The notes beneath the pieces were generated by a model. It did no database searches. It worked only from the letters and a program-made list of their open reading frames with translations, and was not told the origin of the DNA. Positions 1 through 64,000 of a stretch of 64,000 bases of DNA are shown here, in pieces. Every line of letters starts with the position of its first letter. The stretch's first letter is position 1. Source of the stretch: Acidocella sp. (lineage in GTDB: Bacteria > Pseudomonadota > Alphaproteobacteria > Acetobacterales > Acetobacteraceae); contig JAQNCT010000006.1 of the NCBI GenBank assembly GCA_029077825.1, positions 17,298 to 81,297 of the forward strand, given 5' to 3'. Made by a program: the position numbers and the translations under genes.

Positions 1-173
1 TTCAACTGATGCATCGCGTATATGAGGCGGCGATGCACGGGCTTGAGCCCATCACGGGCATCGGGCAAGGAGCGCGACATGATGGTGGAGAGCGCATAGG
101 CCAGGTAGCGTTGTGAGAGCGCAGCCGCCAGCGGCGCGTCTTCAATATGGCCGGTGCTCATGTCGATAGGCAT
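1..173 (-). CDS. parC: DNA topoisomerase IV subunit A, N-terminal part (truncated by window edge)
   Basis: Reverse complement from ATG at 171-173 reads [57 protein letters not shown], typical of the ParC N-terminus. Confidence 0.9.
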
Positions 174-911
174 TCACTCATCCTCTAGGCGTTCAAGCAG
201 CAGGTCATAAAGCCGCTCCCGCGCCGGTGGAAGAGGCTTATGGCGGCTGCCAAACACATCACGGGCCAAAAAATGGCCGGTCAGTTTCAGCCCATCAAGA
301 CAATCAGCCTCAGTGGCAACGGCGCTATCCAGCAGAAAACCCGGCAGCTTCAATAAACGCGGCGCCCACTCACCGGCAGCGGAAAGTGACAGGGCGCGGC
401 CAGATTTGGGTGATACGTAAGCAAGCTTATCATTATCACCGGCAATGGCGCGCGCGGAAAAATCCAGCCCGAAGCCAAGCTCACGCAGCAGGTCAAGCTC
501 CCACGCCACCAGCGTCGGCAGCGCGATCTGGGCAATGTTAATGCCCGCCAGCAAGCGGGCCAGCCCGGCAAAGACTTCCGGAGCCGGTTCACGCTCAGCC
601 AATGAACCCGCCGCCAAGGCGCAGGCCGCATTCAAAACGGCAAGATTGAGGCGGTCATCCATCGCCAAAGCAGCGGCGGGGTGAACCATCTCGGCGGTAA
701 AATGCCCCAGCTGCTCAGGCAAACGCGCGCCCCAGCGCGCGGCGACCAAGTTGCCTGGTTGCCAGAGTGCGGTTTTGCCACGTGCATTGCCGCCACGCAC
801 CAGCCCCCTCCAGGTACCGCGCCCGGCGGTGAGCAACAGCACCAGGGCATCACCTTCGCCGTGGGGGTGAATCTCCAGGACGATGGCCGGCTCGTCCCAC
901 TCGATGCTCAC
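174..911 (-). CDS. recO: DNA repair protein RecO
   Basis: 245 aa; N-terminal 'EWDEPAIVLEIHPHGEGDALVLLLTAGRGTWRGLVRGG' is a RecO OB-fold signature; directly abuts parC start. Confidence 0.9.
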   Translation of the reverse strand: MSIEWDEPAIVLEIHPHGEGDALVLLLTAGRGTWRGLVRGGNARGKTALWQPGNLVAARWGARLPEQLGHFTAEMVHPAAALAMDDRLNLAVLNAACALAAGSLAEREPAPEVFAGLARLLAGINIAQIALPTLVAWELDLLRELGFGLDFSARAIAGDNDKLAYVSPKSGRALSLSAAGEWAPRLLKLPGFLLDSAVATEADCLDGLKLTGHFLARDVFGSRHKPLPPARERLYDLLLERLEDE

Positions 912-2041
912 CTCAACGCCGCCATGGCGGTGGCAGCCAGATATCGCGCGGCGATGGGCAAAATAGCGTCGTTATAATCAAAATGCGGGTTATGCAGCCC
1001 GGCGGAATTTCCGTTGCCGATCCAGGCATAGGCACCTGGAATTTCCAGCAGAAACCGGCCAAAATCCTCAGCGCCCATGGTGGGGGCCATATCCCGCCGC
1101 ACAGTGAGCCCCTGCCCAGCCGCCGCCGCGGCGGCAAAGTCAGCTTGGGGTTTATGGTTCACGGTGGGCGGCAGGTAGCCGAAAATCTCAACCGTCGCGG
1201 TAAGGCCAAAAGCGGCAGCGGTATGGGCCGCAACCTCACGGATACGCGCCTCGATCTGCGCCATCACCGGCAGCTTCAACGCCCGGAAAGTGCCGCCGAT
1301 GCTCGCCGTATCGGGTATTTGGTTATTGGCGTTGCCGGCTTGCAGCTTGCAGGTGGAAATAACCGCCGTTTCCAGCGGGTCAATGTTGCGGGCTACCACA
1401 GCATTCAATGCGATAATCAAATGTGCCGCCCCTTGCACCGGGTCTGCCCCCAGATGCGGCATGGCGGCATGGGCGGCGTTGCCATGCAGCCTCACCGTGA
1501 AGTTGGTGGCTGCCGCCATCATGGGGCCATCGTGGATCATCACCGAGCCAGTCTCGAGGCCCGGCCAATTATGGTAGCCAAAAATCCGCTCCATCGGGAA
1601 TTTTTGTAACAAACCGTCTTTCAGCATCGCCTCGGCACCGCCAAAGCCTTCCTCCGCGGGCTGAAATACCAGCTGCACGGTACCGGACCAGTCAGCATCC
1701 TCCATCAATAATTTGGCCGCCCCCAATAATGAGGCGGTGTGGCCGTCATGCCCGCAGGCATGCATCACGCCAGGGTTTTTTGAGGTATAGGGCGCATTGG
1801 TAGCTTCCATAATGGGCAGCGCATCCATGTCAGCCCGCAAACCAACCGAGCGATTAGAGCCCGGGCGCGTTAACGTGGCAACCACGCCGTGGCCGCCGAT
1901 ATGTGGTGTGAACGGGATGCCAAGCTTTGCCAGCTCCTGGCAAACAAATGCCGCCGTGGCCGATTCATGCAACGAAAGCTCCGGGTTGGCATGCAGATGA
2001 TGCCGCCAATGACGCAAAATAGTCACAAAATCCAAGGGCAT
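908..2041 (-). CDS. M20 family amidohydrolase (hippurate hydrolase / N-acyl-L-amino acid amidohydrolase-like)
   Basis: 'RRHLHANPELS'-like start, 'GLRADMDALPI', 'MHACGHDGHTA', 'MGAEDFGRFL' motifs; overlaps recO start by 4 nt. Confidence 0.9.
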   Translation of the reverse strand: MPLDFVTILRHWRHHLHANPELSLHESATAAFVCQELAKLGIPFTPHIGGHGVVATLTRPGSNRSVGLRADMDALPIMEATNAPYTSKNPGVMHACGHDGHTASLLGAAKLLMEDADWSGTVQLVFQPAEEGFGGAEAMLKDGLLQKFPMERIFGYHNWPGLETGSVMIHDGPMMAAATNFTVRLHGNAAHAAMPHLGADPVQGAAHLIIALNAVVARNIDPLETAVISTCKLQAGNANNQIPDTASIGGTFRALKLPVMAQIEARIREVAAHTAAAFGLTATVEIFGYLPPTVNHKPQADFAAAAAAGQGLTVRRDMAPTMGAEDFGRFLLEIPGAYAWIGNGNSAGLHNPHFDYNDAILPIAARYLAATAMAALR

Positions 2042-2218
2042 TTAAAAAACCTTATCAAGTTACGCGGCAACGAATGAGGCAGCTTGGTTGCATACACCAT
2101 TATGGGAAAGATTCATTTAGTTACAAAGCGCCACATTCACGCCACCAACATATAACCATGTCGTGACATATAAACTGGGTTTTAAATTTGGTTTGATTTT
2201 CACAAAATGGAGTTTTTC

Positions 2219-2473
2219 ATGCATCACTTGTCACGTTCCAACATTCGTAAATTTGTGTTTGCCGTTGGCTTTATGGTGGTTGGCGGCCTAACCACCGGCA
2301 CCGCCATGGCCTATCAGGGCCACATGTTCAACGCCATGCACGCCTTACAGAACGCCCGCCAGGAATTACTGGCAGCCGCCCCCAATAAAGGCGGTTACCG
2401 TGACCGCGCTATCGACTTGGTGAACCAGGCCATTGCAACGGTACATGAAGGCATCGAAGTCGGCGCCCACTAA
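2219..2473 (+). CDS. small secreted/periplasmic uncharacterised protein (84 aa)
   Basis: ORF-track ORF 2207..2473; GGAG at 2209-2212 spaced 6 nt from ATG at 2219; N-terminal signal peptide (FVFAVGFMVVGGLTTGTAMA) then 'MFNAMHALQNARQELLAAAPNKGGYRDRAIDLVNQAIATVHEGIE'. Confidence 0.75.
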   Translation: MHHLSRSNIRKFVFAVGFMVVGGLTTGTAMAYQGHMFNAMHALQNARQELLAAAPNKGGYRDRAIDLVNQAIATVHEGIEVGAH

Positions 2474-3186
2474 AACGGCGCTTGCGCAGCCGCGATATAG
2501 TTGATCGCCGTATCGCGGCTGATGCGAAAACTTAAATGCCTGGTATCGAAGCTCAAGCCCGCAACATCCGCGAGGCGCAAGCCAGCACTTCGGCATAATC
2601 CACCGAGTTCCACCGGGGTGATGAACTGCCGCCAGTCATGAGTGCCCACCGGCAGCATCCGCAGCAAATATTCCGCACCGAATTTTGCCACCATATAGGC
2701 CCGCTTCGTGCGGTTAAGCGTTGAGATGAACAACAAGCCGCCTGGTTCCAGCAACTCGGCCAGGGTAGCCAGAAAGGCTGCCGGGTCCGCCACATGCTCA
2801 ATAACCTCTAGAGCGGTGATGACCGGGAATTTAATGCCTTCGGCCAGTAGCTCCTCAGCCGTTCCGGTGCGGTATGCCAGGCTGTAGCCCCGGCCAATGG
2901 CGTGAGCTCGGGCGGCCTCAATGGCATTGGGAGCGGCATCCAGGCCTAGTACATCGCAGCCGGCTTTAGCCAGCGCCTCCGAGAGCAACCCCGCCCCGCA
3001 GCCAATATCCAGCACCCGCACGCCGGGGTTGAATTGCTTAAACACGCGCGCCAGTACCCAGCCGGCCCGCACCGGGTTCATCATGTGCAACGGCCGCATC
3101 GGGCCGGTTGGCTCCCACCAGTTCGCCGCCAGCGCGTCAAACCGGGCGATTTCGTCTGCTTTGGCTGAACTTTCGATGGCCATCAT
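2470..3186 (-). CDS. ubiG: bifunctional 2-polyprenyl-6-hydroxyphenol methylase / 3-demethylubiquinol 3-O-methyltransferase
   Basis: 'EIARFDALAANWWEPTGPMRPLHMMNPVR', 'VLDIGCGAGLLSEALA', 'HDWRQFITP'. Confidence 0.95.
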   Translation of the reverse strand: MMAIESSAKADEIARFDALAANWWEPTGPMRPLHMMNPVRAGWVLARVFKQFNPGVRVLDIGCGAGLLSEALAKAGCDVLGLDAAPNAIEAARAHAIGRGYSLAYRTGTAEELLAEGIKFPVITALEVIEHVADPAAFLATLAELLEPGGLLFISTLNRTKRAYMVAKFGAEYLLRMLPVGTHDWRQFITPVELGGLCRSAGLRLADVAGLSFDTRHLSFRISRDTAINYIAAAQAPF

Positions 3187-3269
3187 TGCGGAACCCCTTT
3201 ACCACCGTTATGTGACGCTCCGACCTGAATTGCACAAGCTTCGGGCAGTCTTGGAGCAGTAAATACCAA

Positions 3270-4484
3270 ATGGCGCGCATAGTAATGAAATTCGGCGGCA
3301 CCTCCGTCGCCGACCTGGACCGTATCCGCAACGTGGCAACCCGTGTGCAGCGCGAGGTGGCGGCTGGCCATGAGGTGGCCGTGGTGGTCTCCGCTATGGC
3401 CGGCACCACCAACCAGCTTGTGGCGTGGTGCCAAGGGCTCTCACCGATGTTTGATGCCCGCGAATATGACACTGTTGTAGCCACCGGGGAGCAGGTCACC
3501 GCCGGGCTGCTGGCGATTGCATTGCAAAATCTCGGTCTGGAAGCGCGTTCGTGGATGGGCTGGCAGATTGCGGTGGATACTGACGGTCAGCATGGCAAAG
3601 CCCGGATTAACGACATTGAGGGCGAGGAACTGATCACGCGCATGCAGGCCGGGCAAATTCCGGTGGTGGCGGGTTTTCAGGGCATTGGGCCGGATAACCG
3701 CATCACCACACTGGGCCGTGGTGGGTCAGATACCTCCGCCGTAGCCCTGGCTGCAGCCTTAAAAGCTGACCGGTGTGACATTTATACCGACGTGGACGGC
3801 GTTTACACGACCGACCCGCGGATTGTGGCAAAGGCCAGGAAACTGGATAAAATCACCTACGAGGAGATGCTTGAGCTCGCTTCGGTGGGTGCCAAGGTGC
3901 TCCAGACCCGCTCGGTTGAGCTGGCGATGAAGGAAAAAGTTCGGGTGCAGGTGCTCTCCAGTTTTGTGGAGGCACCGGGAACTCTGGTAGTTGATGAGGA
4001 TGAGATTGTGGAACAGGAAATTGTCGCTGGCATTGCTTACTCACGAGATGAAGCCAAGGTCACGGTCCGCCGGGTGCCTGATAAACCTGGCATCGCCGCG
4101 GCGATTTTTGTGCCGCTCGCCGAGGCTGGCATCAATGTTGACATGATCGTGCAAAACGTCTCGGCGGATGGCACCACCGACATGACGTTCACGGTTGGCA
4201 AAACTGATCTGGTGCAGGCGCTGGCCAGCCTTGACGGTGTGAAAAACGCCATTGGCTATGCTGAGATTAGCACCGACAAAGATGTTGCTAAAATCTCAGT
4301 GGTTGGTGTGGGAATGCGCAGCCATGCGGGTGTGGCGGGCACCATGTTTAAAACCCTGGCGGAAAAGGGCATAAACATCTTGGTCATTTCAACCAGCGAG
4401 ATCAAGGTCAGCGTGTTGATCGCTGCTGAATACACCGAACTCGCGGTGCGTGCGCTGCATACGGCTTACGGATTGGACGCCTGA
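3270..4484 (+). CDS. lysC: aspartate kinase (alpha-type with two C-terminal ACT domains)
   Basis: 'MARIVMKFGGTSVADLDRIRNVA', 'TLGRGGSDTSAVALAAALKADRCDIYTDVDGVYTTDPR'. Confidence 0.97.
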   Translation: MARIVMKFGGTSVADLDRIRNVATRVQREVAAGHEVAVVVSAMAGTTNQLVAWCQGLSPMFDAREYDTVVATGEQVTAGLLAIALQNLGLEARSWMGWQIAVDTDGQHGKARINDIEGEELITRMQAGQIPVVAGFQGIGPDNRITTLGRGGSDTSAVALAAALKADRCDIYTDVDGVYTTDPRIVAKARKLDKITYEEMLELASVGAKVLQTRSVELAMKEKVRVQVLSSFVEAPGTLVVDEDEIVEQEIVAGIAYSRDEAKVTVRRVPDKPGIAAAIFVPLAEAGINVDMIVQNVSADGTTDMTFTVGKTDLVQALASLDGVKNAIGYAEISTDKDVAKISVVGVGMRSHAGVAGTMFKTLAEKGINILVISTSEIKVSVLIAAEYTELAVRALHTAYGLDA

Positions 4485-4485
4485 C

Positions 4486-5535
4486 ATGAACATAACCCCG
4501 GCGGCGAAATTTGCGGCGTTGCAGGCGCGCGGCGCTGAATTCCTCGGCACCGAAATGGCGATCATGGGCGGGGCGATGAGCTGGGTGTCGGAGCGTCATC
4601 TGGTCGCTGCCATCTCAAACGCGGGTGGCTTTGGTGTGATTGCCTGTGGCTCAATGCCGCCTTCGCTGCTGGAAGCCGAAATCACCGCCACCCAGGCGCT
4701 GACCGACAAGCCATTTGGTGTGAACCTCATCACCATGCACCCGCAACTTGATGAATTGGTGCAGGTTTGTCTGCGGGCCAAGGTTGGCCATATTGTATTG
4801 GCTGGTGGCATTCCCCCCGGCCCCGCTGTGCGGGCGGTGAAGGATGGCGGTGCGAAGCTGATTGCGTTTGCCCCGGCGTTGGTTTTGGCAAAACGGTTCG
4901 TAAAATCCGGCGTCGATGCGCTGGTGATTGAAGGCTCGGAGGCCGGGGGACATATTGGCCCGGTATCGCTCACCGTTTTGGCGCAGGAGATTTTGCCGCA
5001 TATTCAGGACATTCCGGTGTTTGTGGCCGGTGGGCTGGGGCGTGGCGAAGCCATTTTGGGGTATCTCGAAATGGGCGCGTCCGGCGCGCAATTGGGTACG
5101 CGGTTTGCGGCCTCGGTTGAGAGCATCGCCCACGCTAATTTTAAAAACGCCTTTGTTCGCGCCAATGCCCGCGATGCGTTACCTTCAATCCAACTCGATG
5201 AGCGTTTTCCAGTCATCCCCGTGCGCGGGCTGGTGAATGAAGGCACCAAGCGGTTCCTGACGCATCAGGCCGAGACACTGAAGAAATTTCAGGCTGGTGA
5301 GTTGGATAAAACCCAGGCGCAGTTGGCCATTGAACATTTCTGGGCCGGTGCGCTGCGGCGGGCGGTGGTTGATGGTGATATTGAAAATGGCTCGGTAATG
5401 GCCGGGCAATCGGTCGGGATGGTGACGTCGATACAAACAGTTGCGGAAGTTTTGCAAGAATTAAAGGCGCAAGCGGTTGCGGCATTGGCGGCACGAGAAC
5501 AAACTCGGGGCTATGCTGAAACCGCCGTCGCCTGA
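4486..5535 (+). CDS. nitronate monooxygenase / 2-nitropropane dioxygenase-like flavoprotein
   Basis: ORF-track ORF 4450..5535; ATG at 4486 directly after lysC is the more likely start; 'GVNLI', 'VIEGSEAGGHIGP', 'VFVAGGLGRGEAI', 'MGASGAQLGTRF'. Confidence 0.85.
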   Translation: MNITPAAKFAALQARGAEFLGTEMAIMGGAMSWVSERHLVAAISNAGGFGVIACGSMPPSLLEAEITATQALTDKPFGVNLITMHPQLDELVQVCLRAKVGHIVLAGGIPPGPAVRAVKDGGAKLIAFAPALVLAKRFVKSGVDALVIEGSEAGGHIGPVSLTVLAQEILPHIQDIPVFVAGGLGRGEAILGYLEMGASGAQLGTRFAASVESIAHANFKNAFVRANARDALPSIQLDERFPVIPVRGLVNEGTKRFLTHQAETLKKFQAGELDKTQAQLAIEHFWAGALRRAVVDGDIENGSVMAGQSVGMVTSIQTVAEVLQELKAQAVAALAAREQTRGYAETAVA

Positions 5536-7807
5536 CCTAGAGACCAAGCCGGACAATAAGCCAAAGCCAAAGCCAAAGCGGCGGCGGCGGATTCGTGACG
5601 CCCGCAAGCTTTTTGCCCGGCTACGGGGCGCGTTGGCCTCGGGTGCTGCCAGCCTACCCGACATTGCGATGTTGGTGGCGCAGGAACTGCCCGCCGATGC
5701 GGTAGCCATCTATGTCGCGCGGGCCGGCGAGTTTCTGGAATTGGCCGCCACCTGCGGGTTGAATGTCAACGCCGTGGGCCGCACCCGTCTGCGGATTGGC
5801 GAGGGGATCATCGGCATGGTGGCGTCATCAGGTGATGCGCTGAACCTGCCGGATGCGCAAAATCATCCACGTTTTGCCTATCGATCCGAAATTGGCGAGG
5901 AGCCGTTTGCCTCGATGCTGGCGATGCCGGTGAAGCGGGCCGGGCGGATTTTGGGCGTTATTGCCCTGCAAAACCGCCAGCCGCGGCTGTTTGCGCCGGT
6001 CGAGGTTGAATCAGTGGCCACCGTGGCCATGCTACTGGCGGAAATTCTCTCCGGTGCCGGGGCCACCGACTTACCCGAGGAAGGTCTGGGGGATGCATTG
6101 CCGAGGCGCTACGCAGGTCATGTGCTCAGCCCCGGTATCGCGCGCGGGCCCATTTTGCCTTACGGTGCTGCCCCGCCGATCAAGCAGTTGCTTACCGACG
6201 ACCCTGACGCCGAGCTGGAGCGGCTGGATAAGGCGGTCGATAAAGCCAATAAAAATCTCGATGGGTTGATTGTAGCCTCACTCCCAGGCGGCAGCGCCCC
6301 GCGCGACGTACTGGAGGCCTACCGGATGGTCGCTCAGTCAGCCGGGTGGCTGACCCGCGTGCGTGAAGCCATTAACGATGGGCTGACGGCTGAAACCGCC
6401 GTCGATAAAATTTCGCGGGATCTGCGCGAACGCATGCGCAAAATCGCGGATCCGTATTTGCGCGAGCGGCTGGCCGATATTGAGGACATGATCGGCCGGT
6501 TGATGGTGGCGCTTGGTGGGGCAGCGGCCAAGCCCGAACGCGCTGACGGGATGTTGCTGCTGGTACGGCGCTTAGGCCCGGCGGATTTGCTGGATTGGCA
6601 TGCACGCGGCATCGCGGGCATCGCAATTGAGGAAGCTTCTGCCTCTGGCCATGCCGCCATCCTGGCCCGTGCCTTGGGGCTACCTGCCTTGCAGGTGGAC
6701 CGAGGCGCCGTGGAAGCAGCCCATGCCGGTGATGAGGCGCTGCTGGATGCCGAAGGTGCGACATTAATTTTACGGCCCGAACCGGAGGTGATCCAGGTTT
6801 ATGACCGCGCCCTGGCCGCCCGCAGCGTGCGAGCGGCGGAGCTTGCCAAATATCGCGATATTCCCGCGGTCACGCTGGATGGCACGGCGGTCAGCCTGAT
6901 GCTGAATGTCGGTCTGGCCCTTGAGCTTGACCAGCTAGAGCGTACCGGCGCCGATGGAATTGGCCTGTACCGCACTGAAATTGCAGCATTGGCCGCAGGT
7001 GGTTTGCCAGATGTTGCCGCCCAGGCGGCGGAATATGCCAGGGTGCTGGACCGCGCCAAGGGCCGCCGCGTGCAGTTTCGCACCCTGGACCTGGGCGCTG
7101 ACAAATTGCTGCCCGGTGAGACCAATGCCGGTGAGGAAAACCCGGCGATGGGCTGGCGCTCACTGCGGGTGGGGCTGGACCGCCCTGCCATATTGCGGCG
7201 GCAATTGCGGGCATTATTGCTGGGGGCACAGGGGCGGCCACTCTCGATCATGTTCCCCATGGTGGCCACGGTGGAAGAATTCCGCGCCGCGCGGGACTTG
7301 CTGGATGCCGAAGTGGCAAGGGTACGCCCGGCACCGGAACATCTGGAATGTGGCTCGATGATTGAAGTGCCATCGCTTCTGTTCCAATTGCCGGGGCTGT
7401 TGGCGGAGGCGGATTTTGTCTCGGTCGGGACCAATGATCTGATGCAGTTTTTATTCGCCGCCGACCGTGGCACACCTGAGCTAGCAGACCGCTATGATAC
7501 GCTGAGTGCCCCGGTTTTGGAGTTGCTGGAGCGGCTGGCAGCCGATTGCCGGGAGGCTGGAGTACCGCTTTCAGTGTGCGGTGAAGCTGCTGGCCGGCCT
7601 TTGGATGCATTGGCCTTTGCCGCCATTGGGGTGGCTACACTTTCGATGTCTGGCAATGCCATATTGCCGGTGAAAGCCATACTGGCGGCGGTTGATTTAA
7701 ATAGTTTCCGACCGGTTTTGAAAGAACTGCGGCGGGCCGGAGCGGCGGGCGGCAGCATCCGGGAGCCTTTGACAAGCTGGGCGCGCGAGCATCATTTGCC
7801 GGTTTAG
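5513..7807 (+). CDS. ptsP: phosphoenolpyruvate-protein phosphotransferase PtsP (PTSNtr enzyme I with N-terminal GAF domain)
   Basis: GAF-like N-terminus; 'GIAIEEASASGHAAILARALGLPAL', 'GADGIGLYRTEI', 'FRTLDLGADK', 'EVPSLLFQL', 'SVGTNDLMQFLFAADR'. Start taken at internal Met 5513. Confidence 0.93.
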   Translation: MLKPPSPDLETKPDNKPKPKPKRRRRIRDARKLFARLRGALASGAASLPDIAMLVAQELPADAVAIYVARAGEFLELAATCGLNVNAVGRTRLRIGEGIIGMVASSGDALNLPDAQNHPRFAYRSEIGEEPFASMLAMPVKRAGRILGVIALQNRQPRLFAPVEVESVATVAMLLAEILSGAGATDLPEEGLGDALPRRYAGHVLSPGIARGPILPYGAAPPIKQLLTDDPDAELERLDKAVDKANKNLDGLIVASLPGGSAPRDVLEAYRMVAQSAGWLTRVREAINDGLTAETAVDKISRDLRERMRKIADPYLRERLADIEDMIGRLMVALGGAAAKPERADGMLLLVRRLGPADLLDWHARGIAGIAIEEASASGHAAILARALGLPALQVDRGAVEAAHAGDEALLDAEGATLILRPEPEVIQVYDRALAARSVRAAELAKYRDIPAVTLDGTAVSLMLNVGLALELDQLERTGADGIGLYRTEIAALAAGGLPDVAAQAAEYARVLDRAKGRRVQFRTLDLGADKLLPGETNAGEENPAMGWRSLRVGLDRPAILRRQLRALLLGAQGRPLSIMFPMVATVEEFRAARDLLDAEVARVRPAPEHLECGSMIEVPSLLFQLPGLLAEADFVSVGTNDLMQFLFAADRGTPELADRYDTLSAPVLELLERLAADCREAGVPLSVCGEAAGRPLDALAFAAIGVATLSMSGNAILPVKAILAAVDLNSFRPVLKELRRAGAAGGSIREPLTSWAREHHLPV

Positions 7808-7845
7808 CAAGCCGGTGCTTTAAAGCTGCGACCACAGGAATTTTC

Positions 7846-8745
7846 ATGGATCAACAACTCGAGACCTTTGTAATGCAGAGCGAGGCTGAGGGGCCGATTG
7901 CCGGAACTGCCCGTACCGGGATGGAGTTACGTCAGGTGCGCGAGCGTTTGGGCTGGCAACTGCCTGATCTGGCCGCCAGCTTGCGAATCCGCCTGCCTTA
8001 CCTGGAAGCCATTGAGCGCGGCGAATTATCCGCCCTGCCGGGCGTTGCGTACCAGACCGGGTTTGTGCGGACCTATGCCCAGGCGCTCGGGTTGGATGGC
8101 GATGAGATTTTGCGCCGTTTCCGGGCCGAGGGGTCGAATTTTTCAGCGCAAGCGCATTTGAGCTTTCTGGCGCCGATCCCAGACCGCGCCGTGCCCACGG
8201 GAGCGATTGTGCTGCTGAGCGTGTTGGTGGTGCTGGCCGGGTATGGGCTGTGGTATCGCCACACCGCCGAACAGGCCAAACTGGCCACTGCGGTGCCGAA
8301 TGTGCCCACGGAGCTGGCCCCGCTGGCGGCCCCCCCCAAACCTCCGACAATTACAACCGCCCCGGCCGCTGCGCCTGCCGCTACGGCCCCCAACGCAGCC
8401 GCACCTGACACTACCGCGCCGTCAGCAACGCCGGCAGCAGCTCCTGCCGTTGCCCCGCCAGCGCAGAACCTGACGATTCAGGCCAGCTCTGATGACTGGG
8501 TAGAAGTGCAGGATGCCAAGGGCACGATCGTATTCAGTAAGCTGCTGCATTCTGGAGATAGCTGGCCGGTGCCTGACTTGCCCGGACTGGTTATGACCGT
8601 CGGCAATGCCGGGGCCACCACCATCAGCACGTCCGGTAAAACCAGCGCACCCTTGGGGGCCGCGGGGGTGGCGCTGCATAATTATCAATTGACCCCAGCG
8701 ATTGCGGCAGGGACCTCGACAACGGCACCGTCCAAGACCAATTGA
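7846..8745 (+). CDS. helix-turn-helix / DUF4115 (RodZ-like) protein
   Basis: N-terminal HTH_25 'MELRQVRERLGWQLPDLAASLRIRLPYLEAIERGELSALPGVAYQTGFVRTYAQALGLD', one TM segment, Ala/Pro linker, C-terminal DUF4115-like domain. Confidence 0.85.
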   Translation: MDQQLETFVMQSEAEGPIAGTARTGMELRQVRERLGWQLPDLAASLRIRLPYLEAIERGELSALPGVAYQTGFVRTYAQALGLDGDEILRRFRAEGSNFSAQAHLSFLAPIPDRAVPTGAIVLLSVLVVLAGYGLWYRHTAEQAKLATAVPNVPTELAPLAAPPKPPTITTAPAAAPAATAPNAAAPDTTAPSATPAAAPAVAPPAQNLTIQASSDDWVEVQDAKGTIVFSKLLHSGDSWPVPDLPGLVMTVGNAGATTISTSGKTSAPLGAAGVALHNYQLTPAIAAGTSTTAPSKTN

Positions 8746-8769
8746 GCAGCAAAAATTTAAGGACCGGCA

Positions 8770-9894
8770 ATGAATTACCGTGAATACCAGCAGATCACTC
8801 GCCGCAAATCCCGCCAGATCAGCGTGGGCACTGTGAAGGTGGGGGGCGGTGCCCCGATTAGCGTGCAGACCATGACCAACACGCTGACCACTGATATTGA
8901 TGCTACCGTGGCGCAAATTCTGCGGGCTGAGGCGGCTGGCGTGGATATTGTGCGAGTTTCATGCCCCGATGAAGAGAGTACAGCGGCGTTAAAACATATT
9001 GTGCCACAAGTGAATGTACCGATCGTCGCGGATATTCATTTTCATTATAAGCGCGGCATTGAAGCGGCCCAAGCTGGTGCTGCATGTTTACGAATCAACC
9101 CAGGTAACATTGGCAGCCCGGAGCGGGTGCGCGATGTGATTAAGGCGGCGCGCGATTATAATTGTTCAATGCGCATTGGGGTGAATGCTGGCAGCCTTGA
9201 GAAGCATTTATTGGAAAAATACGGTGAGCCTAACCCTGAAGCCCTGGTTGAGAGCGCGCTGGAGCACGCCAAAATTTTGCAGGATCATGATTTTCATGAA
9301 TTCAAAATCTCGGTGAAAGCATCTGACGTTTTCATGGCAGTGGCCGCTTACCAGCAGCTAGCTGATGTGTGCGACCATCCGTTACATATTGGCATTACCG
9401 AAGCCGGCAGCAAACGTGCCGGCACGGTGAAATCATCAATCGGTCTTGGCGCGCTACTCTGGGCTGGCATTGGTGACACAATGCGTGTGTCACTTTCAGC
9501 TGAGCCTGAGGAAGAAGTGCTGGTTGGCTGGGATATTTTGAAGTCACTGGGAATTCGTCATCGTGGAGTGCGGATTATTTCGTGCCCTTCATGTGCCAGG
9601 CAAGGTTTCAACGTGATTAAAACCGTTGAGACTTTGGAAGAGCGCCTGGCCCATATTAAAACCCCCATTACGCTTTCAATTATCGGTTGCGTCGTGAACG
9701 GGCCGGGTGAAGCGCTGATGACTGATTTGGGGCTGACCGGTGGCGGCAATGGCAAGCACATGATTTATGCTGCTGGAAAAACTGACCATACGATTGATGG
9801 CGGCGACATGGTGGAACATATCATCGAGTTGGTCGAGAAAAAGGCGGCAGCGCTGGAAGCCGAAAAGACACTGGAAAAACAAGCTGCGGCGTAG
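8770..9894 (+). CDS. ispG: 4-hydroxy-3-methylbut-2-en-1-yl diphosphate synthase (flavodoxin)
   Basis: 'VSVQTMTNT'-like, '[33 protein letters not shown]', '[27 protein letters not shown]', '[10 protein letters not shown]'. Confidence 0.97.
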
Positions 9895-9909
9895 CGGCAC
9901 TTCCCTCCT

Positions 9910-9938
9910 CGTCATTGCGAGCGCAGCGAAGCAACCCA
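9910..9938 (+). repeat. REP-like half-element CGTCATTGCGAGCGCAGCGAAGCAACCC
   Basis: Resembles the common bacterial intergenic repeat CGTCATTGCGAGCGNAGCGAAGCAATCC; lies in the ispG-hisS gap. Confidence 0.5.
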
Positions 9939-10005
9939 TTGTTTGTGAAGCGGTACGTGATGATGGTTTGACCCATTACTTCGTAACGCGTGAGAGTTTG
10001 TATTT

Positions 10006-11217
10006 ATGGCCCCTCCCCTGCAACCGGTTCGCGGCACCCGCGATTTAATTGGCGATGATGCGGCACGCCACGCTTATGTGGTGGATACCGCCCGCCGGGT
10101 AACATCATTATACGGGTTTGCCGAATGGCAAACGCCTATTTTTGAAGATACCAAGGTATTTTCACGCACGTTAGGTGAGACCTCCGATGTGGTCACCAAG
10201 GAAATGTACACATTTGAGGACCGTGGTGGTGACTCTGTTACGTTGCGCCCTGAGGGTACGGCGGGGGTTTGCCGGGCGCTGATCACAGCAGGACTAACCC
10301 AAACATTGCCGCAAAAAGTGTTTTATTACGGCCCGATGTTTCGCTACGAGCGCCCGCAAAAAGGCCGCTACCGGCAGTTTCACCAAATTGGCGTAGAGCT
10401 CTTAGGGCCTAGCGTGCCGCTGGCTGATGCCGAAGTGATTGCAGCGGGCTGGCAAATTTTAAATGAGCTGGGTGTGGCAAAGGACGTTGTGCTGAACATC
10501 AATACGCTGGGGGATACTGAATCGCGTGATAATTATCGCGCGGCGTTGGTCGCATATTTCACGGCTCATGCGGAGAGTTTGTCGGCTGACAGCAAAAACC
10601 GACTGGAGAAAAATCCGCTGCGAATTCTGGATTCCAAAGATACTGAAGATCAGGCGCTGGTTGCGCATGCACCATTGATTTATGATCATTTATCGGAAAA
10701 AGCCGCGCGATTTTATGCGGAATTGAAAACTGCTCTAACCAGCTTTGGCGTGCCCTACACTGAAAACCCCCGCATCGTGCGCGGGTTGGATTATTATAAC
10801 CACACCGCGTTTGAGTTCGTGACCACGGCACTGGGCGCGCAAGGCACAGTGATGGCCGGTGGGCGCTATGACGGGCTGGTGGAGCAGATGGGCGGGCCGA
10901 ACGTGCCGGGCATCGGCTGGGGTGCCGGGATTGAGCGGCTGGCCATGCTGCTGGCAGCATCACCGGTTGTGGCCCCGCCCGTGGTGGTTATCGGAGCGGA
11001 GTGCTGCATTGCAGTTGCGCAAACCTTGCGCGCCGCCGGGGTAAAAACCGAAATCGCTTTTCAATCCGGCTTCAAGAACGGGCTGAAATTCGCCAACCGG
11101 CGCGAAGCCAAGTGGGCTGTGCTGGCAAATGGTGAGCAGATTACGTTAAAAAACCTTGTAGATGGTTCTCAACTTGAAGTTTGTATGAATGAATTGCCGG
11201 AATTATTAAAATCGTGA
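10006..11217 (+). CDS. hisS: histidine--tRNA ligase
   Basis: '[16 protein letters not shown]', '[13 protein letters not shown]', '[23 protein letters not shown]', '[13 protein letters not shown]'. Confidence 0.97.
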
Positions 11218-12425
11218 GTCGTGAAGCCCCCCCTAAAAGCTTAACTATAGATGCTAGCGACATCGCGGTTGATGAAAAAACTCAGTACCGTTATTCGGAA
11301 TTAGATGGGTTGCGCGGCATTGCATCACTGTTGGTAGGATTAAACCACGGCATAACTATTCCGCTTGTTATAACTGCAACACTGGCTGGGGTACCAATTG
11401 TTAATGCTCTGGCCGGGGTGATTAACGGCGCTATATCAGTTGATTTATTTTTTATCATGAGCGGATTTTTCCTCTGTGGAATGTTGGCTTCCAACAGCAT
11501 TCACAATCTGTCTTCATATTATATCCGTCGCTACATTCGACTGATACCACCTGCTATTGTATCAATATTGATTCTTTATATTTTTGTAAAAACCAGCTTA
11601 CAAAACGATTCTAAATATCCTGAAGCAAGTATGGATTATTTGCTTTATTATGCAGATAATAAAATTATTACAGCAAAGACGTTTGCGCTGAATATCTTGT
11701 TTATTCACCACACGATAAATCCAGTGTTGTGGACAATCCGTGAAGAAATTTTAGTGTCGAGTATTTTTCCCCTGGTTTACTTCATAAAAAATCTGTTTTC
11801 ATTTTGGTGGTACCGGACTGCCTGGCTGATAATTTATCTTTTTATCGCAGTGCTTCTTAAGCATCATCAAAGTTTGGGGTTAGACATATTTCATTATCTC
11901 TACATGTTCTATGCCGGTGCGATGATCAGAGATTACGCCTCTCAAATTCGCAGGCTGCCCGTTAATTTGCAGTATTTTTTGTGTTTTGCCGCTGTTGCAG
12001 GGTTAATAATTATTGGCGAATTGATCCCGACCTACGGTCGTCATCGAATTATATTTGATGTGCCCGTCATTGTCTTTGGAAGTATGCTTATTATACTACT
12101 CAGTCATGGAACCATACCTGCCATACGGAAGGTTTTGAATACCAGAAGTTTACAATTTTTAGGGCGAATTTCGTACAGTTTTTATCTTATGAATTGGGTA
12201 TTCGTTATTGGAACAGCCCAGGTGCTTATGCAGACCCGCATGGTTACATATATTGGCGCACTGGGAACTGGGTTATTGCTGACTTTTATATCTACAATAC
12301 TCAATTTATATGCCGCGAACTGGTTTTATATTGCCATTGAACGCCAAGCCGTACGTTGGAGCCGTTATTTTGGAATAATAGCGTATAACGCTTCAAACAC
12401 TCGCCCGATACATAAACCGACATGA
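11214..12425 (+). CDS. acyltransferase family 3 membrane protein (OafA-like)
   Basis: '[22 protein letters not shown]', '[13 protein letters not shown]', '[21 protein letters not shown]', '[19 protein letters not shown]'; multiple TM segments; GTG start overlaps hisS stop (GTGA). Confidence 0.88.
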
Positions 12426-12434
12426 GACAAAAAC

Positions 12435-13490
12435 ATGAGTTTTGAGCATAAGCTCGACCGGATCATGAGCCGCGCCGAAGAATTGCGGTTTATGCTTTCA
12501 GGCAGCCTGAATGGTGAGGCGTTCGTAAAAGCCTCAAAAGAGCTTTCAGAAATTGAGCCGATTGAGGTGCGCATTGCGGAGCTGCGCGAGGCGGAAAAAG
12601 CCAAGACCGAGGCTGAAGCCATGCTGGATGACCCCGAGATGAAGGCCCTGGCGGAAATTGAAATTGAAACAATCCGCCAAGAATTGCCGGAGCTTGAAAT
12701 GGCGCTGCGGCTGGCTTTGCTGCCGAAAGATGAGGCAGATGACCGATCTGCCATTCTGGAAATTCGCCCGGCGGCGGGCGGAGATGAGGCGGGCTTGTTT
12801 GCAGCCGAATTATTCCAGGCTTACCAAAAATATTCCGGCCTGCATGGCTGGAAGTTTGAGGTGATGGAATATGGCGAGAGCGAGCTTGGCGGCCTAAAGG
12901 AAGGCATTGCTGAAATTACCGGCAAATCTGTTTTCGCGAAACTGAAATTTGAATCGGGCGTGCACCGCGTGCAGCGCGTGCCGGCCACTGAAACACAAGG
13001 GCGCATCCATACCTCAACCGTCACCGTCGCCGTGCTGCCGCAAGCTGAGGAGGTGGATGTGGAGGTGAATGAAGGTGATTTGCGGATTGACGTTTACCGC
13101 GCCTCGGGTGCTGGCGGGCAGCATGTGAACAAGACCGAATCAGCAGTGCGGATCACCCATATACCCACCGGCATTGTGGTGGCCATGCAGGAAGAACGCA
13201 GCCAGCATAAAAACCGCGCCAAGGCGATGAAAATTCTGCGCGCCCGCATGTATGAGCAGCAACGCTCCAGCTTGCACGCCACCCGTGCTGCGGACCGCAA
13301 ATCGCAGGTGGGCACCGGCGATCGTTCTGAGCGCATTCGCACCTATAATTTCCCGCAAGGGCGGGTCACTGACCACCGGATCAACCTCACTTTGCATAAA
13401 ATTGACCGGGTGATGCTGGGCGAGATGGATGATGTAATCGATGCGCTGATCGCCGAGGATCAGGCCACGCGGTTGGCCGCCGATACATGA
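12435..13490 (+). CDS. prfA: peptide chain release factor 1
   Basis: '[22 protein letters not shown]', '[29 protein letters not shown]' (GGQ motif). Confidence 0.97.
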
Positions 13491-14314
13491 AAACCACCGA
13501 AGCCGTGACGCTGGTGGCAACACGGCTGGCGGCGGCGGGAATTGACGAGCCGCGGCGCGAGGCCAGAATGCTCCTTTCCGCCGCCTTGCAAACCGATGCC
13601 GCCGGGTTGCTGGCATGTGATGACATTGATGAGGCTTGTTTCACCCCCTTGCTGGCACGGCGCGAGGCTCGCGAGCCACTGGCTTATATTCTGGGAAAGC
13701 GTGAATTCTGGGGGCTGACATTTGCCACCTCTCCCGCCACATTGATTCCAAGACCCGATACTGAAACACTGATTGAAGCCGCCATTGCCATATTCCCGGA
13801 CCGGCGGAAAATCCGCCGCATTCTTGATCTCGGCACCGGCACAGGTTGCCTGCTACTGGCAGCCCTGCATGAATTTCCTGAAGCCTTTGGGACCGGGGTG
13901 GATTTATCAGCGGCGGCGGCGGTTCTCGCGCAAAGCAACGCCGCACAATTGGGGTTCGCGCAACGCGCTGCGTTTTTGGTGGGAAACTGGGCTGACGCGC
14001 TGAGCGGGCAGTTTGATCTGATCCTCAGCAATCCACCCTACATTCCTGCCGCCGACCTGACCGGATTGATGCCTGAGGTGAAAATCTATGAGCCAGCCAG
14101 CGCCTTGGACGGCGGGGCGGACGGGCTGGCCGCCTATCGGGCGGTTATTGCCGCTCTGGCCGCCCTGCTTGCGCCAAACGGCGCTGCCATTTTGGAGCTT
14201 GGTATCGGCCAGCAAAATGAAGTGACAAAACTCGTTGAAAATGCTGGCTTTACGGCCACCGCCCGGGCCGATCTTGCAGGCCACCCCCGCGCTCTGGTCA
14301 TCCGGGCTAAATAA
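13487..14314 (+). CDS. prmC: peptide chain release factor N(5)-glutamine methyltransferase
   Basis: '[13 protein letters not shown]', '[14 protein letters not shown]', '[10 protein letters not shown]'; overlaps prfA by 4 nt. Confidence 0.95.
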
Positions 14315-14462
14315 CATTTGGCAGAATGCCTATATGAGGCTAAGGAGCAGTGGCGCGGCGTGAACAGCCCTCGAGTCCTGGTTTTCCCTGGGGCCAGAGC
14401 AGGTTCAACGGGAGCAAATCCCCTGGTCGTGCAAGCAATCTGACGAGGATATATTAAAGCAT

Positions 14463-15368
14463 ATGAATATGAAGCGCATGCGTGGCCGCAACCATCGCCC
14501 TAACAGCGGCGGCGGCGGCGGGGGTGGTAGCGGGTTTCGCAACCAGCAGAACGGTATTCCGCTCAATCGGAACCATGTTTTCGATAGCTCTGGCCCGGAA
14601 ATGCGGGTTCGTGGCACCGCCCAGCAGCTTTTTGAGAAATACCAGCAATTGGCCCGCGATGCGTCCAGCAACGGCGACCGGGTACTGGGCGAGGCTTATT
14701 ACCAACACGCTGAACATTATTTTCGCATTATCAGCGCTATCAATCAGGCCCAAGGTCAGCCGGGCGGTCAGCCTAACGCGCAGCCAAACGGACAGCCAAA
14801 CGCGCAGTCTAATCCGCAACAAGGCGGCCAGGAGCGAAATAATAACCAGAATAACGGCGACTATAATCGTCGGCCAGAGACGAACGCCGGTGATGTTAGC
14901 ACGGAGCCGCAAAACGAGACTCGGTATGAGCAGCGCCCACAGGAAAATCGCCAAGAGCCGCGTCGGTTTGAGCAGCGCCCCTACGAGCAACGCAACAAAC
15001 CCGATTATCAACCGCGCCATGAGCGTAATGATCGCCATGAGCGAAATGAGCGCCCTGAACGCACCGAGCGTTACCGGCCAGAAACGCCCGTGGCTGACAC
15101 GCGTATTGATATCAGCTCCGCCCTTGAGGCCGAACTGGCCGCAACTGTTGGCGCCATGGCTGAACCGACAGGATTTGGCGAACAGCCGGTGATTAACCAG
15201 GCCGCACCAGTGGAGGCCCGCGCCATCCCGATCATTCCTGATGCCCCACCACCCGCAGCTTTTGTGGCTGAAACGGTGCCTGAAGCGTTACCGGTTAAAG
15301 TGGCGCGGCCGCGCGGTCGCCCGCGGGTTGCGAAGCCAAGTGCGGCTGAATTGAAGCTTGAAGATTAG
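14463..15368 (+). CDS. DUF4167 domain-containing protein with low-complexity Gln/Arg-rich middle and AT-hook-like C-terminus
   Basis: N-terminal 'NHVFDSSGPEMRVRGTAQQLFEKYQQLARDASSNGDRVLGEAYYQHAEHYFRIISAIN' is DUF4167; C-terminal 'ARPRGRPRVAKPSAAELK'. Confidence 0.85.
   Translation: MNMKRMRGRNHRPNSGGGGGGGSGFRNQQNGIPLNRNHVFDSSGPEMRVRGTAQQLFEKYQQLARDASSNGDRVLGEAYYQHAEHYFRIISAINQAQGQPGGQPNAQPNGQPNAQSNPQQGGQERNNNQNNGDYNRRPETNAGDVSTEPQNETRYEQRPQENRQEPRRFEQRPYEQRNKPDYQPRHERNDRHERNERPERTERYRPETPVADTRIDISSALEAELAATVGAMAEPTGFGEQPVINQAAPVEARAIPIIPDAPPPAAFVAETVPEALPVKVARPRGRPRVAKPSAAELKLED
14750..14835 (+). repeat. low-complexity repeat encoding GQPGGQPNAQPNGQPNAQSNPQQGGQ
   Basis: Repeated CAGCCNAACGSRCAG-type units visible in the DNA and the translated QPN(A/G) repeats. 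Confidence 0.7.
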
Positions 15369-15374
15369 TTGTTG

Positions 15375-15402
15375 AAAAGGCCCGGGCAACCGGGCCTTTT
15401 TT
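15375..15402. terminator. bidirectional intrinsic terminator between DUF4167 gene and amidase
   Basis: AAAAGGCCCGG-GCAA-CCGGGCCTTTTTT: perfect 11-bp stem with GNRA tetraloop and T-tract, in a convergent intergenic position. Confidence 0.9.
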
Positions 15403-16693
15403 ATTTAACCGCGCCGGGTGCCCAGTTGATGCAACCCTCGGCCCACGCCGCCACTTGCAATAACTGCTTATCAGCACCGGGGGTGCTGGCAATTTGCAGA
15501 CCAAGCGGCAGCATATTGGATGACCAGCCAGACGGAATGGAGATTGCCGGAGCCCCCATCAGGCTCCAGGCGGCGCAGAATGTCGCATCCCCCGTAAAAG
15601 CCAGGCCGGGCGGGGCCTCGCCTAAAGCTGGGAGTGTCAGCACGGCATGGTAAGGGGCCACCAATTTGGCAAATTGTCCGGTTAAGTGCTTTTGAAACGC
15701 CAAGGCCGCATGATAGTCCGACTCCGTTACAGCCAATCCGTCAGCCACTAGTTTTTTAAGAACATCGCTGGCTTGATCGGGATGATTTGCTGCCATGTTC
15801 TGATGTATCCGGGCGGCCTCATATTGCAAAATTACCAGAGTGGCTTCGAATATGGCATCGCTGCTTGCCGGAAGTACCATTTCGGTCAGCTCGGCACCAG
15901 CTTTGCGAAGCGCTGTGAGAGAAGATTCAAAATTACCCTGTTGCTCGGCATCAGCCCGGCTCCAGGCTTCGGTGCGGATGACCGCCAGACGCGGCGGTTC
16001 AATGAGAGGAAAATAATCCCGCCAGCTTGTTTCAGTTTCGACCACCTCAGGGGTTTGCTCAATGAACAATGCAAAGGCTGCGGCGGCATCGGCCACGTTG
16101 CGGGTGAAATATCCCAAATGGTCGAGCGAACCTGCCAGCGGATGCACACCATCAAGAGACATCGAACCGAAACTTGGCTTGTAGCCGACAACGCCGTTAA
16201 AGGCGGCAGGGCGAATGATCGAACCCAGCGTCTGCGACCCAAACGCCAGCGGTACAATGCCAGCCCCAACGCAAGCCGCTGATCCGCTGGACGACCCACC
16301 CGGCGTGTGCAGCCGGCTCCAGGCGTTAACTGTTGGCCCAGGATGGCGCCAGGCAAATTCGGTGGTGACGGTTTTGCCAAATATCGTACCGCCATAATTT
16401 TTTATTTTCGCGGCAATCCAGGCATCCTCTGCCGGAACATTGCCGGCGTAAAACGGTGACCCGTTGCAGGTTGGCATGCCGGCGGTGGCAATAATATCCT
16501 TCAGGGCAATCGGGATGCCGGCCAGAACCCCGCTCAATGGCGGATAAATGGCGGGTCTGTAAGTGAATGCGTGAAGCCAGGGTTCCACTTCGTCAGCGCG
16601 CTGACGGGCCGCCGCAATCATAGCTGTTCGTGGGATCGCACCCGTTTGAAGTTCCCAGATGGCGCCAAGCAGAGTCTTCCCACTGAAATCCAT
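15401..16693 (-). CDS. amidase (amidase signature family)
   Basis: 'GIPIALKDIIATAGMPTCNGSP', 'TPGGSSSGSAACVGAGIVPLAFGSQTLGSIIRPAAFNGVVGYKPSFG'; likely start ATG at 16691-16693 (MDFSGKTLLGA) because the ORF-track start at 16723 extends toward the infC terminator. Confidence 0.9.
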   Translation of the reverse strand: MDFSGKTLLGAIWELQTGAIPRTAMIAAARQRADEVEPWLHAFTYRPAIYPPLSGVLAGIPIALKDIIATAGMPTCNGSPFYAGNVPAEDAWIAAKIKNYGGTIFGKTVTTEFAWRHPGPTVNAWSRLHTPGGSSSGSAACVGAGIVPLAFGSQTLGSIIRPAAFNGVVGYKPSFGSMSLDGVHPLAGSLDHLGYFTRNVADAAAAFALFIEQTPEVVETETSWRDYFPLIEPPRLAVIRTEAWSRADAEQQGNFESSLTALRKAGAELTEMVLPASSDAIFEATLVILQYEAARIHQNMAANHPDQASDVLKKLVADGLAVTESDYHAALAFQKHLTGQFAKLVAPYHAVLTLPALGEAPPGLAFTGDATFCAAWSLMGAPAISIPSGWSSNMLPLGLQIASTPGADKQLLQVAAWAEGCINWAPGAVK

Positions 16694-16726
16694 GATTTTT
16701 CCTCGGTTATTTTTATCCCACAACTC

Positions 16727-16766
16727 AAAAAAACTGGCTCAACCAAAATGGTCGAACCAGCTTTTT
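16727..16766 (-). terminator. intrinsic terminator downstream of infC
   Basis: Minus strand: AGCTGGTTCGACCA-TTT-TGGTTGAGCCAG-TTTTTTT; stem with G-U wobbles followed by T-run, 10 nt after infC stop. Confidence 0.85.
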
Positions 16767-16775
16767 GTCAGTAAA

Positions 16776-17315
16776 TTATTTAGGCGACAGCACCATCACC
16801 ATCTGGCGATTTTCCATCTTTGGCATCTGCTCGACCTTGGTTTCAACATCCATGTCGCCACGGATACGCTCAAGCACCTTCACGCCAAGCTCCTGATGGG
16901 CCATTTCACGGCCACGGAACCGCAGTGTGACTTTTACCTTGTCACCCTCGCCGATGAAGCTCTTCATCGCTCGCAGTTTTACCTGGTAATCGTTCTCATC
17001 AATGTTCGGTCGAACCTTCACTTCCTTAATTTCGACGACTTTCTGCTTCTTACGAGCTTCGTTCTTTTTCTTCTGCTGCTCGTATTTAAATTTGCCGTAA
17101 TCAAGGATTTTAGCGACGGGCGGCTCAGCGTTTGGGCTGATTTCCACCAGATCAAGACCAACAGCAAAGGCACGGGAAATCGCCTCACGGGTGCTCAGCA
17201 CCCCCTGCATTTCACCGTCCTGGTCAATTAAACGTACCTGTGGGATTCGAATTTCGTCATTAACCCTTGGGCCTTCGCGGGAAGGTGGCGTGGGTGGCGC
17301 TGGCGGTCTGGCTAT
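16776..17315 (-). CDS. infC: translation initiation factor IF-3, apparent ATA start codon
   Basis: ORF-track ORF 16776..17210 is IF-3 ('[53 protein letters not shown]'). In-frame upstream extension of 35 codons reads (I/M)[34 protein letters not shown], the conserved IF-3 N-terminus, beginning ATA after AGGAG. Confidence 0.92.
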
Positions 17316-17435
17316 GGAAGTCTCCTGTGAAGGTTTCGAGAATGACGGCTTAGAGCAATTTGGCGGGTTAATGCAATCAGGGCAACCGGCTCCAAGGGGG
17401 CTTGGTTGCCTCGCAACGGCTCAGTTAAACGCAAT

Positions 17436-19358
17436 TTATCGTTGGTCCGGCGCCGTTGCCTCCCGCTTCAGCAATGCTACGGCATTATCCAGCCCCAAAA
17501 CCTCCTGGGCCGCGCCGCCCAGGCGGCGAATCGCCACCGTGCGCTCCTCAGCTTCCTTGCGGCCCACCACGATGATGTTGGGGACATGATGCAGGCTGTG
17601 GTCGCGGATTTTGGCGTTGATCTTCTGGTTGGATAAATCGGATTCCACGCTCAACCCGGCAGCTTGCAAAGCCGCCACCACTTCCAGGGCATAATCATCG
17701 GCATCTGAGACGATGGTGGCCACCACGGCTTGGGTGGGTGCCAGCCAAAGCGGGAAGCGGCCAGCATATTGCTCAATGAGAATGCCAAGGAAACGCTCAA
17801 AACTGCCCAAAATGGCCCGGTGCAGCATAACAGGGCGCGCGCGGGAGGAATCAGTGGTGACATATTCGGCGTCCAGCCGCTCAGGTAGCACAAAATCCAC
17901 CTGCAAGGTGCCGCATTGCCAGTCACGGCCAATGGCATCGCGCAACACAAATTCCAGTTTCGGGCCGTAAAACGCCCCCTCACCCGGGTTAAGCACATAT
18001 TCCACCCCAGCCGTAGCGCAGGCGGATTTCAATGCGGCCTCGGCACGGTCCCATACTTCATCAGAGCCAGCCCGCACGTCAGGACGGTCAGAGAATTTGA
18101 TCGCGAAGCTCTCAAAACCAAAATCCTGGTAAACCAATGAGAGCAATTCCACGAACTTCACTGTCTCAGAGGCAATTTGTGCCTCGGTGCAGAAAATATG
18201 CGCATCATCCTGGGTGAAGGCGCGTACCCGCATGATGCCGTGCAGCGCCCCAGATGGCTCATAACGATGGCATGCGCCAAACTCCGCCATCCGCAATGGC
18301 AACTGCCGGTAGCTGCGCAAACCCTGTTTGAAAATCTGCACATGGCACGGGCAGTTCATAGGCTTCAGCGCCAGGGTGGATTCTTCATCCACCACCTCGG
18401 CGATGAACATGTTCTTGCGGAATTTTTCCCAATGGCCGGATTTTTCCCACAGCTTACGGTCTACCAATTGCGGTGTACGCACTTCCTCATAACCAGCCGC
18501 CTCCAGGCGGCGGCGCATATAGGCTTCTACCGTGCGATACAGCTTCCAACCCTTCTGGTGCCAGAACACTGAGCCAACAGCTTCTTCTTGGATGTGGAAC
18601 AAATCCATATCCTTGCCGATCCGCCGATGATCACGCCGCTCAGCTTCCTCAAGCTGGAGCAGGTAGGCATCAAGTTCCTTTTGGTCTCGCCAGGCGGTGC
18701 CGTAGATGCGGCTGAGCATCGGGTTACGGTGATCACCGCGCCAATAGGCGCCAGCGGTTTTCAGCAATTTGAACGCCCCGCCAATATCGCCGGTAGAGCG
18801 CATATGCGGGCCGCGGCAGAGATCGGACCATTCTCCTTGGTGATATATGGTAATGTCCTGATCGGCGGGCAGATCACGGATTAACTGAACCTTGAATTCC
18901 TCACCCTTCAACTGAAAATAGGTAATGGCATCGTCGCGCGACACGAGATTGCGGGTAAACGGCGCATTGGCAGCGATGATTTGGCTCATCTTGGCCTCAA
19001 TGGCCTCAAAATCCGCCGGGGTGAAAGGCTCATTGCGGAAGAAATCGTAATAGAACCCGTTCTCAATTGAGGGGCCGATGGAGACTTGCGTACCGGGGTA
19101 GAGTGCCTGCACAGCCTCGGCTAGCACATGGGCGGCGTCATGGCGGATCAGCTCCAGCGCCACCGCGTCCTTGCGGGTAAAAAACTTCACCTGCGCATCA
19201 GTGGTAATCTCGCGCGCCATATCCTGTTGCGCACCGTTTACCTCCATCGCCAAAGCCGCTTTGGCAAGGCCGGGGCCGATGGCAGCCGCGATGATAGTGC
19301 CGGTGACGGCGCCATCAAACTGGCGGACAGAACCATCAGGCAGGGTAATCGCAACCAT
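17436..19358 (-). CDS. thrS: threonine--tRNA ligase
   Basis: '[16 protein letters not shown]' TGS domain, '[23 protein letters not shown]', '[62 protein letters not shown]'. Confidence 0.97.
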
Positions 19359-19388
19359 GTAAATTCAACTCCAATATTCGTGCGGGGG

Positions 19389-20285
19389 TTATGGCAGGGC
19401 CGCGACAATTTGCGCAACTGACAGGCCGGCCAGATGTGGGGCCTGCAAAATAATTGGCCAGCCGCCGTCCGGGTAGCGCGGCGCGGTCAGCTTAGGGTCG
19501 CTGGCGGCGGAGAACATTACCAATGATGTAACACCCAAGGCTGCCGCCATATGCATCGGCCCGGTGTCGTTGCCCACGGCCAGGCTGGCGCGGCTAATGA
19601 CACTCAACAACTCAGACAGGTTGGTCTGGCCGGTAAGGTCAATGGCAAGCGGGGCAAACGAGCGTATGGTCGCGGCCAGCGGGGTCTCAAACTTGCTCCC
19701 CACCACCACCACAGGCATTGGCAATTGCGCCGCCAGAGCCGCGAATTTGGCCTCAGGCCAGCGTTTTTCTGGCCGGTGCGGGGCAGCGCCCGGAACCAGC
19801 AAGGCAAAGCGGGCCGGTAGCATGAAGCGAGAGATATCGGCCTTGGCCCACGAGAAATCAGGCGGCGGCAGTTGGTCAATTCCGGCGGCAGCCAGCTGAC
19901 CGGCCAACCGCTCGCGCGTGTGGATGAAGTCACGCTGCGGGTCAGCATGCGGCAGTGCGCAACCGGCAACCACGCCGCTCCAACGCGGCTTGCCGGCCAA
20001 TTCAAAATAACGCGACGAGCGTGACGAGGTTTGCAGATCATATACCATGTCAAACCCGCGCAACTGCTGGCGCAATTTCATAATACCAGGGATATTCCAA
20101 AAATCCGGCCTGGTGTCGGTAATAATATGGTCAAACCACGGGCTGGCGGACAAAAACCCGGCAAAAGGCAGCGTGGTCATCAGGGTGATGTCATCTAGCG
20201 CATGCGCCGCTTTGATGGCCCCAAAAGCCGCAGCGGCGAGGATAATATCCCCCAAAGCGCCATGCTTGATGATCAGAATTTTCAA
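19389..20285 (-). CDS. glycosyltransferase family 9 (heptosyltransferase-like)
   Basis: 'MKILIIKHGALGDIILAAAAFGAIKAAH', 'RFALLVPGAAPHRPEKRWPEAKFAALA', 'VGNDTGPMHMAAALGVTSLVMFSAASDP'. Confidence 0.9.
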   Translation of the reverse strand: MKILIIKHGALGDIILAAAAFGAIKAAHALDDITLMTTLPFAGFLSASPWFDHIITDTRPDFWNIPGIMKLRQQLRGFDMVYDLQTSSRSSRYFELAGKPRWSGVVAGCALPHADPQRDFIHTRERLAGQLAAAGIDQLPPPDFSWAKADISRFMLPARFALLVPGAAPHRPEKRWPEAKFAALAAQLPMPVVVVGSKFETPLAATIRSFAPLAIDLTGQTNLSELLSVISRASLAVGNDTGPMHMAAALGVTSLVMFSAASDPKLTAPRYPDGGWPIILQAPHLAGLSVAQIVAALP

Positions 20286-21418
20286 TCCAGCAACTCACCA
20301 TAGACGCTGAGCACGGCATATTGCATGGCCCGTACCGAGAAATTCTGGCCTACCATCGCCCTGGTGCGTTCCCCCCAGGCGAGGCGTTGGTTGGTGGAAA
20401 AATCCAGCGCATGATCGAGCGCATCGGCAAGGGCCTTAGCGTCGCCCGGCGGCACCAGAAAACCAGTCTCACCATCCTGCACTGTGTCGCCTGCCCCGCC
20501 ATGGTTGGTGGCGATGACCACCCTACCCATCGCTTGGGCCTCCACCACCGTACGGCCAAAACCTTCCGGGTCAGTTGACGCGTTCACCACGATGTCAGCC
20601 AGCATCAAGGCCGCCGGCATATCTTCGGTATGTCCCACCATCCGCAGCCGGCCGGCAACGCCGAGCGACTCCGCCTGACTGATCAGGCTTTGTGCGTAAT
20701 TTTCGCGCCCCTGGTCGCTTCCCACCAGCACCGCCACGGCGTTGGCGTGACGCATCATCGCCAGGGCCGCAATGAGCACCCGCTGGCCTTTCCATTCAGT
20801 CAGCCTGCCCGCCAGCATGATAATGGGGGCATCAACATCCAGCCGCCAATCACGCGCCAGCTTGGCCATCCGGTCACCCTGCACCAGGACTGGATCAAAT
20901 TTATCAGAATCCACGCCGCCCGGGATGATCCGCAGCCGGTCATCGCCCACCTTATGACGCTCACGTACCAGGCTGCCGATGAAGGCGCTGACGGCAATCA
21001 CCCGGTCACCCGAGGCCATGACCGCATTATAGCGGCGCTTGAAGGGGGCATTCTCATTGTAAGTGCCATGATAACTGGTCACGAACGGGGTTTTGGTCCG
21101 CCTTGTAGCCCAGAGCGCTGACCAGGCCGGGGCGCGGGAATGGGCGTGAACAAGATCAATGGTCTCGTTTCTGATCAGCTTGGCAATCTGGGCGGCGTTG
21201 CGGCGCATGGTAAAAGGCGATTTCGACGCCAGCGGCAAGGTGATGATTCGGGCGCCGGCGCGGGTTGCCGCCGAGGCGAGTGTCCCGCCATCACAGGCGA
21301 TGATGGTTTTATGGCCAAGCGCGCTCAACGCTTCGGTGATCTCAATCACCACCCGCTCAGCCCCGCCGGTATCCAGCCGGGGCAAGACTTGTAATATTGT
21401 CCGCGCGTGGTCAGTCAT
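20282..21418 (-). CDS. glycosyltransferase family 4
   Basis: 'ILQVLPRLDTGGAERVVIEI', 'VHAHSRAPAWSALWA', 'IIPGGVDSDKFDP', 'EGFGRTVVEAQAMGRVVIATNHGGAGDTV'. Confidence 0.93.
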   Translation of the reverse strand: MTDHARTILQVLPRLDTGGAERVVIEITEALSALGHKTIIACDGGTLASAATRAGARIITLPLASKSPFTMRRNAAQIAKLIRNETIDLVHAHSRAPAWSALWATRRTKTPFVTSYHGTYNENAPFKRRYNAVMASGDRVIAVSAFIGSLVRERHKVGDDRLRIIPGGVDSDKFDPVLVQGDRMAKLARDWRLDVDAPIIMLAGRLTEWKGQRVLIAALAMMRHANAVAVLVGSDQGRENYAQSLISQAESLGVAGRLRMVGHTEDMPAALMLADIVVNASTDPEGFGRTVVEAQAMGRVVIATNHGGAGDTVQDGETGFLVPPGDAKALADALDHALDFSTNQRLAWGERTRAMVGQNFSVRAMQYAVLSVYGELLD

Positions 21419-21481
21419 TGTGGAAATTTAATCAAGCCGTTCATGTGCGCCGCGCTAACACGCTTTGCAACGGTTGGGGAG

Positions 21482-22246
21482 ATGAAGCCTGTGGGGATAA
21501 CGACAATCAGCCGTGAAGATGGCGTTAAACTGGCCTATGAGCTGCTGCCCGGCGCCGCGCCGATTGTGGTGTTTTTACCCGGCTTTGCCTCTGACATGGG
21601 CGGCACCAAGGCGATGGCGCTGCAAAGCCTATGTGCGGCGCGCGGCCAGGCCATGCTGCGGCTGGATTATTCCGGGCATGGCGCCAGCGGCGGGGACTTT
21701 GCAGATGGTAGCATCGGCAGCTGGACCGCCGATGCCGCCTTGGTGATTGCGCATGTTTGCCACAATGAAAGGCTGACACTGGTGGGCTCCTCGATGGGCG
21801 GCTGGATTGCGCTGCTGCTGGCCCGCCAGTTGGCAGAACAGGTGCAGAATTTACTGCTAATCGCCCCTGCCCCGGATTTTACCGCTGAGCTGGTTGAACC
21901 AGGACTAACTGAAACGCAGCGGGCCGCTTTGGCGCGTGATGGGTTTTTCGCGCCACCCAGCGAATATGGCCCGCCGGTGCCCTTTACCGCCAAATTGCTG
22001 CAAGAAGGCCGCCAGCATTTACTGCTCGGCGCGGAAATTCCCATCACCTGCCCAGTGCGGATACTGCACGGCATGGCTGACACGGACGTGCCTTGGCGGC
22101 TGAGCCTGAGGCTGATCGAGACATTACAAAGCCAGGATGTGCAAGTTAATTTCATCAAGGACGGTAACCACCGGCTCTCACGCGAGGCTGATTTGCAACT
22201 GCTACAACAAACCCTGGCGGCGCTCCTCGGCGAGAATGGCGCGTAG
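21482..22246 (+). CDS. alpha/beta hydrolase
   Basis: 'VVFLPGFASDMGGTKA', 'LTLVGSSMGGWIALLLA' (GxSxGG), 'ILHGMADTDVPW'; start taken at internal Met 21482. Confidence 0.88.
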   Translation: MKPVGITTISREDGVKLAYELLPGAAPIVVFLPGFASDMGGTKAMALQSLCAARGQAMLRLDYSGHGASGGDFADGSIGSWTADAALVIAHVCHNERLTLVGSSMGGWIALLLARQLAEQVQNLLLIAPAPDFTAELVEPGLTETQRAALARDGFFAPPSEYGPPVPFTAKLLQEGRQHLLLGAEIPITCPVRILHGMADTDVPWRLSLRLIETLQSQDVQVNFIKDGNHRLSREADLQLLQQTLAALLGENGA

Positions 22247-23065
22247 ACCTTCGCGAAAAGTGGGGTACAACCAATTTATCCCAAGAACTGCCTTGGTTTT
22301 TTGATTCGCAACCCGGCGGTTTTCGGCCCAGAACGAACATGCCATCGGGCTCATCGCGGGCAGCGCATCGCTAAACGCGACCTCAGACGGCGGGGCAACC
22401 CCTAAAAGAACGGCGGCCTCAACCACCACCTCAGCGCTGGCGGCGGGCTCATCGTCAGAAAAGTTGAAAATATTCAAGCCAGGTGCCGCGGTGCGCTGCA
22501 TAGCGGCCAATACACCCTGCGCAATGTCATCACGGTGAATTCGGCCAAATAGATGCCCTGATTTGACCACGCGCCGGGCCGTGCCCGCTCGCAAATCGTC
22601 AAACATTGAGCGGCCAGGGCCGTAAATGCCGGCGAGGCGGAAAATATCGATGATCCGGTTTGGAAATTTCGACCAGGCCGCCTCCGCCGCTACCCGGCGC
22701 TCAGCGCGTGGCGATTGCGGCGCCGGCGGTGTATCCTCATCCACCCAGCCACCATTGCGGTTGCCATATACGCCGGTGGTGGAAAGATAACCAATCCAGG
22801 CAAGATTTTTAGCCTCGGCAATTTGCCTCGCATATATTGCCAGCACCGGGTCGCCATGCTCATCAGGTGCGGCGGTGGAGAGAATATGAGTGGCCGAACC
22901 AATCGCATCCGCAGCGGCATCAAAGCCAACAATACGAATACCATCAGGCGGTTTTTGCGCGGCGGCACGGCGAGACGTGGCGGTGACACGAAAGCCCGAG
23001 TTACGCGCCGCCAGGGCAATGGCATGGCCTGAATAGCCAAAGCCGAAAATTAGCAGATCGGGCAT
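22202..23065 (-). CDS. NAD(P)-dependent epimerase/SDR family oxidoreductase
   Basis: 'MPDLLIFGFGYSGHAIALAARNSGFRVTATSR', 'GYLSTTGVYGNRNGGWVDE'. Confidence 0.85.
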   Translation of the reverse strand: MPDLLIFGFGYSGHAIALAARNSGFRVTATSRRAAAQKPPDGIRIVGFDAAADAIGSATHILSTAAPDEHGDPVLAIYARQIAEAKNLAWIGYLSTTGVYGNRNGGWVDEDTPPAPQSPRAERRVAAEAAWSKFPNRIIDIFRLAGIYGPGRSMFDDLRAGTARRVVKSGHLFGRIHRDDIAQGVLAAMQRTAAPGLNIFNFSDDEPAASAEVVVEAAVLLGVAPPSEVAFSDALPAMSPMACSFWAENRRVANQKTKAVLGINWLYPTFREGLRAILAEERRQGLL

Positions 23066-23087
23066 GAGAAAACCTCTGACCTTGTCG

Positions 23088-23756
23088 TTAAAAATCCAAA
23101 TCCGAATAATGCGGTGGCGGTGCCAGGCCGGTCATACGGTCAGCCAATATGGCACGGAAAGATGGCCTAGATTTCATCCGCGCGTACCAATCCTTCGCAG
23201 GTGCCGAGAGTGTCCAATCAACATCGCCCAGGAAATCAAGCGATGACAGAAAGGCTGCGGCTGCGAAATCAGCCACCGAGAGATTGGCGCCCGCCAGCCA
23301 TTTGCGGTTCTCCGCCAGCCAGCCGATATAATTAAGGTGGTTTTTAATATTGGCATAACCTGCCCGCAGCGCACCGGCTTCAGGAGCACCCAGGCCCAAC
23401 GCCTGCTTCATGGATTTTTCCCACAACAGGTTGCGCCCCACCTCATCGGAAAATTTATGGTCAAACCAGGTTGCCAACCTTCGCACCTCCACCCGTTCGG
23501 AAATGGTGCGGCCCATCAAATTCGTGTCCGGGTAGGCTTCGTCAAGATATTCGCAGATGACGGCGGAGTCCGGGATGACCAAACCATTATCCTCAACCAG
23601 CGTGGGCACAGTGGCCGCCGGGTTCAAAGCCAGATATTCAGGGCGACGCTGCCAGGACTTCTCCACGCGCAGTTCGAAAGGCAAACGCTTTTCAGCGAGT
23701 ACCAAGCGAACTTTGCGCGAATATGGCGACAGCGGCAAATGATATAAGATTCGCAT
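23088..23756 (-). CDS. glutathione S-transferase family protein
   Basis: 'MRILYHLPLSPYSRKVRLVLAEKRLPFEL', 'VPTLVEDNGLVIPDSAVICEYLDEAYP'. Confidence 0.92.
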   Translation of the reverse strand: MRILYHLPLSPYSRKVRLVLAEKRLPFELRVEKSWQRRPEYLALNPAATVPTLVEDNGLVIPDSAVICEYLDEAYPDTNLMGRTISERVEVRRLATWFDHKFSDEVGRNLLWEKSMKQALGLGAPEAGALRAGYANIKNHLNYIGWLAENRKWLAGANLSVADFAAAAFLSSLDFLGDVDWTLSAPAKDWYARMKSRPSFRAILADRMTGLAPPPHYSDLDF

Positions 23757-23799
23757 ACCACTGTTATGCCATCAGATTAAGCCTGATAAAAGTCCGACC

Positions 23800-26700
23800 T
23801 CAGGCCCGCACGGCGGTGATCTCCTCGTTCAGCGGGCTGGCGAGGTATTTCACATATTCGCGCGGCACGATCTGCCAGAAATGTGGCAACGCCCGGTCCC
23901 AGTCATTCAACAAGGTGGCGGCATAGCGGCTTTGGGTTTCGGAAACATGCCGCCCAATGAGATTTTTCAGCACAACTTCCCAATGGCTGGTCGCAACGCG
24001 CTGCCAATGCAGCGACTCGCCGTTGACCCGCATTTCAAACTTCTTATCAGGGTCGTAAACAAACGCATGACCGCCGGTAAAGCCAGCGCCAAAGTTTTCA
24101 CCAATATCACCCAGAACCACCACTGTACCGCCGGTCATGTACTCGCAACCGTTAGAGCCAATGCCTTCAACGACGGCGGTGGCACCAGAGTTGCGTACCG
24201 CAAAACGCTCACCAGCTTTGCCCGCCGCATAAAGCTCACCCGACGTAGCGCCGTACAATACGGTGTTACCGATGATGGTGTTCTCGTTACTCACAAGCTT
24301 AGATGATGGCGCCGGGCGCACCACAATGGTCGCACCGGAGAGGCCCTTACCGACGTAATCGTTGGAATCGCCAAACACCTCCAGCTTTAAACCCGCCACC
24401 GCAAAAGCGCCGAGCGATTGACCCGCCGAGCCGCGCAGCCGAACCGTGACATGGTTTGGCTGCAATTTCACGCCTTTAAACTTCCGCACAATCTGCGAGG
24501 AGAATTTGGTGCCTATCGCACGGTGCGTGTTGCGGATATTATATTGCAACTGCATTTTGTCGCCGTGGTCGAAGAAGGCGCTGGCGTCCTTGATCATCTG
24601 CGCATCAAGGGTTTCAGGCACTTCATTGCGCCCAGCGCGGGTGCAGTAGCGTGCGTGGCCGCCAGGATCCGCCTGCGCGAGAATCGGATTGAGATCGAGG
24701 TCATCCAGAATATCAGCACCGCGGCTAACCTGATGCAGCAAATCGGTGCGTCCGATAATATCCTGGATGCGCTTGAAGCCGAGCGAGGCGAGAATACCGC
24801 GTACATCTTCGGCGATGAACGAGAATAGGTTGATGACCTTCTCGGGCGAGCCTTCAAATTTCGCCCGTAACGCTTCATCCTGCGTGCAAACACCCACCGG
24901 ACAGGTGTTGGAATGGCATTGGCGCACCATGATGCAGCCCATTGCCACCAGCGAGGCAGTGCCGATGCCAAATTCCTCAGCGCCCAACATAGCCGCAATC
25001 ACCACATCGCGTCCGGTTTTAATGCCGCCGTCGGCACGCAAAGTTACAGTGTGGCGCAAGCGGTTAAGGGTAAGCACCTGATGCACTTCGGAGAGGCCCA
25101 TCTCCCACGGCATGCCAGCATACTTCACCGATGATTGTGGCGATGCGCCAGTGCCGCCGACATGGCCGGAGATCAAAATCGCATCGGCCTTGGCCTTGGC
25201 AACACCGGCGGCGATGGTGCCGATACCGGAGCGCGAAACCAGCTTCACGCAAACCGTCGCATCCGGGTTTATCTGTTTGAGATCATAAATAAGCTGAGCC
25301 AGATCCTCGATGGAATAAATATCGTGGTGCGGCGGCGGTGAAATGAGCATCACGCCAGGTGTGGCGTGGCGTAGCTTAGCGATAAGTTCTGTCACCTTGA
25401 AGCCGGGCAACTGCCCGCCCTCACCCGGCTTGGCACCTTGCGCAATTTTAATCTCGATTTCCTTGCAGTTATTGAGATACTGCGCGGTGACACCGAACCG
25501 GCCTGAGGCGATTTGTTTGATTGCCGATGAAGCGTTGTCACCATTGGCACGCGGCTCTGAACGCGCCGGGTCCTCACCACCTTCACCGGAATCGGAACGA
25601 GCACCGATGCGGTTCATCGCAATCGAGAGTGTCTCGTGCGCCTCCGGGCTTAATGCGCCGAGTGAAATGCCGGGCGCCAGCAGGCGCTTACGAATTTCAG
25701 TAACACTTTCAACATCATCAACCGGAATTGGCGTGACATTGTCGCTACGGAAATCAAGCAAATCGCGGAGCGCTACCGGGGCTTGGCGGCGCACCGCATC
25801 AGCGTAACGACGGTAAAGTTGATAGGAATCCGAGCCAACCGCAGTCTGCAACAAATGAACGGCGTTGTTATCAAATGCGTGGGTTTCACCAGAACGGCGT
25901 AAACGATACGCACCACCAACTTCAAGCGGCACAACATTACCGTTCCAGGCCGCCTTATGCAGCTCCAGCACCTTGTGCGCGATGCCCGGCAAGCCGATGC
26001 CGGAAATACGCGAGGCCATGCCTGGGAAAAATTCACCAACCAATGCACGAGATAACCCAATGGCTTCAAAATTATAGCCACCGCGATAGGAGGCGACCAT
26101 TGAGATTCCTAGCTTACTCATGACCTTCAGCAAGCCTTTATCGATCGCCTTTTTATAACGGCCAATGGCTTCCTTGAGGCTAAGCTTGCCGAACAAGCCA
26201 CGCGCATGGCGGTCTGCAATGCTCTCCTGCGCCAAATACGCATTTACAGTGGTGGCGCCAACGCCGATCAGCACTGCAAAATAATGCACATCCAAACATT
26301 CCGCGCAGCGCACGTTCAGGCTGGTGAAAGTACGCAGCGATTGCCGCACCAGATGCGTATGCACCGCACCCGTGGCCAGAATCATCGGGATCGGCGCGCG
26401 CTTCTGGCTCATTGCCTCATCAGTCAGGATCACGTGGGTGCAACCGGCGCGAACGCCTTCTTCAGCTTCGCGGCGAATGCGTTCAAGGGCACGGCGCAAG
26501 CCGCCTTCACCATTGATCACCTTGAAGGTGCAATCCACCACGCAAGCTGCATCGCCCATGGTCTTGCGCATCGCATCGAATTCGGCGGTTGATAAAACCG
26601 GTGTGTCAAGCTGCAACAAATTGCATTGCTCAGCATCTTCATCCAGCACGTTGCCAAGATTTCCAAGCCGGGTCTTCAAGCTCATCACCCGGGTTTCGCG

Positions 26701-28338
26701 CAAACTGTCAATCGCCGGGTTGGTCACCTGGCTAAAGCTCTGGCGGAAATAATGATGCAGTCCACGGTATTTTTCTGACAACACCGCGATCGGTGTATCA
26801 TCGCCCATCGAGCCAACAGCTTCGGATGCATCGTCGACCATCGGCTGCAATAAAAGTTCCAGCTCTTCAAGCGTATATCCCACCGCCAACTGGCGGCGGC
26901 GTAACTCCTCAGCCTCAAAGCGTACTGGCTCCGGCGCATCGGTCTTGACGATATGGTCAATCACCGTAATGCCCTTGGTCCAGGCGCCAAAATTCTGGCG
27001 CGCAGCCAGCATGTCTTTCATTTCAGTGTCGTGATAGAATTTTGGTGCGTTCAAGTCCACGCCGATCGTCTGGCCCGGGCCGACATGGCCTTTCTCAACG
27101 ATATGTTCTTCATCGAACTTCACCATACCGGTCTCGGAGCCAACCACCAGCATATGATTGGTTGTAACGCAATAACGTAAAGGGCGCAGTCCATTACGGT
27201 CCAGTCCGGCGATGACAAAACGACCATCGGTAGCGGTGATCGCCGCGGGGCCATCCCAGGGTTCCATCACCACGTTGCAATACAGGAACAAATCCCGGTG
27301 CGCCTTGGGCATTGAGGAATCATTGCCGATCGATGGTGGAATCATCAAAGCTTTTGCCATCGGCGCATCGCGCCCGGCCCGCACCAGCAGTTCAAACACG
27401 TTATCAAGAGATGCCGTATCAGACCCGCCAGCTTGCACCACCGGCTTCACGGCATCGAGGAACTCGTTCAGCCCTTCGGCGGCCAAACGAGTCTCATGGC
27501 TCTTCATCCAATTGATGTTGCCCGCAACGGTGTTGATTTCACCATTATGCGCCAGCATACGAAAAGGCTGCGCCAGACGCCAGGTGGGGAACGTGTTGGT
27601 GGAATAACGCTGATGATAAATAGCAAAGCGCGAGACAAAGCGCTCATCCATCAAATCAGGATAAAAATCTGTCAGGCTGGCAGCCAGAAACATGCCTTTG
27701 TAGATAATCGACCGGCAGGACAGTGAGCATAAATAGAGTTCGGGAATCTGTGCTGCAATCGCCGCTTTTTCAATTTTGCGGCGGATGATGTAAAGCTCGC
27801 GCTCAAACACCTCCTCCGACACATCACGTGCGTTCCACAGCATGATCTGTTCAATTTCAGGCCGGGTGGCATTGGCTTTTTCACCGATGCACTCAACATT
27901 AATTGGCACCTGCCGCCAGCCATAGATGCGATAACCGAAGTTCAGAATTTCCGTCTCGACGATCTGCCGGCAAATTTCCTGCGCCGCCAGGTCAGTCTTG
28001 GGCAAAAACACCTGCCCCACCGCGATCGGGCCTTCACGCAACCTATCGCCGCCACGCTTGACTTCGGCGGCAAAGAAATCCTGTGGAATCTCGATGTGAA
28101 TGCCAGCACCATCGCCGGTTTTACCATCAGCGTCCACAGCACCGCGGTGCCATACCGCTTTCAGCGCATCGATGCCCGCCTGCACGATATCACGGCGCTT
28201 TTTGCCATCCAACGCTGCGATCATGCCGACGCCGCACGCATCATGCTCTTGGGCGGAATTATAAGTATGCTCAAGAGTTTTTTCATTAGCGGCCCATGCT
28301 GCCAAAAACTCAGAACCGGTTTCCATCGACATATTCAA
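23800..28338 (-). CDS. gltB: glutamate synthase large subunit
   Basis: 1512 aa; 'EHDACGVGMIAALDGKKRRDIVQAGIDAL', 'ISGHVGGTGASPQSSVKYAGMPWEMGLSEVHQVL', 'CHSNTCPVGVCTQDEALR', C-terminal GXGXG domain. Confidence 0.97.
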   Translation of the reverse strand: MNMSMETGSEFLAAWAANEKTLEHTYNSAQEHDACGVGMIAALDGKKRRDIVQAGIDALKAVWHRGAVDADGKTGDGAGIHIEIPQDFFAAEVKRGGDRLREGPIAVGQVFLPKTDLAAQEICRQIVETEILNFGYRIYGWRQVPINVECIGEKANATRPEIEQIMLWNARDVSEEVFERELYIIRRKIEKAAIAAQIPELYLCSLSCRSIIYKGMFLAASLTDFYPDLMDERFVSRFAIYHQRYSTNTFPTWRLAQPFRMLAHNGEINTVAGNINWMKSHETRLAAEGLNEFLDAVKPVVQAGGSDTASLDNVFELLVRAGRDAPMAKALMIPPSIGNDSSMPKAHRDLFLYCNVVMEPWDGPAAITATDGRFVIAGLDRNGLRPLRYCVTTNHMLVVGSETGMVKFDEEHIVEKGHVGPGQTIGVDLNAPKFYHDTEMKDMLAARQNFGAWTKGITVIDHIVKTDAPEPVRFEAEELRRRQLAVGYTLEELELLLQPMVDDASEAVGSMGDDTPIAVLSEKYRGLHHYFRQSFSQVTNPAIDSLRETRVMSLKTRLGNLGNVLDEDAEQCNLLQLDTPVLSTAEFDAMRKTMGDAACVVDCTFKVINGEGGLRRALERIRREAEEGVRAGCTHVILTDEAMSQKRAPIPMILATGAVHTHLVRQSLRTFTSLNVRCAECLDVHYFAVLIGVGATTVNAYLAQESIADRHARGLFGKLSLKEAIGRYKKAIDKGLLKVMSKLGISMVASYRGGYNFEAIGLSRALVGEFFPGMASRISGIGLPGIAHKVLELHKAAWNGNVVPLEVGGAYRLRRSGETHAFDNNAVHLLQTAVGSDSYQLYRRYADAVRRQAPVALRDLLDFRSDNVTPIPVDDVESVTEIRKRLLAPGISLGALSPEAHETLSIAMNRIGARSDSGEGGEDPARSEPRANGDNASSAIKQIASGRFGVTAQYLNNCKEIEIKIAQGAKPGEGGQLPGFKVTELIAKLRHATPGVMLISPPPHHDIYSIEDLAQLIYDLKQINPDATVCVKLVSRSGIGTIAAGVAKAKADAILISGHVGGTGASPQSSVKYAGMPWEMGLSEVHQVLTLNRLRHTVTLRADGGIKTGRDVVIAAMLGAEEFGIGTASLVAMGCIMVRQCHSNTCPVGVCTQDEALRAKFEGSPEKVINLFSFIAEDVRGILASLGFKRIQDIIGRTDLLHQVSRGADILDDLDLNPILAQADPGGHARYCTRAGRNEVPETLDAQMIKDASAFFDHGDKMQLQYNIRNTHRAIGTKFSSQIVRKFKGVKLQPNHVTVRLRGSAGQSLGAFAVAGLKLEVFGDSNDYVGKGLSGATIVVRPAPSSKLVSNENTIIGNTVLYGATSGELYAAGKAGERFAVRNSGATAVVEGIGSNGCEYMTGGTVVVLGDIGENFGAGFTGGHAFVYDPDKKFEMRVNGESLHWQRVATSHWEVVLKNLIGRHVSETQSRYAATLLNDWDRALPHFWQIVPREYVKYLASPLNEEITAVRA

Positions 28339-28352
28339 AAACTCCGAAATAA

Positions 28353-29789
28353 TTATTCAGCGGCCTGGGCAAAGCCCTGGCTGACCTGGATATATTCATT
28401 GATTTGGGCGGCCGCATCGCGACCGTCACGGATGGCCCACACAACGAGGCTGGCACCGCGCACAATATCGCCGGCGGCAAACACGCCAGGCAGGTTGGTC
28501 ATGAAGCTGCGTGGATCGGTCTTTAAAGTTCCCCAGCGCGTGACTTTCAAATCCTTCTCGCCGAATGCCAATGGCATGTCCTCGGGGTCAAACCCGAGCG
28601 CCTTAATGACGAGATCAGCTTCCACATTGAAGGAACTGCCGGCGATGACATCAACCGACTGCCTACCTGAAGCATCCGGCAGACCCAGATGCATGCGCGT
28701 GGCCCGCACTGCGGTAACTTTATCATCGCCAAGGAAAGCCTCAGGTGCGGCCAGCCAATCAAAAACCACGCCCTCATCCTCGGCATTGCCAACCTCGCGC
28801 AAACTGCCCGGCATATTGGCACGGTCGCGGCGGTACAGGCAGGTCACCGTTTCAGCCCCTTGCCGTACCGCGGTGCGAACACAATCCATTGCGGTATCAC
28901 CACCGCCAATTACAACCACTTTTTTGCCTTGGGCGTTCAACAAGCCGGAATCAAAATCCGGCACGCTGTCACCCAGCCCCTGGCGGTTTGAGGTTATGAG
29001 ATAATCCAGCGCCGGAACGATGCCTGGCAGCCCAGCCCCCGGCCCGCCGATTTCACGTGGCTTATACACGCCGGTCGCGATCAGCACAGCATCGTGCTTG
29101 GCGCGCAGTTCAGAGAATGGAATTTTGCCGCCGATATCGGTGTTCAACTCAAATGTCACGCCGCCGTCGCTCAGCCATTTGGCACGGCGAATTACAATGT
29201 CCTTCTCCAACTTGAAGCCGGGAATACCGTAAATCAGCAGGCCGCCGACGCGGTCATGCCGGTCATAAACAGTGACCTGATAGCCCTGCCTACGCAGCGC
29301 TTCAGCCGCCGCCAAGCCAGCCGGGCCAGCACCAATAATGCCAACCGAGAAGGTGAGCTCCCGCAGGCAGGTGATCGGCTTCACCCAGCCTTTCTCAAAG
29401 GCGGTGTCAGTGACGTAACGCTCGACCGCGCCAATGGTGACGCTTTCAAAGCCTTTTTCAATGACGCAATTGCCTTCGCAGAGCCGGTCCTGCGGACAGA
29501 TACGGCCGCAAATTTCGGGAAAGGTGTTGGTGGCTGACGAAATCTCATACGCTTCCTCCAGCCGCCCTTCCGCCGTCAGTTTCAACCAATCGGGAATGTT
29601 GTTTGAAAGCGGGCAATGGATTGAGCAGAACGGAATGCCACACTGGCTGCATCGGCTTGATTGTGCCTTGGCGGACTGCACGTCAAATTTTTTATAAATC
29701 TCATCAAAGTCAGCCGCACGTTCGCTGATCGAGCGCTTCTCCGGCGTTTTTTGAGTCAGATGAGTAAATTGCAGCATCTTTTCAGCCAT
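28353..29789 (-). CDS. gltD: glutamate synthase small subunit
   Basis: 'RCSQCGIPFCSIHCPLSNNIPDWL', 'GRICPQDRLCEGNCVIEKG', 'VGIIGAGPAGLAAAEALRRQGYQVTVYD'. Confidence 0.96.
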   Translation of the reverse strand: MAEKMLQFTHLTQKTPEKRSISERAADFDEIYKKFDVQSAKAQSSRCSQCGIPFCSIHCPLSNNIPDWLKLTAEGRLEEAYEISSATNTFPEICGRICPQDRLCEGNCVIEKGFESVTIGAVERYVTDTAFEKGWVKPITCLRELTFSVGIIGAGPAGLAAAEALRRQGYQVTVYDRHDRVGGLLIYGIPGFKLEKDIVIRRAKWLSDGGVTFELNTDIGGKIPFSELRAKHDAVLIATGVYKPREIGGPGAGLPGIVPALDYLITSNRQGLGDSVPDFDSGLLNAQGKKVVVIGGGDTAMDCVRTAVRQGAETVTCLYRRDRANMPGSLREVGNAEDEGVVFDWLAAPEAFLGDDKVTAVRATRMHLGLPDASGRQSVDVIAGSSFNVEADLVIKALGFDPEDMPLAFGEKDLKVTRWGTLKTDPRSFMTNLPGVFAAGDIVRGASLVVWAIRDGRDAAAQINEYIQVSQGFAQAAE

Positions 29790-29988
29790 GGCGGGTCTTC
29801 CTTCCGGCGTGCTTGCGCCGCGCGATTGTGCGCTGCGAAAATGAGAAGTGCGTCTTAACGCGCTTTTATGGGGATTACCAGCGTTTTTTATATATTATAG
29901 CAGCTACACTGCCGTATATAAGACCAAAAACCAACAGTGATGGGTGCGACCCCTCGATATACCCCAATAAAAACGTCCGATAACGGAC

Positions 29989-30951
29989 CTAAATTTGAAA
30001 TTTCGGCAGAATTCTGCCACCTTGGTGATAGCGGGCTAGATAACGCGGCACGATCATCGCCATCGGGGTCGCCACAATATTCAGTGAAGCCAAATCCAAC
30101 CCCCCCGGGGTCACCACATTATCAACCTGCAACAGTTTTATCTGGTCCCGGGTCAACAGTTTGCCAGGCAGGCGTTCCAGAAACGCCGCCTGAAAACGTG
30201 CCAGCCCGAGCGGCAGGTCAATAATCTTCCGGGATTTGCCGATGATCTGCAACATATATTCAATTAATTCGCGGAAGCTTTTCACCTCCGGACCACCAAG
30301 TTCAAATGTGCATCCCGCGGCATTCGGCTGATTGACGCCCGCCAGCACCGCATCGGCGACGTCTCCCACATAAACCGGTTGAAATTTTGTCTTCCCCGAG
30401 ACAATTGGGATCACCGGGGATAGCCCGGCCATCGCAGCGAAACGGTTGAAGAACGCATCCTCAGCCCCGAAAACGATAGAGGGGCGCAATATCACCGCTA
30501 AGGGAAACGCCGCCCGCACCGCGTCCTCGCCCTGGGCCTTGCTGCGTGCATAGTCGCTTTCGCTCGTCAGATTCGCACCGATGGCCGAGACGTGAATGAC
30601 ATGCCGCGCCACTGAGCTGGCTGCCAGCCGCGCAATACGCCCTGCCCCTTCGGCATGCACCCGGTAAAAATCACCGCGTTTGGATTCGGCCAGTATTCCG
30701 GTGAGGTTGACCACCACTTCGGCACCGTCGGTGGCGCGGGCTATCAGGGCTTCCCGGTTGAGCGGCGCATATAGCGGCACAATCTGGCCCACATCGCCCA
30801 TCGGCTTGAGCGTTATAGTGGCCTGCGGATCACGCACCGCCACCCGCACGATATAACCCTGAGCCGCCAGACGCTTCACCACATAACGGCCAATGAAGCC
30901 GGAGCCGCCAAAAACCACCGCCACCTTACGCTTATCTAAAGCCATCACCAT
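29989..30951 (-). CDS. complex I NDUFA9-like NAD(P)H-binding protein
   Basis: 'KVAVVFGGSGFIGRYVVKRLAAQGYIVRVAVRDP', 'HVSAIGANLTSESDYARSKAQGEDAVRAAFPLAVILRPSIVFGAEDAFFNRFA'. Confidence 0.9.
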   Translation of the reverse strand: MVMALDKRKVAVVFGGSGFIGRYVVKRLAAQGYIVRVAVRDPQATITLKPMGDVGQIVPLYAPLNREALIARATDGAEVVVNLTGILAESKRGDFYRVHAEGAGRIARLAASSVARHVIHVSAIGANLTSESDYARSKAQGEDAVRAAFPLAVILRPSIVFGAEDAFFNRFAAMAGLSPVIPIVSGKTKFQPVYVGDVADAVLAGVNQPNAAGCTFELGGPEVKSFRELIEYMLQIIGKSRKIIDLPLGLARFQAAFLERLPGKLLTRDQIKLLQVDNVVTPGGLDLASLNIVATPMAMIVPRYLARYHQGGRILPKFQI

Positions 30952-31085
30952 CGCCTGATATCCCTTTTCACAATGGTTTTGTTGTAAGCCGCCGGAGGCA
31001 GAGCCTCAAGGCACAGTTGACGCTGCGCGTGCCGCTCGCTACATCGCGCTCTCGCACGCTAATTCATAGTTTGCGAAAATACGGT

Positions 31086-31172
31086 GCCCTGGTGGCGGAA
31101 TTGGTAGACGCACTAGCTTCAGGTGCTAGCGATCGCAAGGTCGTGGAAGTTCGAGTCTTCTCCAGGGCACCA
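31086..31172 (+). tRNA. tRNA-Leu (anticodon CAG)
   Basis: GCCCTGG...CCAGGGC acceptor, anticodon arm CTAGC-TTCAGGT-GCTAG, T-arm GAAG-TTCGAGT-CTTC, long variable arm, encoded ACCA end. Confidence 0.96.
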
Positions 31173-31199
31173 AAATTCTATGAAATTTAAAATATCTAT

Positions 31200-31853
31200 A
31201 TGACGAGCATCATCTTCATGAGCGGCAGCACAATTCATTTACACCAGCACGACCTGCCCGGTGATATCAATTTCGGGCCGATTGTAGCGGTCGATACGGA
31301 AACCATGGGGTTGGACCCACGCCGGGACCGGCTGTGCCTGGTACAGCTTTCATCCGGCGATGGCACGGCACACCTTGTACAGATTATTCCACCGTCTCTG
31401 GGTGGCAAAGGCGCTGATTGTCCGAACCTAAAAGCTCTGCTGAGCAATCCCAAAATCGCCAAGCTGTTTCACTTCGCCCGCTTTGATGTGGCAGCGCTTT
31501 ACAATGGCCTGGGTGTCGTTACGGCGCCGGTCATTTGCACCAAAATCGCCTCAAAGCTGGTACGCACTTACACTGACCGGCATGGGTTGAAGGATCTCGC
31601 CCGCGACCTGGCCGGCGTTGATCTCTCTAAGCAGCAGCAGACCAGCGACTGGGGTAGCCTTGAACTCACGCCGGAACAGCTCGCCTATGCGGCGTCGGAC
31701 GTGCTGTATCTGCATGCCATCTGGCAAAGGCTGGAAGCTTTGCTGAAGCGCGAAAACCGCCGGCATATCGCGCAGGCGGCCTATGATTTTCTGCCCACCC
31801 TGAGCCAGTTGGATTTGCTCGGCTATGGCGAGCCGGACCTGTTCCACCACTGA
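31200..31853 (+). CDS. rnd: ribonuclease D family 3'-5' exonuclease
   Basis: 'IVAVDTETMGLDPRRDRLCLVQLSSGDGTAHLVQI', 'LFHFARFDVAALYNGLG', 'LTPEQLAYAASDVLYLHAIW'; real start may be ATG at 31218. Confidence 0.88.
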   Translation: MTSIIFMSGSTIHLHQHDLPGDINFGPIVAVDTETMGLDPRRDRLCLVQLSSGDGTAHLVQIIPPSLGGKGADCPNLKALLSNPKIAKLFHFARFDVAALYNGLGVVTAPVICTKIASKLVRTYTDRHGLKDLARDLAGVDLSKQQQTSDWGSLELTPEQLAYAASDVLYLHAIWQRLEALLKRENRRHIAQAAYDFLPTLSQLDLLGYGEPDLFHH

Positions 31854-31922
31854 GCACACGCGTTACAAAGGGTTTCCTTCGGCTGAGTTGACCCGGCGTG
31901 ATGGGCTGTTCATACAAACATT

Positions 31923-32957
31923 ATGATGATCAGCGACCCTCAACCACGCATTCCGCAGACGCGCAGTGCTGGCATGTCTGACGGTACTGATCTGCCAACC
32001 GCCGATCTCTCGATCGCCCGCGATGTTCTGCTGACCGAAGCGGCGGCGCTGAATGATCTGGCAGACAGCCTGGGTGAGAATTTTTGTGCGGCCGTGCAGT
32101 GCCTGTTCGGGATTTCAGGCCGGGTGATTGTCACCGGCATGGGCAAATCCGGCCACGTGGCGCGCAAAATTGCGGCGACCCTGGCCTCCACTGGTACACC
32201 CGCCATGTTCGTGCATCCGGCCGAAGCGGCGCATGGTGACCTGGGCATGATTATTCCGGGCGATGCGGTCGTCGCTTTATCTAACTCTGGCGAAGCCACC
32301 GAACTGAGCGCGATCATCGCTCACGCGCACCGTATCGGCATCGCGCTGATCGGTATCACCGCCGGCGCTGCCAGCACGCTTGGCACGGCAGCGGATATCG
32401 CCCTGATTTTGCCGGATGCGCCCGAGGCAGGGCCGATTGGCCTGGCGCCAACCACCAGCACCACCATGCAGATGGCGCTGGGCGACGCGCTGGCGATAGC
32501 ACTGCTGGCCCGCAAGGGTTTTTCAGCCAAGGATTTTCGCGATATTCATCCGGGCGGCAAACTGGGAGCGCGGCTCAAGCGGGTGCGGGATTTAATGCAT
32601 TCTGGCGATGAATTACCGCTGGTGACCCCTGGCACCACGATGGACCGTGCCCTGATTACCATGACAGCCAAGCGTTTTGGTTCATTGGCCGTGGTGGACA
32701 CCGACGGTAAATTACTTGGTATCGTGACAGACGGCGATTTACGGCGCAACATGGGGCCGGATCTTCTTGGCAAAACCGTTGACCAGATTATGAACGTCTC
32801 GCCCCGAACCATCCGTCCTGAGGCTCTGGCTGAAGACGCGTTACGTGAAATGAACATGGCATCCCGCCCTTTTACCGCCTTATTCGTGGTGGATCAGGAG
32901 CAAATGGTAAACGGTATATTGCATATCCACGATTTATTACGGTCAGGGCTGGCATGA
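31923..32957 (+). CDS. kdsD: KpsF/GutQ family arabinose-5-phosphate isomerase (SIS + CBS domains)
   Basis: 'RVIVTGMGKSGHVARKIAATLASTGTPAMFVHPAEAAHGDLGMI', 'FSAKDFRDIHPGGKLGARL', CBS domain 'GIVTDGDLRRNM'. Confidence 0.93.
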   Translation: MMISDPQPRIPQTRSAGMSDGTDLPTADLSIARDVLLTEAAALNDLADSLGENFCAAVQCLFGISGRVIVTGMGKSGHVARKIAATLASTGTPAMFVHPAEAAHGDLGMIIPGDAVVALSNSGEATELSAIIAHAHRIGIALIGITAGAASTLGTAADIALILPDAPEAGPIGLAPTTSTTMQMALGDALAIALLARKGFSAKDFRDIHPGGKLGARLKRVRDLMHSGDELPLVTPGTTMDRALITMTAKRFGSLAVVDTDGKLLGIVTDGDLRRNMGPDLLGKTVDQIMNVSPRTIRPEALAEDALREMNMASRPFTALFVVDQEQMVNGILHIHDLLRSGLA

Positions 32958-33628
32958 GTCCGGCCCAACAATCCGCGCGCGAGCGCATGCTGGATAGTTT
33001 CCGCCGCCGCCGCCCGGATTCGATTGCTGTCATAGCGCGCCGCTCCCGAACCGTAACAATCTTCAAGGCGGTGTTGCCGTTGGCAGCGGCCTTGCTGCTG
33101 GTGGCCCTGGCGATTGCGCCCGGCCTGAAAACCGGACCGGGGGCAGACCGCGTAACCTACAAGGTACAAGCGACCTCACAGCCTTCCGGCTCTGATATGT
33201 CAAATCCCAAGTATCATGGGATCGATCAGCACGGCCAACCCTTCACCGTGACCGCCGATGGCGCGCATGACCAGGGTACCGACGATGTGGCGCTGACGAA
33301 GCCACAAGGCGATATCACCTTAACATCTGGCGCATGGATGATGCTGAAATCCGATTCCGGCTTGTTTAACCAGAAACTTCAGACCCTGGGATTGAAGGGA
33401 AATGTTACTTTGTACCGCAATGACGGAACCAGCATGACGGCCCCTGACGCTCAAATTGATCTCAAGCTGGGTGATGCCAATTCAACATCGCCCGTCCAGG
33501 CAGAAGGTCCGTTCGGCACGCTGAATGCGGCAGGCGGCTTTACCCTGACCCAGCACGGCGCGGACGTGGTATTTAATGGCCCCGCCCAGTTGCATTTAAA
33601 TGCTACCAGCGGTGCATCTGGTCCATGA
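32954..33628 (+). CDS. lptC: LPS export ABC transporter periplasmic protein LptC
   Basis: Single N-terminal TM then 'NPKYHGIDQHGQPFTVTADGAHDQG'; position between kdsD and lptA; 4-nt overlaps on both sides. Confidence 0.85.
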   Translation: MSPAQQSARERMLDSFRRRRPDSIAVIARRSRTVTIFKAVLPLAAALLLVALAIAPGLKTGPGADRVTYKVQATSQPSGSDMSNPKYHGIDQHGQPFTVTADGAHDQGTDDVALTKPQGDITLTSGAWMMLKSDSGLFNQKLQTLGLKGNVTLYRNDGTSMTAPDAQIDLKLGDANSTSPVQAEGPFGTLNAAGGFTLTQHGADVVFNGPAQLHLNATSGASGP

Positions 33629-34563
33629 AATTCTGGTTTATCGGTTTTTCGCTGTTGGCGATCGCCACGGCGCAAGCACAAGGCCAGGCTGGCAGCCCTT
33701 CAGTTTCGGGCGCGCCCACGCCGATTCAAATTACCGCCTCTCAAGGCATCGAATGGCGCCAGACCGACCAAGAAGTGATCGCCACCGGCAACGCCCAGGC
33801 GGTGCGTGGCGATGTAACCGTACGCGCCGACCGGCTGATTGCACATTACCGCAAGAAAGCCGTGGCTGGCACAATGCCAGCCGCTGGCACGCCAGCCACT
33901 CCGGCACCAGCCAGCGATCCGGAATCGGTTTTAAATAACGGCAATTCCGAGATTTATGAGTTGGAAGCCATTGGCAACGTTCATATTTCCACCCCTACGG
34001 ACAATGCCTTCGGCGATCACGCGGTTTATAATATGGACAACGCGGTACTGGTGCTGACCGGCGAGCATTTGAAGCTGACCACCCCACACGATGTGATCAC
34101 GGCCAAGGACTCAATCGAGTATTACTCCGTGAAGCGGCAGGCGATTGCGCGCGGGACTGCGCTGATCGTGGCCGATGATGGCCGCTCGATTGCTGCTGAT
34201 ACCATCATTGGCTATCTGGCGCCGCCACCGGCAGGTAAAACCGCCCCGGCGCCGAGTGCTAAGAGTGATAAAACGCCTGACATGCTGGGGCAGGCCGGCA
34301 AGCTGCAGAAGGTTGATGCGATCGGCCATGTTGTCATCCGCACGCCCAACCAGACCGCCACCGGCAATTCCGGCGTCTATCTGCCGGGCCCCGACGTGGC
34401 GCGGCTGGGCGGTAATGTGCATATCGTCAGCGGCCCGAACCAATTGAACGGCAGCGATGCACTGGTGAATATGCGTACCGGCGTCGCCACACTGCTGGCG
34501 GCCCCTGGCGGACAGGTAGCCGGTACCGTAACACCTAACAGCGCAGCACCGGCAGCCAAGTGA
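33625..34563 (+). CDS. lptA: LptA/OstA-like lipopolysaccharide transport periplasmic protein
   Basis: Signal peptide; 'PIQITASQGIEWRQTDQEVIATGNAQAVRGDVTVRADRLIAHYRKK', 'IDAIGHVVIRTPNQTATGNSGVY'-type OstA repeats. Confidence 0.88.
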   Translation: MKFWFIGFSLLAIATAQAQGQAGSPSVSGAPTPIQITASQGIEWRQTDQEVIATGNAQAVRGDVTVRADRLIAHYRKKAVAGTMPAAGTPATPAPASDPESVLNNGNSEIYELEAIGNVHISTPTDNAFGDHAVYNMDNAVLVLTGEHLKLTTPHDVITAKDSIEYYSVKRQAIARGTALIVADDGRSIAADTIIGYLAPPPAGKTAPAPSAKSDKTPDMLGQAGKLQKVDAIGHVVIRTPNQTATGNSGVYLPGPDVARLGGNVHIVSGPNQLNGSDALVNMRTGVATLLAAPGGQVAGTVTPNSAAPAAK

Positions 34564-35312
34564 ACGAAAATTTCAAGGTCATCCATTCGCAGGGTGGGCT
34601 GGTGGCCCGTGGCCTTGGCAAGCAGTTCAAGAAACGGCCAGTTGTGCGCAATGTTTCAATCGCGGTGCGCCGGGGTGAGGCGGTCGGGCTGTTAGGCCCC
34701 AATGGGGCCGGCAAAACCACCACCTTCTATATGTTAGTGGGTCTCATTCAGTCCGACGGCGGCACCATCACGCTGGATGGCACCGAAATCTCCAGCCTGC
34801 CGATGTACCGCCGGGCCCGGCTTGGCATTGGTTATCTGCCACAGGAAGCCAGCGTATTCCGGGGCCTGACAGTTGAGCAGAATATCATGGCGGCACTCGA
34901 CGTGGTGGAGCCAGAGCGCGACCGGCGCGAGGCGATGCTGGATGCGCTGCTGGCCGAGTTTGGTATTTCGCACCTGCGCCGCACCCCGGCCTTGGCACTT
35001 TCAGGCGGTGAGCGGCGGCGGGTGGAGATCGCCCGTGCTCTGGCAACCGGCCCTAACTACATCCTGCTCGATGAACCCTTGGCCGGAATTGACCCGATCG
35101 CCGTGGGTGAAATTCGTGATCTGGTGTCACATCTGAAGCATCGCGGCCTGGGCGTTCTGATCACCGACCACAATGTGCGCGAGACGCTCGAGATTATCGA
35201 CCGGGCCTACATCATGCACGATGGCCAGGTGCTGATGGAGGGCGTTCCGGATGAGGTTGTGGCCCACAAGGATGTTCGGCGAGTTTATCTTGGCGAGAAA
35301 TTTAGCCTTTGA
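34560..35312 (+). CDS. lptB: LPS export ABC transporter ATP-binding protein LptB
   Basis: 'GLLGPNGAGKTTTFYMLVGLI', 'GIGYLPQEASVFRGLTVEQNI', 'LSGGERRRVEIARAL', 'LLDEPLAGIDPIAVGEI'. Confidence 0.96.
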   Translation: MNENFKVIHSQGGLVARGLGKQFKKRPVVRNVSIAVRRGEAVGLLGPNGAGKTTTFYMLVGLIQSDGGTITLDGTEISSLPMYRRARLGIGYLPQEASVFRGLTVEQNIMAALDVVEPERDRREAMLDALLAEFGISHLRRTPALALSGGERRRVEIARALATGPNYILLDEPLAGIDPIAVGEIRDLVSHLKHRGLGVLITDHNVRETLEIIDRAYIMHDGQVLMEGVPDEVVAHKDVRRVYLGEKFSL

Positions 35313-35330
35313 AGTTCATGTGAGATATAG

Positions 35331-35377
35331 AAAAATTTTATAACTTACTGATTCTAAAGTTATTTTATAAAATTTTT
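35331..35377. terminator. AT-rich imperfect inverted repeat downstream of lptB
   Basis: AAAAATTTTATAACTT - loop - AAGTTAT(TTTAT)AAAATTTTT; one bulge; located 19 nt after lptB stop. Confidence 0.4.
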
Positions 35378-35474
35378 CGACGTAATAACGCCAGCACAAA
35401 AATTCTCCGCTTAACATGCAGGATTCGGGCCAAAAACCATTGGTCATCAGGTAAATTTGCGTTACCAATAGGCC

Positions 35475-36968
35475 ATGTCCATTGGTCCACGTCTCGATCT
35501 GCGGCAATCGCAGTCTTTGGTGATGACGCCGCAACTGCGGCAGGCCATTCAACTTTTGCAATATTCCAACATCGAGGCCAGCCAGTTTATCGAAGACGAG
35601 TTGCTGAAAAACCCGCTGCTGGCCCATGCTGATGTAAGCATCGACCCTGGGCCCACGCTGGAACCATCAGCCTTGCCAGCGCCAGCCCACGAAACCACTG
35701 ACAGCGCGCATTTTGCCGCCTCCGGCATGTTGCCTGGTACCGGCGAAGCGCCGCTCGATATCGATACCACCAATAGCTATGATACCGGCACCATCTCGGA
35801 TGGTGGCGGCATGTATGGTGGTGGCGGCGAGGACGATGACGGTTGGAGCCTGATCGACAGCCTGGCCGAGCGGAAGCCAAATTTGCGCGAGCAGCTTGAG
35901 CAGCAAGCAAGGCTGGCGTTTGCCTCTCAGAAGGAGCGCATCATCGCCACCGCCCTGATCGCGGCACTGGATGGTGCCGGGCGTCTGGCGGAGCCGCCGG
36001 AGGCGATTGCCGCGCGGTTGGGTGTTGAATTGGCGCCGTTTGAGGCGGTGCGGCAAAAAATGCTGCGGTTTGAGCCGACCGGCGTTTTTGCGCGGGATCT
36101 GCGCGAATGTTTGGCTGTGCAGCTGCAAGAGAACAACCGCTATGACCCCGCCATGGCAGCCCTGCTCGAACACCTTGAACTGTTGGCCAGGCGGGATATG
36201 CGCGGGCTGATGGAGCGCTGCGGCGTGGATGCCGCCGACCTGACTGAGATGATCGCGGAATTAAAACACCTCGACCCTAAACCCGGCGCACAATATGACA
36301 TCGAGCCTATTCGCCCGCTGATCCCCGATGTGCTGATGCGGCCGATGCCGATCACCGCTGAAGGGGCAAGCGACTGGATGCTGGAGATCAATCCGGAGAC
36401 CATGCCGCGCTTGCTGGTCAGGCGCGGGTTTCACGCCAAAATGGCGGCCTCGGCCTCGCGTGAGACCAAGAGCTTCCTCTCTGAACAATTGCAGGGCGCC
36501 ACCTGGCTGGTGAAAGCCCTGGAATCCCGCGCCCAGACGATTTTACGGGTCTCAGGTGAGATCGTGCGCCGCCAGGACGGGTTTTTCCGGCACGGCATCA
36601 GCCATCTGCGCCCGCTCACCCTGCGCGATATCGCTGCCGAGGTGGAATTGCATGAAAGCACGGTCAGCCGGGTGACCTCAAACAAGTCCATCGCCACGCC
36701 GCGAGGCATTTTTGAGATGAAATTCTTCTTTACAACCGCGATTGCGGGCGCCAACGGCGAAACCCATAGCGCCGAGACCGTCCGCCACCGGGTTCAGACG
36801 CTAATCGCAGCCGAAGAAACCCGCCTGATTCTGTCAGATGACGCGGTTGCGCAGATATTGCAAAAAGAAGGCATAGACATAGCACGGCGTACCGTGGCCA
36901 AATACCGGGAAGCGTTGCGCATTCCCGGTTCGGCGCAGCGCAAACGGGAGAAATTGTCGGCAGCGTAA
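35475..36968 (+). CDS. rpoN: RNA polymerase sigma-54 factor
   Basis: 'RLDLRQSQSLVMTPQLRQAIQLLQYSNIE', 'LTLRDIAAEVELHESTVSRVTSNKSIATPRGIFEMKFFF', 'ARRTVAKYREALRIPGSAQRK' (RpoN box). Confidence 0.97.
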   Translation: MSIGPRLDLRQSQSLVMTPQLRQAIQLLQYSNIEASQFIEDELLKNPLLAHADVSIDPGPTLEPSALPAPAHETTDSAHFAASGMLPGTGEAPLDIDTTNSYDTGTISDGGGMYGGGGEDDDGWSLIDSLAERKPNLREQLEQQARLAFASQKERIIATALIAALDGAGRLAEPPEAIAARLGVELAPFEAVRQKMLRFEPTGVFARDLRECLAVQLQENNRYDPAMAALLEHLELLARRDMRGLMERCGVDAADLTEMIAELKHLDPKPGAQYDIEPIRPLIPDVLMRPMPITAEGASDWMLEINPETMPRLLVRRGFHAKMAASASRETKSFLSEQLQGATWLVKALESRAQTILRVSGEIVRRQDGFFRHGISHLRPLTLRDIAAEVELHESTVSRVTSNKSIATPRGIFEMKFFFTTAIAGANGETHSAETVRHRVQTLIAAEETRLILSDDAVAQILQKEGIDIARRTVAKYREALRIPGSAQRKREKLSAA

Positions 36969-37076
36969 GGTTACGCCGGTTTGACCCCCAGCCGTGAGGC
37001 TCAAGACCCCGCAAGGGGCGACAAAGCCAAAGCGGTAAAATACAGCCGGAACTTGTAGACCAAAGGAGTAAAAAAA

Positions 37077-37673
37077 ATGCAGCTCACGGTTTCTGGTAAG
37101 CAGGTGGAATTATCCGACGCCCTGCGGGTACATGTCTCGGACCATCTGGATGTCATCACCAACAAATATTTTGACCACGCGCTGCAAGCCAACGTCACCT
37201 TCAGCAAGGCTCGAAGCTTTTTTACCTGCGATATCAATGTGCATGCCGGTCGCGGCGTGACGGTGCGCGGTGAGGGTGAGGCCGGCGATGCGCGGGCGGC
37301 GTTTGATGATGCGGCGGAGCATATTGCCAAGCGGCTGCGGCGCTACCGCCGCCGGGTGAATGACCATGCGCGCGATATCGCACCGCCGGCCAAACAGGAG
37401 CCCGGCAAGCAATATATCCTGCGCGATGAGGATGTTGAAATTGAACCGGCGAAGGCGGTGAATGGTCATGCGGCGGAGCCTGAAACATTGCACGCCACCA
37501 TCATCGCGGAATCAGACACCCTCATTGAAACCCTGACAGTGCGCGATGCGGTGATGCGGCTTGATTTAGCGTTTCAGCAGGTGATGATGTTCCGTAACGA
37601 AAAGAACAACCAGCTGAACGTGATCTATCGCCGTCCTGATGGCCACATCGGCTGGATTGACCCCAGTGCATAA
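37077..37673 (+). CDS. hpf: long-form ribosome hibernation promoting factor
   Basis: 'MQLTVSGKQVELSDALRVHVSDHLDVITNKYFDHALQANVTFSK'; C-terminal 'VRDAVMRLDLAFQQVMMFRNEKNNQLNVIYRRPDGHIGWIDP'; downstream of rpoN; SD AGGAG before ATG. Confidence 0.95.
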   Translation: MQLTVSGKQVELSDALRVHVSDHLDVITNKYFDHALQANVTFSKARSFFTCDINVHAGRGVTVRGEGEAGDARAAFDDAAEHIAKRLRRYRRRVNDHARDIAPPAKQEPGKQYILRDEDVEIEPAKAVNGHAAEPETLHATIIAESDTLIETLTVRDAVMRLDLAFQQVMMFRNEKNNQLNVIYRRPDGHIGWIDPSA

Positions 37674-37732
37674 GGCGGTTCAGCCGTAATAATATTGCCT
37701 CGTCTGCGTGGCGCGGCCATGCAGCGAGGCAA

Positions 37733-38430
37733 TTACCGGGCCGGTTTTTCGCAAAAAATGCCGCAAGAGTTTCGCTCGCGGTAATCCTGGGCAAAATCCG
37801 GATGCAGTTGTAAAGTGCTACCGCAATTTTCGAAACAGTCGCGGTTGCAGGTGTCGAGGTAGCTTTCGGCGGGCAGATGTTCGGAGAATAGTTTGGCGTG
37901 CCGCGCGAGTTCGACATGGTAATAGGTAACGTGACGCCGGTTGGTTTGATTAATTTTGGCACCGTTCGCCAGCGCCTTGGCGGGAATCACGAAACCGGCA
38001 TAATAAATGGCGTGATCGGGCGATAGGCTACGACATCAATAATGACACTTCACCCCAACGATGCCAGCGTGGTGATACCATTTGCAAAGTCGGCTTCGCT
38101 GTTGAATGCAGTATAAAAATAAATCTGTGCACCTGGTGCTACGGCATGAATAAGCTCAGCCATCGCCATGCCTTCATCGGTGCTGCCGGTTGGCCCTTCG
38201 TTAATAATGTTGAGGATGCCAGCGCCATTCAAAACACCGCCAGTGGCACTGGCATATTGCGTGGCTGCAGCGGCAACGTTCAAGGCAGTGGAGGACGCCC
38301 CGTACGATGAATTCGCAGCAATGGCTCCTTCAAGAATTGGCTGGCCAGATGAAACTACCGCGGTAATGGACAAGGACGCTGCCGGAGCACGCGCAAAATC
38401 CACTTGGGCAGGTGCGGCGAAACCGAACTT
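37733..38430 (-). pseudogene. remnant of a secreted serine-protease-like / Hint-domain protein with an internal deletion and disrupted frame
   Basis: Minus-strand frame 1 (38050..38430): KFGFAAPAQVDFARAP...NEGPTGSTDEGMAMAELIHAVAPGAQIYFYTAFNSEADFANGITTLASLG then TGA; minus-strand ORF 37733..37990 plus upstream in-frame DHAIYYAGF: 'VIPAKALANGAKINQTNRRHVTYYHVELARHAKLFSEHLPAESYLDTCNRDCFENCG', matching the end of Hint domains. Confidence 0.6.
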
Positions 38431-38542
38431 AACCCCTGGGCGGATTTCCCCTCAAGCGTTATGGAGTTCGTTTTAAGGGGCCGCATATCATCACTCCAGT
38501 TGATAACACGCTAGCACAACCGAACCTTGCGCAGAAGCGGAT

Positions 38543-39505
38543 TTAGCTTTGCAAACTCTCCAGCCGCGCCATCGCCGCCGCATATTCGCGGGTCAAACGC
38601 GCCACCAGTTCAGCCGTGGTGGTAACAGATTTTACCGCGCCAATGCCTTGGCCGGAGCCCCAGATGTCTTTCCAGGCTTTGGTATTGCCCTCATGAAAAT
38701 TCATCGTCGATAGATCGCCCTCCGGCAGATGATCAGGGTCCAGCCCCGCTGCCCGGATGCTGGGTTTGAGGTAGTTGCCATGCACACCGGTGAACAAATT
38801 AGAATAGACAATATCATTGGCGTAACCATCAACAATGGCTTGCTTGTAAGCAGGCGCGGCGTTGGCTTCCTCGGTGGCAATGAAAGCCGAGCCAATATAA
38901 GCCAGATCAGCCCCGCAAGCCTGTGCGGCAAGCACCGCGCCGCCATTGGCGATAGCGCCTGATAGCGCAATGGGGCCATGAAACCATTCGCGAATCTCCT
39001 GCACCAAAGCAAACGGGGAAATCACGCCGGCATGGCCGCCCGCCCCTGCCGCTACGGCGATCAGCCCATCAGCACCTTTATCAACGGCTTTTTTGGCAAA
39101 CTCATTGTTAATAATGTCATGCAGCACAATGCCGCCATAGGAATGCACGGCATCATAAACATCGGTGCGGGCGCCTAGTGAGGTAATTACAATCGGCGCC
39201 TTATATTTCACGCAGAGTTCAACATCATGCAGCAACCGCTCGTTCGAGCGATGCACGATTTGGTTGACCGCATAAGGTGCCGCTGGCTTACCAGGATGGG
39301 TGGCATCCCACGCCGCCAGCGCTTCGGTGATTTTGATGAACCAATCATCGAGCTTCTCCTTCGGGCGGGCATTCAGCGCTGGGAAAGACCCCACCACCCC
39401 GGCAATGCATTGGGCGACCACCAGGTTGGGGTTGGAGATAATAAACAAAGGCGAGCCGATGACCGGCACGCTCAGACGGCCCTGAAGCACTTGCGGGAGA
39501 GACAT
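38543..39505 (-). CDS. nitronate monooxygenase family protein
   Basis: 'VPVIGSPLFIISNPNLVVAQCIAGVVGSFPALNAR', 'IAVAAGAGGHAGVISPFALVQEIREWF', 'GADLAYIGSAFIATEEANA'. Confidence 0.9.
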   Translation of the reverse strand: MSLPQVLQGRLSVPVIGSPLFIISNPNLVVAQCIAGVVGSFPALNARPKEKLDDWFIKITEALAAWDATHPGKPAAPYAVNQIVHRSNERLLHDVELCVKYKAPIVITSLGARTDVYDAVHSYGGIVLHDIINNEFAKKAVDKGADGLIAVAAGAGGHAGVISPFALVQEIREWFHGPIALSGAIANGGAVLAAQACGADLAYIGSAFIATEEANAAPAYKQAIVDGYANDIVYSNLFTGVHGNYLKPSIRAAGLDPDHLPEGDLSTMNFHEGNTKAWKDIWGSGQGIGAVKSVTTTAELVARLTREYAAAMARLESLQS

Positions 39506-39535
39506 AGTTGATCCTTAGTTGACGTTACCTATACG

Positions 39536-40501
39536 TCAACCATTGCCGATAATTACGCCGGTAGCAAATACCAACGCCCCGCCGAGTGCCACTTGCAGCG
39601 TGGCGCGGATTGGTGAGGTATCCATATATTTCCACCGGATCCAGGAAATAATTGATAATTCAACAATCACCACACCAATGGCCACAACCAATGCCGTAAA
39701 CAAATGCGGGATCAAAAATGGTAAAGTATGCCCAAGGCCGCCCAGCGTGGTCATGGCACCGGTGATAATTCCCCGGTAAATCGGAGTGCCGCGGCCGGTT
39801 AGGCTGCCATCATCAGAGAGGGCTTCAGCGAACCCCATGGAGATGCCTGCCCCTAGTGAGGCTGCCAGGCCAACAACAAATGCCGCCATCGGGTGGCCGG
39901 TTGAGAAAGCGGCGGCAAAAATAGGGGCTAATGTTGAAACTGAACCATCCATTAACCCCACCAGGCCGGGCTGCACATATTGCAGCACAAATTGCCGCTC
40001 AGCGGTTTCATCCTCGGTTTTTCGGGCAATGTCGGTAAGGTTTTTGGCCTGCAATTCATCGGCACGGTGTTCATGGGCTTGCTCAGCCTCGGCCAGATCA
40101 CCCAGTAATTTGCGGACCGAAGGATCAGTTGAACGGGAGGCTGCCAGACGATAGAAGTTAAGAGTTTCCCGTTCCATACTCTCAACCATCTGGCGAACAT
40201 CGGCAATGCTGGGCTTAGGCAACTGCCACACGGCCTTACGTGAGAGAAAGCCACGCACATCCTGGCGGCGAATTAAAGGGATATGGTTGCCAAATTTATC
40301 CTTGTACAAATCAAGCAATCTATGGCGGTGTTCGCTCTCTTCAGCCGCCATTTCACTGAACATGGTGGATGAGGCTGGGTATTCCTCGCGCAACTGTTCA
40401 GCGATATCACTATAGATGCGGCCATCCTCTTCTTCGGACCCGATAGCCAACGCCAGGACCTCACGCTCGGACAATTCTGAAAATTCACGCATTTTAATCA
40501 C
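39536..40501 (-). CDS. mbfA: ferritin-like + VIT1/CCC1 fusion membrane protein (MbfA-type iron exporter)
   Basis: N-terminal rubrerythrin-like '[39 protein letters not shown]', C-terminal VIT-like '[60 protein letters not shown]'. Confidence 0.88.
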
Positions 40502-40675
40502 TCCTACCGAAAGTCCATGTGGCGGTAGCTTGTTAGCTGGTCAAGCTGAAAATGCGAACTAAGAATGCGTCGCGTTGGCAAAAACCGTTGGTTTTCCGGT
40601 CTTTTCCGTGCGTTGTGGCGAACGCCAAAGCACGCCATACTCGTAACATTCATATGTGCGAGACGACTATAACAA

Positions 40676-42520
40676 ATGTTGAACACTGAACTTTGCGCCT
40701 GCGGCAGTGGCCTGCGCGGGATCCGTTGCTGCGGTGCCGATTTTACGGCTGTGCCGGATGCCACCTCGCTCGAGATATTGAACCCCAAGGCTGTCGAGGC
40801 CACCAACCTATTCAACGAGAAAAATTTCCGGGACGCCGAGGCACTGGCGCTGAAGATTTTGGATATCGCGCCAAACCAGCGGGCCGCCCTGCGGGTACTG
40901 TTCGAGATCAGGCGGGCGGAAAATAAGCCGGGCGTGGCTGAGGTGCTGGCGCGGCGGCTGGCATCGATCCCTGCTGAAAGCAACGCGGTGGCGGCAGCGG
41001 CGCAGTTGCACCTTGCGCAAATGCTGGTGGCCCAAAGCCGCCATGCCGATGCCGAACCGGCCGCACAGGCGGCGGTCAAGCTCAGCCCGCGGGATGCCAA
41101 TACGCATCATGTGATGGGGGTGGTGCTGACTGAAACCGGACAGGTGCATGCTGGTGAACGGCACTACCGTACCGCCATGCGGCTGCTCGGGCGCGATGAT
41201 GGCACGGTGCTGGCGAATTTGGCCTGGAACTTAAAACTGCAGGGGCGGCTGGATGAGGCGGCGGGCATTTATGAGCAGGCGCTGGCAAACCGCCCGGATA
41301 ACCCGCGCGGAATCGGCGGCTTTGCCCAGGTGGAAGCTGGACGTGGCCGGCTGCCGCAGGCGATGGTGCTGCTTGACCAGGCGTTGGCCACCTGGCCAAA
41401 CGATCGCACGCTGCGGCTGCTGCGCGCCTTGGCGGATTTGCAGGACGAGCAGTTTGACGCGGTGATCGCCCGGCTTAATGGACCATTGGAAGGGCTGATG
41501 CCGCCGGAGTTGGCAGCGCGTGGTCAGGCGGCGCAACGGCTGGGGCACATTACTGATGCGGTGGCTGCGTTTGCGACAGCCAAGCAAATGCAGCGCGAAC
41601 GTTATGGCCAGCGCTACGAGCCTGCGGCATTCTTGCAAAAAGCCGAAGCCTGCAAGGCATTTTTTACCGCCGACCAGATGCTCAACCTACCCCGCGCGGC
41701 GTCCGGCGATGGTCCGCAGCCAGTTTTTTTGCTGGGGTTTGCCCGCTCGGGCACCTCATTGCTAGAGCAGATGCTGGCAAAACTACCTGGTTTCGCGGCG
41801 GCTGATGGATTGGCCCCGGTCTCCGCCTTGGTCAGCATGGCAACCAAATTGGCCGCAAACGGTGCTGGTGCGGATTATCCGCAAGTGCTGGCCAACATCG
41901 CGGTCGGCGATGGCCAGATGATTCCCAGCCAATTGCGCGAACAATATATGGCCAATCTGAGCATTGCTGGCGTCATTCAACCGGATACGAAATTTATAAT
42001 TGACCGCGCTCCCGATAATCATTGGCACCTGGGGTTGATCAAATTGCTGTTCCCAGACGCACCCGTAATCCATTTATTACGCCACCCACTCGATATCATG
42101 CTCTCGAATTTTGGCCAGGACAGGCGGCTTGAGGCAAATTGCGGCGTTTCAATGGTGGCGACGGCGCGGCACTATGATGTGAGCATGTCGATGATCAAGC
42201 ATTATCGCGGCCAGTTGGCGCTGCGTTATCTGCCGGTGCGTTATGAGCCGCTGGTGTCCGATCCGCTGGCGGTGCTGCAAAACATCGTGAAATTCATTGG
42301 CGCAGCGCCGGTCAAGTTGCCCAGCAAAGCGGCATTGCGGATTAACGCGTTTCAACCAAGCCCAAGAATTCCGGCCCATGTGGCGGTGCAGCAACCACTG
42401 CACGAGCGCGGCGCATATCGCTACCGCGCCTATGAAGCGGCACTGCCACAATTATTCAACGAGGTCCGGCCGATATTGGAAGGGTGGATCGAGGCGTTGG
42501 GTTACGGGGCATCCGTATGA
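40676..42520 (+). CDS. TPR-containing sulfotransferase family protein with N-terminal SEC-C-like Cys motif
   Basis: 'CACGSGLRGIRCCG' at the N-terminus; TPR units; sulfotransferase 'PVFLLGFARSGTSLLEQMLAKLPGF', 'VIHLLRHPLDIMLSNFGQ', 'LPVRYEPLVSDPLAVLQNIVKFIG'. Confidence 0.88.
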   Translation: MLNTELCACGSGLRGIRCCGADFTAVPDATSLEILNPKAVEATNLFNEKNFRDAEALALKILDIAPNQRAALRVLFEIRRAENKPGVAEVLARRLASIPAESNAVAAAAQLHLAQMLVAQSRHADAEPAAQAAVKLSPRDANTHHVMGVVLTETGQVHAGERHYRTAMRLLGRDDGTVLANLAWNLKLQGRLDEAAGIYEQALANRPDNPRGIGGFAQVEAGRGRLPQAMVLLDQALATWPNDRTLRLLRALADLQDEQFDAVIARLNGPLEGLMPPELAARGQAAQRLGHITDAVAAFATAKQMQRERYGQRYEPAAFLQKAEACKAFFTADQMLNLPRAASGDGPQPVFLLGFARSGTSLLEQMLAKLPGFAAADGLAPVSALVSMATKLAANGAGADYPQVLANIAVGDGQMIPSQLREQYMANLSIAGVIQPDTKFIIDRAPDNHWHLGLIKLLFPDAPVIHLLRHPLDIMLSNFGQDRRLEANCGVSMVATARHYDVSMSMIKHYRGQLALRYLPVRYEPLVSDPLAVLQNIVKFIGAAPVKLPSKAALRINAFQPSPRIPAHVAVQQPLHERGAYRYRAYEAALPQLFNEVRPILEGWIEALGYGASV

Positions 42521-43923
42521 GCGGGCAAGCCATATTAAGCAGTGAAGAGCCGCTGAAGCCGGGCCAGCAACGCGTCGCGCTGTCTGATGTTATTTCGCAA
42601 ATCTCCAGCATGGAGCAGCAAAACCGGCTGGACGAGGCAGAAAATCTGGCAAGCCGCGTGCTGGCGGCGGTACCTGAGCACCCGCATGTGCTGCATCTAT
42701 CCGGCATCGTTTTATATCGTAAGGGCAAAATTGATGAGGCTATCGCGCGGATGGAAAAATCCATCGCGCTGGCGCCCAACGTGGCGCTGTATCCGCGCAA
42801 TATGTGTGAAATTTATCGTGGCGCAGGGCGGCTGGATGACGCGGTGGCCTCAGGCAAGCGGGCGATTGAACTGGCGCCGGATGACAGCCGGGCCTATTTC
42901 AATCTGGCGCTGATCCATTACGAGCGCCTCGAGCTTGAAGAGTCGGTGCGGATTTGCGACCGCGCCCTGGCGCTCGACCCGAATTTTGCAGAAGCGCATT
43001 TTGAACGAGCCGAGGCGTTGCTGCTGGGTGGCAATATGGCCGAAGGCTGGGAGAGCTACGAATGGCGCTTCAAGCTGAAACAGGCCGAGGGCATGTTGCC
43101 CAAAACCGACAAGCCACAATGGGATGGCACGCCCCTGCCCGCCGGCAAGTTGCTGCTGGTGGCGGACCAGGGGTTTGGTGATTGCATCCAGTTTGGCCGG
43201 TTGATCCCTTGGGCGGCCAAAATCGCGCCAGCCCCGGTGCTGGCCTGCAGCGGCGATTTGACACCGATTCTACGGCAGATCCCGGGCATTGGACGGATGG
43301 TGACACGCTGGGAGCTGACCGGCGATTTTGATGCCTATATCCCGCTGTCAGGCCTGCCACGCCTGGCCAAAATTGCCCCCGGCAACGTGCCGTTGGGCGA
43401 AGGCTACCTAACCCCGAACCCCGAGCTGGTAGCACATTGGGGAGCACAGCTGGACCGGTTGGTGCCAAAGGGCAAGCGACGCATCGCGCTGGTCTGGGCA
43501 GGTCGTCCGACCCACAAGAACGACAAGAAGCGCACCCTGAAACTGGCGCAATTCGCGCCACTGCTGGCGCGTGAGGATATCGCGGTAGTGACCGTGCAGA
43601 AAGGCGAGCAGATTACTCAGGTAGGCAGCTATTACGGCAACGCCCCCCTTATTAATCTGGGCCCTGATATTGCGGATTTTGCCGACACCATGGCGATTTT
43701 GAAGAATGTTGAGCGGCTGGTCACCATTGATACCTCAGTGGCGCATGTGGCGGGCGCCTGCGGCATACCGGCTTCCATTGTGCTGCCCTATGCGCCTGAC
43801 TGGCGCTGGCTGCTGGGGCGCGATGACACGCCTTGGTACCAGTCAGTCAGGCTGTTCCGCCAGCAGCGGCCCTATGAGTGGGGCGATGTCATGGAGCGGG
43901 TGGCGCGATCTCTCGACACGTGA
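42517..43923 (+). CDS. TPR protein with glycosyltransferase (GT9/GT41-like) C-terminal domain
   Basis: TPR units 'GIVLYRKGKIDEAIARMEKSIALAPN', C-terminal 'IALVWAGRPTHKNDKKRTLKLAQFAPLL', 'LVTIDTSVAHVAGACGIPASIVLPYAPDWRWLLGRDDTPWYQSVRLFRQ'; start taken at Met 42517, overlapping the upstream gene. Confidence 0.87.
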   Translation: MSGQAILSSEEPLKPGQQRVALSDVISQISSMEQQNRLDEAENLASRVLAAVPEHPHVLHLSGIVLYRKGKIDEAIARMEKSIALAPNVALYPRNMCEIYRGAGRLDDAVASGKRAIELAPDDSRAYFNLALIHYERLELEESVRICDRALALDPNFAEAHFERAEALLLGGNMAEGWESYEWRFKLKQAEGMLPKTDKPQWDGTPLPAGKLLLVADQGFGDCIQFGRLIPWAAKIAPAPVLACSGDLTPILRQIPGIGRMVTRWELTGDFDAYIPLSGLPRLAKIAPGNVPLGEGYLTPNPELVAHWGAQLDRLVPKGKRRIALVWAGRPTHKNDKKRTLKLAQFAPLLAREDIAVVTVQKGEQITQVGSYYGNAPLINLGPDIADFADTMAILKNVERLVTIDTSVAHVAGACGIPASIVLPYAPDWRWLLGRDDTPWYQSVRLFRQQRPYEWGDVMERVARSLDT

Positions 43924-44017
43924 TCACGAAAATTTTTTGTCATATAAGTGAAATTTTACTGTCATGTTTTATTGAAATACGGCAACCTTAGCCCTTGATC
44001 GGAAAGGATGCTGGCGG

Positions 44018-44167
44018 GTGAAGCAATCGGAATACACATCCAAGCTCGACGAGTTTGACTATCTGATGAACGACCCGGAGGCTGAGCCGGCACCGGAGCG
44101 GGTTTGGGAGGTGCTGGCGGCTCTGTCGTTTCATGAGCTTTCCCGCAGTAGCACAACCGCTGACTAG
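44018..44167 (+). CDS. putative 49-aa small protein (GTG start)
   Basis: Not in the ORF track: GTG at 44018 after AAGGA reads VKQSEYTSKLDEFDYLMNDPEAEPAPERVWEVLAALSFHELSRSSTTAD*; soluble composition, no competing gene. Confidence 0.5.
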   Translation: MKQSEYTSKLDEFDYLMNDPEAEPAPERVWEVLAALSFHELSRSSTTAD

Positions 44168-44201
44168 GGTTTTAGCGGGAACGTAGTGCCCGTAACTAGC
44201 G

Positions 44202-45557
44202 TTAGACCAACCGCAGCATACTGATCAGGGCGGACACGCCGGCAAATCCAGCACCTACGTCCAGCGCAACAACCGCCCCGTGGTTGCCAAGCTTAGCCAA
44301 AATCAAAGCGGCCAGCGCAGCACCTGTTGCCTGGCCAAGCAGGCGCGATGTGGCAATGGTGCCGCTGGCAGCACCACTGCGCGGCTTGGGAGCGGAGGTC
44401 ATGATCGTGCGATTATTCGGCGGTTGAAAAAACCCAAATCCGAAGCCGCACAGCATCATACGCCATATAACATTGGCATAGCCGGGGTGCGGCGGGAGAT
44501 GGCTGAGCAGAAGCAGCCCGGCGGCAAGCACGCTGATCCCTAAAAAATTCAAAATCGCCGCCTGGTAACGGTCTGCCAAATGGCCGGAAATGTTGGTGAC
44601 AAGCGCAATGGTCAGCGGCCATGCCATGATCAGCAGACCCGTCTCAGTAACGTTAAAGCCCAGAATGGTTTCAAAGTAGAAAGGTAGCGACACCAGCGCC
44701 AACATTTGCGCGGTAAAGCATGAGATCGACGTGCCAACCGACAGTGCAAATAGCGGGCGGCGCAATAAATCCACCGGCAGCAAAGGGGCCGGATCTGGCA
44801 GTTGCCTGAGCACTGACCAGGTGATGGCGATGATGCCCGTCAGTATTTCGGCCAGTGACAAAACCAAAGGTTCCGCATGGCTGAAGCTTTGGATGGTGGT
44901 GATCAGCATGGCGAAGGCAATGGCGGTGAGAACCGCGCTGAGAGCATCGAAGCGGCGCTTCACCAGATCGGTGGCCGGCAAATTGCGATAGCCCATTACC
45001 AACGAGATAATGCCCAGCGGCAAGTTGATGATGAACAGCCATTGCCAGGACGCGAAGCTCAACACGATACCGGCAAAACTTGGTCCCATGGTGGAGCCAA
45101 CCGCCACAACCATGGAATTGAGGCCGATGCCCCGGCCCAATTGGCTATGCGGAAAAATATACCGGATCAGTGCGGTATTTACGCTCATGATGCCCGCCGC
45201 GCCAACGCCCTGCACAATGCGCGCGATGGTGAGGGTGGTGATGGAGTTAGCCAGCACACAACCCAGCGAGGCGAAAATGAAAACCACAATGCCGGTCAGA
45301 TACACCACCCGGTAGCCAAAGATTTCCGCCAACGCCGCAAGCGGCAGAATTAGCATGACGATTGCCAACTGATAGGCGCTGACGATAGCGACTGAATCAG
45401 TTGGCGTGGCGTGAAGATCAGTAGCGATGGTAGGCAGAGCGACATTCGCAACGGTCTGATCCATGACCGTTAAAATGACCGTGATAAGCACTGCCGCCAG
45501 GGCAAGGGTTCTTTGCGGCTTTGGCAAACCGTCTGCGTATATCAGCCTGTCCGCCAC
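44202..45557 (-). CDS. MFS transporter, DHA2 (EmrB/QacA-like) type
   Basis: 'TVILTVMDQTVANVALPTIATDLHATPTDSVAIVSAYQLAIVMLILPLAALAEIFGYR'; ~12 hydrophobic segments. Confidence 0.92.
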   Translation of the reverse strand: MADRLIYADGLPKPQRTLALAAVLITVILTVMDQTVANVALPTIATDLHATPTDSVAIVSAYQLAIVMLILPLAALAEIFGYRVVYLTGIVVFIFASLGCVLANSITTLTIARIVQGVGAAGIMSVNTALIRYIFPHSQLGRGIGLNSMVVAVGSTMGPSFAGIVLSFASWQWLFIINLPLGIISLVMGYRNLPATDLVKRRFDALSAVLTAIAFAMLITTIQSFSHAEPLVLSLAEILTGIIAITWSVLRQLPDPAPLLPVDLLRRPLFALSVGTSISCFTAQMLALVSLPFYFETILGFNVTETGLLIMAWPLTIALVTNISGHLADRYQAAILNFLGISVLAAGLLLLSHLPPHPGYANVIWRMMLCGFGFGFFQPPNNRTIMTSAPKPRSGAASGTIATSRLLGQATGAALAALILAKLGNHGAVVALDVGAGFAGVSALISMLRLV

Positions 45558-45635
45558 CGATGCATGACCTTATCCAAATAGTCTCAATACCGACACCAGG
45601 GTTTAGCGCCCGGCGTAATAACCCTTACAAAATCA

Positions 45636-46991
45636 TCATTGCAGCACACGCATCTTTGCAAGGCCGGTGCCGAGTGCCTTTCCGGTCCAGATGATTGTGA
45701 TTACTGCAAACCCGATGGCGGCAATCGTGAGCGGAATCACCGGCACCAGAAACAAGATGAACACCGAGGCGTGGTGCGCGATGAGTTGCCCGGCCAGCAG
45801 CGGGCCGCTGATGGCACCGATACGGCCAATGGCATGGGCAAATCCAGCGCCACGTGAACGGATGGCGGTAGGGTAGAGCATGCCGGCAAATGAGCTCATA
45901 CCAACCTGAGCACCGAGAATGCTGAAGCCGATCATGAATACCAGAAGATGAATCGTAGCAGGCGCAGTGTCAGGGATACCAATCAAGGTGGTGATGACGC
46001 ATCCAATCGCGGCATAGAGCGCCAGCACGATCGGCCCAATTAAATCAAGCGCCGGGCCGATCAACAACCCGCCAACCACCCCGCCTACATAATACAGCGA
46101 AACCGTATCCGCCGCCTGCGTTTTGGTGAAACCGATATCGTGCAGGACAATGGCCAGCCAGCTATTAACAAAAAAATTCACCAGCATAATCGAAATAAAC
46201 ACCAGCCACAAAAACGGTGTCACGAGCTTTAATTTATCGGCGAACAAGAAGCTGATAGAGAATTTTTTGGCTTTGGTCTCATTCAGGATGAAGGTCACGT
46301 TTTGCGGGATCGCAAGCTCAGGAGCAAGCTTGCCCAGCCATTTGCGAATTTCAGTGTCATTTTTGCGATCAAGCGACAGAAATTTAAGAGATTCCGGTAA
46401 CTTAAAAAACACCAGCGGCAACACGATCATCGGGATAAGGCCACCAACAAAAAACAGCTCATGCCAGTCACCACCGACCAACTGCGCACTAACGATACCC
46501 GGCAAAATGCCGCCAAACGTGATGCCCATGAAAGCATAAGTGGTAAAAGCCGCACGAATTTTTTTCGGCAAAAACTCCGCCATCATGGCGGTGACGTTCG
46601 GCAGCAAACCACCAAGGCCAAGGCCGGTCGCGAATCGCAGCCAAAGCAATGAGGTGAAATCAGGGGCGAATCCACAGCCGAAGCTGGCGATGCCGATGAT
46701 GAAACAGGCGATGATGATACCGCGCTTGCGGCCAAAACGGTCGCCGTAAATGCCGCTGGTGAGAGCACCGACCAGCATGCCGAGCAGTGCTGCACTAAAC
46801 ACCGGAGCCATGGCAGAGCGCACCATGTGAAAACTGGACACAATACCTGGGGCCGCCAGACCAACAACGCCAAGGTCATAACCATCTGAAAGCATGGCGA
46901 GGAAGCAGATGAAGAAGATCAGCATTGTGAACCGGCGAACCGGCAGATTATCAATAACCGTACCGATATTAAAACTATTTTCAGTGTCCAT
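45636..46991 (-). CDS. MFS transporter, aromatic acid:H+ symporter (AAHS)-like
   Basis: 'FFICFLAMLSDGYDLGVVGLAAPGIVSSF', 'GIYGDRFGRKRGIIIACFIIGIASFGCGFAPDFTSLLWLRFATGLGLGGLLPNVTAMMAEFLPKKIRA', 'YPTAIRSRGAGFAHAIGRIGAISGPLLAGQL'. Confidence 0.9.
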   Translation of the reverse strand: MDTENSFNIGTVIDNLPVRRFTMLIFFICFLAMLSDGYDLGVVGLAAPGIVSSFHMVRSAMAPVFSAALLGMLVGALTSGIYGDRFGRKRGIIIACFIIGIASFGCGFAPDFTSLLWLRFATGLGLGGLLPNVTAMMAEFLPKKIRAAFTTYAFMGITFGGILPGIVSAQLVGGDWHELFFVGGLIPMIVLPLVFFKLPESLKFLSLDRKNDTEIRKWLGKLAPELAIPQNVTFILNETKAKKFSISFLFADKLKLVTPFLWLVFISIMLVNFFVNSWLAIVLHDIGFTKTQAADTVSLYYVGGVVGGLLIGPALDLIGPIVLALYAAIGCVITTLIGIPDTAPATIHLLVFMIGFSILGAQVGMSSFAGMLYPTAIRSRGAGFAHAIGRIGAISGPLLAGQLIAHHASVFILFLVPVIPLTIAAIGFAVITIIWTGKALGTGLAKMRVLQ

Positions 46992-47012
46992 TTTCGTCCC
47001 TCAAGTATATTA

Positions 47013-48548
47013 TTAGTGGTTTGTGGTCTCGTACTTGCTGTGCCCGACCGCATTCGAGCCAGGAAAAATCAGGGATTTGACAACCACCGGCACCGAACCG
47101 GACCCTTCAAGCATTTTCCCAATATCGATGAAATCGAATTTTTTTGAAATAATACCATCAATCGAAACGACCTTGCCACGCGTATGCAGCTCTTCGGCAA
47201 AATGCAAGCCGATCAAGCCACCAATATCGCAGTCGCCCACCAGAATCAGCGGTTGGGCATTGGCAATCTGGCAGGCAAAGCCAGCCGCAACGCCACGGCA
47301 AAAGGCTTCAAGGCGTACGAATGTGGCAGAGCCTTGCCATGAATAGCCAAGGGCAAAGGCCTGTGTGGCATCGATAACACCCGAGGTTGCGATGGCACGG
47401 GTAATATCCGCGGCAATCGCTTCAGCGTTGATATCACCGTTTAGCAGGGAAGGTGTCAGCATGATGGTGGGCACGTTGCGCAACGGCAGGAAATCAAGAT
47501 CGGAGACAAAAATCGTCGAGCCGCTGACCTGCACGGTATATTGCGATGCGCCAATGACCGTAGCGCGAATGCCTTGGGCGACGGGCACCACCTCGGGTCC
47601 CCACGATTTAACCTTCCGGGCGATATTCTGCGCCAACCGTAAGCCGAGGTCGCCATGGTCGGTGCTGGCGCGCTGATAGACATATTCAGAGACACCGCCT
47701 GAAAAAGTTATGAATGATGGACGGGCCGAGGGTGTAAGTGGCGCTAAACGCAACAGGCCTGAGACCGGCTGGCTTACCACACCAGCTTTGATGGCTTCCA
47801 TGAGATGATCGGTCATCACATCGGCCATGGTGTCGAGGTCAGCCGCACTTACAACAGCGCCTATGGTCAGCATGATCCCGCAAGCCTCGGCGATTTTGCG
47901 TCCCGCCGGTTCCAACCGGGTAAGCCGACCAGCCTCATCAATAGCGATCAACCGCGCGCCAATGTCGATGGCGGTAAACTCCCGCACCTCACCTTTGTAA
48001 CAGCGGGCGAGCTTGGTGGTGCCACCGCCGATATCGATGTTCAACACGTCATGCGCAGCGTTGACCGACAAAGCCACGCCACCCGCGCCATGGGCGGCGA
48101 GGATCGCTTCCATGCCATCACCGGCGCTGATTGAGACGAATTTTCCAGCCGCCTTGGCAAAAATATCTGCGATGGCGCGGGCATTGTTACGCCACACCGC
48201 CGTGCCAGTCAGGATCAGAGCGCCGGTGTCGATCGTATCGAAATCAATGTTGGCGCGTTGATACTGTGCTTCGAAAAAATTTTTGAGTGCGGCGGTATCA
48301 ATGTCGTTTTCCCCGACATAGGGGGTGAGAAGAATTGCTGATTCAAATAAAACTTCGCGTTGAGCGACAATATAATGCGAGTCAACCCGCTCCAGCGTGA
48401 TGCGGGAAAATGCCAGATGCGTGGTGGAGGAGCCGATGTCGATGCCGACGCTGACAATCTGGATTTCATCTTCATCGACAATGCTGCGCCGGGCATTGGT
48501 GAAAAACAACCGGCCGCCGACAGGGTTATCCATCGGCGCACACGGCAT
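47013..48548 (-). CDS. EutA-like protein (ethanolamine ammonia-lyase reactivating factor family, ASKHA ATPase)
   Basis: 'VSVGIDIGSSTTHLAFSRITLERV', 'TIDTGALILTGTAVWRNNARAIADIFAKAAGKFVSISAGDGMEAILAAHGAGGVALS', 'VLNIDIGGGTTKLARCYKGEVREFTAIDIGARLI' resemble EutA. Confidence 0.85.
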   Translation of the reverse strand: MPCAPMDNPVGGRLFFTNARRSIVDEDEIQIVSVGIDIGSSTTHLAFSRITLERVDSHYIVAQREVLFESAILLTPYVGENDIDTAALKNFFEAQYQRANIDFDTIDTGALILTGTAVWRNNARAIADIFAKAAGKFVSISAGDGMEAILAAHGAGGVALSVNAAHDVLNIDIGGGTTKLARCYKGEVREFTAIDIGARLIAIDEAGRLTRLEPAGRKIAEACGIMLTIGAVVSAADLDTMADVMTDHLMEAIKAGVVSQPVSGLLRLAPLTPSARPSFITFSGGVSEYVYQRASTDHGDLGLRLAQNIARKVKSWGPEVVPVAQGIRATVIGASQYTVQVSGSTIFVSDLDFLPLRNVPTIMLTPSLLNGDINAEAIAADITRAIATSGVIDATQAFALGYSWQGSATFVRLEAFCRGVAAGFACQIANAQPLILVGDCDIGGLIGLHFAEELHTRGKVVSIDGIISKKFDFIDIGKMLEGSGSVPVVVKSLIFPGSNAVGHSKYETTNH

Positions 48549-48579
48549 TTTTACGAAAACAAGCCTTCACGCCCAAAGC

Positions 48580-49782
48580 CTAGACCGGCTTTTCGTAAAG
48601 CTTCGGATCCATCCGGCACACTACCCCTTCTTCCTTCAAACGCGCTTCATATTCCTGCCGGATGAAGGGATCTTCCTGCCAGTACGCAATCGCGCTGCCG
48701 CCATCTTGCAATTCCATTGCGGTATAGTCGGTGTGGGGCGCGCCCGGCGGGCCTGGGTCGCGGCCTGGCGAGTGCGGGCCGAACCAGGCGGTAAGGCGGA
48801 ATGGCTCTTTTGAGACACTGAAGTGCTGATGATACCAGCGCGCACCACCGGGAGCGGCTGTCACCATGCCGCCGGCTTCATAATCCAGGCGCCGCACTTC
48901 AGAGCCCTTGCCGTCTTTCCAGGGGGTCGGGCCCAGACGCTCCGGCCAGGTATAGGTGTAGCCTTTGCCTTTCACGCAGATCAGCACAGCAGCGGATGTG
49001 TGGGCATGAGCTTTGGAATAACGGCCATTTTCATGCTGGCCGATCCAAAGATAAAAACTGTTATTGGTCATGAAGGGCTCAACACGGCGATAACCGGGCG
49101 AGCGGCGATTATCGAGCGGCAGATCGCAATTGACGGCATCGGGCACCAGGTTCGTACGGCGCATCGCCAAGCCACGCACCGGATCGGGTTCGATGTCATC
49201 GCGCGGCTTATAGAAGTTATCATCTTCGCTGAAGCGGTCTTTAAAAACATAAGGATTGTTGAAAACGGCTTCGATGTTATTGAGCGCGTTGATCACCACC
49301 GGCGCTGTGGTACCGCCGAGCAGCAAGGCGGGTGCGGATGAGCCGTTGACGATACGATGCATTGCATTCATCGGAATCGAGAACATTGAGCCTTGCTGCC
49401 ATTCAAAAATATGCCGCTTAGACTCAGTCTCGAGCCAAACTTCGGTGGTGCCGCGGCCTTCCAGCACAAGGTAGATTTCTTCGTACATGTGTTTTTCAGG
49501 GTGCAGTGCGCCCGAGCCTGGTACTTCAACCACATAACAGCCCCATTTCCCTTCAGTACCGAACAACTGAACATATGAGCCGCGGCCGCCGGTGCGTTTC
49601 CAGGGTAAGAGCGGTAGGTTTTGTGCTTTATTGATACCCAATTCGCGGAACACCGGAATGCCCTCGCCTGCCATGAATTCATCATATGGCGTGGCAAGTT
49701 TTTTAAACGTGCCGTATCCAGCTTTGGCAACCTCGCCGGTGGGTTCGTGCCAATGTTGTTGGCCAGTGACGTCATGCGGCAT
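48580..49782 (-). CDS. cupin (bicupin) domain protein, possible dioxygenase or regulator
   Basis: First cupin 'GCYVVEVPGSGALHPEKHMYEEIYLVLEGRGTTEVWLE...SMFSIPMNAMHRIVNGS'; second region 'YSKAHAHTSAAVLICVKGKGYTYTWP...GGMVTAAPGGARWYHQHFS'. Confidence 0.82.
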   Translation of the reverse strand: MPHDVTGQQHWHEPTGEVAKAGYGTFKKLATPYDEFMAGEGIPVFRELGINKAQNLPLLPWKRTGGRGSYVQLFGTEGKWGCYVVEVPGSGALHPEKHMYEEIYLVLEGRGTTEVWLETESKRHIFEWQQGSMFSIPMNAMHRIVNGSSAPALLLGGTTAPVVINALNNIEAVFNNPYVFKDRFSEDDNFYKPRDDIEPDPVRGLAMRRTNLVPDAVNCDLPLDNRRSPGYRRVEPFMTNNSFYLWIGQHENGRYSKAHAHTSAAVLICVKGKGYTYTWPERLGPTPWKDGKGSEVRRLDYEAGGMVTAAPGGARWYHQHFSVSKEPFRLTAWFGPHSPGRDPGPPGAPHTDYTAMELQDGGSAIAYWQEDPFIRQEYEARLKEEGVVCRMDPKLYEKPV

Positions 49783-49954
49783 TTTCTATCCTTTTCCCAA
49801 GTTGCGGTTGGTCAACCAGCCAAGATCAACGAGTCCGGTGTACCAAAAGAAAAAGTCAAACCCGCGGGACGGAAACGGAATCCAAAACCTTATCGTTTTT
49901 ACTGATCCTGCAAGCCTATTTTTAAATCCGCGATGACTTTCCTAAATTCTTAAA

Positions 49955-49969
49955 GTTCACAATACGAAC
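49955..49969. promoter_or_regulatory. candidate palindromic operator GTTC-N7-GAAC upstream of the cupin/EutA-like/MFS cassette
   Basis: GTTCACAATACGAAC, followed by overlapping GAACATTTGTT, in the ~300-nt non-coding gap between tRNA-Cys and the bicupin gene. Confidence 0.35.
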
Positions 49970-50084
49970 ATTTGTTATGAGAAAGTTACTCAACCAGCCA
50001 GAGACTGTCAACGCCCACCCCGCCGGTGCAAAAAGACACAGGAGAAATGTCAGCGCGATAATCGTGAGAGAATAGCATAACACT

Positions 50085-50158
50085 TGGAGGTCCGGGCCGG
50101 AATCGAACCGGCATACGCGGATTTGCAGTCCGCTACATCACCACTCTGCCACCGGACC
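50085..50158 (-). tRNA. tRNA-Cys (anticodon GCA)
   Basis: Minus strand GGTCCGG-TGGCAGAGTGGTGATGTA-GCGGACTGCAAATCCGC-GTATGCCGGTTCGATTCCGGCCCGGACC-TCCA. Confidence 0.95.
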
Positions 50159-50289
50159 GATGCTTGGGTTCAGAAGGTGTATATCCCCGCCGGGGCGTTG
50201 CGGGTCAAGTGTCACCGCCCGGGCGGTTGAATTTCTAGCGCGCGGTTCGCTATAAGGTAACCAGTGGCTCACCCCAGCAAAGGTTTTCG

Positions 50290-50952
50290 ATGACCGAATT
50301 TTCCTCCGACACCGCCATTGCACGCGCCCATATGGTCGATAGCCAGGTTCGGCCCAATCGGGTGAATGACACGCGGGTCATCACCGCAATGCGGAATTTG
50401 CCGCGCGAGGCCTTTGCACCAGCCGGCAGCAAGCCCTACGCCGATGCTCCCATTGCGCTGGAAGGCGGGCGGCAAATGATGCCGCCACTTTTAATTGCGC
50501 GGCTAACCCAACTGGTTTTGGCCCCCAGCCCGGCGCATATTTTGGTAATCGGCGCTGGCACTGGCTATAGCGCCGCGATTTTGGCCAGCAGTGGGGCTGC
50601 GGTCACCGCGCTAGAATTTCCGGCCATTGCCAGCCCCGGCCCGGTGCCTGTGAATGTTACCATGGTCACCGGGCCGCTAACCGCCGGTTGGCCGGCGGCT
50701 GGCCCGTATGAAGCCATTTTGATTGAAGGGGCCGTACCGGAAATCCCTGAGACACTGGCATCGCAACTCACGCCGGACGGTAAGGTGATTGCTATTTTAA
50801 CCGATAAAACCGCCAATGGCGGCAATTTGACATCTCTCGGGCAGGTGGTGGTCGCGCAGCGAAGCAGTGGCGGCTTTGCCATAACCACGATGTTCGACTG
50901 CACCGCGCCTAGCCTGCCGGCCTTCAAACCGGCACCCGCCTTCGTTTTTTAA
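50290..50952 (+). CDS. pcm: protein-L-isoaspartate O-methyltransferase family protein
   Basis: 'ARAHMVDSQVRPNRVNDTRVITAMRNLPREAFAPAG', 'LVIGAGTGYSAAILA'. Confidence 0.87.
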   Translation: MTEFSSDTAIARAHMVDSQVRPNRVNDTRVITAMRNLPREAFAPAGSKPYADAPIALEGGRQMMPPLLIARLTQLVLAPSPAHILVIGAGTGYSAAILASSGAAVTALEFPAIASPGPVPVNVTMVTGPLTAGWPAAGPYEAILIEGAVPEIPETLASQLTPDGKVIAILTDKTANGGNLTSLGQVVVAQRSSGGFAITTMFDCTAPSLPAFKPAPAFVF

Positions 50953-51065
50953 GGCCTGGCGTGAGGTGCCTGCGCCAGCCGGGCCTGGCCAAATTGATTG
51001 GTTTGAGGTTTTCGCGCATGGTTGAAACGACCCTACCCGATACGCATTGCCTTAAGGAACTTTGA

Positions 51066-52559
51066 ATGACCGTTCGAATGATCGCCCTGATCGGCATTGC
51101 CGCGTCGCTACCCTTGTCCGCCAGGGCGGCCACTCCGCAACCCAGCGCCGACGGGCCGCCCACCACATTGGTGCAGGCGCTATCCGAAGCCTATGCCAAT
51201 AACGCGACTTTGCAGGAGCAGCGCGCCAGTCTGCGGGCCACCGATGAGGGTGTACCCACCGCTATGTCAGGCTGGCGGCCCACAGTTTCCCTGACCGGAA
51301 GTTTTGGTCATTCATCTCAAACGGTTAAGCAAAATACGCAGCAATTCAACTTACAAACTCAAAGTTATGTCCCCACCAAAAACCGATTGATTGAAACCGG
51401 CAATCCGGAGACAGCCCAAGTCACCCTCTCGCAGCCGATATATAGTGGCGGGCGCGTGATTGATGAAACCAGGCAGGCGAAAAATTCCGTCTATGCCGCC
51501 CGTGCCCAATTGCTGGCCGCCGAACAATCGGTATTCCTCAATGTGGTAAGCGCCTATGTCACGGTTATTACCGATACGCAGGTTCTGGCGCTCGATAAAA
51601 ACAACCAGACGGTGCTGGAGCGGCAACTGCAAGCCACTCGTGACCAGTTCAATGTGGGTGAGATCACGCTCACCTCAGTCGCGCAGGCGCAAGCCTCTTT
51701 GGCGCAGGCGGTGGAGCAGGTGGCCGTGGCCGAGGGCAATTTGCAGATCGCGCGGGAGAATTTCCGGCAATTGGTGGGGGAATATCCCGGCAAGCTGACC
51801 TCACCGCAGCCGCTGGCCTTGCCGGTTGCCTCCAAGGATGCCGCAGCACAGGCCGCGCTCACCAATAATCCGAACATCATTGCCGCCAAATTTGCTGATG
51901 CCGCCTCAAAGGATGCGGTGGACGTGGCCTATACGGCGTTACTGCCGGTGATCTCGGTGCAAGCTTCCGGTTTCACCGAGTCTGACCCCACTGGTGCTGG
52001 CAGCAGCATTCGGGGGGGGTCGGTACTCGGCCAGTTAACCGTGCCATTGTATCAGGGAGGTTCAGAATATGCCGCTATCCGCGCCGCCCGTGCGAAAGAG
52101 CAGCTAAGCTTCGCCACGGTAACCGACCAGCAGCGCTCGGTGTTCGCGCAAGCCACTCAGGCCTGGGAAGCGCTGGTAGCCTCGCGGGCGGCGATTGTAA
52201 GCACCAACTCTGAGATCAAGGCCAACGCCATCGCCCTGGATGGTACTGAACGAGAGGAGATTGTGGGAACCCGCACCACCCTGGATGTTCTGAACGCGCA
52301 GCAATTATTATTGAATTCGCAGGTGCAACAGGTACAAAACATAGCGACTCTGGTGAATAATTCGTACACAATAGCTGCAGCCATTGGCAGGCTGACCGCC
52401 ACAGACCTAGGACTTCCCGTGAACCAGTATGACGACCTGCAATATTACCGCGCCGTAAAATATGCCGGATTTGGTACCGGAGAATCCGCGGACAGTCATG
52501 CAGGAATTGCACCGGACGGAACATTGCTGCATGTGAAACAATCTCAAGTGGCTCCCTGA
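51066..52559 (+). CDS. tolC: TolC family outer membrane channel protein
   Basis: Signal peptide, 'TLVQALSEAYANNATLQEQRASLRATDEGVPTAMSGWRPTVSLTG', 'QYDDLQYYRAVKYAGFGTG'; long alpha-helical repeats. Confidence 0.92.
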   Translation: MTVRMIALIGIAASLPLSARAATPQPSADGPPTTLVQALSEAYANNATLQEQRASLRATDEGVPTAMSGWRPTVSLTGSFGHSSQTVKQNTQQFNLQTQSYVPTKNRLIETGNPETAQVTLSQPIYSGGRVIDETRQAKNSVYAARAQLLAAEQSVFLNVVSAYVTVITDTQVLALDKNNQTVLERQLQATRDQFNVGEITLTSVAQAQASLAQAVEQVAVAEGNLQIARENFRQLVGEYPGKLTSPQPLALPVASKDAAAQAALTNNPNIIAAKFADAASKDAVDVAYTALLPVISVQASGFTESDPTGAGSSIRGGSVLGQLTVPLYQGGSEYAAIRAARAKEQLSFATVTDQQRSVFAQATQAWEALVASRAAIVSTNSEIKANAIALDGTEREEIVGTRTTLDVLNAQQLLLNSQVQQVQNIATLVNNSYTIAAAIGRLTATDLGLPVNQYDDLQYYRAVKYAGFGTGESADSHAGIAPDGTLLHVKQSQVAP

Positions 52560-52571
52560 AAGACAGATAAA

Positions 52572-53597
52572 ATGACACCTAACAGCGACCAACCCATTCA
52601 TAGCGGCCCTGGCGAACCCTCGATGGAGGATATTCTCGCCTCTATTCGGCGTATTTTAAAGGATGAGGCGGTTCCACCGGTTGAAGGCGAACCCGAAGAA
52701 GATGTTCTGATGCTGGATTCCAGTATGGTTGCCAGCCCGGTTGATCTATCCTCCGCGACCATGCCGCCCACCGCTGAAGACTCGATGCCGCTATCAGGCC
52801 TGGCACGTGAGCCTGGGCGCTTTGCCTCGGAGCCATCACCTTTTGCCGCACCATATGAGCCAAACATTGATATAAATAAGCCTTTCCAGCCAATGCCGCT
52901 GCCTGATCCGCGGTTTTCGGCTTCACCAGCGGAAGCGCCGGCGGAATCTGCGACGGGCAATTTGCCGACATGGCCGGCCACAGAAACACCGGCAGCCACG
53001 GAGCCAGCGGGTTACCGCCCGCTGGGCGCAGCACCAGCACCTGGGATGCCGGTGTTTGGGCATCGGACGGTCCCCGACTTCCCTTCGATGGGCGGCGCAA
53101 TTCCGCCTTCCTACACACCGTTGCCATTTCCAGAACCGCCGCCCATTAACCCTGGCACCCCGGCTCCAGCAGTGTTTGGCAGCAAATTCAGCCCGAATTT
53201 GTCTAACCTCAGCAACCTGCCTCCGAATCTGCAGCCAATTGAGGAAAACACCCAGTCAACGACCCCCGACAGCACGGCGGCAGAAGCCCCCGAGCCAATG
53301 CTAACGCCTGTGGAGACCCCCATGCCGGAACCAAGTGAAAATTCTATCACCGCGCCTAAAAACCTAATTGATGACCAAGTATCAATTGCTGCCGCCAGCG
53401 CCATCGGCGCCATGGTGCGCAGCATTTCGGTAGAAAAATCAGTGGCCGTTAGCCGTGGTGGCGCAACCATCGAGGATATGGTGCGCGAGGAAATCCGCCC
53501 GTTGTTGAAAGCCTGGCTGGATAGCAATCTACCGAGCCTGGTGGAGCGGGTGGTCCGCACGGAAATCGAAAAGGTGGTTAGCCGCAGCCTGGATTGA
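52572..53597 (+). CDS. popZ: DUF2497 / PopZ-like polar organising protein
   Basis: N-terminal 'EPSMEDILASIRRILKDE', long Pro-rich linker, C-terminal 'TIEDMVREEIRPLLKAWLDSNLPSLVERVVRTEIEKVVSR'; pcm-tolC-DUF2497-valS synteny. Confidence 0.85.
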   Translation: MTPNSDQPIHSGPGEPSMEDILASIRRILKDEAVPPVEGEPEEDVLMLDSSMVASPVDLSSATMPPTAEDSMPLSGLAREPGRFASEPSPFAAPYEPNIDINKPFQPMPLPDPRFSASPAEAPAESATGNLPTWPATETPAATEPAGYRPLGAAPAPGMPVFGHRTVPDFPSMGGAIPPSYTPLPFPEPPPINPGTPAPAVFGSKFSPNLSNLSNLPPNLQPIEENTQSTTPDSTAAEAPEPMLTPVETPMPEPSENSITAPKNLIDDQVSIAAASAIGAMVRSISVEKSVAVSRGGATIEDMVREEIRPLLKAWLDSNLPSLVERVVRTEIEKVVSRSLD

Positions 53598-53615
53598 GCC
53601 ACCAGTAACATTCAA

Positions 53616-53664
53616 GGCTGGCCTGCCTCGCCAAATTGAATTTGGTAGGGTTATAAGGCCAGCC
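53616..53664 (+). promoter_or_regulatory. structured leader abutting the valS start codon
   Basis: GGCTGGCCT (53616-53624) pairs perfectly with AGGCCAGCC (53656-53664), ending one base before ATG at 53665; inner CCAAA-TTGAA-TTTGG hairpin at 53631-53645. Confidence 0.5.
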
Positions 53665-56346
53665 ATGAATGACGCATTACAAAACGTGACCCTGGACAAG
53701 CATTTTGACGCCACCGGGCAGGAATCCCGGTTGTATGCCGGGTGGGAAACTGCCGGTGCTTTTGGCGCGCATCCGGAATCTAATACAGCGCCGTTCAGCA
53801 TCATGATCCCGCCGCCGAACGTGACCGGTAGCCTGCATGTGGGCCACGCGCTGACCATGACCCTGCAGGATATTCTGGTACGGGTGCGCCGGATGCAAGG
53901 CCGCGATGTGCTCTGGCAGCCCGGTACCGATCACGCGGGCATTGCCACCCAGATGGTTGTGGAACGTTTGCTGGATTCAGAAAAAACCAGCCGCAAGGAC
54001 ATTGGGCGCGATAAATTCCTTGAACGTGTCTGGCAATGGAAAGCCGAGTCCGGCGGCAGCATCACCAGCCAGTTGCGCCGCTTAGGGGCTTCGCCAGACT
54101 GGGGGCGTGAGCGCTTCACGATGGATGAAGGTCTCTCCAAAGCGGTGCGCGAAGTGTTCGTGCGGCTGCATGGCGAGGGCTTGATCTACCAGGATCGCCG
54201 GTTGGTGAACTGGGATCCGAAATTACAGACCGCCATTTCCGACCTGGAAGTTGAGACCAGAGAAATGAAGGGCAGCCTTTGGTATCTGCGCTACCTGGTT
54301 GAGGGCGGCGGGGAGATCATCGTGGCGACCACCAGGCCGGAGACTATGCTTGGGGATAGCGCCGTGGCGGTGCATCCAGAAAACCCGAAATATAAAAGTC
54401 TCATTGGCAAATTTGTGCTGCTGCCGCTTACGGGACGGCGGATACCGATTGTTGCGGATGAGTATGCCGACCCTGAAAAAGGCACCGGGGCGGTGAAAAT
54501 CACGCCCGCGCATGATTTTAATGACTTTGAAGTTGGCAAACGCCACAACCTCCCCTCACCTTCCATTCTGGACCGGCAAGGCCGCATTAGCTTGACCGAA
54601 ATTGGCGAGGTGCCAGAGTTTGTGAAGTCACTGGAAGGGATGGACCGGTTTGCCGCCCGCAAGGCGATTGTGGCGGAACTTGAAGCACAAGAGGTGCTGG
54701 AAAAAATCGAGCCGCATACCAACCAAGTACCGCATGGTGATCGCTCCGGCGTGGTAATTGAGCCACTGTTGACGGTGCAATGGTACTGCAACGCCGGCGT
54801 GCTGGCCTGCCCTGCCATTGCGGCGGTGGAAACCGGCAGAATCGAGTTTGTGCCCAAGCAATGGGAAAATACTTTTTTTGCCTGGATGCGAGATATTCAA
54901 CCCTGGTGCATCTCCCGCCAGCTTTGGTGGGGCCACCGGATACCGGCCTGGTATGGACCTGATGGCACAGTTTTCGTAGCGCATGACGAAGCGGGCGCGC
55001 AGGCCAAGGCCGACACGCATTATGGCGAGCACCGCGAGATTACCCAGGATGAGGATGTGCTGGACACCTGGTTCAGCTCTGCGCTGTGGCCATTCTCAAC
55101 GCTCGGCTGGCCAGACCAAACCGTGGAATTGGCGAAATACTACCCAACTGACGTGCTTGTGACCGGCTTTGACATTATCTTCTTCTGGGTCGCCCGGATG
55201 ATGATGATGGGACTGCACTTTATGGGCGACGTGCCGTTTAAAAAAATCTACATCCATGGCCTTGTACGTGATGAGCGCGGCCAGAAAATGTCGAAATCCA
55301 AAGGCAATGTCATCGACCCGATCAGCCTGATCGAGGAATTTGGGACTGACGCATTGCGCTACACGGTGGCGGCATCGGCTGGGCCAGGGCGCGATGTGAA
55401 ATTGGGCAAGGCGAAGGTGGAGGCCAACCGCAGCTTCATCACCAAGCTATGGAACGCGGCGCGGTTCTGCGAAATGAACGGCGTTAAGCCGAACCCGGAT
55501 TTTAATCCAGCTTTGGCAAAACTACCACTCTCACGCTGGATTTTGGAAGCCAGCAACAAGGCGATTGCCGATGCAACGGCGGCGGTGGATGCCTTCCGGG
55601 TGGATGATTATGCCTTCACCGTGTGGCATTTCGTCTGGGGCGATTTTTGTGACTGGTTTCTGGAGTTTGCCAAACCTGCCTTTGCCGGTGGCGGCGATGA
55701 TGCAGCAGAAATTCGCGATGTGGCAGGCTATGTGTTGGGTGTTTTGCTGCGGTTGATGCACCCCATTACACCGTTTGTAACCGAGGAGATATGGGACCAT
55801 TTCAGCTACGGTGCCGAATGCTCGCTGATCTGCGCAAGCTGGCCGCACCCGGCTGAGGTGCGCGATGCAGCTATGGCAACCGCCGATGTTGCCTGGGCCA
55901 TTCAATTGATTTCCGAAATCCGCACGGTGCGTTCCGAGATGAACGTGCCGCCCAGCCAGAAATCGCCGGTGCTGCTGAAAGATGCCTCGGCGGAAACTCT
56001 GGCGCGGGCGGCGGCTTGGCAGGAAGCTATTTTTCGAATGGCGCGGGCGAGTTCCGTGGCTGAATTAGCGGGCGAAATTCCGCGCGGCTCCGCCCAGGCA
56101 GTGTTGAATGAGGCAACCATTGTTCTACCGCTGGCGGAATTGATTGATTTGGATGCCGAGCGCGTTCGCTTGACCGGCCTGCGTGGCAAAGCAACGGCGG
56201 AGCTTGATAAGGTCAATGCAAAACTGGCCAACGAGGATTTCGTCAAACGCGCCCCTGAAGCGATTATCGTCGAAAATGAAGAGCGCCGCGCAAGTTTTTC
56301 AGCCGAGATTATCCGACTTGATGCTGCCCTAGGACGGATCGCATGA
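53665..56346 (+). CDS. valS: valine--tRNA ligase
   Basis: 'FSIMIPPPNVTGSLHVGHALTMTLQDILVRVRRMQGRDVLWQPGTDHAGIATQ', 'KMSKSKGNVIDPI'. Confidence 0.98.
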   Translation: MNDALQNVTLDKHFDATGQESRLYAGWETAGAFGAHPESNTAPFSIMIPPPNVTGSLHVGHALTMTLQDILVRVRRMQGRDVLWQPGTDHAGIATQMVVERLLDSEKTSRKDIGRDKFLERVWQWKAESGGSITSQLRRLGASPDWGRERFTMDEGLSKAVREVFVRLHGEGLIYQDRRLVNWDPKLQTAISDLEVETREMKGSLWYLRYLVEGGGEIIVATTRPETMLGDSAVAVHPENPKYKSLIGKFVLLPLTGRRIPIVADEYADPEKGTGAVKITPAHDFNDFEVGKRHNLPSPSILDRQGRISLTEIGEVPEFVKSLEGMDRFAARKAIVAELEAQEVLEKIEPHTNQVPHGDRSGVVIEPLLTVQWYCNAGVLACPAIAAVETGRIEFVPKQWENTFFAWMRDIQPWCISRQLWWGHRIPAWYGPDGTVFVAHDEAGAQAKADTHYGEHREITQDEDVLDTWFSSALWPFSTLGWPDQTVELAKYYPTDVLVTGFDIIFFWVARMMMMGLHFMGDVPFKKIYIHGLVRDERGQKMSKSKGNVIDPISLIEEFGTDALRYTVAASAGPGRDVKLGKAKVEANRSFITKLWNAARFCEMNGVKPNPDFNPALAKLPLSRWILEASNKAIADATAAVDAFRVDDYAFTVWHFVWGDFCDWFLEFAKPAFAGGGDDAAEIRDVAGYVLGVLLRLMHPITPFVTEEIWDHFSYGAECSLICASWPHPAEVRDAAMATADVAWAIQLISEIRTVRSEMNVPPSQKSPVLLKDASAETLARAAAWQEAIFRMARASSVAELAGEIPRGSAQAVLNEATIVLPLAELIDLDAERVRLTGLRGKATAELDKVNAKLANEDFVKRAPEAIIVENEERRASFSAEIIRLDAALGRIA

Positions 56347-57560
56347 CCACGGATGTGATTATCTCGCTGAACTGGAATTCGGCCTATAATTCGGTGCGCG
56401 GCGTGATGGTGCATTTGGGCGTTGCTTGGCGGCAGATGGGCCTGGAGATGATCGAGGTCGATATCGGCGCTCCCGGCTGGAATGATCAATTGCGCGATTT
56501 ACTCAATACCCGCCGCGTGCGGTTTGTAGTGAGCACTGCGGGAATTGGGCTGAATATCGGTATGGATGGTGAAAATCTGTGGGCAAAATTGCGCCTGCCG
56601 GTGTATGTGCTGCATATCGACCATCCGATTTATTACGCGGCCCACCATCGCACACAACCAAAAACTGTTGTGATGGGCTACATCTTCCGCGACCATGCGC
56701 TGTATCAGGCGAGCGACGTTAAGGCTGATAATATCGTCACCACCATCGATTACGGTATCCCGGATTTGCCCGTGCCTTCGATGAAAGAAGTCCAAGCGCA
56801 GGGCCGTCCGCGCATCGTGTTTGCAAAAACTGGCAACTCACCTGAGGTTTTGGCGAATATGTGGCGTGGTGCGCCGCAGTTGGAGCGCATTATCCATGAC
56901 GTGATGGATGAGCTGGCATTGGCCGAAAAAGGCAACGTGTTTGTCGCTGGTATTCATCCGCTGGTGCAGCGTGTGGCCGCCGCGCACCGGCTTGACCTGC
57001 AACCGTTTGACCTGATGTCGCGCTTTCTCATTGCGCAGATCGATGATTATAGCCGCCGCCTAAAAAGCACTTCGATTGCCAAAGCCATTCTGCCGTTCGA
57101 GGTCGACGTATTCGGCGGGGCCTGGGAACATATTGATACCAGCAACGCCAAAGCGCGCTTCCACGGACCATCGGACTATGGCGTCGTGGAAAACAGTCTT
57201 ATCGGCGCCACTGCCAGCCTGACCATGCACCCGAATACCGACCTTGGCGCGCATGAGCGGTTTTTTCTAGCGCTAGGTGCTGGCAGCATGCCGGTCACGG
57301 ACCGCAATGCCTATATCGAACAGGCTTTTCCTGAGCTTCTACCTTATACGTTTGACTTCACGCCGGGCAGCGTCACGACCGCGGTGGAACGGGTTGTCAA
57401 CAACCCCAAAGCGGCTCTTGAACTTGCCCGTGCAACGCGCGAACGTGCGCGGCCAATATACGGCATGGAACAGACCGCTGCAAAAATTGTCGAAATCATG
57501 CAATCCGCCGCCTTCCTGTTCACTACACCAAAGCCTGAGCAAAATTTTTTCGTACCGTGA
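56343..57560 (+). CDS. CgeB-like/glycosyltransferase family protein
   Basis: 'VYVLHIDHPIYY', 'GASLTMHPN'-like, C-terminal 'ERFFLALGAGSMPVTDRNAYIEQAFPELLPYTFDFTPGSVTTAVERVVNNPKAALELARATRERARPIYGMEQTAAKIVEIM' resembles CgeB/GT C-terminus; ATGA overlap with valS. Confidence 0.65.
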   Translation: MTTDVIISLNWNSAYNSVRGVMVHLGVAWRQMGLEMIEVDIGAPGWNDQLRDLLNTRRVRFVVSTAGIGLNIGMDGENLWAKLRLPVYVLHIDHPIYYAAHHRTQPKTVVMGYIFRDHALYQASDVKADNIVTTIDYGIPDLPVPSMKEVQAQGRPRIVFAKTGNSPEVLANMWRGAPQLERIIHDVMDELALAEKGNVFVAGIHPLVQRVAAAHRLDLQPFDLMSRFLIAQIDDYSRRLKSTSIAKAILPFEVDVFGGAWEHIDTSNAKARFHGPSDYGVVENSLIGATASLTMHPNTDLGAHERFFLALGAGSMPVTDRNAYIEQAFPELLPYTFDFTPGSVTTAVERVVNNPKAALELARATRERARPIYGMEQTAAKIVEIMQSAAFLFTTPKPEQNFFVP

Positions 57561-57584
57561 AGTTTTAAAATAAAGGACGCCACA

Positions 57585-59306
57585 ATGCCAAAAATCTGGG
57601 ACAAATCCCGCCTGCCATCACGCCACGTTACTATCGGGCCAGACCGTGCACCGCATCGTTCATATTACTATGCCATGGGGCTGGGCCAGGAAGAGATCGA
57701 CCAGCCGTTCATCGGCGTGGCGACGTGCTGGAACGAGGCTGCCCCTTGCAACATAGCGCTTTCGCGCCAGGCGCAATCAGTTAAGCGTGGTGTTTCTGAG
57801 GCGTTCGGTACGCCGCGTGAATTCACCACCATCACGGTGACAGATGGCATCGCGATGGGCCATCAGGGCATGAAATCCTCGCTGGTTTCGCGGGAAGTAA
57901 TTGCTGATTCCGTTGAACTCACCATGCGCGGCCATTCTTACGATGGACTAGTGGGGGTTGCCGGATGTGATAAATCATTACCAGGCATGATGATGTCAAT
58001 GCTGCGGCTGAATGTGCCATCGGTGTTCATGTATGGTGGTAGCATTCTGCCTGGCCGCTTCCAAGACCGCGATGTGACGGTGGTGGATGTGTTTGAGGCC
58101 GTTGGCCAGCACGCTGCTGGCAAAATGTCTGATGAAGATCTCTATAAGCTTGAATGCGTTGCCTGCCCCTCAGCTGGCGCATGCGGCGGTCAGTTTACTG
58201 CCAACACCATGGCAATGGTATCAGAAGCTATCGGCCTGGCCTTGCCCGGCTCAGCCGGTGCGCCTGCACCTTATGAGGAACGCGACCGGTTTGCGGTTAT
58301 GTCAGGCCATGCCGTAATGAATCTGATTCAGAAAAACATTCGCCCGCGTGATATTTGCACGCTCAAAGCGTTTGAAAATGCCGCCGTACTGGTGGGCGCA
58401 ACAGGAGGTTCCACCAACGCCGCGTTGCATTTACCAGCCATGGCGAGTGAAGCCGGCATACGCTTCACGCTTGATGACGTAGCCGCCATCATGCGCCGTA
58501 CACCTTACATTGCGGATTTGAAGCCGGGTGGGAAATACGTGGCACTCGATGTGCATAACGTGGGCGGCATTCCAATAATCATGAAGTCGCTGTTCGATGC
58601 CGGTTTGCTGCATGGGGACTGCTTGACCGTAACCGGCAAGACATTGGCCGAGAATTTGGAAGGGGTCGTATTCCCGGAAAATCAAGATGTGATTTATCCG
58701 GTATCACGCGCAATCACCAAAACAGGCGGCGTGGTCTCGTTAAAAGGCAATCTGGCGCCTGACGGCGCAATTGTGAAGGTGGCGGGACTGAAGCAGCAGA
58801 TTTTTGTTGGCACCGCACTTTGCTTTGACTGCGAGGAAGATGCTTTTGCCGCCGTGCAGGCGCGGGCCTATAAAAAGGGCGATGTCATCGTCATCCGTTA
58901 TGAGGGGCCGAAGGGCGGGCCAGGGATGCGTGAGATGCTCTCCACCACCGCTGCTATCTATGGCCAGGAGATGGGCGAGCATGTGGCCCTCATTACCGAC
59001 GGCCGCTTCTCAGGTGCCACGCGCGGTTTTTGTGTTGGCCATGTCGGCCCGGAAGCCGCCGTCGGAGGGCCGATCGCATTGCTGAAAAATGGCGATAAAA
59101 TCACGCTAGATGCGATTGCCGGAACGATGAATGTCGATTTGACTGACGATGAGTTTGCTGCGCGGCGGGCTGAATGGAAACCGCGCAAAACAAACTACAA
59201 TTCCGGTGCTATTTGGCGTTTTGCACAAAATGTCGGACCGGCGCATCTGGGAGCGTTGACGCACCCCGGCGCAGCAGCCGAAACCCATTGCTACGCGGAT
59301 ATTTGA
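57585..59306 (+). CDS. ilvD: dihydroxy-acid dehydratase
   Basis: 'PFIGVATCWNEAAPCNIALSRQAQSVKRGV', 'TVTDGIAMGHQGMKSSLVSREVIADSVEL', 'GVAGCDKSLPGMMM', 'ECVACPSAGACGGQFTANTMAMVSEAIGLALPG'. Confidence 0.97.
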   Translation: MPKIWDKSRLPSRHVTIGPDRAPHRSYYYAMGLGQEEIDQPFIGVATCWNEAAPCNIALSRQAQSVKRGVSEAFGTPREFTTITVTDGIAMGHQGMKSSLVSREVIADSVELTMRGHSYDGLVGVAGCDKSLPGMMMSMLRLNVPSVFMYGGSILPGRFQDRDVTVVDVFEAVGQHAAGKMSDEDLYKLECVACPSAGACGGQFTANTMAMVSEAIGLALPGSAGAPAPYEERDRFAVMSGHAVMNLIQKNIRPRDICTLKAFENAAVLVGATGGSTNAALHLPAMASEAGIRFTLDDVAAIMRRTPYIADLKPGGKYVALDVHNVGGIPIIMKSLFDAGLLHGDCLTVTGKTLAENLEGVVFPENQDVIYPVSRAITKTGGVVSLKGNLAPDGAIVKVAGLKQQIFVGTALCFDCEEDAFAAVQARAYKKGDVIVIRYEGPKGGPGMREMLSTTAAIYGQEMGEHVALITDGRFSGATRGFCVGHVGPEAAVGGPIALLKNGDKITLDAIAGTMNVDLTDDEFAARRAEWKPRKTNYNSGAIWRFAQNVGPAHLGALTHPGAAAETHCYADI

Positions 59307-59317
59307 GACCAAGCTGC

Positions 59318-59364
59318 ATAAACCGAAGCACGAAGCCTCTCGAACGCATCGCGCTTCGGTTTAT
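59318..59364. terminator. likely bidirectional terminator between ilvD and the PIG-V-like gene
   Basis: ATAAACCGAAGC ... GCTTCGGTTTAT 12-bp inverted repeat, flanked by T-rich sequence, in a convergent intergenic gap. Confidence 0.6.
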
Positions 59365-59375
59365 TATTAGAGATG

Positions 59376-60614
59376 CTACAACACATCGTAACCGGCCAGG
59401 ACAAGTGACATTTCTAACACTGCCAGCACCATTGAGAGTCCAAGCAGAGCATATCTAAAAATGCGATGCTTGATGCTCCACGACCCTAGCAACAAAAACA
59501 CTACCACCACCGGATAAACTAGCCTGAGCGCGTTGAAAAAATAACCAACACCGGTGACATTGAACCACAAATATCCGAGCCAGATACAGGCACCAGTCCA
59601 TACCAGCGGTTTTTGGGGAAATCTGTGTGCAGCGATTGCAATGGCAGCCAAACTTGCCCAGAAAACCAGCCAGCCGAGCATATATTGGAATGCGATGTCG
59701 ATGCTGTTGCGACCATCTGCGGTTACAAGAAAATTCCTGTGTTGAATGCCGTTAACCGCGTGTTGGACAAACACAAAGACAACAAAATACCAATTGATAT
59801 TAAAAAAATTCATCAGATGCTGTGAAAAATTTTCAGGCTGTTGCGCCCATGCCTGCTGCATAATTATGAAAGCGATCGGGTTATGAAATTTTATTAATTG
59901 ATAAATCATAAAACCGATGAGACCGCTTACTGAGAGAAGACCAAATAAAATCAGGCGTGGTACTCTCACCAACGGTCGTTTATCACTCAACCACTCATAA
60001 CCGGCATCGCCACATAGCCCGGCTGCAAAAAACACCATCGCCGGTGCGGCAGCAGTGCCTACGCCGCACCATACAGCCGCACGGAGCTTGCGGCCGCTTA
60101 TGTAATGAGTCAGGCTGAGCAACGCGCATAAATTGGCTAGCCCAGTGGCATAGCCCATAAAAATAAAGCAGCAGGCTGGCCAAAGGGCAAAAAATAATGT
60201 GGCCCACGCAGCCGATGCCTCAGGTAAAATTTGTTCGGCGAGGCGATAAAATAGGTCGTTTGAACACAACCCAAAGACTAATCCTGGTAGAATAAAAACC
60301 CACGGCCCGCTGTTACCCAATAACAAGCTAAGACTGTGGGTTATTAACGGATACAGCGGGAAAAATGCAATGTTATGGTCTTGCGCGCTGCCGACTAATT
60401 GCGAACGATAACCGGTGAGCGCAATATTTTGGTATATTGATCCATCCATATTCAAAAATTTACCGCCAATCCCTGAACCGTGGGGATGAGGGCCTGTAGC
60501 CCAAAAAGTCGATAAAAGAATACCCAAAGGGGCGACAAGAAGAACCAGCAGGTTACCGAGCAAAACCGGGGAACGCTCGGGGAGTGCGTATAAATACCCC
60601 CCCAAGCGACGCAT
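59376..60614 (-). CDS. PIG-V-like mannosyltransferase family membrane protein
   Basis: Polytopic; 'DGSIYQNIALTGYRSQLVGSAQDHNIAFFPLYPLITHSLSLLLG', 'WPACCFIFMGYATGLANLCALLSL' resemble the PIG-V/GT-C family. Confidence 0.75.
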   Translation of the reverse strand: MRRLGGYLYALPERSPVLLGNLLVLLVAPLGILLSTFWATGPHPHGSGIGGKFLNMDGSIYQNIALTGYRSQLVGSAQDHNIAFFPLYPLITHSLSLLLGNSGPWVFILPGLVFGLCSNDLFYRLAEQILPEASAAWATLFFALWPACCFIFMGYATGLANLCALLSLTHYISGRKLRAAVWCGVGTAAAPAMVFFAAGLCGDAGYEWLSDKRPLVRVPRLILFGLLSVSGLIGFMIYQLIKFHNPIAFIIMQQAWAQQPENFSQHLMNFFNINWYFVVFVFVQHAVNGIQHRNFLVTADGRNSIDIAFQYMLGWLVFWASLAAIAIAAHRFPQKPLVWTGACIWLGYLWFNVTGVGYFFNALRLVYPVVVVFLLLGSWSIKHRIFRYALLGLSMVLAVLEMSLVLAGYDVL

Positions 60615-60615
60615 A

Positions 60616-60954
60616 TTATGCTTTGTCTGCCTTCGCCTGAGCAGTCACCTGGGTGATGGTCGAGCGAATGATGCTAACCGTCACGTTCGGGGCTATTTCA
60701 ACGTCTACCTCGGTGGAACCATCGGTCACTTTTTTCACAACGCCGACAATCCCGCCGGCTGTGATTACTTTGTCGCCCCGGGTTAAGGCTGACTGCTTGA
60801 GCTTTAGCTCCTTAGCCTGAGCCTGCTGCGGGCGGATCAACAGGAAGTAAAACACCACCATAATCAGCAAAATTGGGGCAAATTGGACAAGGCCAGCAAT
60901 GCTGCTCGGGGCGGCGGCGGTAGCGGTTTGGGCGTAAGCTGATGAGATGAACAT
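60616..60954 (-). CDS. yajC: preprotein translocase subunit YajC
   Basis: 'MFISSAYAQ', 'VQFAPILLIMVVFYFLLIRPQQAQAKELKLKQSALTRGDKVITAGGIVGVVKKV'; start at internal Met preferred. Confidence 0.95.
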   Translation of the reverse strand: MFISSAYAQTATAAAPSSIAGLVQFAPILLIMVVFYFLLIRPQQAQAKELKLKQSALTRGDKVITAGGIVGVVKKVTDGSTEVDVEIAPNVTVSIIRSTITQVTAQAKADKA

Positions 60955-61030
60955 ACTGGTTCCTGGTTGCAGTGATCTGCGCCGGACCATAGGGTGCGCC
61001 GCTCGCCAGTCAACAGGGGACAGAATTTAG

Positions 61031-61879
61031 ATGGATGAGAGTTTGTTACGCCGGATCGCCGAGGCAATGGAGCGCTTGAGCCCGGCGGTGGCGAAAGTGC
61101 CAGATTTGGCCGGTGCCGATGCTTTTGTGTGGCACCCTAACCCGCCGGCGTTGCTGCCGGTGCCGAAGGTTTCGCGCGTGCCACTGGCACTGTTACAGGG
61201 AATTGAACAACAAAAAGAAATTTTGCTGGAAAACACCCGGCGCTTTGCCCACGGCCTGCCGGCCAACAACGCCATGCTGTGGGGTGCGCGCGGCATGGGC
61301 AAATCCTCGCTGGTTAAGGCTGTTCATGCCACCGTAAACGAGCCTAGCCCGGGCGCGATGGCGCTGATTGAAATCCACCGCGAGGATATCCGCACCCTGC
61401 CCGCTTTGCTGAATATTCTTCGCCCACAGCCCCGGCGCTGCCTGATTCTGTGCGATGATTTGTCGTTTGAGAAAGAGGATGCCGATTACAAAGCCCTGAA
61501 ATCCGTGCTGGATGGCGGCATTGAAGGCCGGCCCGACAATGTGCTGTTCTATGCCACCTCAAACCGGCGGCATTTGATGCCGCGCGATATGATCGATAAT
61601 GAACGTTCCACCGCCATCAACCCCGGTGAGGCGGTGGAGGAGAAGGTTTCCCTCTCTGACCGGTTTGGCCTGTGGCTGGGCTTTCATAACGGCAACCAGG
61701 AGCAGTTTTTCGCGATGATCGACGGTTATGCGGCTGCCTATAAACTGCCAATCAGCACCGCGGCATTGCATGCGGCAGCGGTGGAATGGTCAGTCACGCG
61801 GGGCGGACGTTCAGGGCGGGTAGCCTGGCAGTTTATTCAAGATGTCTCTGGTAGATTAGGGGTGACGCTTTTAAGCTAA
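61031..61879 (+). CDS. DUF815 family AAA-type ATP-binding protein
   Basis: 'NNAMLWGARGMGKSSLVKAVHA' Walker A, 'RRCLILCDDLSFEKEDADYKALKSVLDGGIEGRPDNVLFYATSNRRHLMP'. Confidence 0.92.
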   Translation: MDESLLRRIAEAMERLSPAVAKVPDLAGADAFVWHPNPPALLPVPKVSRVPLALLQGIEQQKEILLENTRRFAHGLPANNAMLWGARGMGKSSLVKAVHATVNEPSPGAMALIEIHREDIRTLPALLNILRPQPRRCLILCDDLSFEKEDADYKALKSVLDGGIEGRPDNVLFYATSNRRHLMPRDMIDNERSTAINPGEAVEEKVSLSDRFGLWLGFHNGNQEQFFAMIDGYAAAYKLPISTAALHAAAVEWSVTRGGRSGRVAWQFIQDVSGRLGVTLLS

Positions 61880-61922
61880 GCTGCAATGTTCAACCTCTAG
61901 TTACAAAGTGAGGCTTTGCCCA

Positions 61923-63848
61923 ATGACCAGCCGAAGAGGACTATTACGCGGCGTGGCCGGGGCCGGCGCTGCCTCAGCCATTGGGGCACCGGCAATGGCG
62001 GCGACAACCTTGAAATTACGCCTGCTGGAAACCTCGGACATTCATACGTTCGATGAAGATTATGATTATTTCCGTGACCAGCCTGATGAGACCGTTGGGC
62101 TGACCAAGGTGGCCGGCCTTATTCACGCAGCCAGGGCGGAGGTTAAAAATTCGCTGCTGTTTGACAATGGCGACATTATTCAGGGCAACCCGCTGGCGGA
62201 TTATGTCGCACTACCGGGCAACTTTCCGGCGGATAAGGTGCACCCTACCATCCGGGCCATGAATTTACTGGGGTATGATGCCGCCACCGTGGGCAACCAT
62301 GAATTCAACTATGGCCTGGACTTTTTTAATGCGGCTCTGGCGGGCGCCAGATTTCCGGTATGTTCTGCGAATTTTTTACAAGCTGACGGCACGCCTTATT
62401 TGAAACCATATTTGGTTTTGGAGCGAAGCCTGGTGGCCGATGATGGCCAAACGCATACGCTTAAAATTGGTATCATCGGGTTTGTAACCCCGCAGATTAT
62501 GGAATGGGACCGCGCCCATCTGGCAGGGCGGGTTCAAACCGTTGATATTGTGGCGGCAGCGCAGCGTTACGTGCCTGAATTGCGCCGCCAGGTGGATGTG
62601 CTGATTGCGCTTAGCCATTCAGGCATCAACACCAGCCCGCGCCGGGGCGGTGATGAGAATGCCTCGTTTTACCTCTCCAACGTGCCCGGCATTGATGTGA
62701 TTTTCACCGGCCATTCGCACCGGGTGTTTCCGGGGCCTGACTATGCCGGGCTAAAGGGGATTGACGCGGTGCGCGGCACTTTGAACGGCGTGCCCGCGGT
62801 TATGCCAGGGTTCTGGGGCAGCCATTTGGGCGTAATTGACCTCACACTGGCCGCCACTGGCAGCGGGTATCAGGTGGTTGATTTTACCTGTGAGACCCGC
62901 CCGATTGCCAGCCGCGATGGCCACACGGTAACACCGCTGGTTACTGATGACGCCGCCGTGAACGCGGCTCTGGCGCCTGAGCATGAGAAAACCCTGGCCT
63001 GGATTCGCCAGCCGATTGGGCAGTTAAACCGCCCGGTGAACAGCTATTTTGCGCTGATCGGCGATGATGCGTCATTGGCGTTGGTGAATGAGGCCCAGGC
63101 TTGGTATGCAAAGCCGTTGCTGGCCGGCACGCCGGCGGCAGCGTGGCCTTTGCTGTCAGCGGCGGCGCCATTTAAGGAGGGCTACCAGTCACCTGATAAT
63201 TTTGTTGACTTGCAGGCTGGTACCATCGCCATAAAAAATGTGGCGGATTTATATATGTATCCCAATACAGTATGCGCGGTGCAGGTAACCGGCGCGCAAC
63301 TGCGAGACTGGCTGGAGCACTCAGCCGAGGTGTTCGCCCGCATTGATATTAACAACCCTGCCCCGCAGCCGCTGTTGAACCCGCATGTGCCATCCTACGT
63401 GTTTGACGTGATTGCAGGGGTAACCTACCAGATTGATATTTCCGCCCCAGCCCGCTACGGCGCGCATGGCAAAATGAACCCCAACGCCCGGCGCATTGTG
63501 AATTTGCGCTATCGGGGGGTGATGGTGGCTGATGACCAGAATTTTGTGGTGGTAACCAATAATTACCGCGCTGACAGTGGCGGCGTGGTGCCCAAAGACC
63601 ACCCGGAAGCGGTGGTGCTGCGTGCCCCCGACCAGATTCGCGACGTGATTGTGCGCTATATTCTGCAAAACAAGGTGATTGATGTGGCGGTCCCGCCGGT
63701 ATGGTCGTTCGCACCGCTGGGTGCCCCGGTGAGCGTTACTTTTGAGAGTTCTCCCGCCGCCGCCAAATATCTGCTGGCGAGGCCAGGCATGACGAGACTG
63801 CAAGACAATGGTGACGGCTATGCGGTTTTTAGCCTTACGCTCAGCTAG
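61923..63848 (+). CDS. cpdB: bifunctional 2',3'-cyclic-nucleotide 2'-phosphodiesterase/3'-nucleotidase (Tat-exported)
   Basis: Tat-like 'SRRGLLRGVAGAGAASAIGAPAMA', 'LRLLETSDIHTFDEDYDYFRDQPDETVGLTKVAGLI', 'FDNGDIIQGNPLADY', 'VGNHEFNYGLDF'; start at Met 61923 preferred. Confidence 0.9.
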   Translation: MTSRRGLLRGVAGAGAASAIGAPAMAATTLKLRLLETSDIHTFDEDYDYFRDQPDETVGLTKVAGLIHAARAEVKNSLLFDNGDIIQGNPLADYVALPGNFPADKVHPTIRAMNLLGYDAATVGNHEFNYGLDFFNAALAGARFPVCSANFLQADGTPYLKPYLVLERSLVADDGQTHTLKIGIIGFVTPQIMEWDRAHLAGRVQTVDIVAAAQRYVPELRRQVDVLIALSHSGINTSPRRGGDENASFYLSNVPGIDVIFTGHSHRVFPGPDYAGLKGIDAVRGTLNGVPAVMPGFWGSHLGVIDLTLAATGSGYQVVDFTCETRPIASRDGHTVTPLVTDDAAVNAALAPEHEKTLAWIRQPIGQLNRPVNSYFALIGDDASLALVNEAQAWYAKPLLAGTPAAAWPLLSAAAPFKEGYQSPDNFVDLQAGTIAIKNVADLYMYPNTVCAVQVTGAQLRDWLEHSAEVFARIDINNPAPQPLLNPHVPSYVFDVIAGVTYQIDISAPARYGAHGKMNPNARRIVNLRYRGVMVADDQNFVVVTNNYRADSGGVVPKDHPEAVVLRAPDQIRDVIVRYILQNKVIDVAVPPVWSFAPLGAPVSVTFESSPAAAKYLLARPGMTRLQDNGDGYAVFSLTLS

Positions 63849-63896
63849 CCCCGGCCTTGACCCGGCGCGTGGTTTCCGTTGAAAGAGGCATCAACC

Positions 63897-63986
63897 GGAG
63901 AGGTGGCCGAGTGGTTTAAGGCAGCGGTCTTGAAAACCGCCGTGCGTTAACGCGTACCGTGGGTTCGAATCCCACCTTCTCCGCCA
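63897..63986 (+). tRNA. tRNA-Ser (anticodon TGA)
   Basis: GGAGAGGTGGCCGAGTGGTTTAAGGCAGCGGTCTTGAAAACCGC...GGGTTCGAATCCCACCTTCTCCGCCA; long variable arm; encoded CCA. Confidence 0.96.
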
Positions 63987-64000
63987 GTAGGGCATTTGTG

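Follow-up and report, generated by a model that had tools for sequence, protein, structure and literature searches.

What does a relative of EutA do beside a bicupin? EutA spends ATP to free its lyase of damaged cobalamin, and the EutA-like gene considered here lies with a bicupin and two transporter genes in the window, by which we mean the whole stretch of 64,000 nucleotides of Acidocella sp. DNA that was analysed. An earlier note, made from the sequence alone, had presented these four genes as a single candidate catabolic system, in which the EutA-like protein might maintain the bicupin or else serve a distant ethanolamine ammonia-lyase (EutBC).

A cassette beside tRNA-Cys and its core

The four open reading frames were recovered on the minus strand exactly as first described, with intergenic gaps of 31, 21 and 78 nt. 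They encode a type A bicupin of 400 aa (48580..49782), a type A EutA-like ASKHA ATPase of 511 aa (47013..48548), an AAHS-like MFS transporter of 451 aa (45636..46991) and a DHA2-type MFS transporter, also of 451 aa, with a GTG start (44202..45557). A tRNA-Cys gene (50085..50158, minus strand) stands at the cassette border. In a congener, tRNA-Cys directly follows the homologue of the gene ending at 43923 and the cassette is absent there; the cassette is an accessory insertion adjoining this tRNA gene. Since the whole order is retained in two further Acidocella genomes (L026 and L027, 82–95% identity), it is not an artefact of a single assembly. Promoter and terminator scans of the cassette performed no better than on shuffled sequences, so that the operon structure is based on spacing and strand only.

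Both transporters match Pfam MFS_1, and their nearest NCBIfam subfamilies are AAHS and DHA2/EmrB, in each case under the curated cut-off. Judged by family, the AAHS-like protein is probably an importer of an organic or aromatic acid and the DHA2-type protein probably an efflux pump. The former is retained in Acidocella, the latter in Acidocella and some Acetobacteraceae. The two accompany the cupin/EutA-like pair only in Acidocella and, to some extent, its near relatives, with other transporters found elsewhere, and the idea of one four-gene system was therefore not borne out. The core consists of the cupin and the EutA-like ATPase, while the MFS genes are a local, accessory addition.

The bicupin and the EutA-like ATPase as partners

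The neighbourhood counts were taken from the closest 80 of at least 582 relatives and are hence biased towards type A: in 59 of the 75 bicupin loci with room for it, a EutA-like gene on the same strand follows at a distance of less than 400 nt, and 7 more of these 75 have one within 3.5 kb. Genes in these loci were read by tblastn and a codon-usage caller (high-GC loci) or as plain ORFs (the AT-rich L134). A few bicupins (L052, L074, L087) lack any EutA-like neighbour within 10 kb. The adjacency recurs in Alpha-, Beta- and Gammaproteobacteria. In the alphaproteobacterial sample outside this genome, where PF06277 genes nearly all accompany cupins, 21 of 27 EutA loci lie next to a bicupin and not one lies next to EutB. 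This places the EutA-like protein with the bicupin and not with EutBC, the first of the two options in the earlier note. Near four of the remaining six there are UbiD and a small cupin. Elsewhere this genome has two further EutA-like genes and paralogous cupins, with pairs alternating on contig C101; the earlier note mentions neither these nor the histidine-rich tails and the nickel link described below. Cupin and EutA-like distances co-vary strongly (r 0.906 over 39 non-redundant pairs, 0 of 2000 permutations; r 0.773 for A-type pairs alone). Comparative genomics thus establishes the gene pairing, and at this level of evidence bicupin and EutA-like protein form a fixed partnership across many proteobacteria. 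Recurrent neighbours include a Rieske oxygenase, ferredoxin, reductase, IclR and hydrolases; the catabolic setting first suspected for the locus was supported, the pair being situated in aromatic-degradation clusters across many proteobacteria.

Each partner retains the residues of its family. The bicupin has a Cupin_2/Cupin_1 match in Pfam, weak but above cut-off, and an AlphaFold2 model with a pLDDT of 87. Domain 1 retains E96, H98, E102 and H142, and domain 2 H259, H261, H318, Q319 and H320; among 140 cupin homologues H318-Q319 is invariant, and H320, H259 and H261 are kept in more than 95%. Pfam, model and alignment agree on two cupin domains with conserved putative metal ligands, as in a metalloenzyme. 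The EutA-like protein matches PF06277 over its full length (373 bits, 2.5e-111, positions 2–474 of 475) and falls short of every NCBIfam EutA cut-off (324.7 versus 598 bits at best, others lower). The phosphate 1, phosphate 2 and adenosine motifs of the ASKHA superfamily are all present, intact and invariant: G35-x-D37-x-G39-S40, D172-x-GGGTTK (to T177) and SGGV (283–286).

A proposed metal-site activator and its alternatives

Gene linkage by itself cannot tell an activator from a catalytic subunit. Taking together the pairing, the co-variation, the intact ATPase motifs, the cupin ligands, and the histidine tails and nickel and aromatic neighbours, we consider it most likely that the EutA-like protein is an ASKHA ATPase whose dedicated task is to load or reactivate the metal site of bicupins in aromatic catabolism. 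The bicupin would then depend on a metal and convert an aromatic acid or its ring-cleavage product, an activity, metal and substrate that we infer, and the EutA-like protein would be its dedicated ATP-hydrolysing activator; we put the probability of this at about one half. By analogy with EutA, the ATPase would bind the bicupin, and its cycle would open the enzyme for insertion of metal or removal of a wrong or damaged one. The complex is putative, as is metallation or reactivation within it.

The metal is perhaps nickel, with cobalt or iron possible. Nickel/cobalt uptake genes (HupE, NicO) or NikR are present in 21 of 50 long loci, and in 25 of the 50 there is no nickel or CobW gene within 10 kb; NicO and HupE can also transport cobalt. 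There is some relatedness among the nickel-linked loci, seven of which are from Rhizobiaceae. In Phyllobacterium zundukense, NixA and nikR directly follow the cluster. No nickel gene is near the window cassette, and the NikR/NixA genes of this genome are on contig C27. The same genome also encodes a [NiFe]-hydrogenase. A partial urease match on contig C55 (5e-6) was judged to be a related amidohydrolase. Poly-histidine segments occur in 30 of 43 B-like EutA-like proteins, including the C101 copy of this genome, and in none of 81 type-A proteins, to which the tailless window copy belongs. These segments resemble the UreE tail HGHHHAHHDHHAHSH (PMC7055735), and in the paralogous B pair the long tail of the ATPase may hold the metal as UreE does. 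That a EutA-related ASKHA ATPase inserts or renews nickel in aromatic-catabolic bicupins, making these a new class of nickel enzyme with a new form of metallocentre maturation, is a tentative proposal.

The co-variation and pairing would suit a complex of subunits just as well. ASKHA subunits of acetone carboxylase-type enzymes activate their substrate with ATP, and here the EutA-like subunit might phosphorylate or otherwise activate an aromatic substrate, with the bicupin, or UbiD in some clusters, processing the activated substrate. In one EutA-like clade the place of the bicupin is taken by a UbiD decarboxylase with a small cupin, in keeping with shared aromatic-acid chemistry. However, 56 positions show no variation either in the EutA-like group or in true EutA, which is a reactivase; the poly-histidine tails suit metal handling better than kinase activity, and the nickel genes are left unexplained. 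We regard such a partnership as rather doubtful.

A detached reactivase for EutBC elsewhere, or for another cobalamin enzyme, is very improbable. The protein is EutA by profile, and the observation that the window holds no EutB or EutC stands; both are nevertheless encoded elsewhere in this genome, on contig C82, with no EutA adjoining. Service to a distant EutBC is refuted as a general explanation, however, because 18 of the 26 genomes in which the cupin/EutA-like system occurs, single-contig genomes included, lack EutB. In the tree the bicupin-linked proteins branch separately from EutBC-linked EutA, as a clade of their own. The phylum sample contains five EutA from other genomes, each next to EutB, whereas the present group is found next to cupins. 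No B12 enzyme was noticed in the clusters, and no cobalamin riboswitch was found in 14 clusters or in this cassette. A NiCo riboswitch was also searched for and none was found.

ATP-driven electron transfer must be rated lower again. In HgdC/BcrD activases an iron-sulphur cluster in the ASKHA dimer reduces the partner enzyme, for which conserved cysteines are needed. HgdC (1hux), HadI and the benzoyl-CoA reductase ATPase subunit were the best fold matches of the EutA-like model, with GppA and MreB also found, but TM-scores were low (about 0.3 by query length) and the best cysteine columns among 129 sequences are conserved at 67% and 53%, on which ground an iron-sulphur activase was rejected. 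Genomic hitch-hiking without functional coupling, to which an accessory insertion beside tRNA-Cys might lend itself, is the least credible, given adjacency in three proteobacterial classes, paralogous pairs and varied surroundings.

For the preferred metal-site activator, the pairing and its context suggest a not yet described ATP-driven loading or repair of a metal enzyme; no published description of the pairing was found in the open-access literature searched. Cupins are usually considered to acquire their metal unaided. If the reading is correct, they can require a dedicated ATPase, and EutA-fold ATP-dependent reactivation extends beyond B12 enzymes. Hundreds of uncharacterised aromatic-breakdown clusters are flagged, with a probable metal requirement. 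Genes of the group carry the annotation 'ethanolamine ammonia-lyase reactivating factor EutA', P. zundukense being one example, and this misleads metabolic reconstruction.

Comparison with known systems

With the aromatic pathways of LigX-type O-demethylation and protocatechuate 4,5-cleavage (LigAB), related clusters have in common a Rieske oxygenase with LigXa_C, ferredoxin, reductase, Amidohydro_2, RraA aldolase and LigAB; these pathways are not known to include a EutA-like ATPase or a bicupin pair. A riboflavin catabolic cluster has Rieske and cupin genes in common, with EutA or nickel unmentioned (PMC12746152).

With gentisate 1,2-dioxygenase (3bu7) and related bicupins, the bicupin shares two cupin domains and HxH...H metal ligands, and its fold also resembles oxalate decarboxylase, MncA and quercetinase. 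The sequence match is remote (2.1e-7) and came from profile searches, single-protein phmmer having given no match in the PDB; NCBIfam gave none, and the TM-score is ~0.45. Unlike these bicupins, this group has an invariant HQHF motif and lacks the usual glutamate ligand in domain 2, which is Val/Ile in type A and His in type B.

The nickel metallochaperones UreE, HypB and SlyD resemble the B-type ATPases in their C-terminal histidine-rich tails and the EutA-like loci in their nearby nickel uptake and NikR genes, although the ASKHA fold is unrelated to theirs (HypB being a G3E GTPase and SlyD an FKBP protein). EutA itself is another of the closest known systems, with full-length homology, ~31–36% identity and the same ATPase motifs, from which the present group differs in its separate clade, its cupin partner in place of EutBC and the poly-histidine tails of some members.

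The cassette and its insertion site

The window is part of contig C28 in a genome of 2.55 Mb whose nearest named relatives are Acidocella. Reading of the open reading frames confirmed the four minus-strand genes and spacing claimed in the earlier note: a bicupin (48580-49782), an EutA-like ASKHA ATPase (47013-48548), an AAHS-like MFS protein (45636-46991) and a DHA2 MFS protein (44202-45557). Pfam matched the ATPase to EutA (2.5e-111), the bicupin to cupin families and the last two genes to MFS. Two further Acidocella genomes carry the identical four-gene order (82-95% identity). In the congener G068, the gene ending at window position 43923 is followed directly by tRNA-Cys (50085-50158 in the window) and a methyltransferase-like gene (50290-50952), with no sizeable gene between these two besides the tRNA. 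Because G068 has the same flanks without the cassette, sequence comparison indicates that the cassette was inserted at a site bordered by this tRNA; the site is empty in G068 and filled in the two other Acidocella.

Recurrence of the pair and its separation from ethanolamine EutA

A profile search found three full-length EutA-family (PF06277) genes in this genome, one in the window and the others on contig C101, where cupins and EutA-like genes alternate: an IclR gene heads the run of EutA-like (3142-4791), bicupin (1964-3097), EutA-like (392-1891) and a cupin interrupted by the contig end. A paralogous pair there is termed type B, and the window pair type A. C101 also encodes a TctA permease, alcohol dehydrogenase, HpcH aldolase, amidohydrolase and two proteins that, read by eye, appear related to 4,5-dihydroxyphthalate decarboxylase; a homologue of these gave only a sub-threshold NMT1/THI5 match.

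A seven-sequence bicupin alignment, used to scan GTDB genomes, returned at least 582 relatives, of which the best 80 loci were retained (Alphaproteobacteria 58, the majority; Beta 19; Gamma 2); as the closest matches, they are not a random sample for adjacency counts. Among these 80, 75 type-A bicupins had room for a neighbour, and the EutA-like gene lies downstream on the same strand within less than 400 nt in 59, within 3.5 kb in seven, further away in one and is absent in eight. The cupin and EutA adjacency, whose recurrence across taxa had been put forward for checking, is thus found in Alpha-, Beta- and Gammaproteobacteria. In the converse test, the PF06277 profile (E ≤1e-20) matched only 11 of 385 alphaproteobacterial genomes, usually with two to four copies each. 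Outside this genome, 21 of the 27 loci have a bicupin within 1.5 kb, four an adjoining UbiD with a small cupin close, and two stand alone; EutB adjoins none of the 27. At the UbiD-linked loci (L134, L135, L138, L139), which also have a decarboxylase-like protein nearby, the UbiD-type decarboxylase is, judged by gene context, a second kind of partner for this group of ATPases. Near the two solitary genes (L136, L137) no cupin, UbiD or EutB was seen, one contig being short.

The suggestion that the EutA-like protein serves a distant EutBC does not hold as a general account, with EutB missing from 18 of 26 genomes that have the system, including the single-contig genomes G446 and G526. The search of this genome for eutB and eutC did find both, on contig C82 (L012 9749-11924), but with no cupin, EutA or microcompartment genes adjoining. 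In a phylum-wide sample, EutB adjoins each of the five EutA that lie outside this genome; four of these reach 555-591 bits, compared with 354-414 for cupin-linked proteins, and the fifth, at 229 bits, is an outlier. The maximum-likelihood tree, a quick one with one very long outlier (L154), places cupin- and UbiD-linked proteins in one group apart from EutBC-linked EutA (SH-aLRT 98-99), with type-A partners in their own clade (support 100). On this sequence evidence, the function of the cupin-linked proteins is not ethanolamine-related.

Catabolic and metal-related neighbours

Neighbours were counted in the 50 long loci (≥15 kb) among the best 80 of at least 582 relatives. A Rieske oxygenase with a LigXa-like C-terminus and IclR each occur in 22, Rieske ferredoxin in 21, a decarboxylase-like protein in 16, flavin reductase and a peptidase-like hydrolase in 15 each, class II aldolase in 14 and Amidohydro_2 in nine. 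LigAB and an RraA aldolase lie close to the EutA-like locus of G526, and transporters differ between loci (TctABC and ABC types; MFS in Acidocella). The Rieske, aldolase and hydrolase genes, together with the transporters, point to aromatic acid uptake and breakdown as the probable role of these clusters. About a fifth of the 50 loci hold one or two additional small cupins. At L029, L055, L067, L101 and other loci, the type-B bicupin is bordered by a run made up of a 135-aa protein and extra small cupins of about 184 and 192 aa; neither the 135-aa nor a 169-aa neighbour family has a Pfam match.

Of the 43 proteins nearest the type-B EutA-like copy on C101, 30 carry histidine-rich terminal segments (HHHHHGHDHGHHHHHGHGHGHHHHHDHDHKH in L054, for example), 28 at the C-terminal end and four at the N-terminal start. 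The C101 copy itself ends in HEHNHGHSHGYEHAHHQPHDHTH, and none of 81 type-A proteins has such a terminal segment. The segment is comparable to the Klebsiella UreE tail, HGHHHAHHDHHAHSH, which is missing in some UreE (PMC7055735). HupE/UreJ, NicO or NikR genes, their families confirmed by profile (NikR exceeding its NCBIfam cut-off), lie within 10 kb in 21 of the 50 long loci drawn from the best 80 of at least 582, and a CobW-type GTPase in four others. The nickel-gene loci come from at least six named alpha- and betaproteobacterial families, with seven in Rhizobiaceae; the gene order annotated in Phyllobacterium zundukense runs cupin, EutA, NixA (convergent), nikR. The chance of a nickel gene in a 21-kb stretch would be below 2% on a rough background estimated from this genome's content alone (one NicO and one adjoining NikR-like gene, with no HupE found in its 2.55 Mb). 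The nickel link is weakened because this NikR-like gene, divergent from the NicO/NixA transporter, lies on another contig (C27, L147 9040-10709) and the genome has a [NiFe]-hydrogenase, on C111. These nickel transporters can also carry cobalt, which counts against the nickel reading.

A predicted ATP-dependent metal partner

The fold modelled for the bicupin (pLDDT 87) is similar to those of oxalate decarboxylase, MncA and quercetinase (TM about 0.45), and the bicupin profile matches gentisate dioxygenase 3bu7 at 2.1e-7. Across an alignment of 140 homologues, H318 and Q319 never vary, and H259, H261 and H320 exceed 95%. Where the second domain would canonically have a glutamate, type A has Val or Ile and type B has His; first-domain H98 is present in all type A and replaced by Gln or Met in type B. 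From this ligand pattern we place the main metal site, provisionally, in the second domain. The EutA-like protein retains the ASKHA motifs, shares 56 invariant positions with five true EutA, and its model (pLDDT 81) is similar to HgdC, GppA, MreB and EutJ.

EutA uses ATP to reactivate its lyase by removing the damaged cofactor (PMC5821096). Keeping that core, the EutA-like ATPase would act on the bicupin metal enzyme, loading or renewing the cupin metal at the expense of ATP, and one branch would have gained a metal-binding tail. Given the retained core, the metal-enzyme partner and the added tail, we put the probability of this reading, by analogy, at about one half; a nickel-specific form is less likely. 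The main rival makes the two proteins subunits of one ATP-using enzyme. For 39 non-redundant pairs, distances between cupins and distances between their EutA-like partners are correlated (0.906; 0.773 for type A alone), with values not attained in any of 2000 permutations; since shared descent contributes, the correlation shows a stable pairing, not contact. An iron-sulphur mechanism of the HgdC type is counted against by the alignment columns, in which no conserved cysteine was found; the fold resembles HgdC, but its cysteines are not conserved.

No published description of the bicupin/EutA-like system was found in the open-access literature searched. The system would be a variation on known EutA-type reactivation, with the reactivator core kept and the partner changed from a lyase to a metal enzyme.
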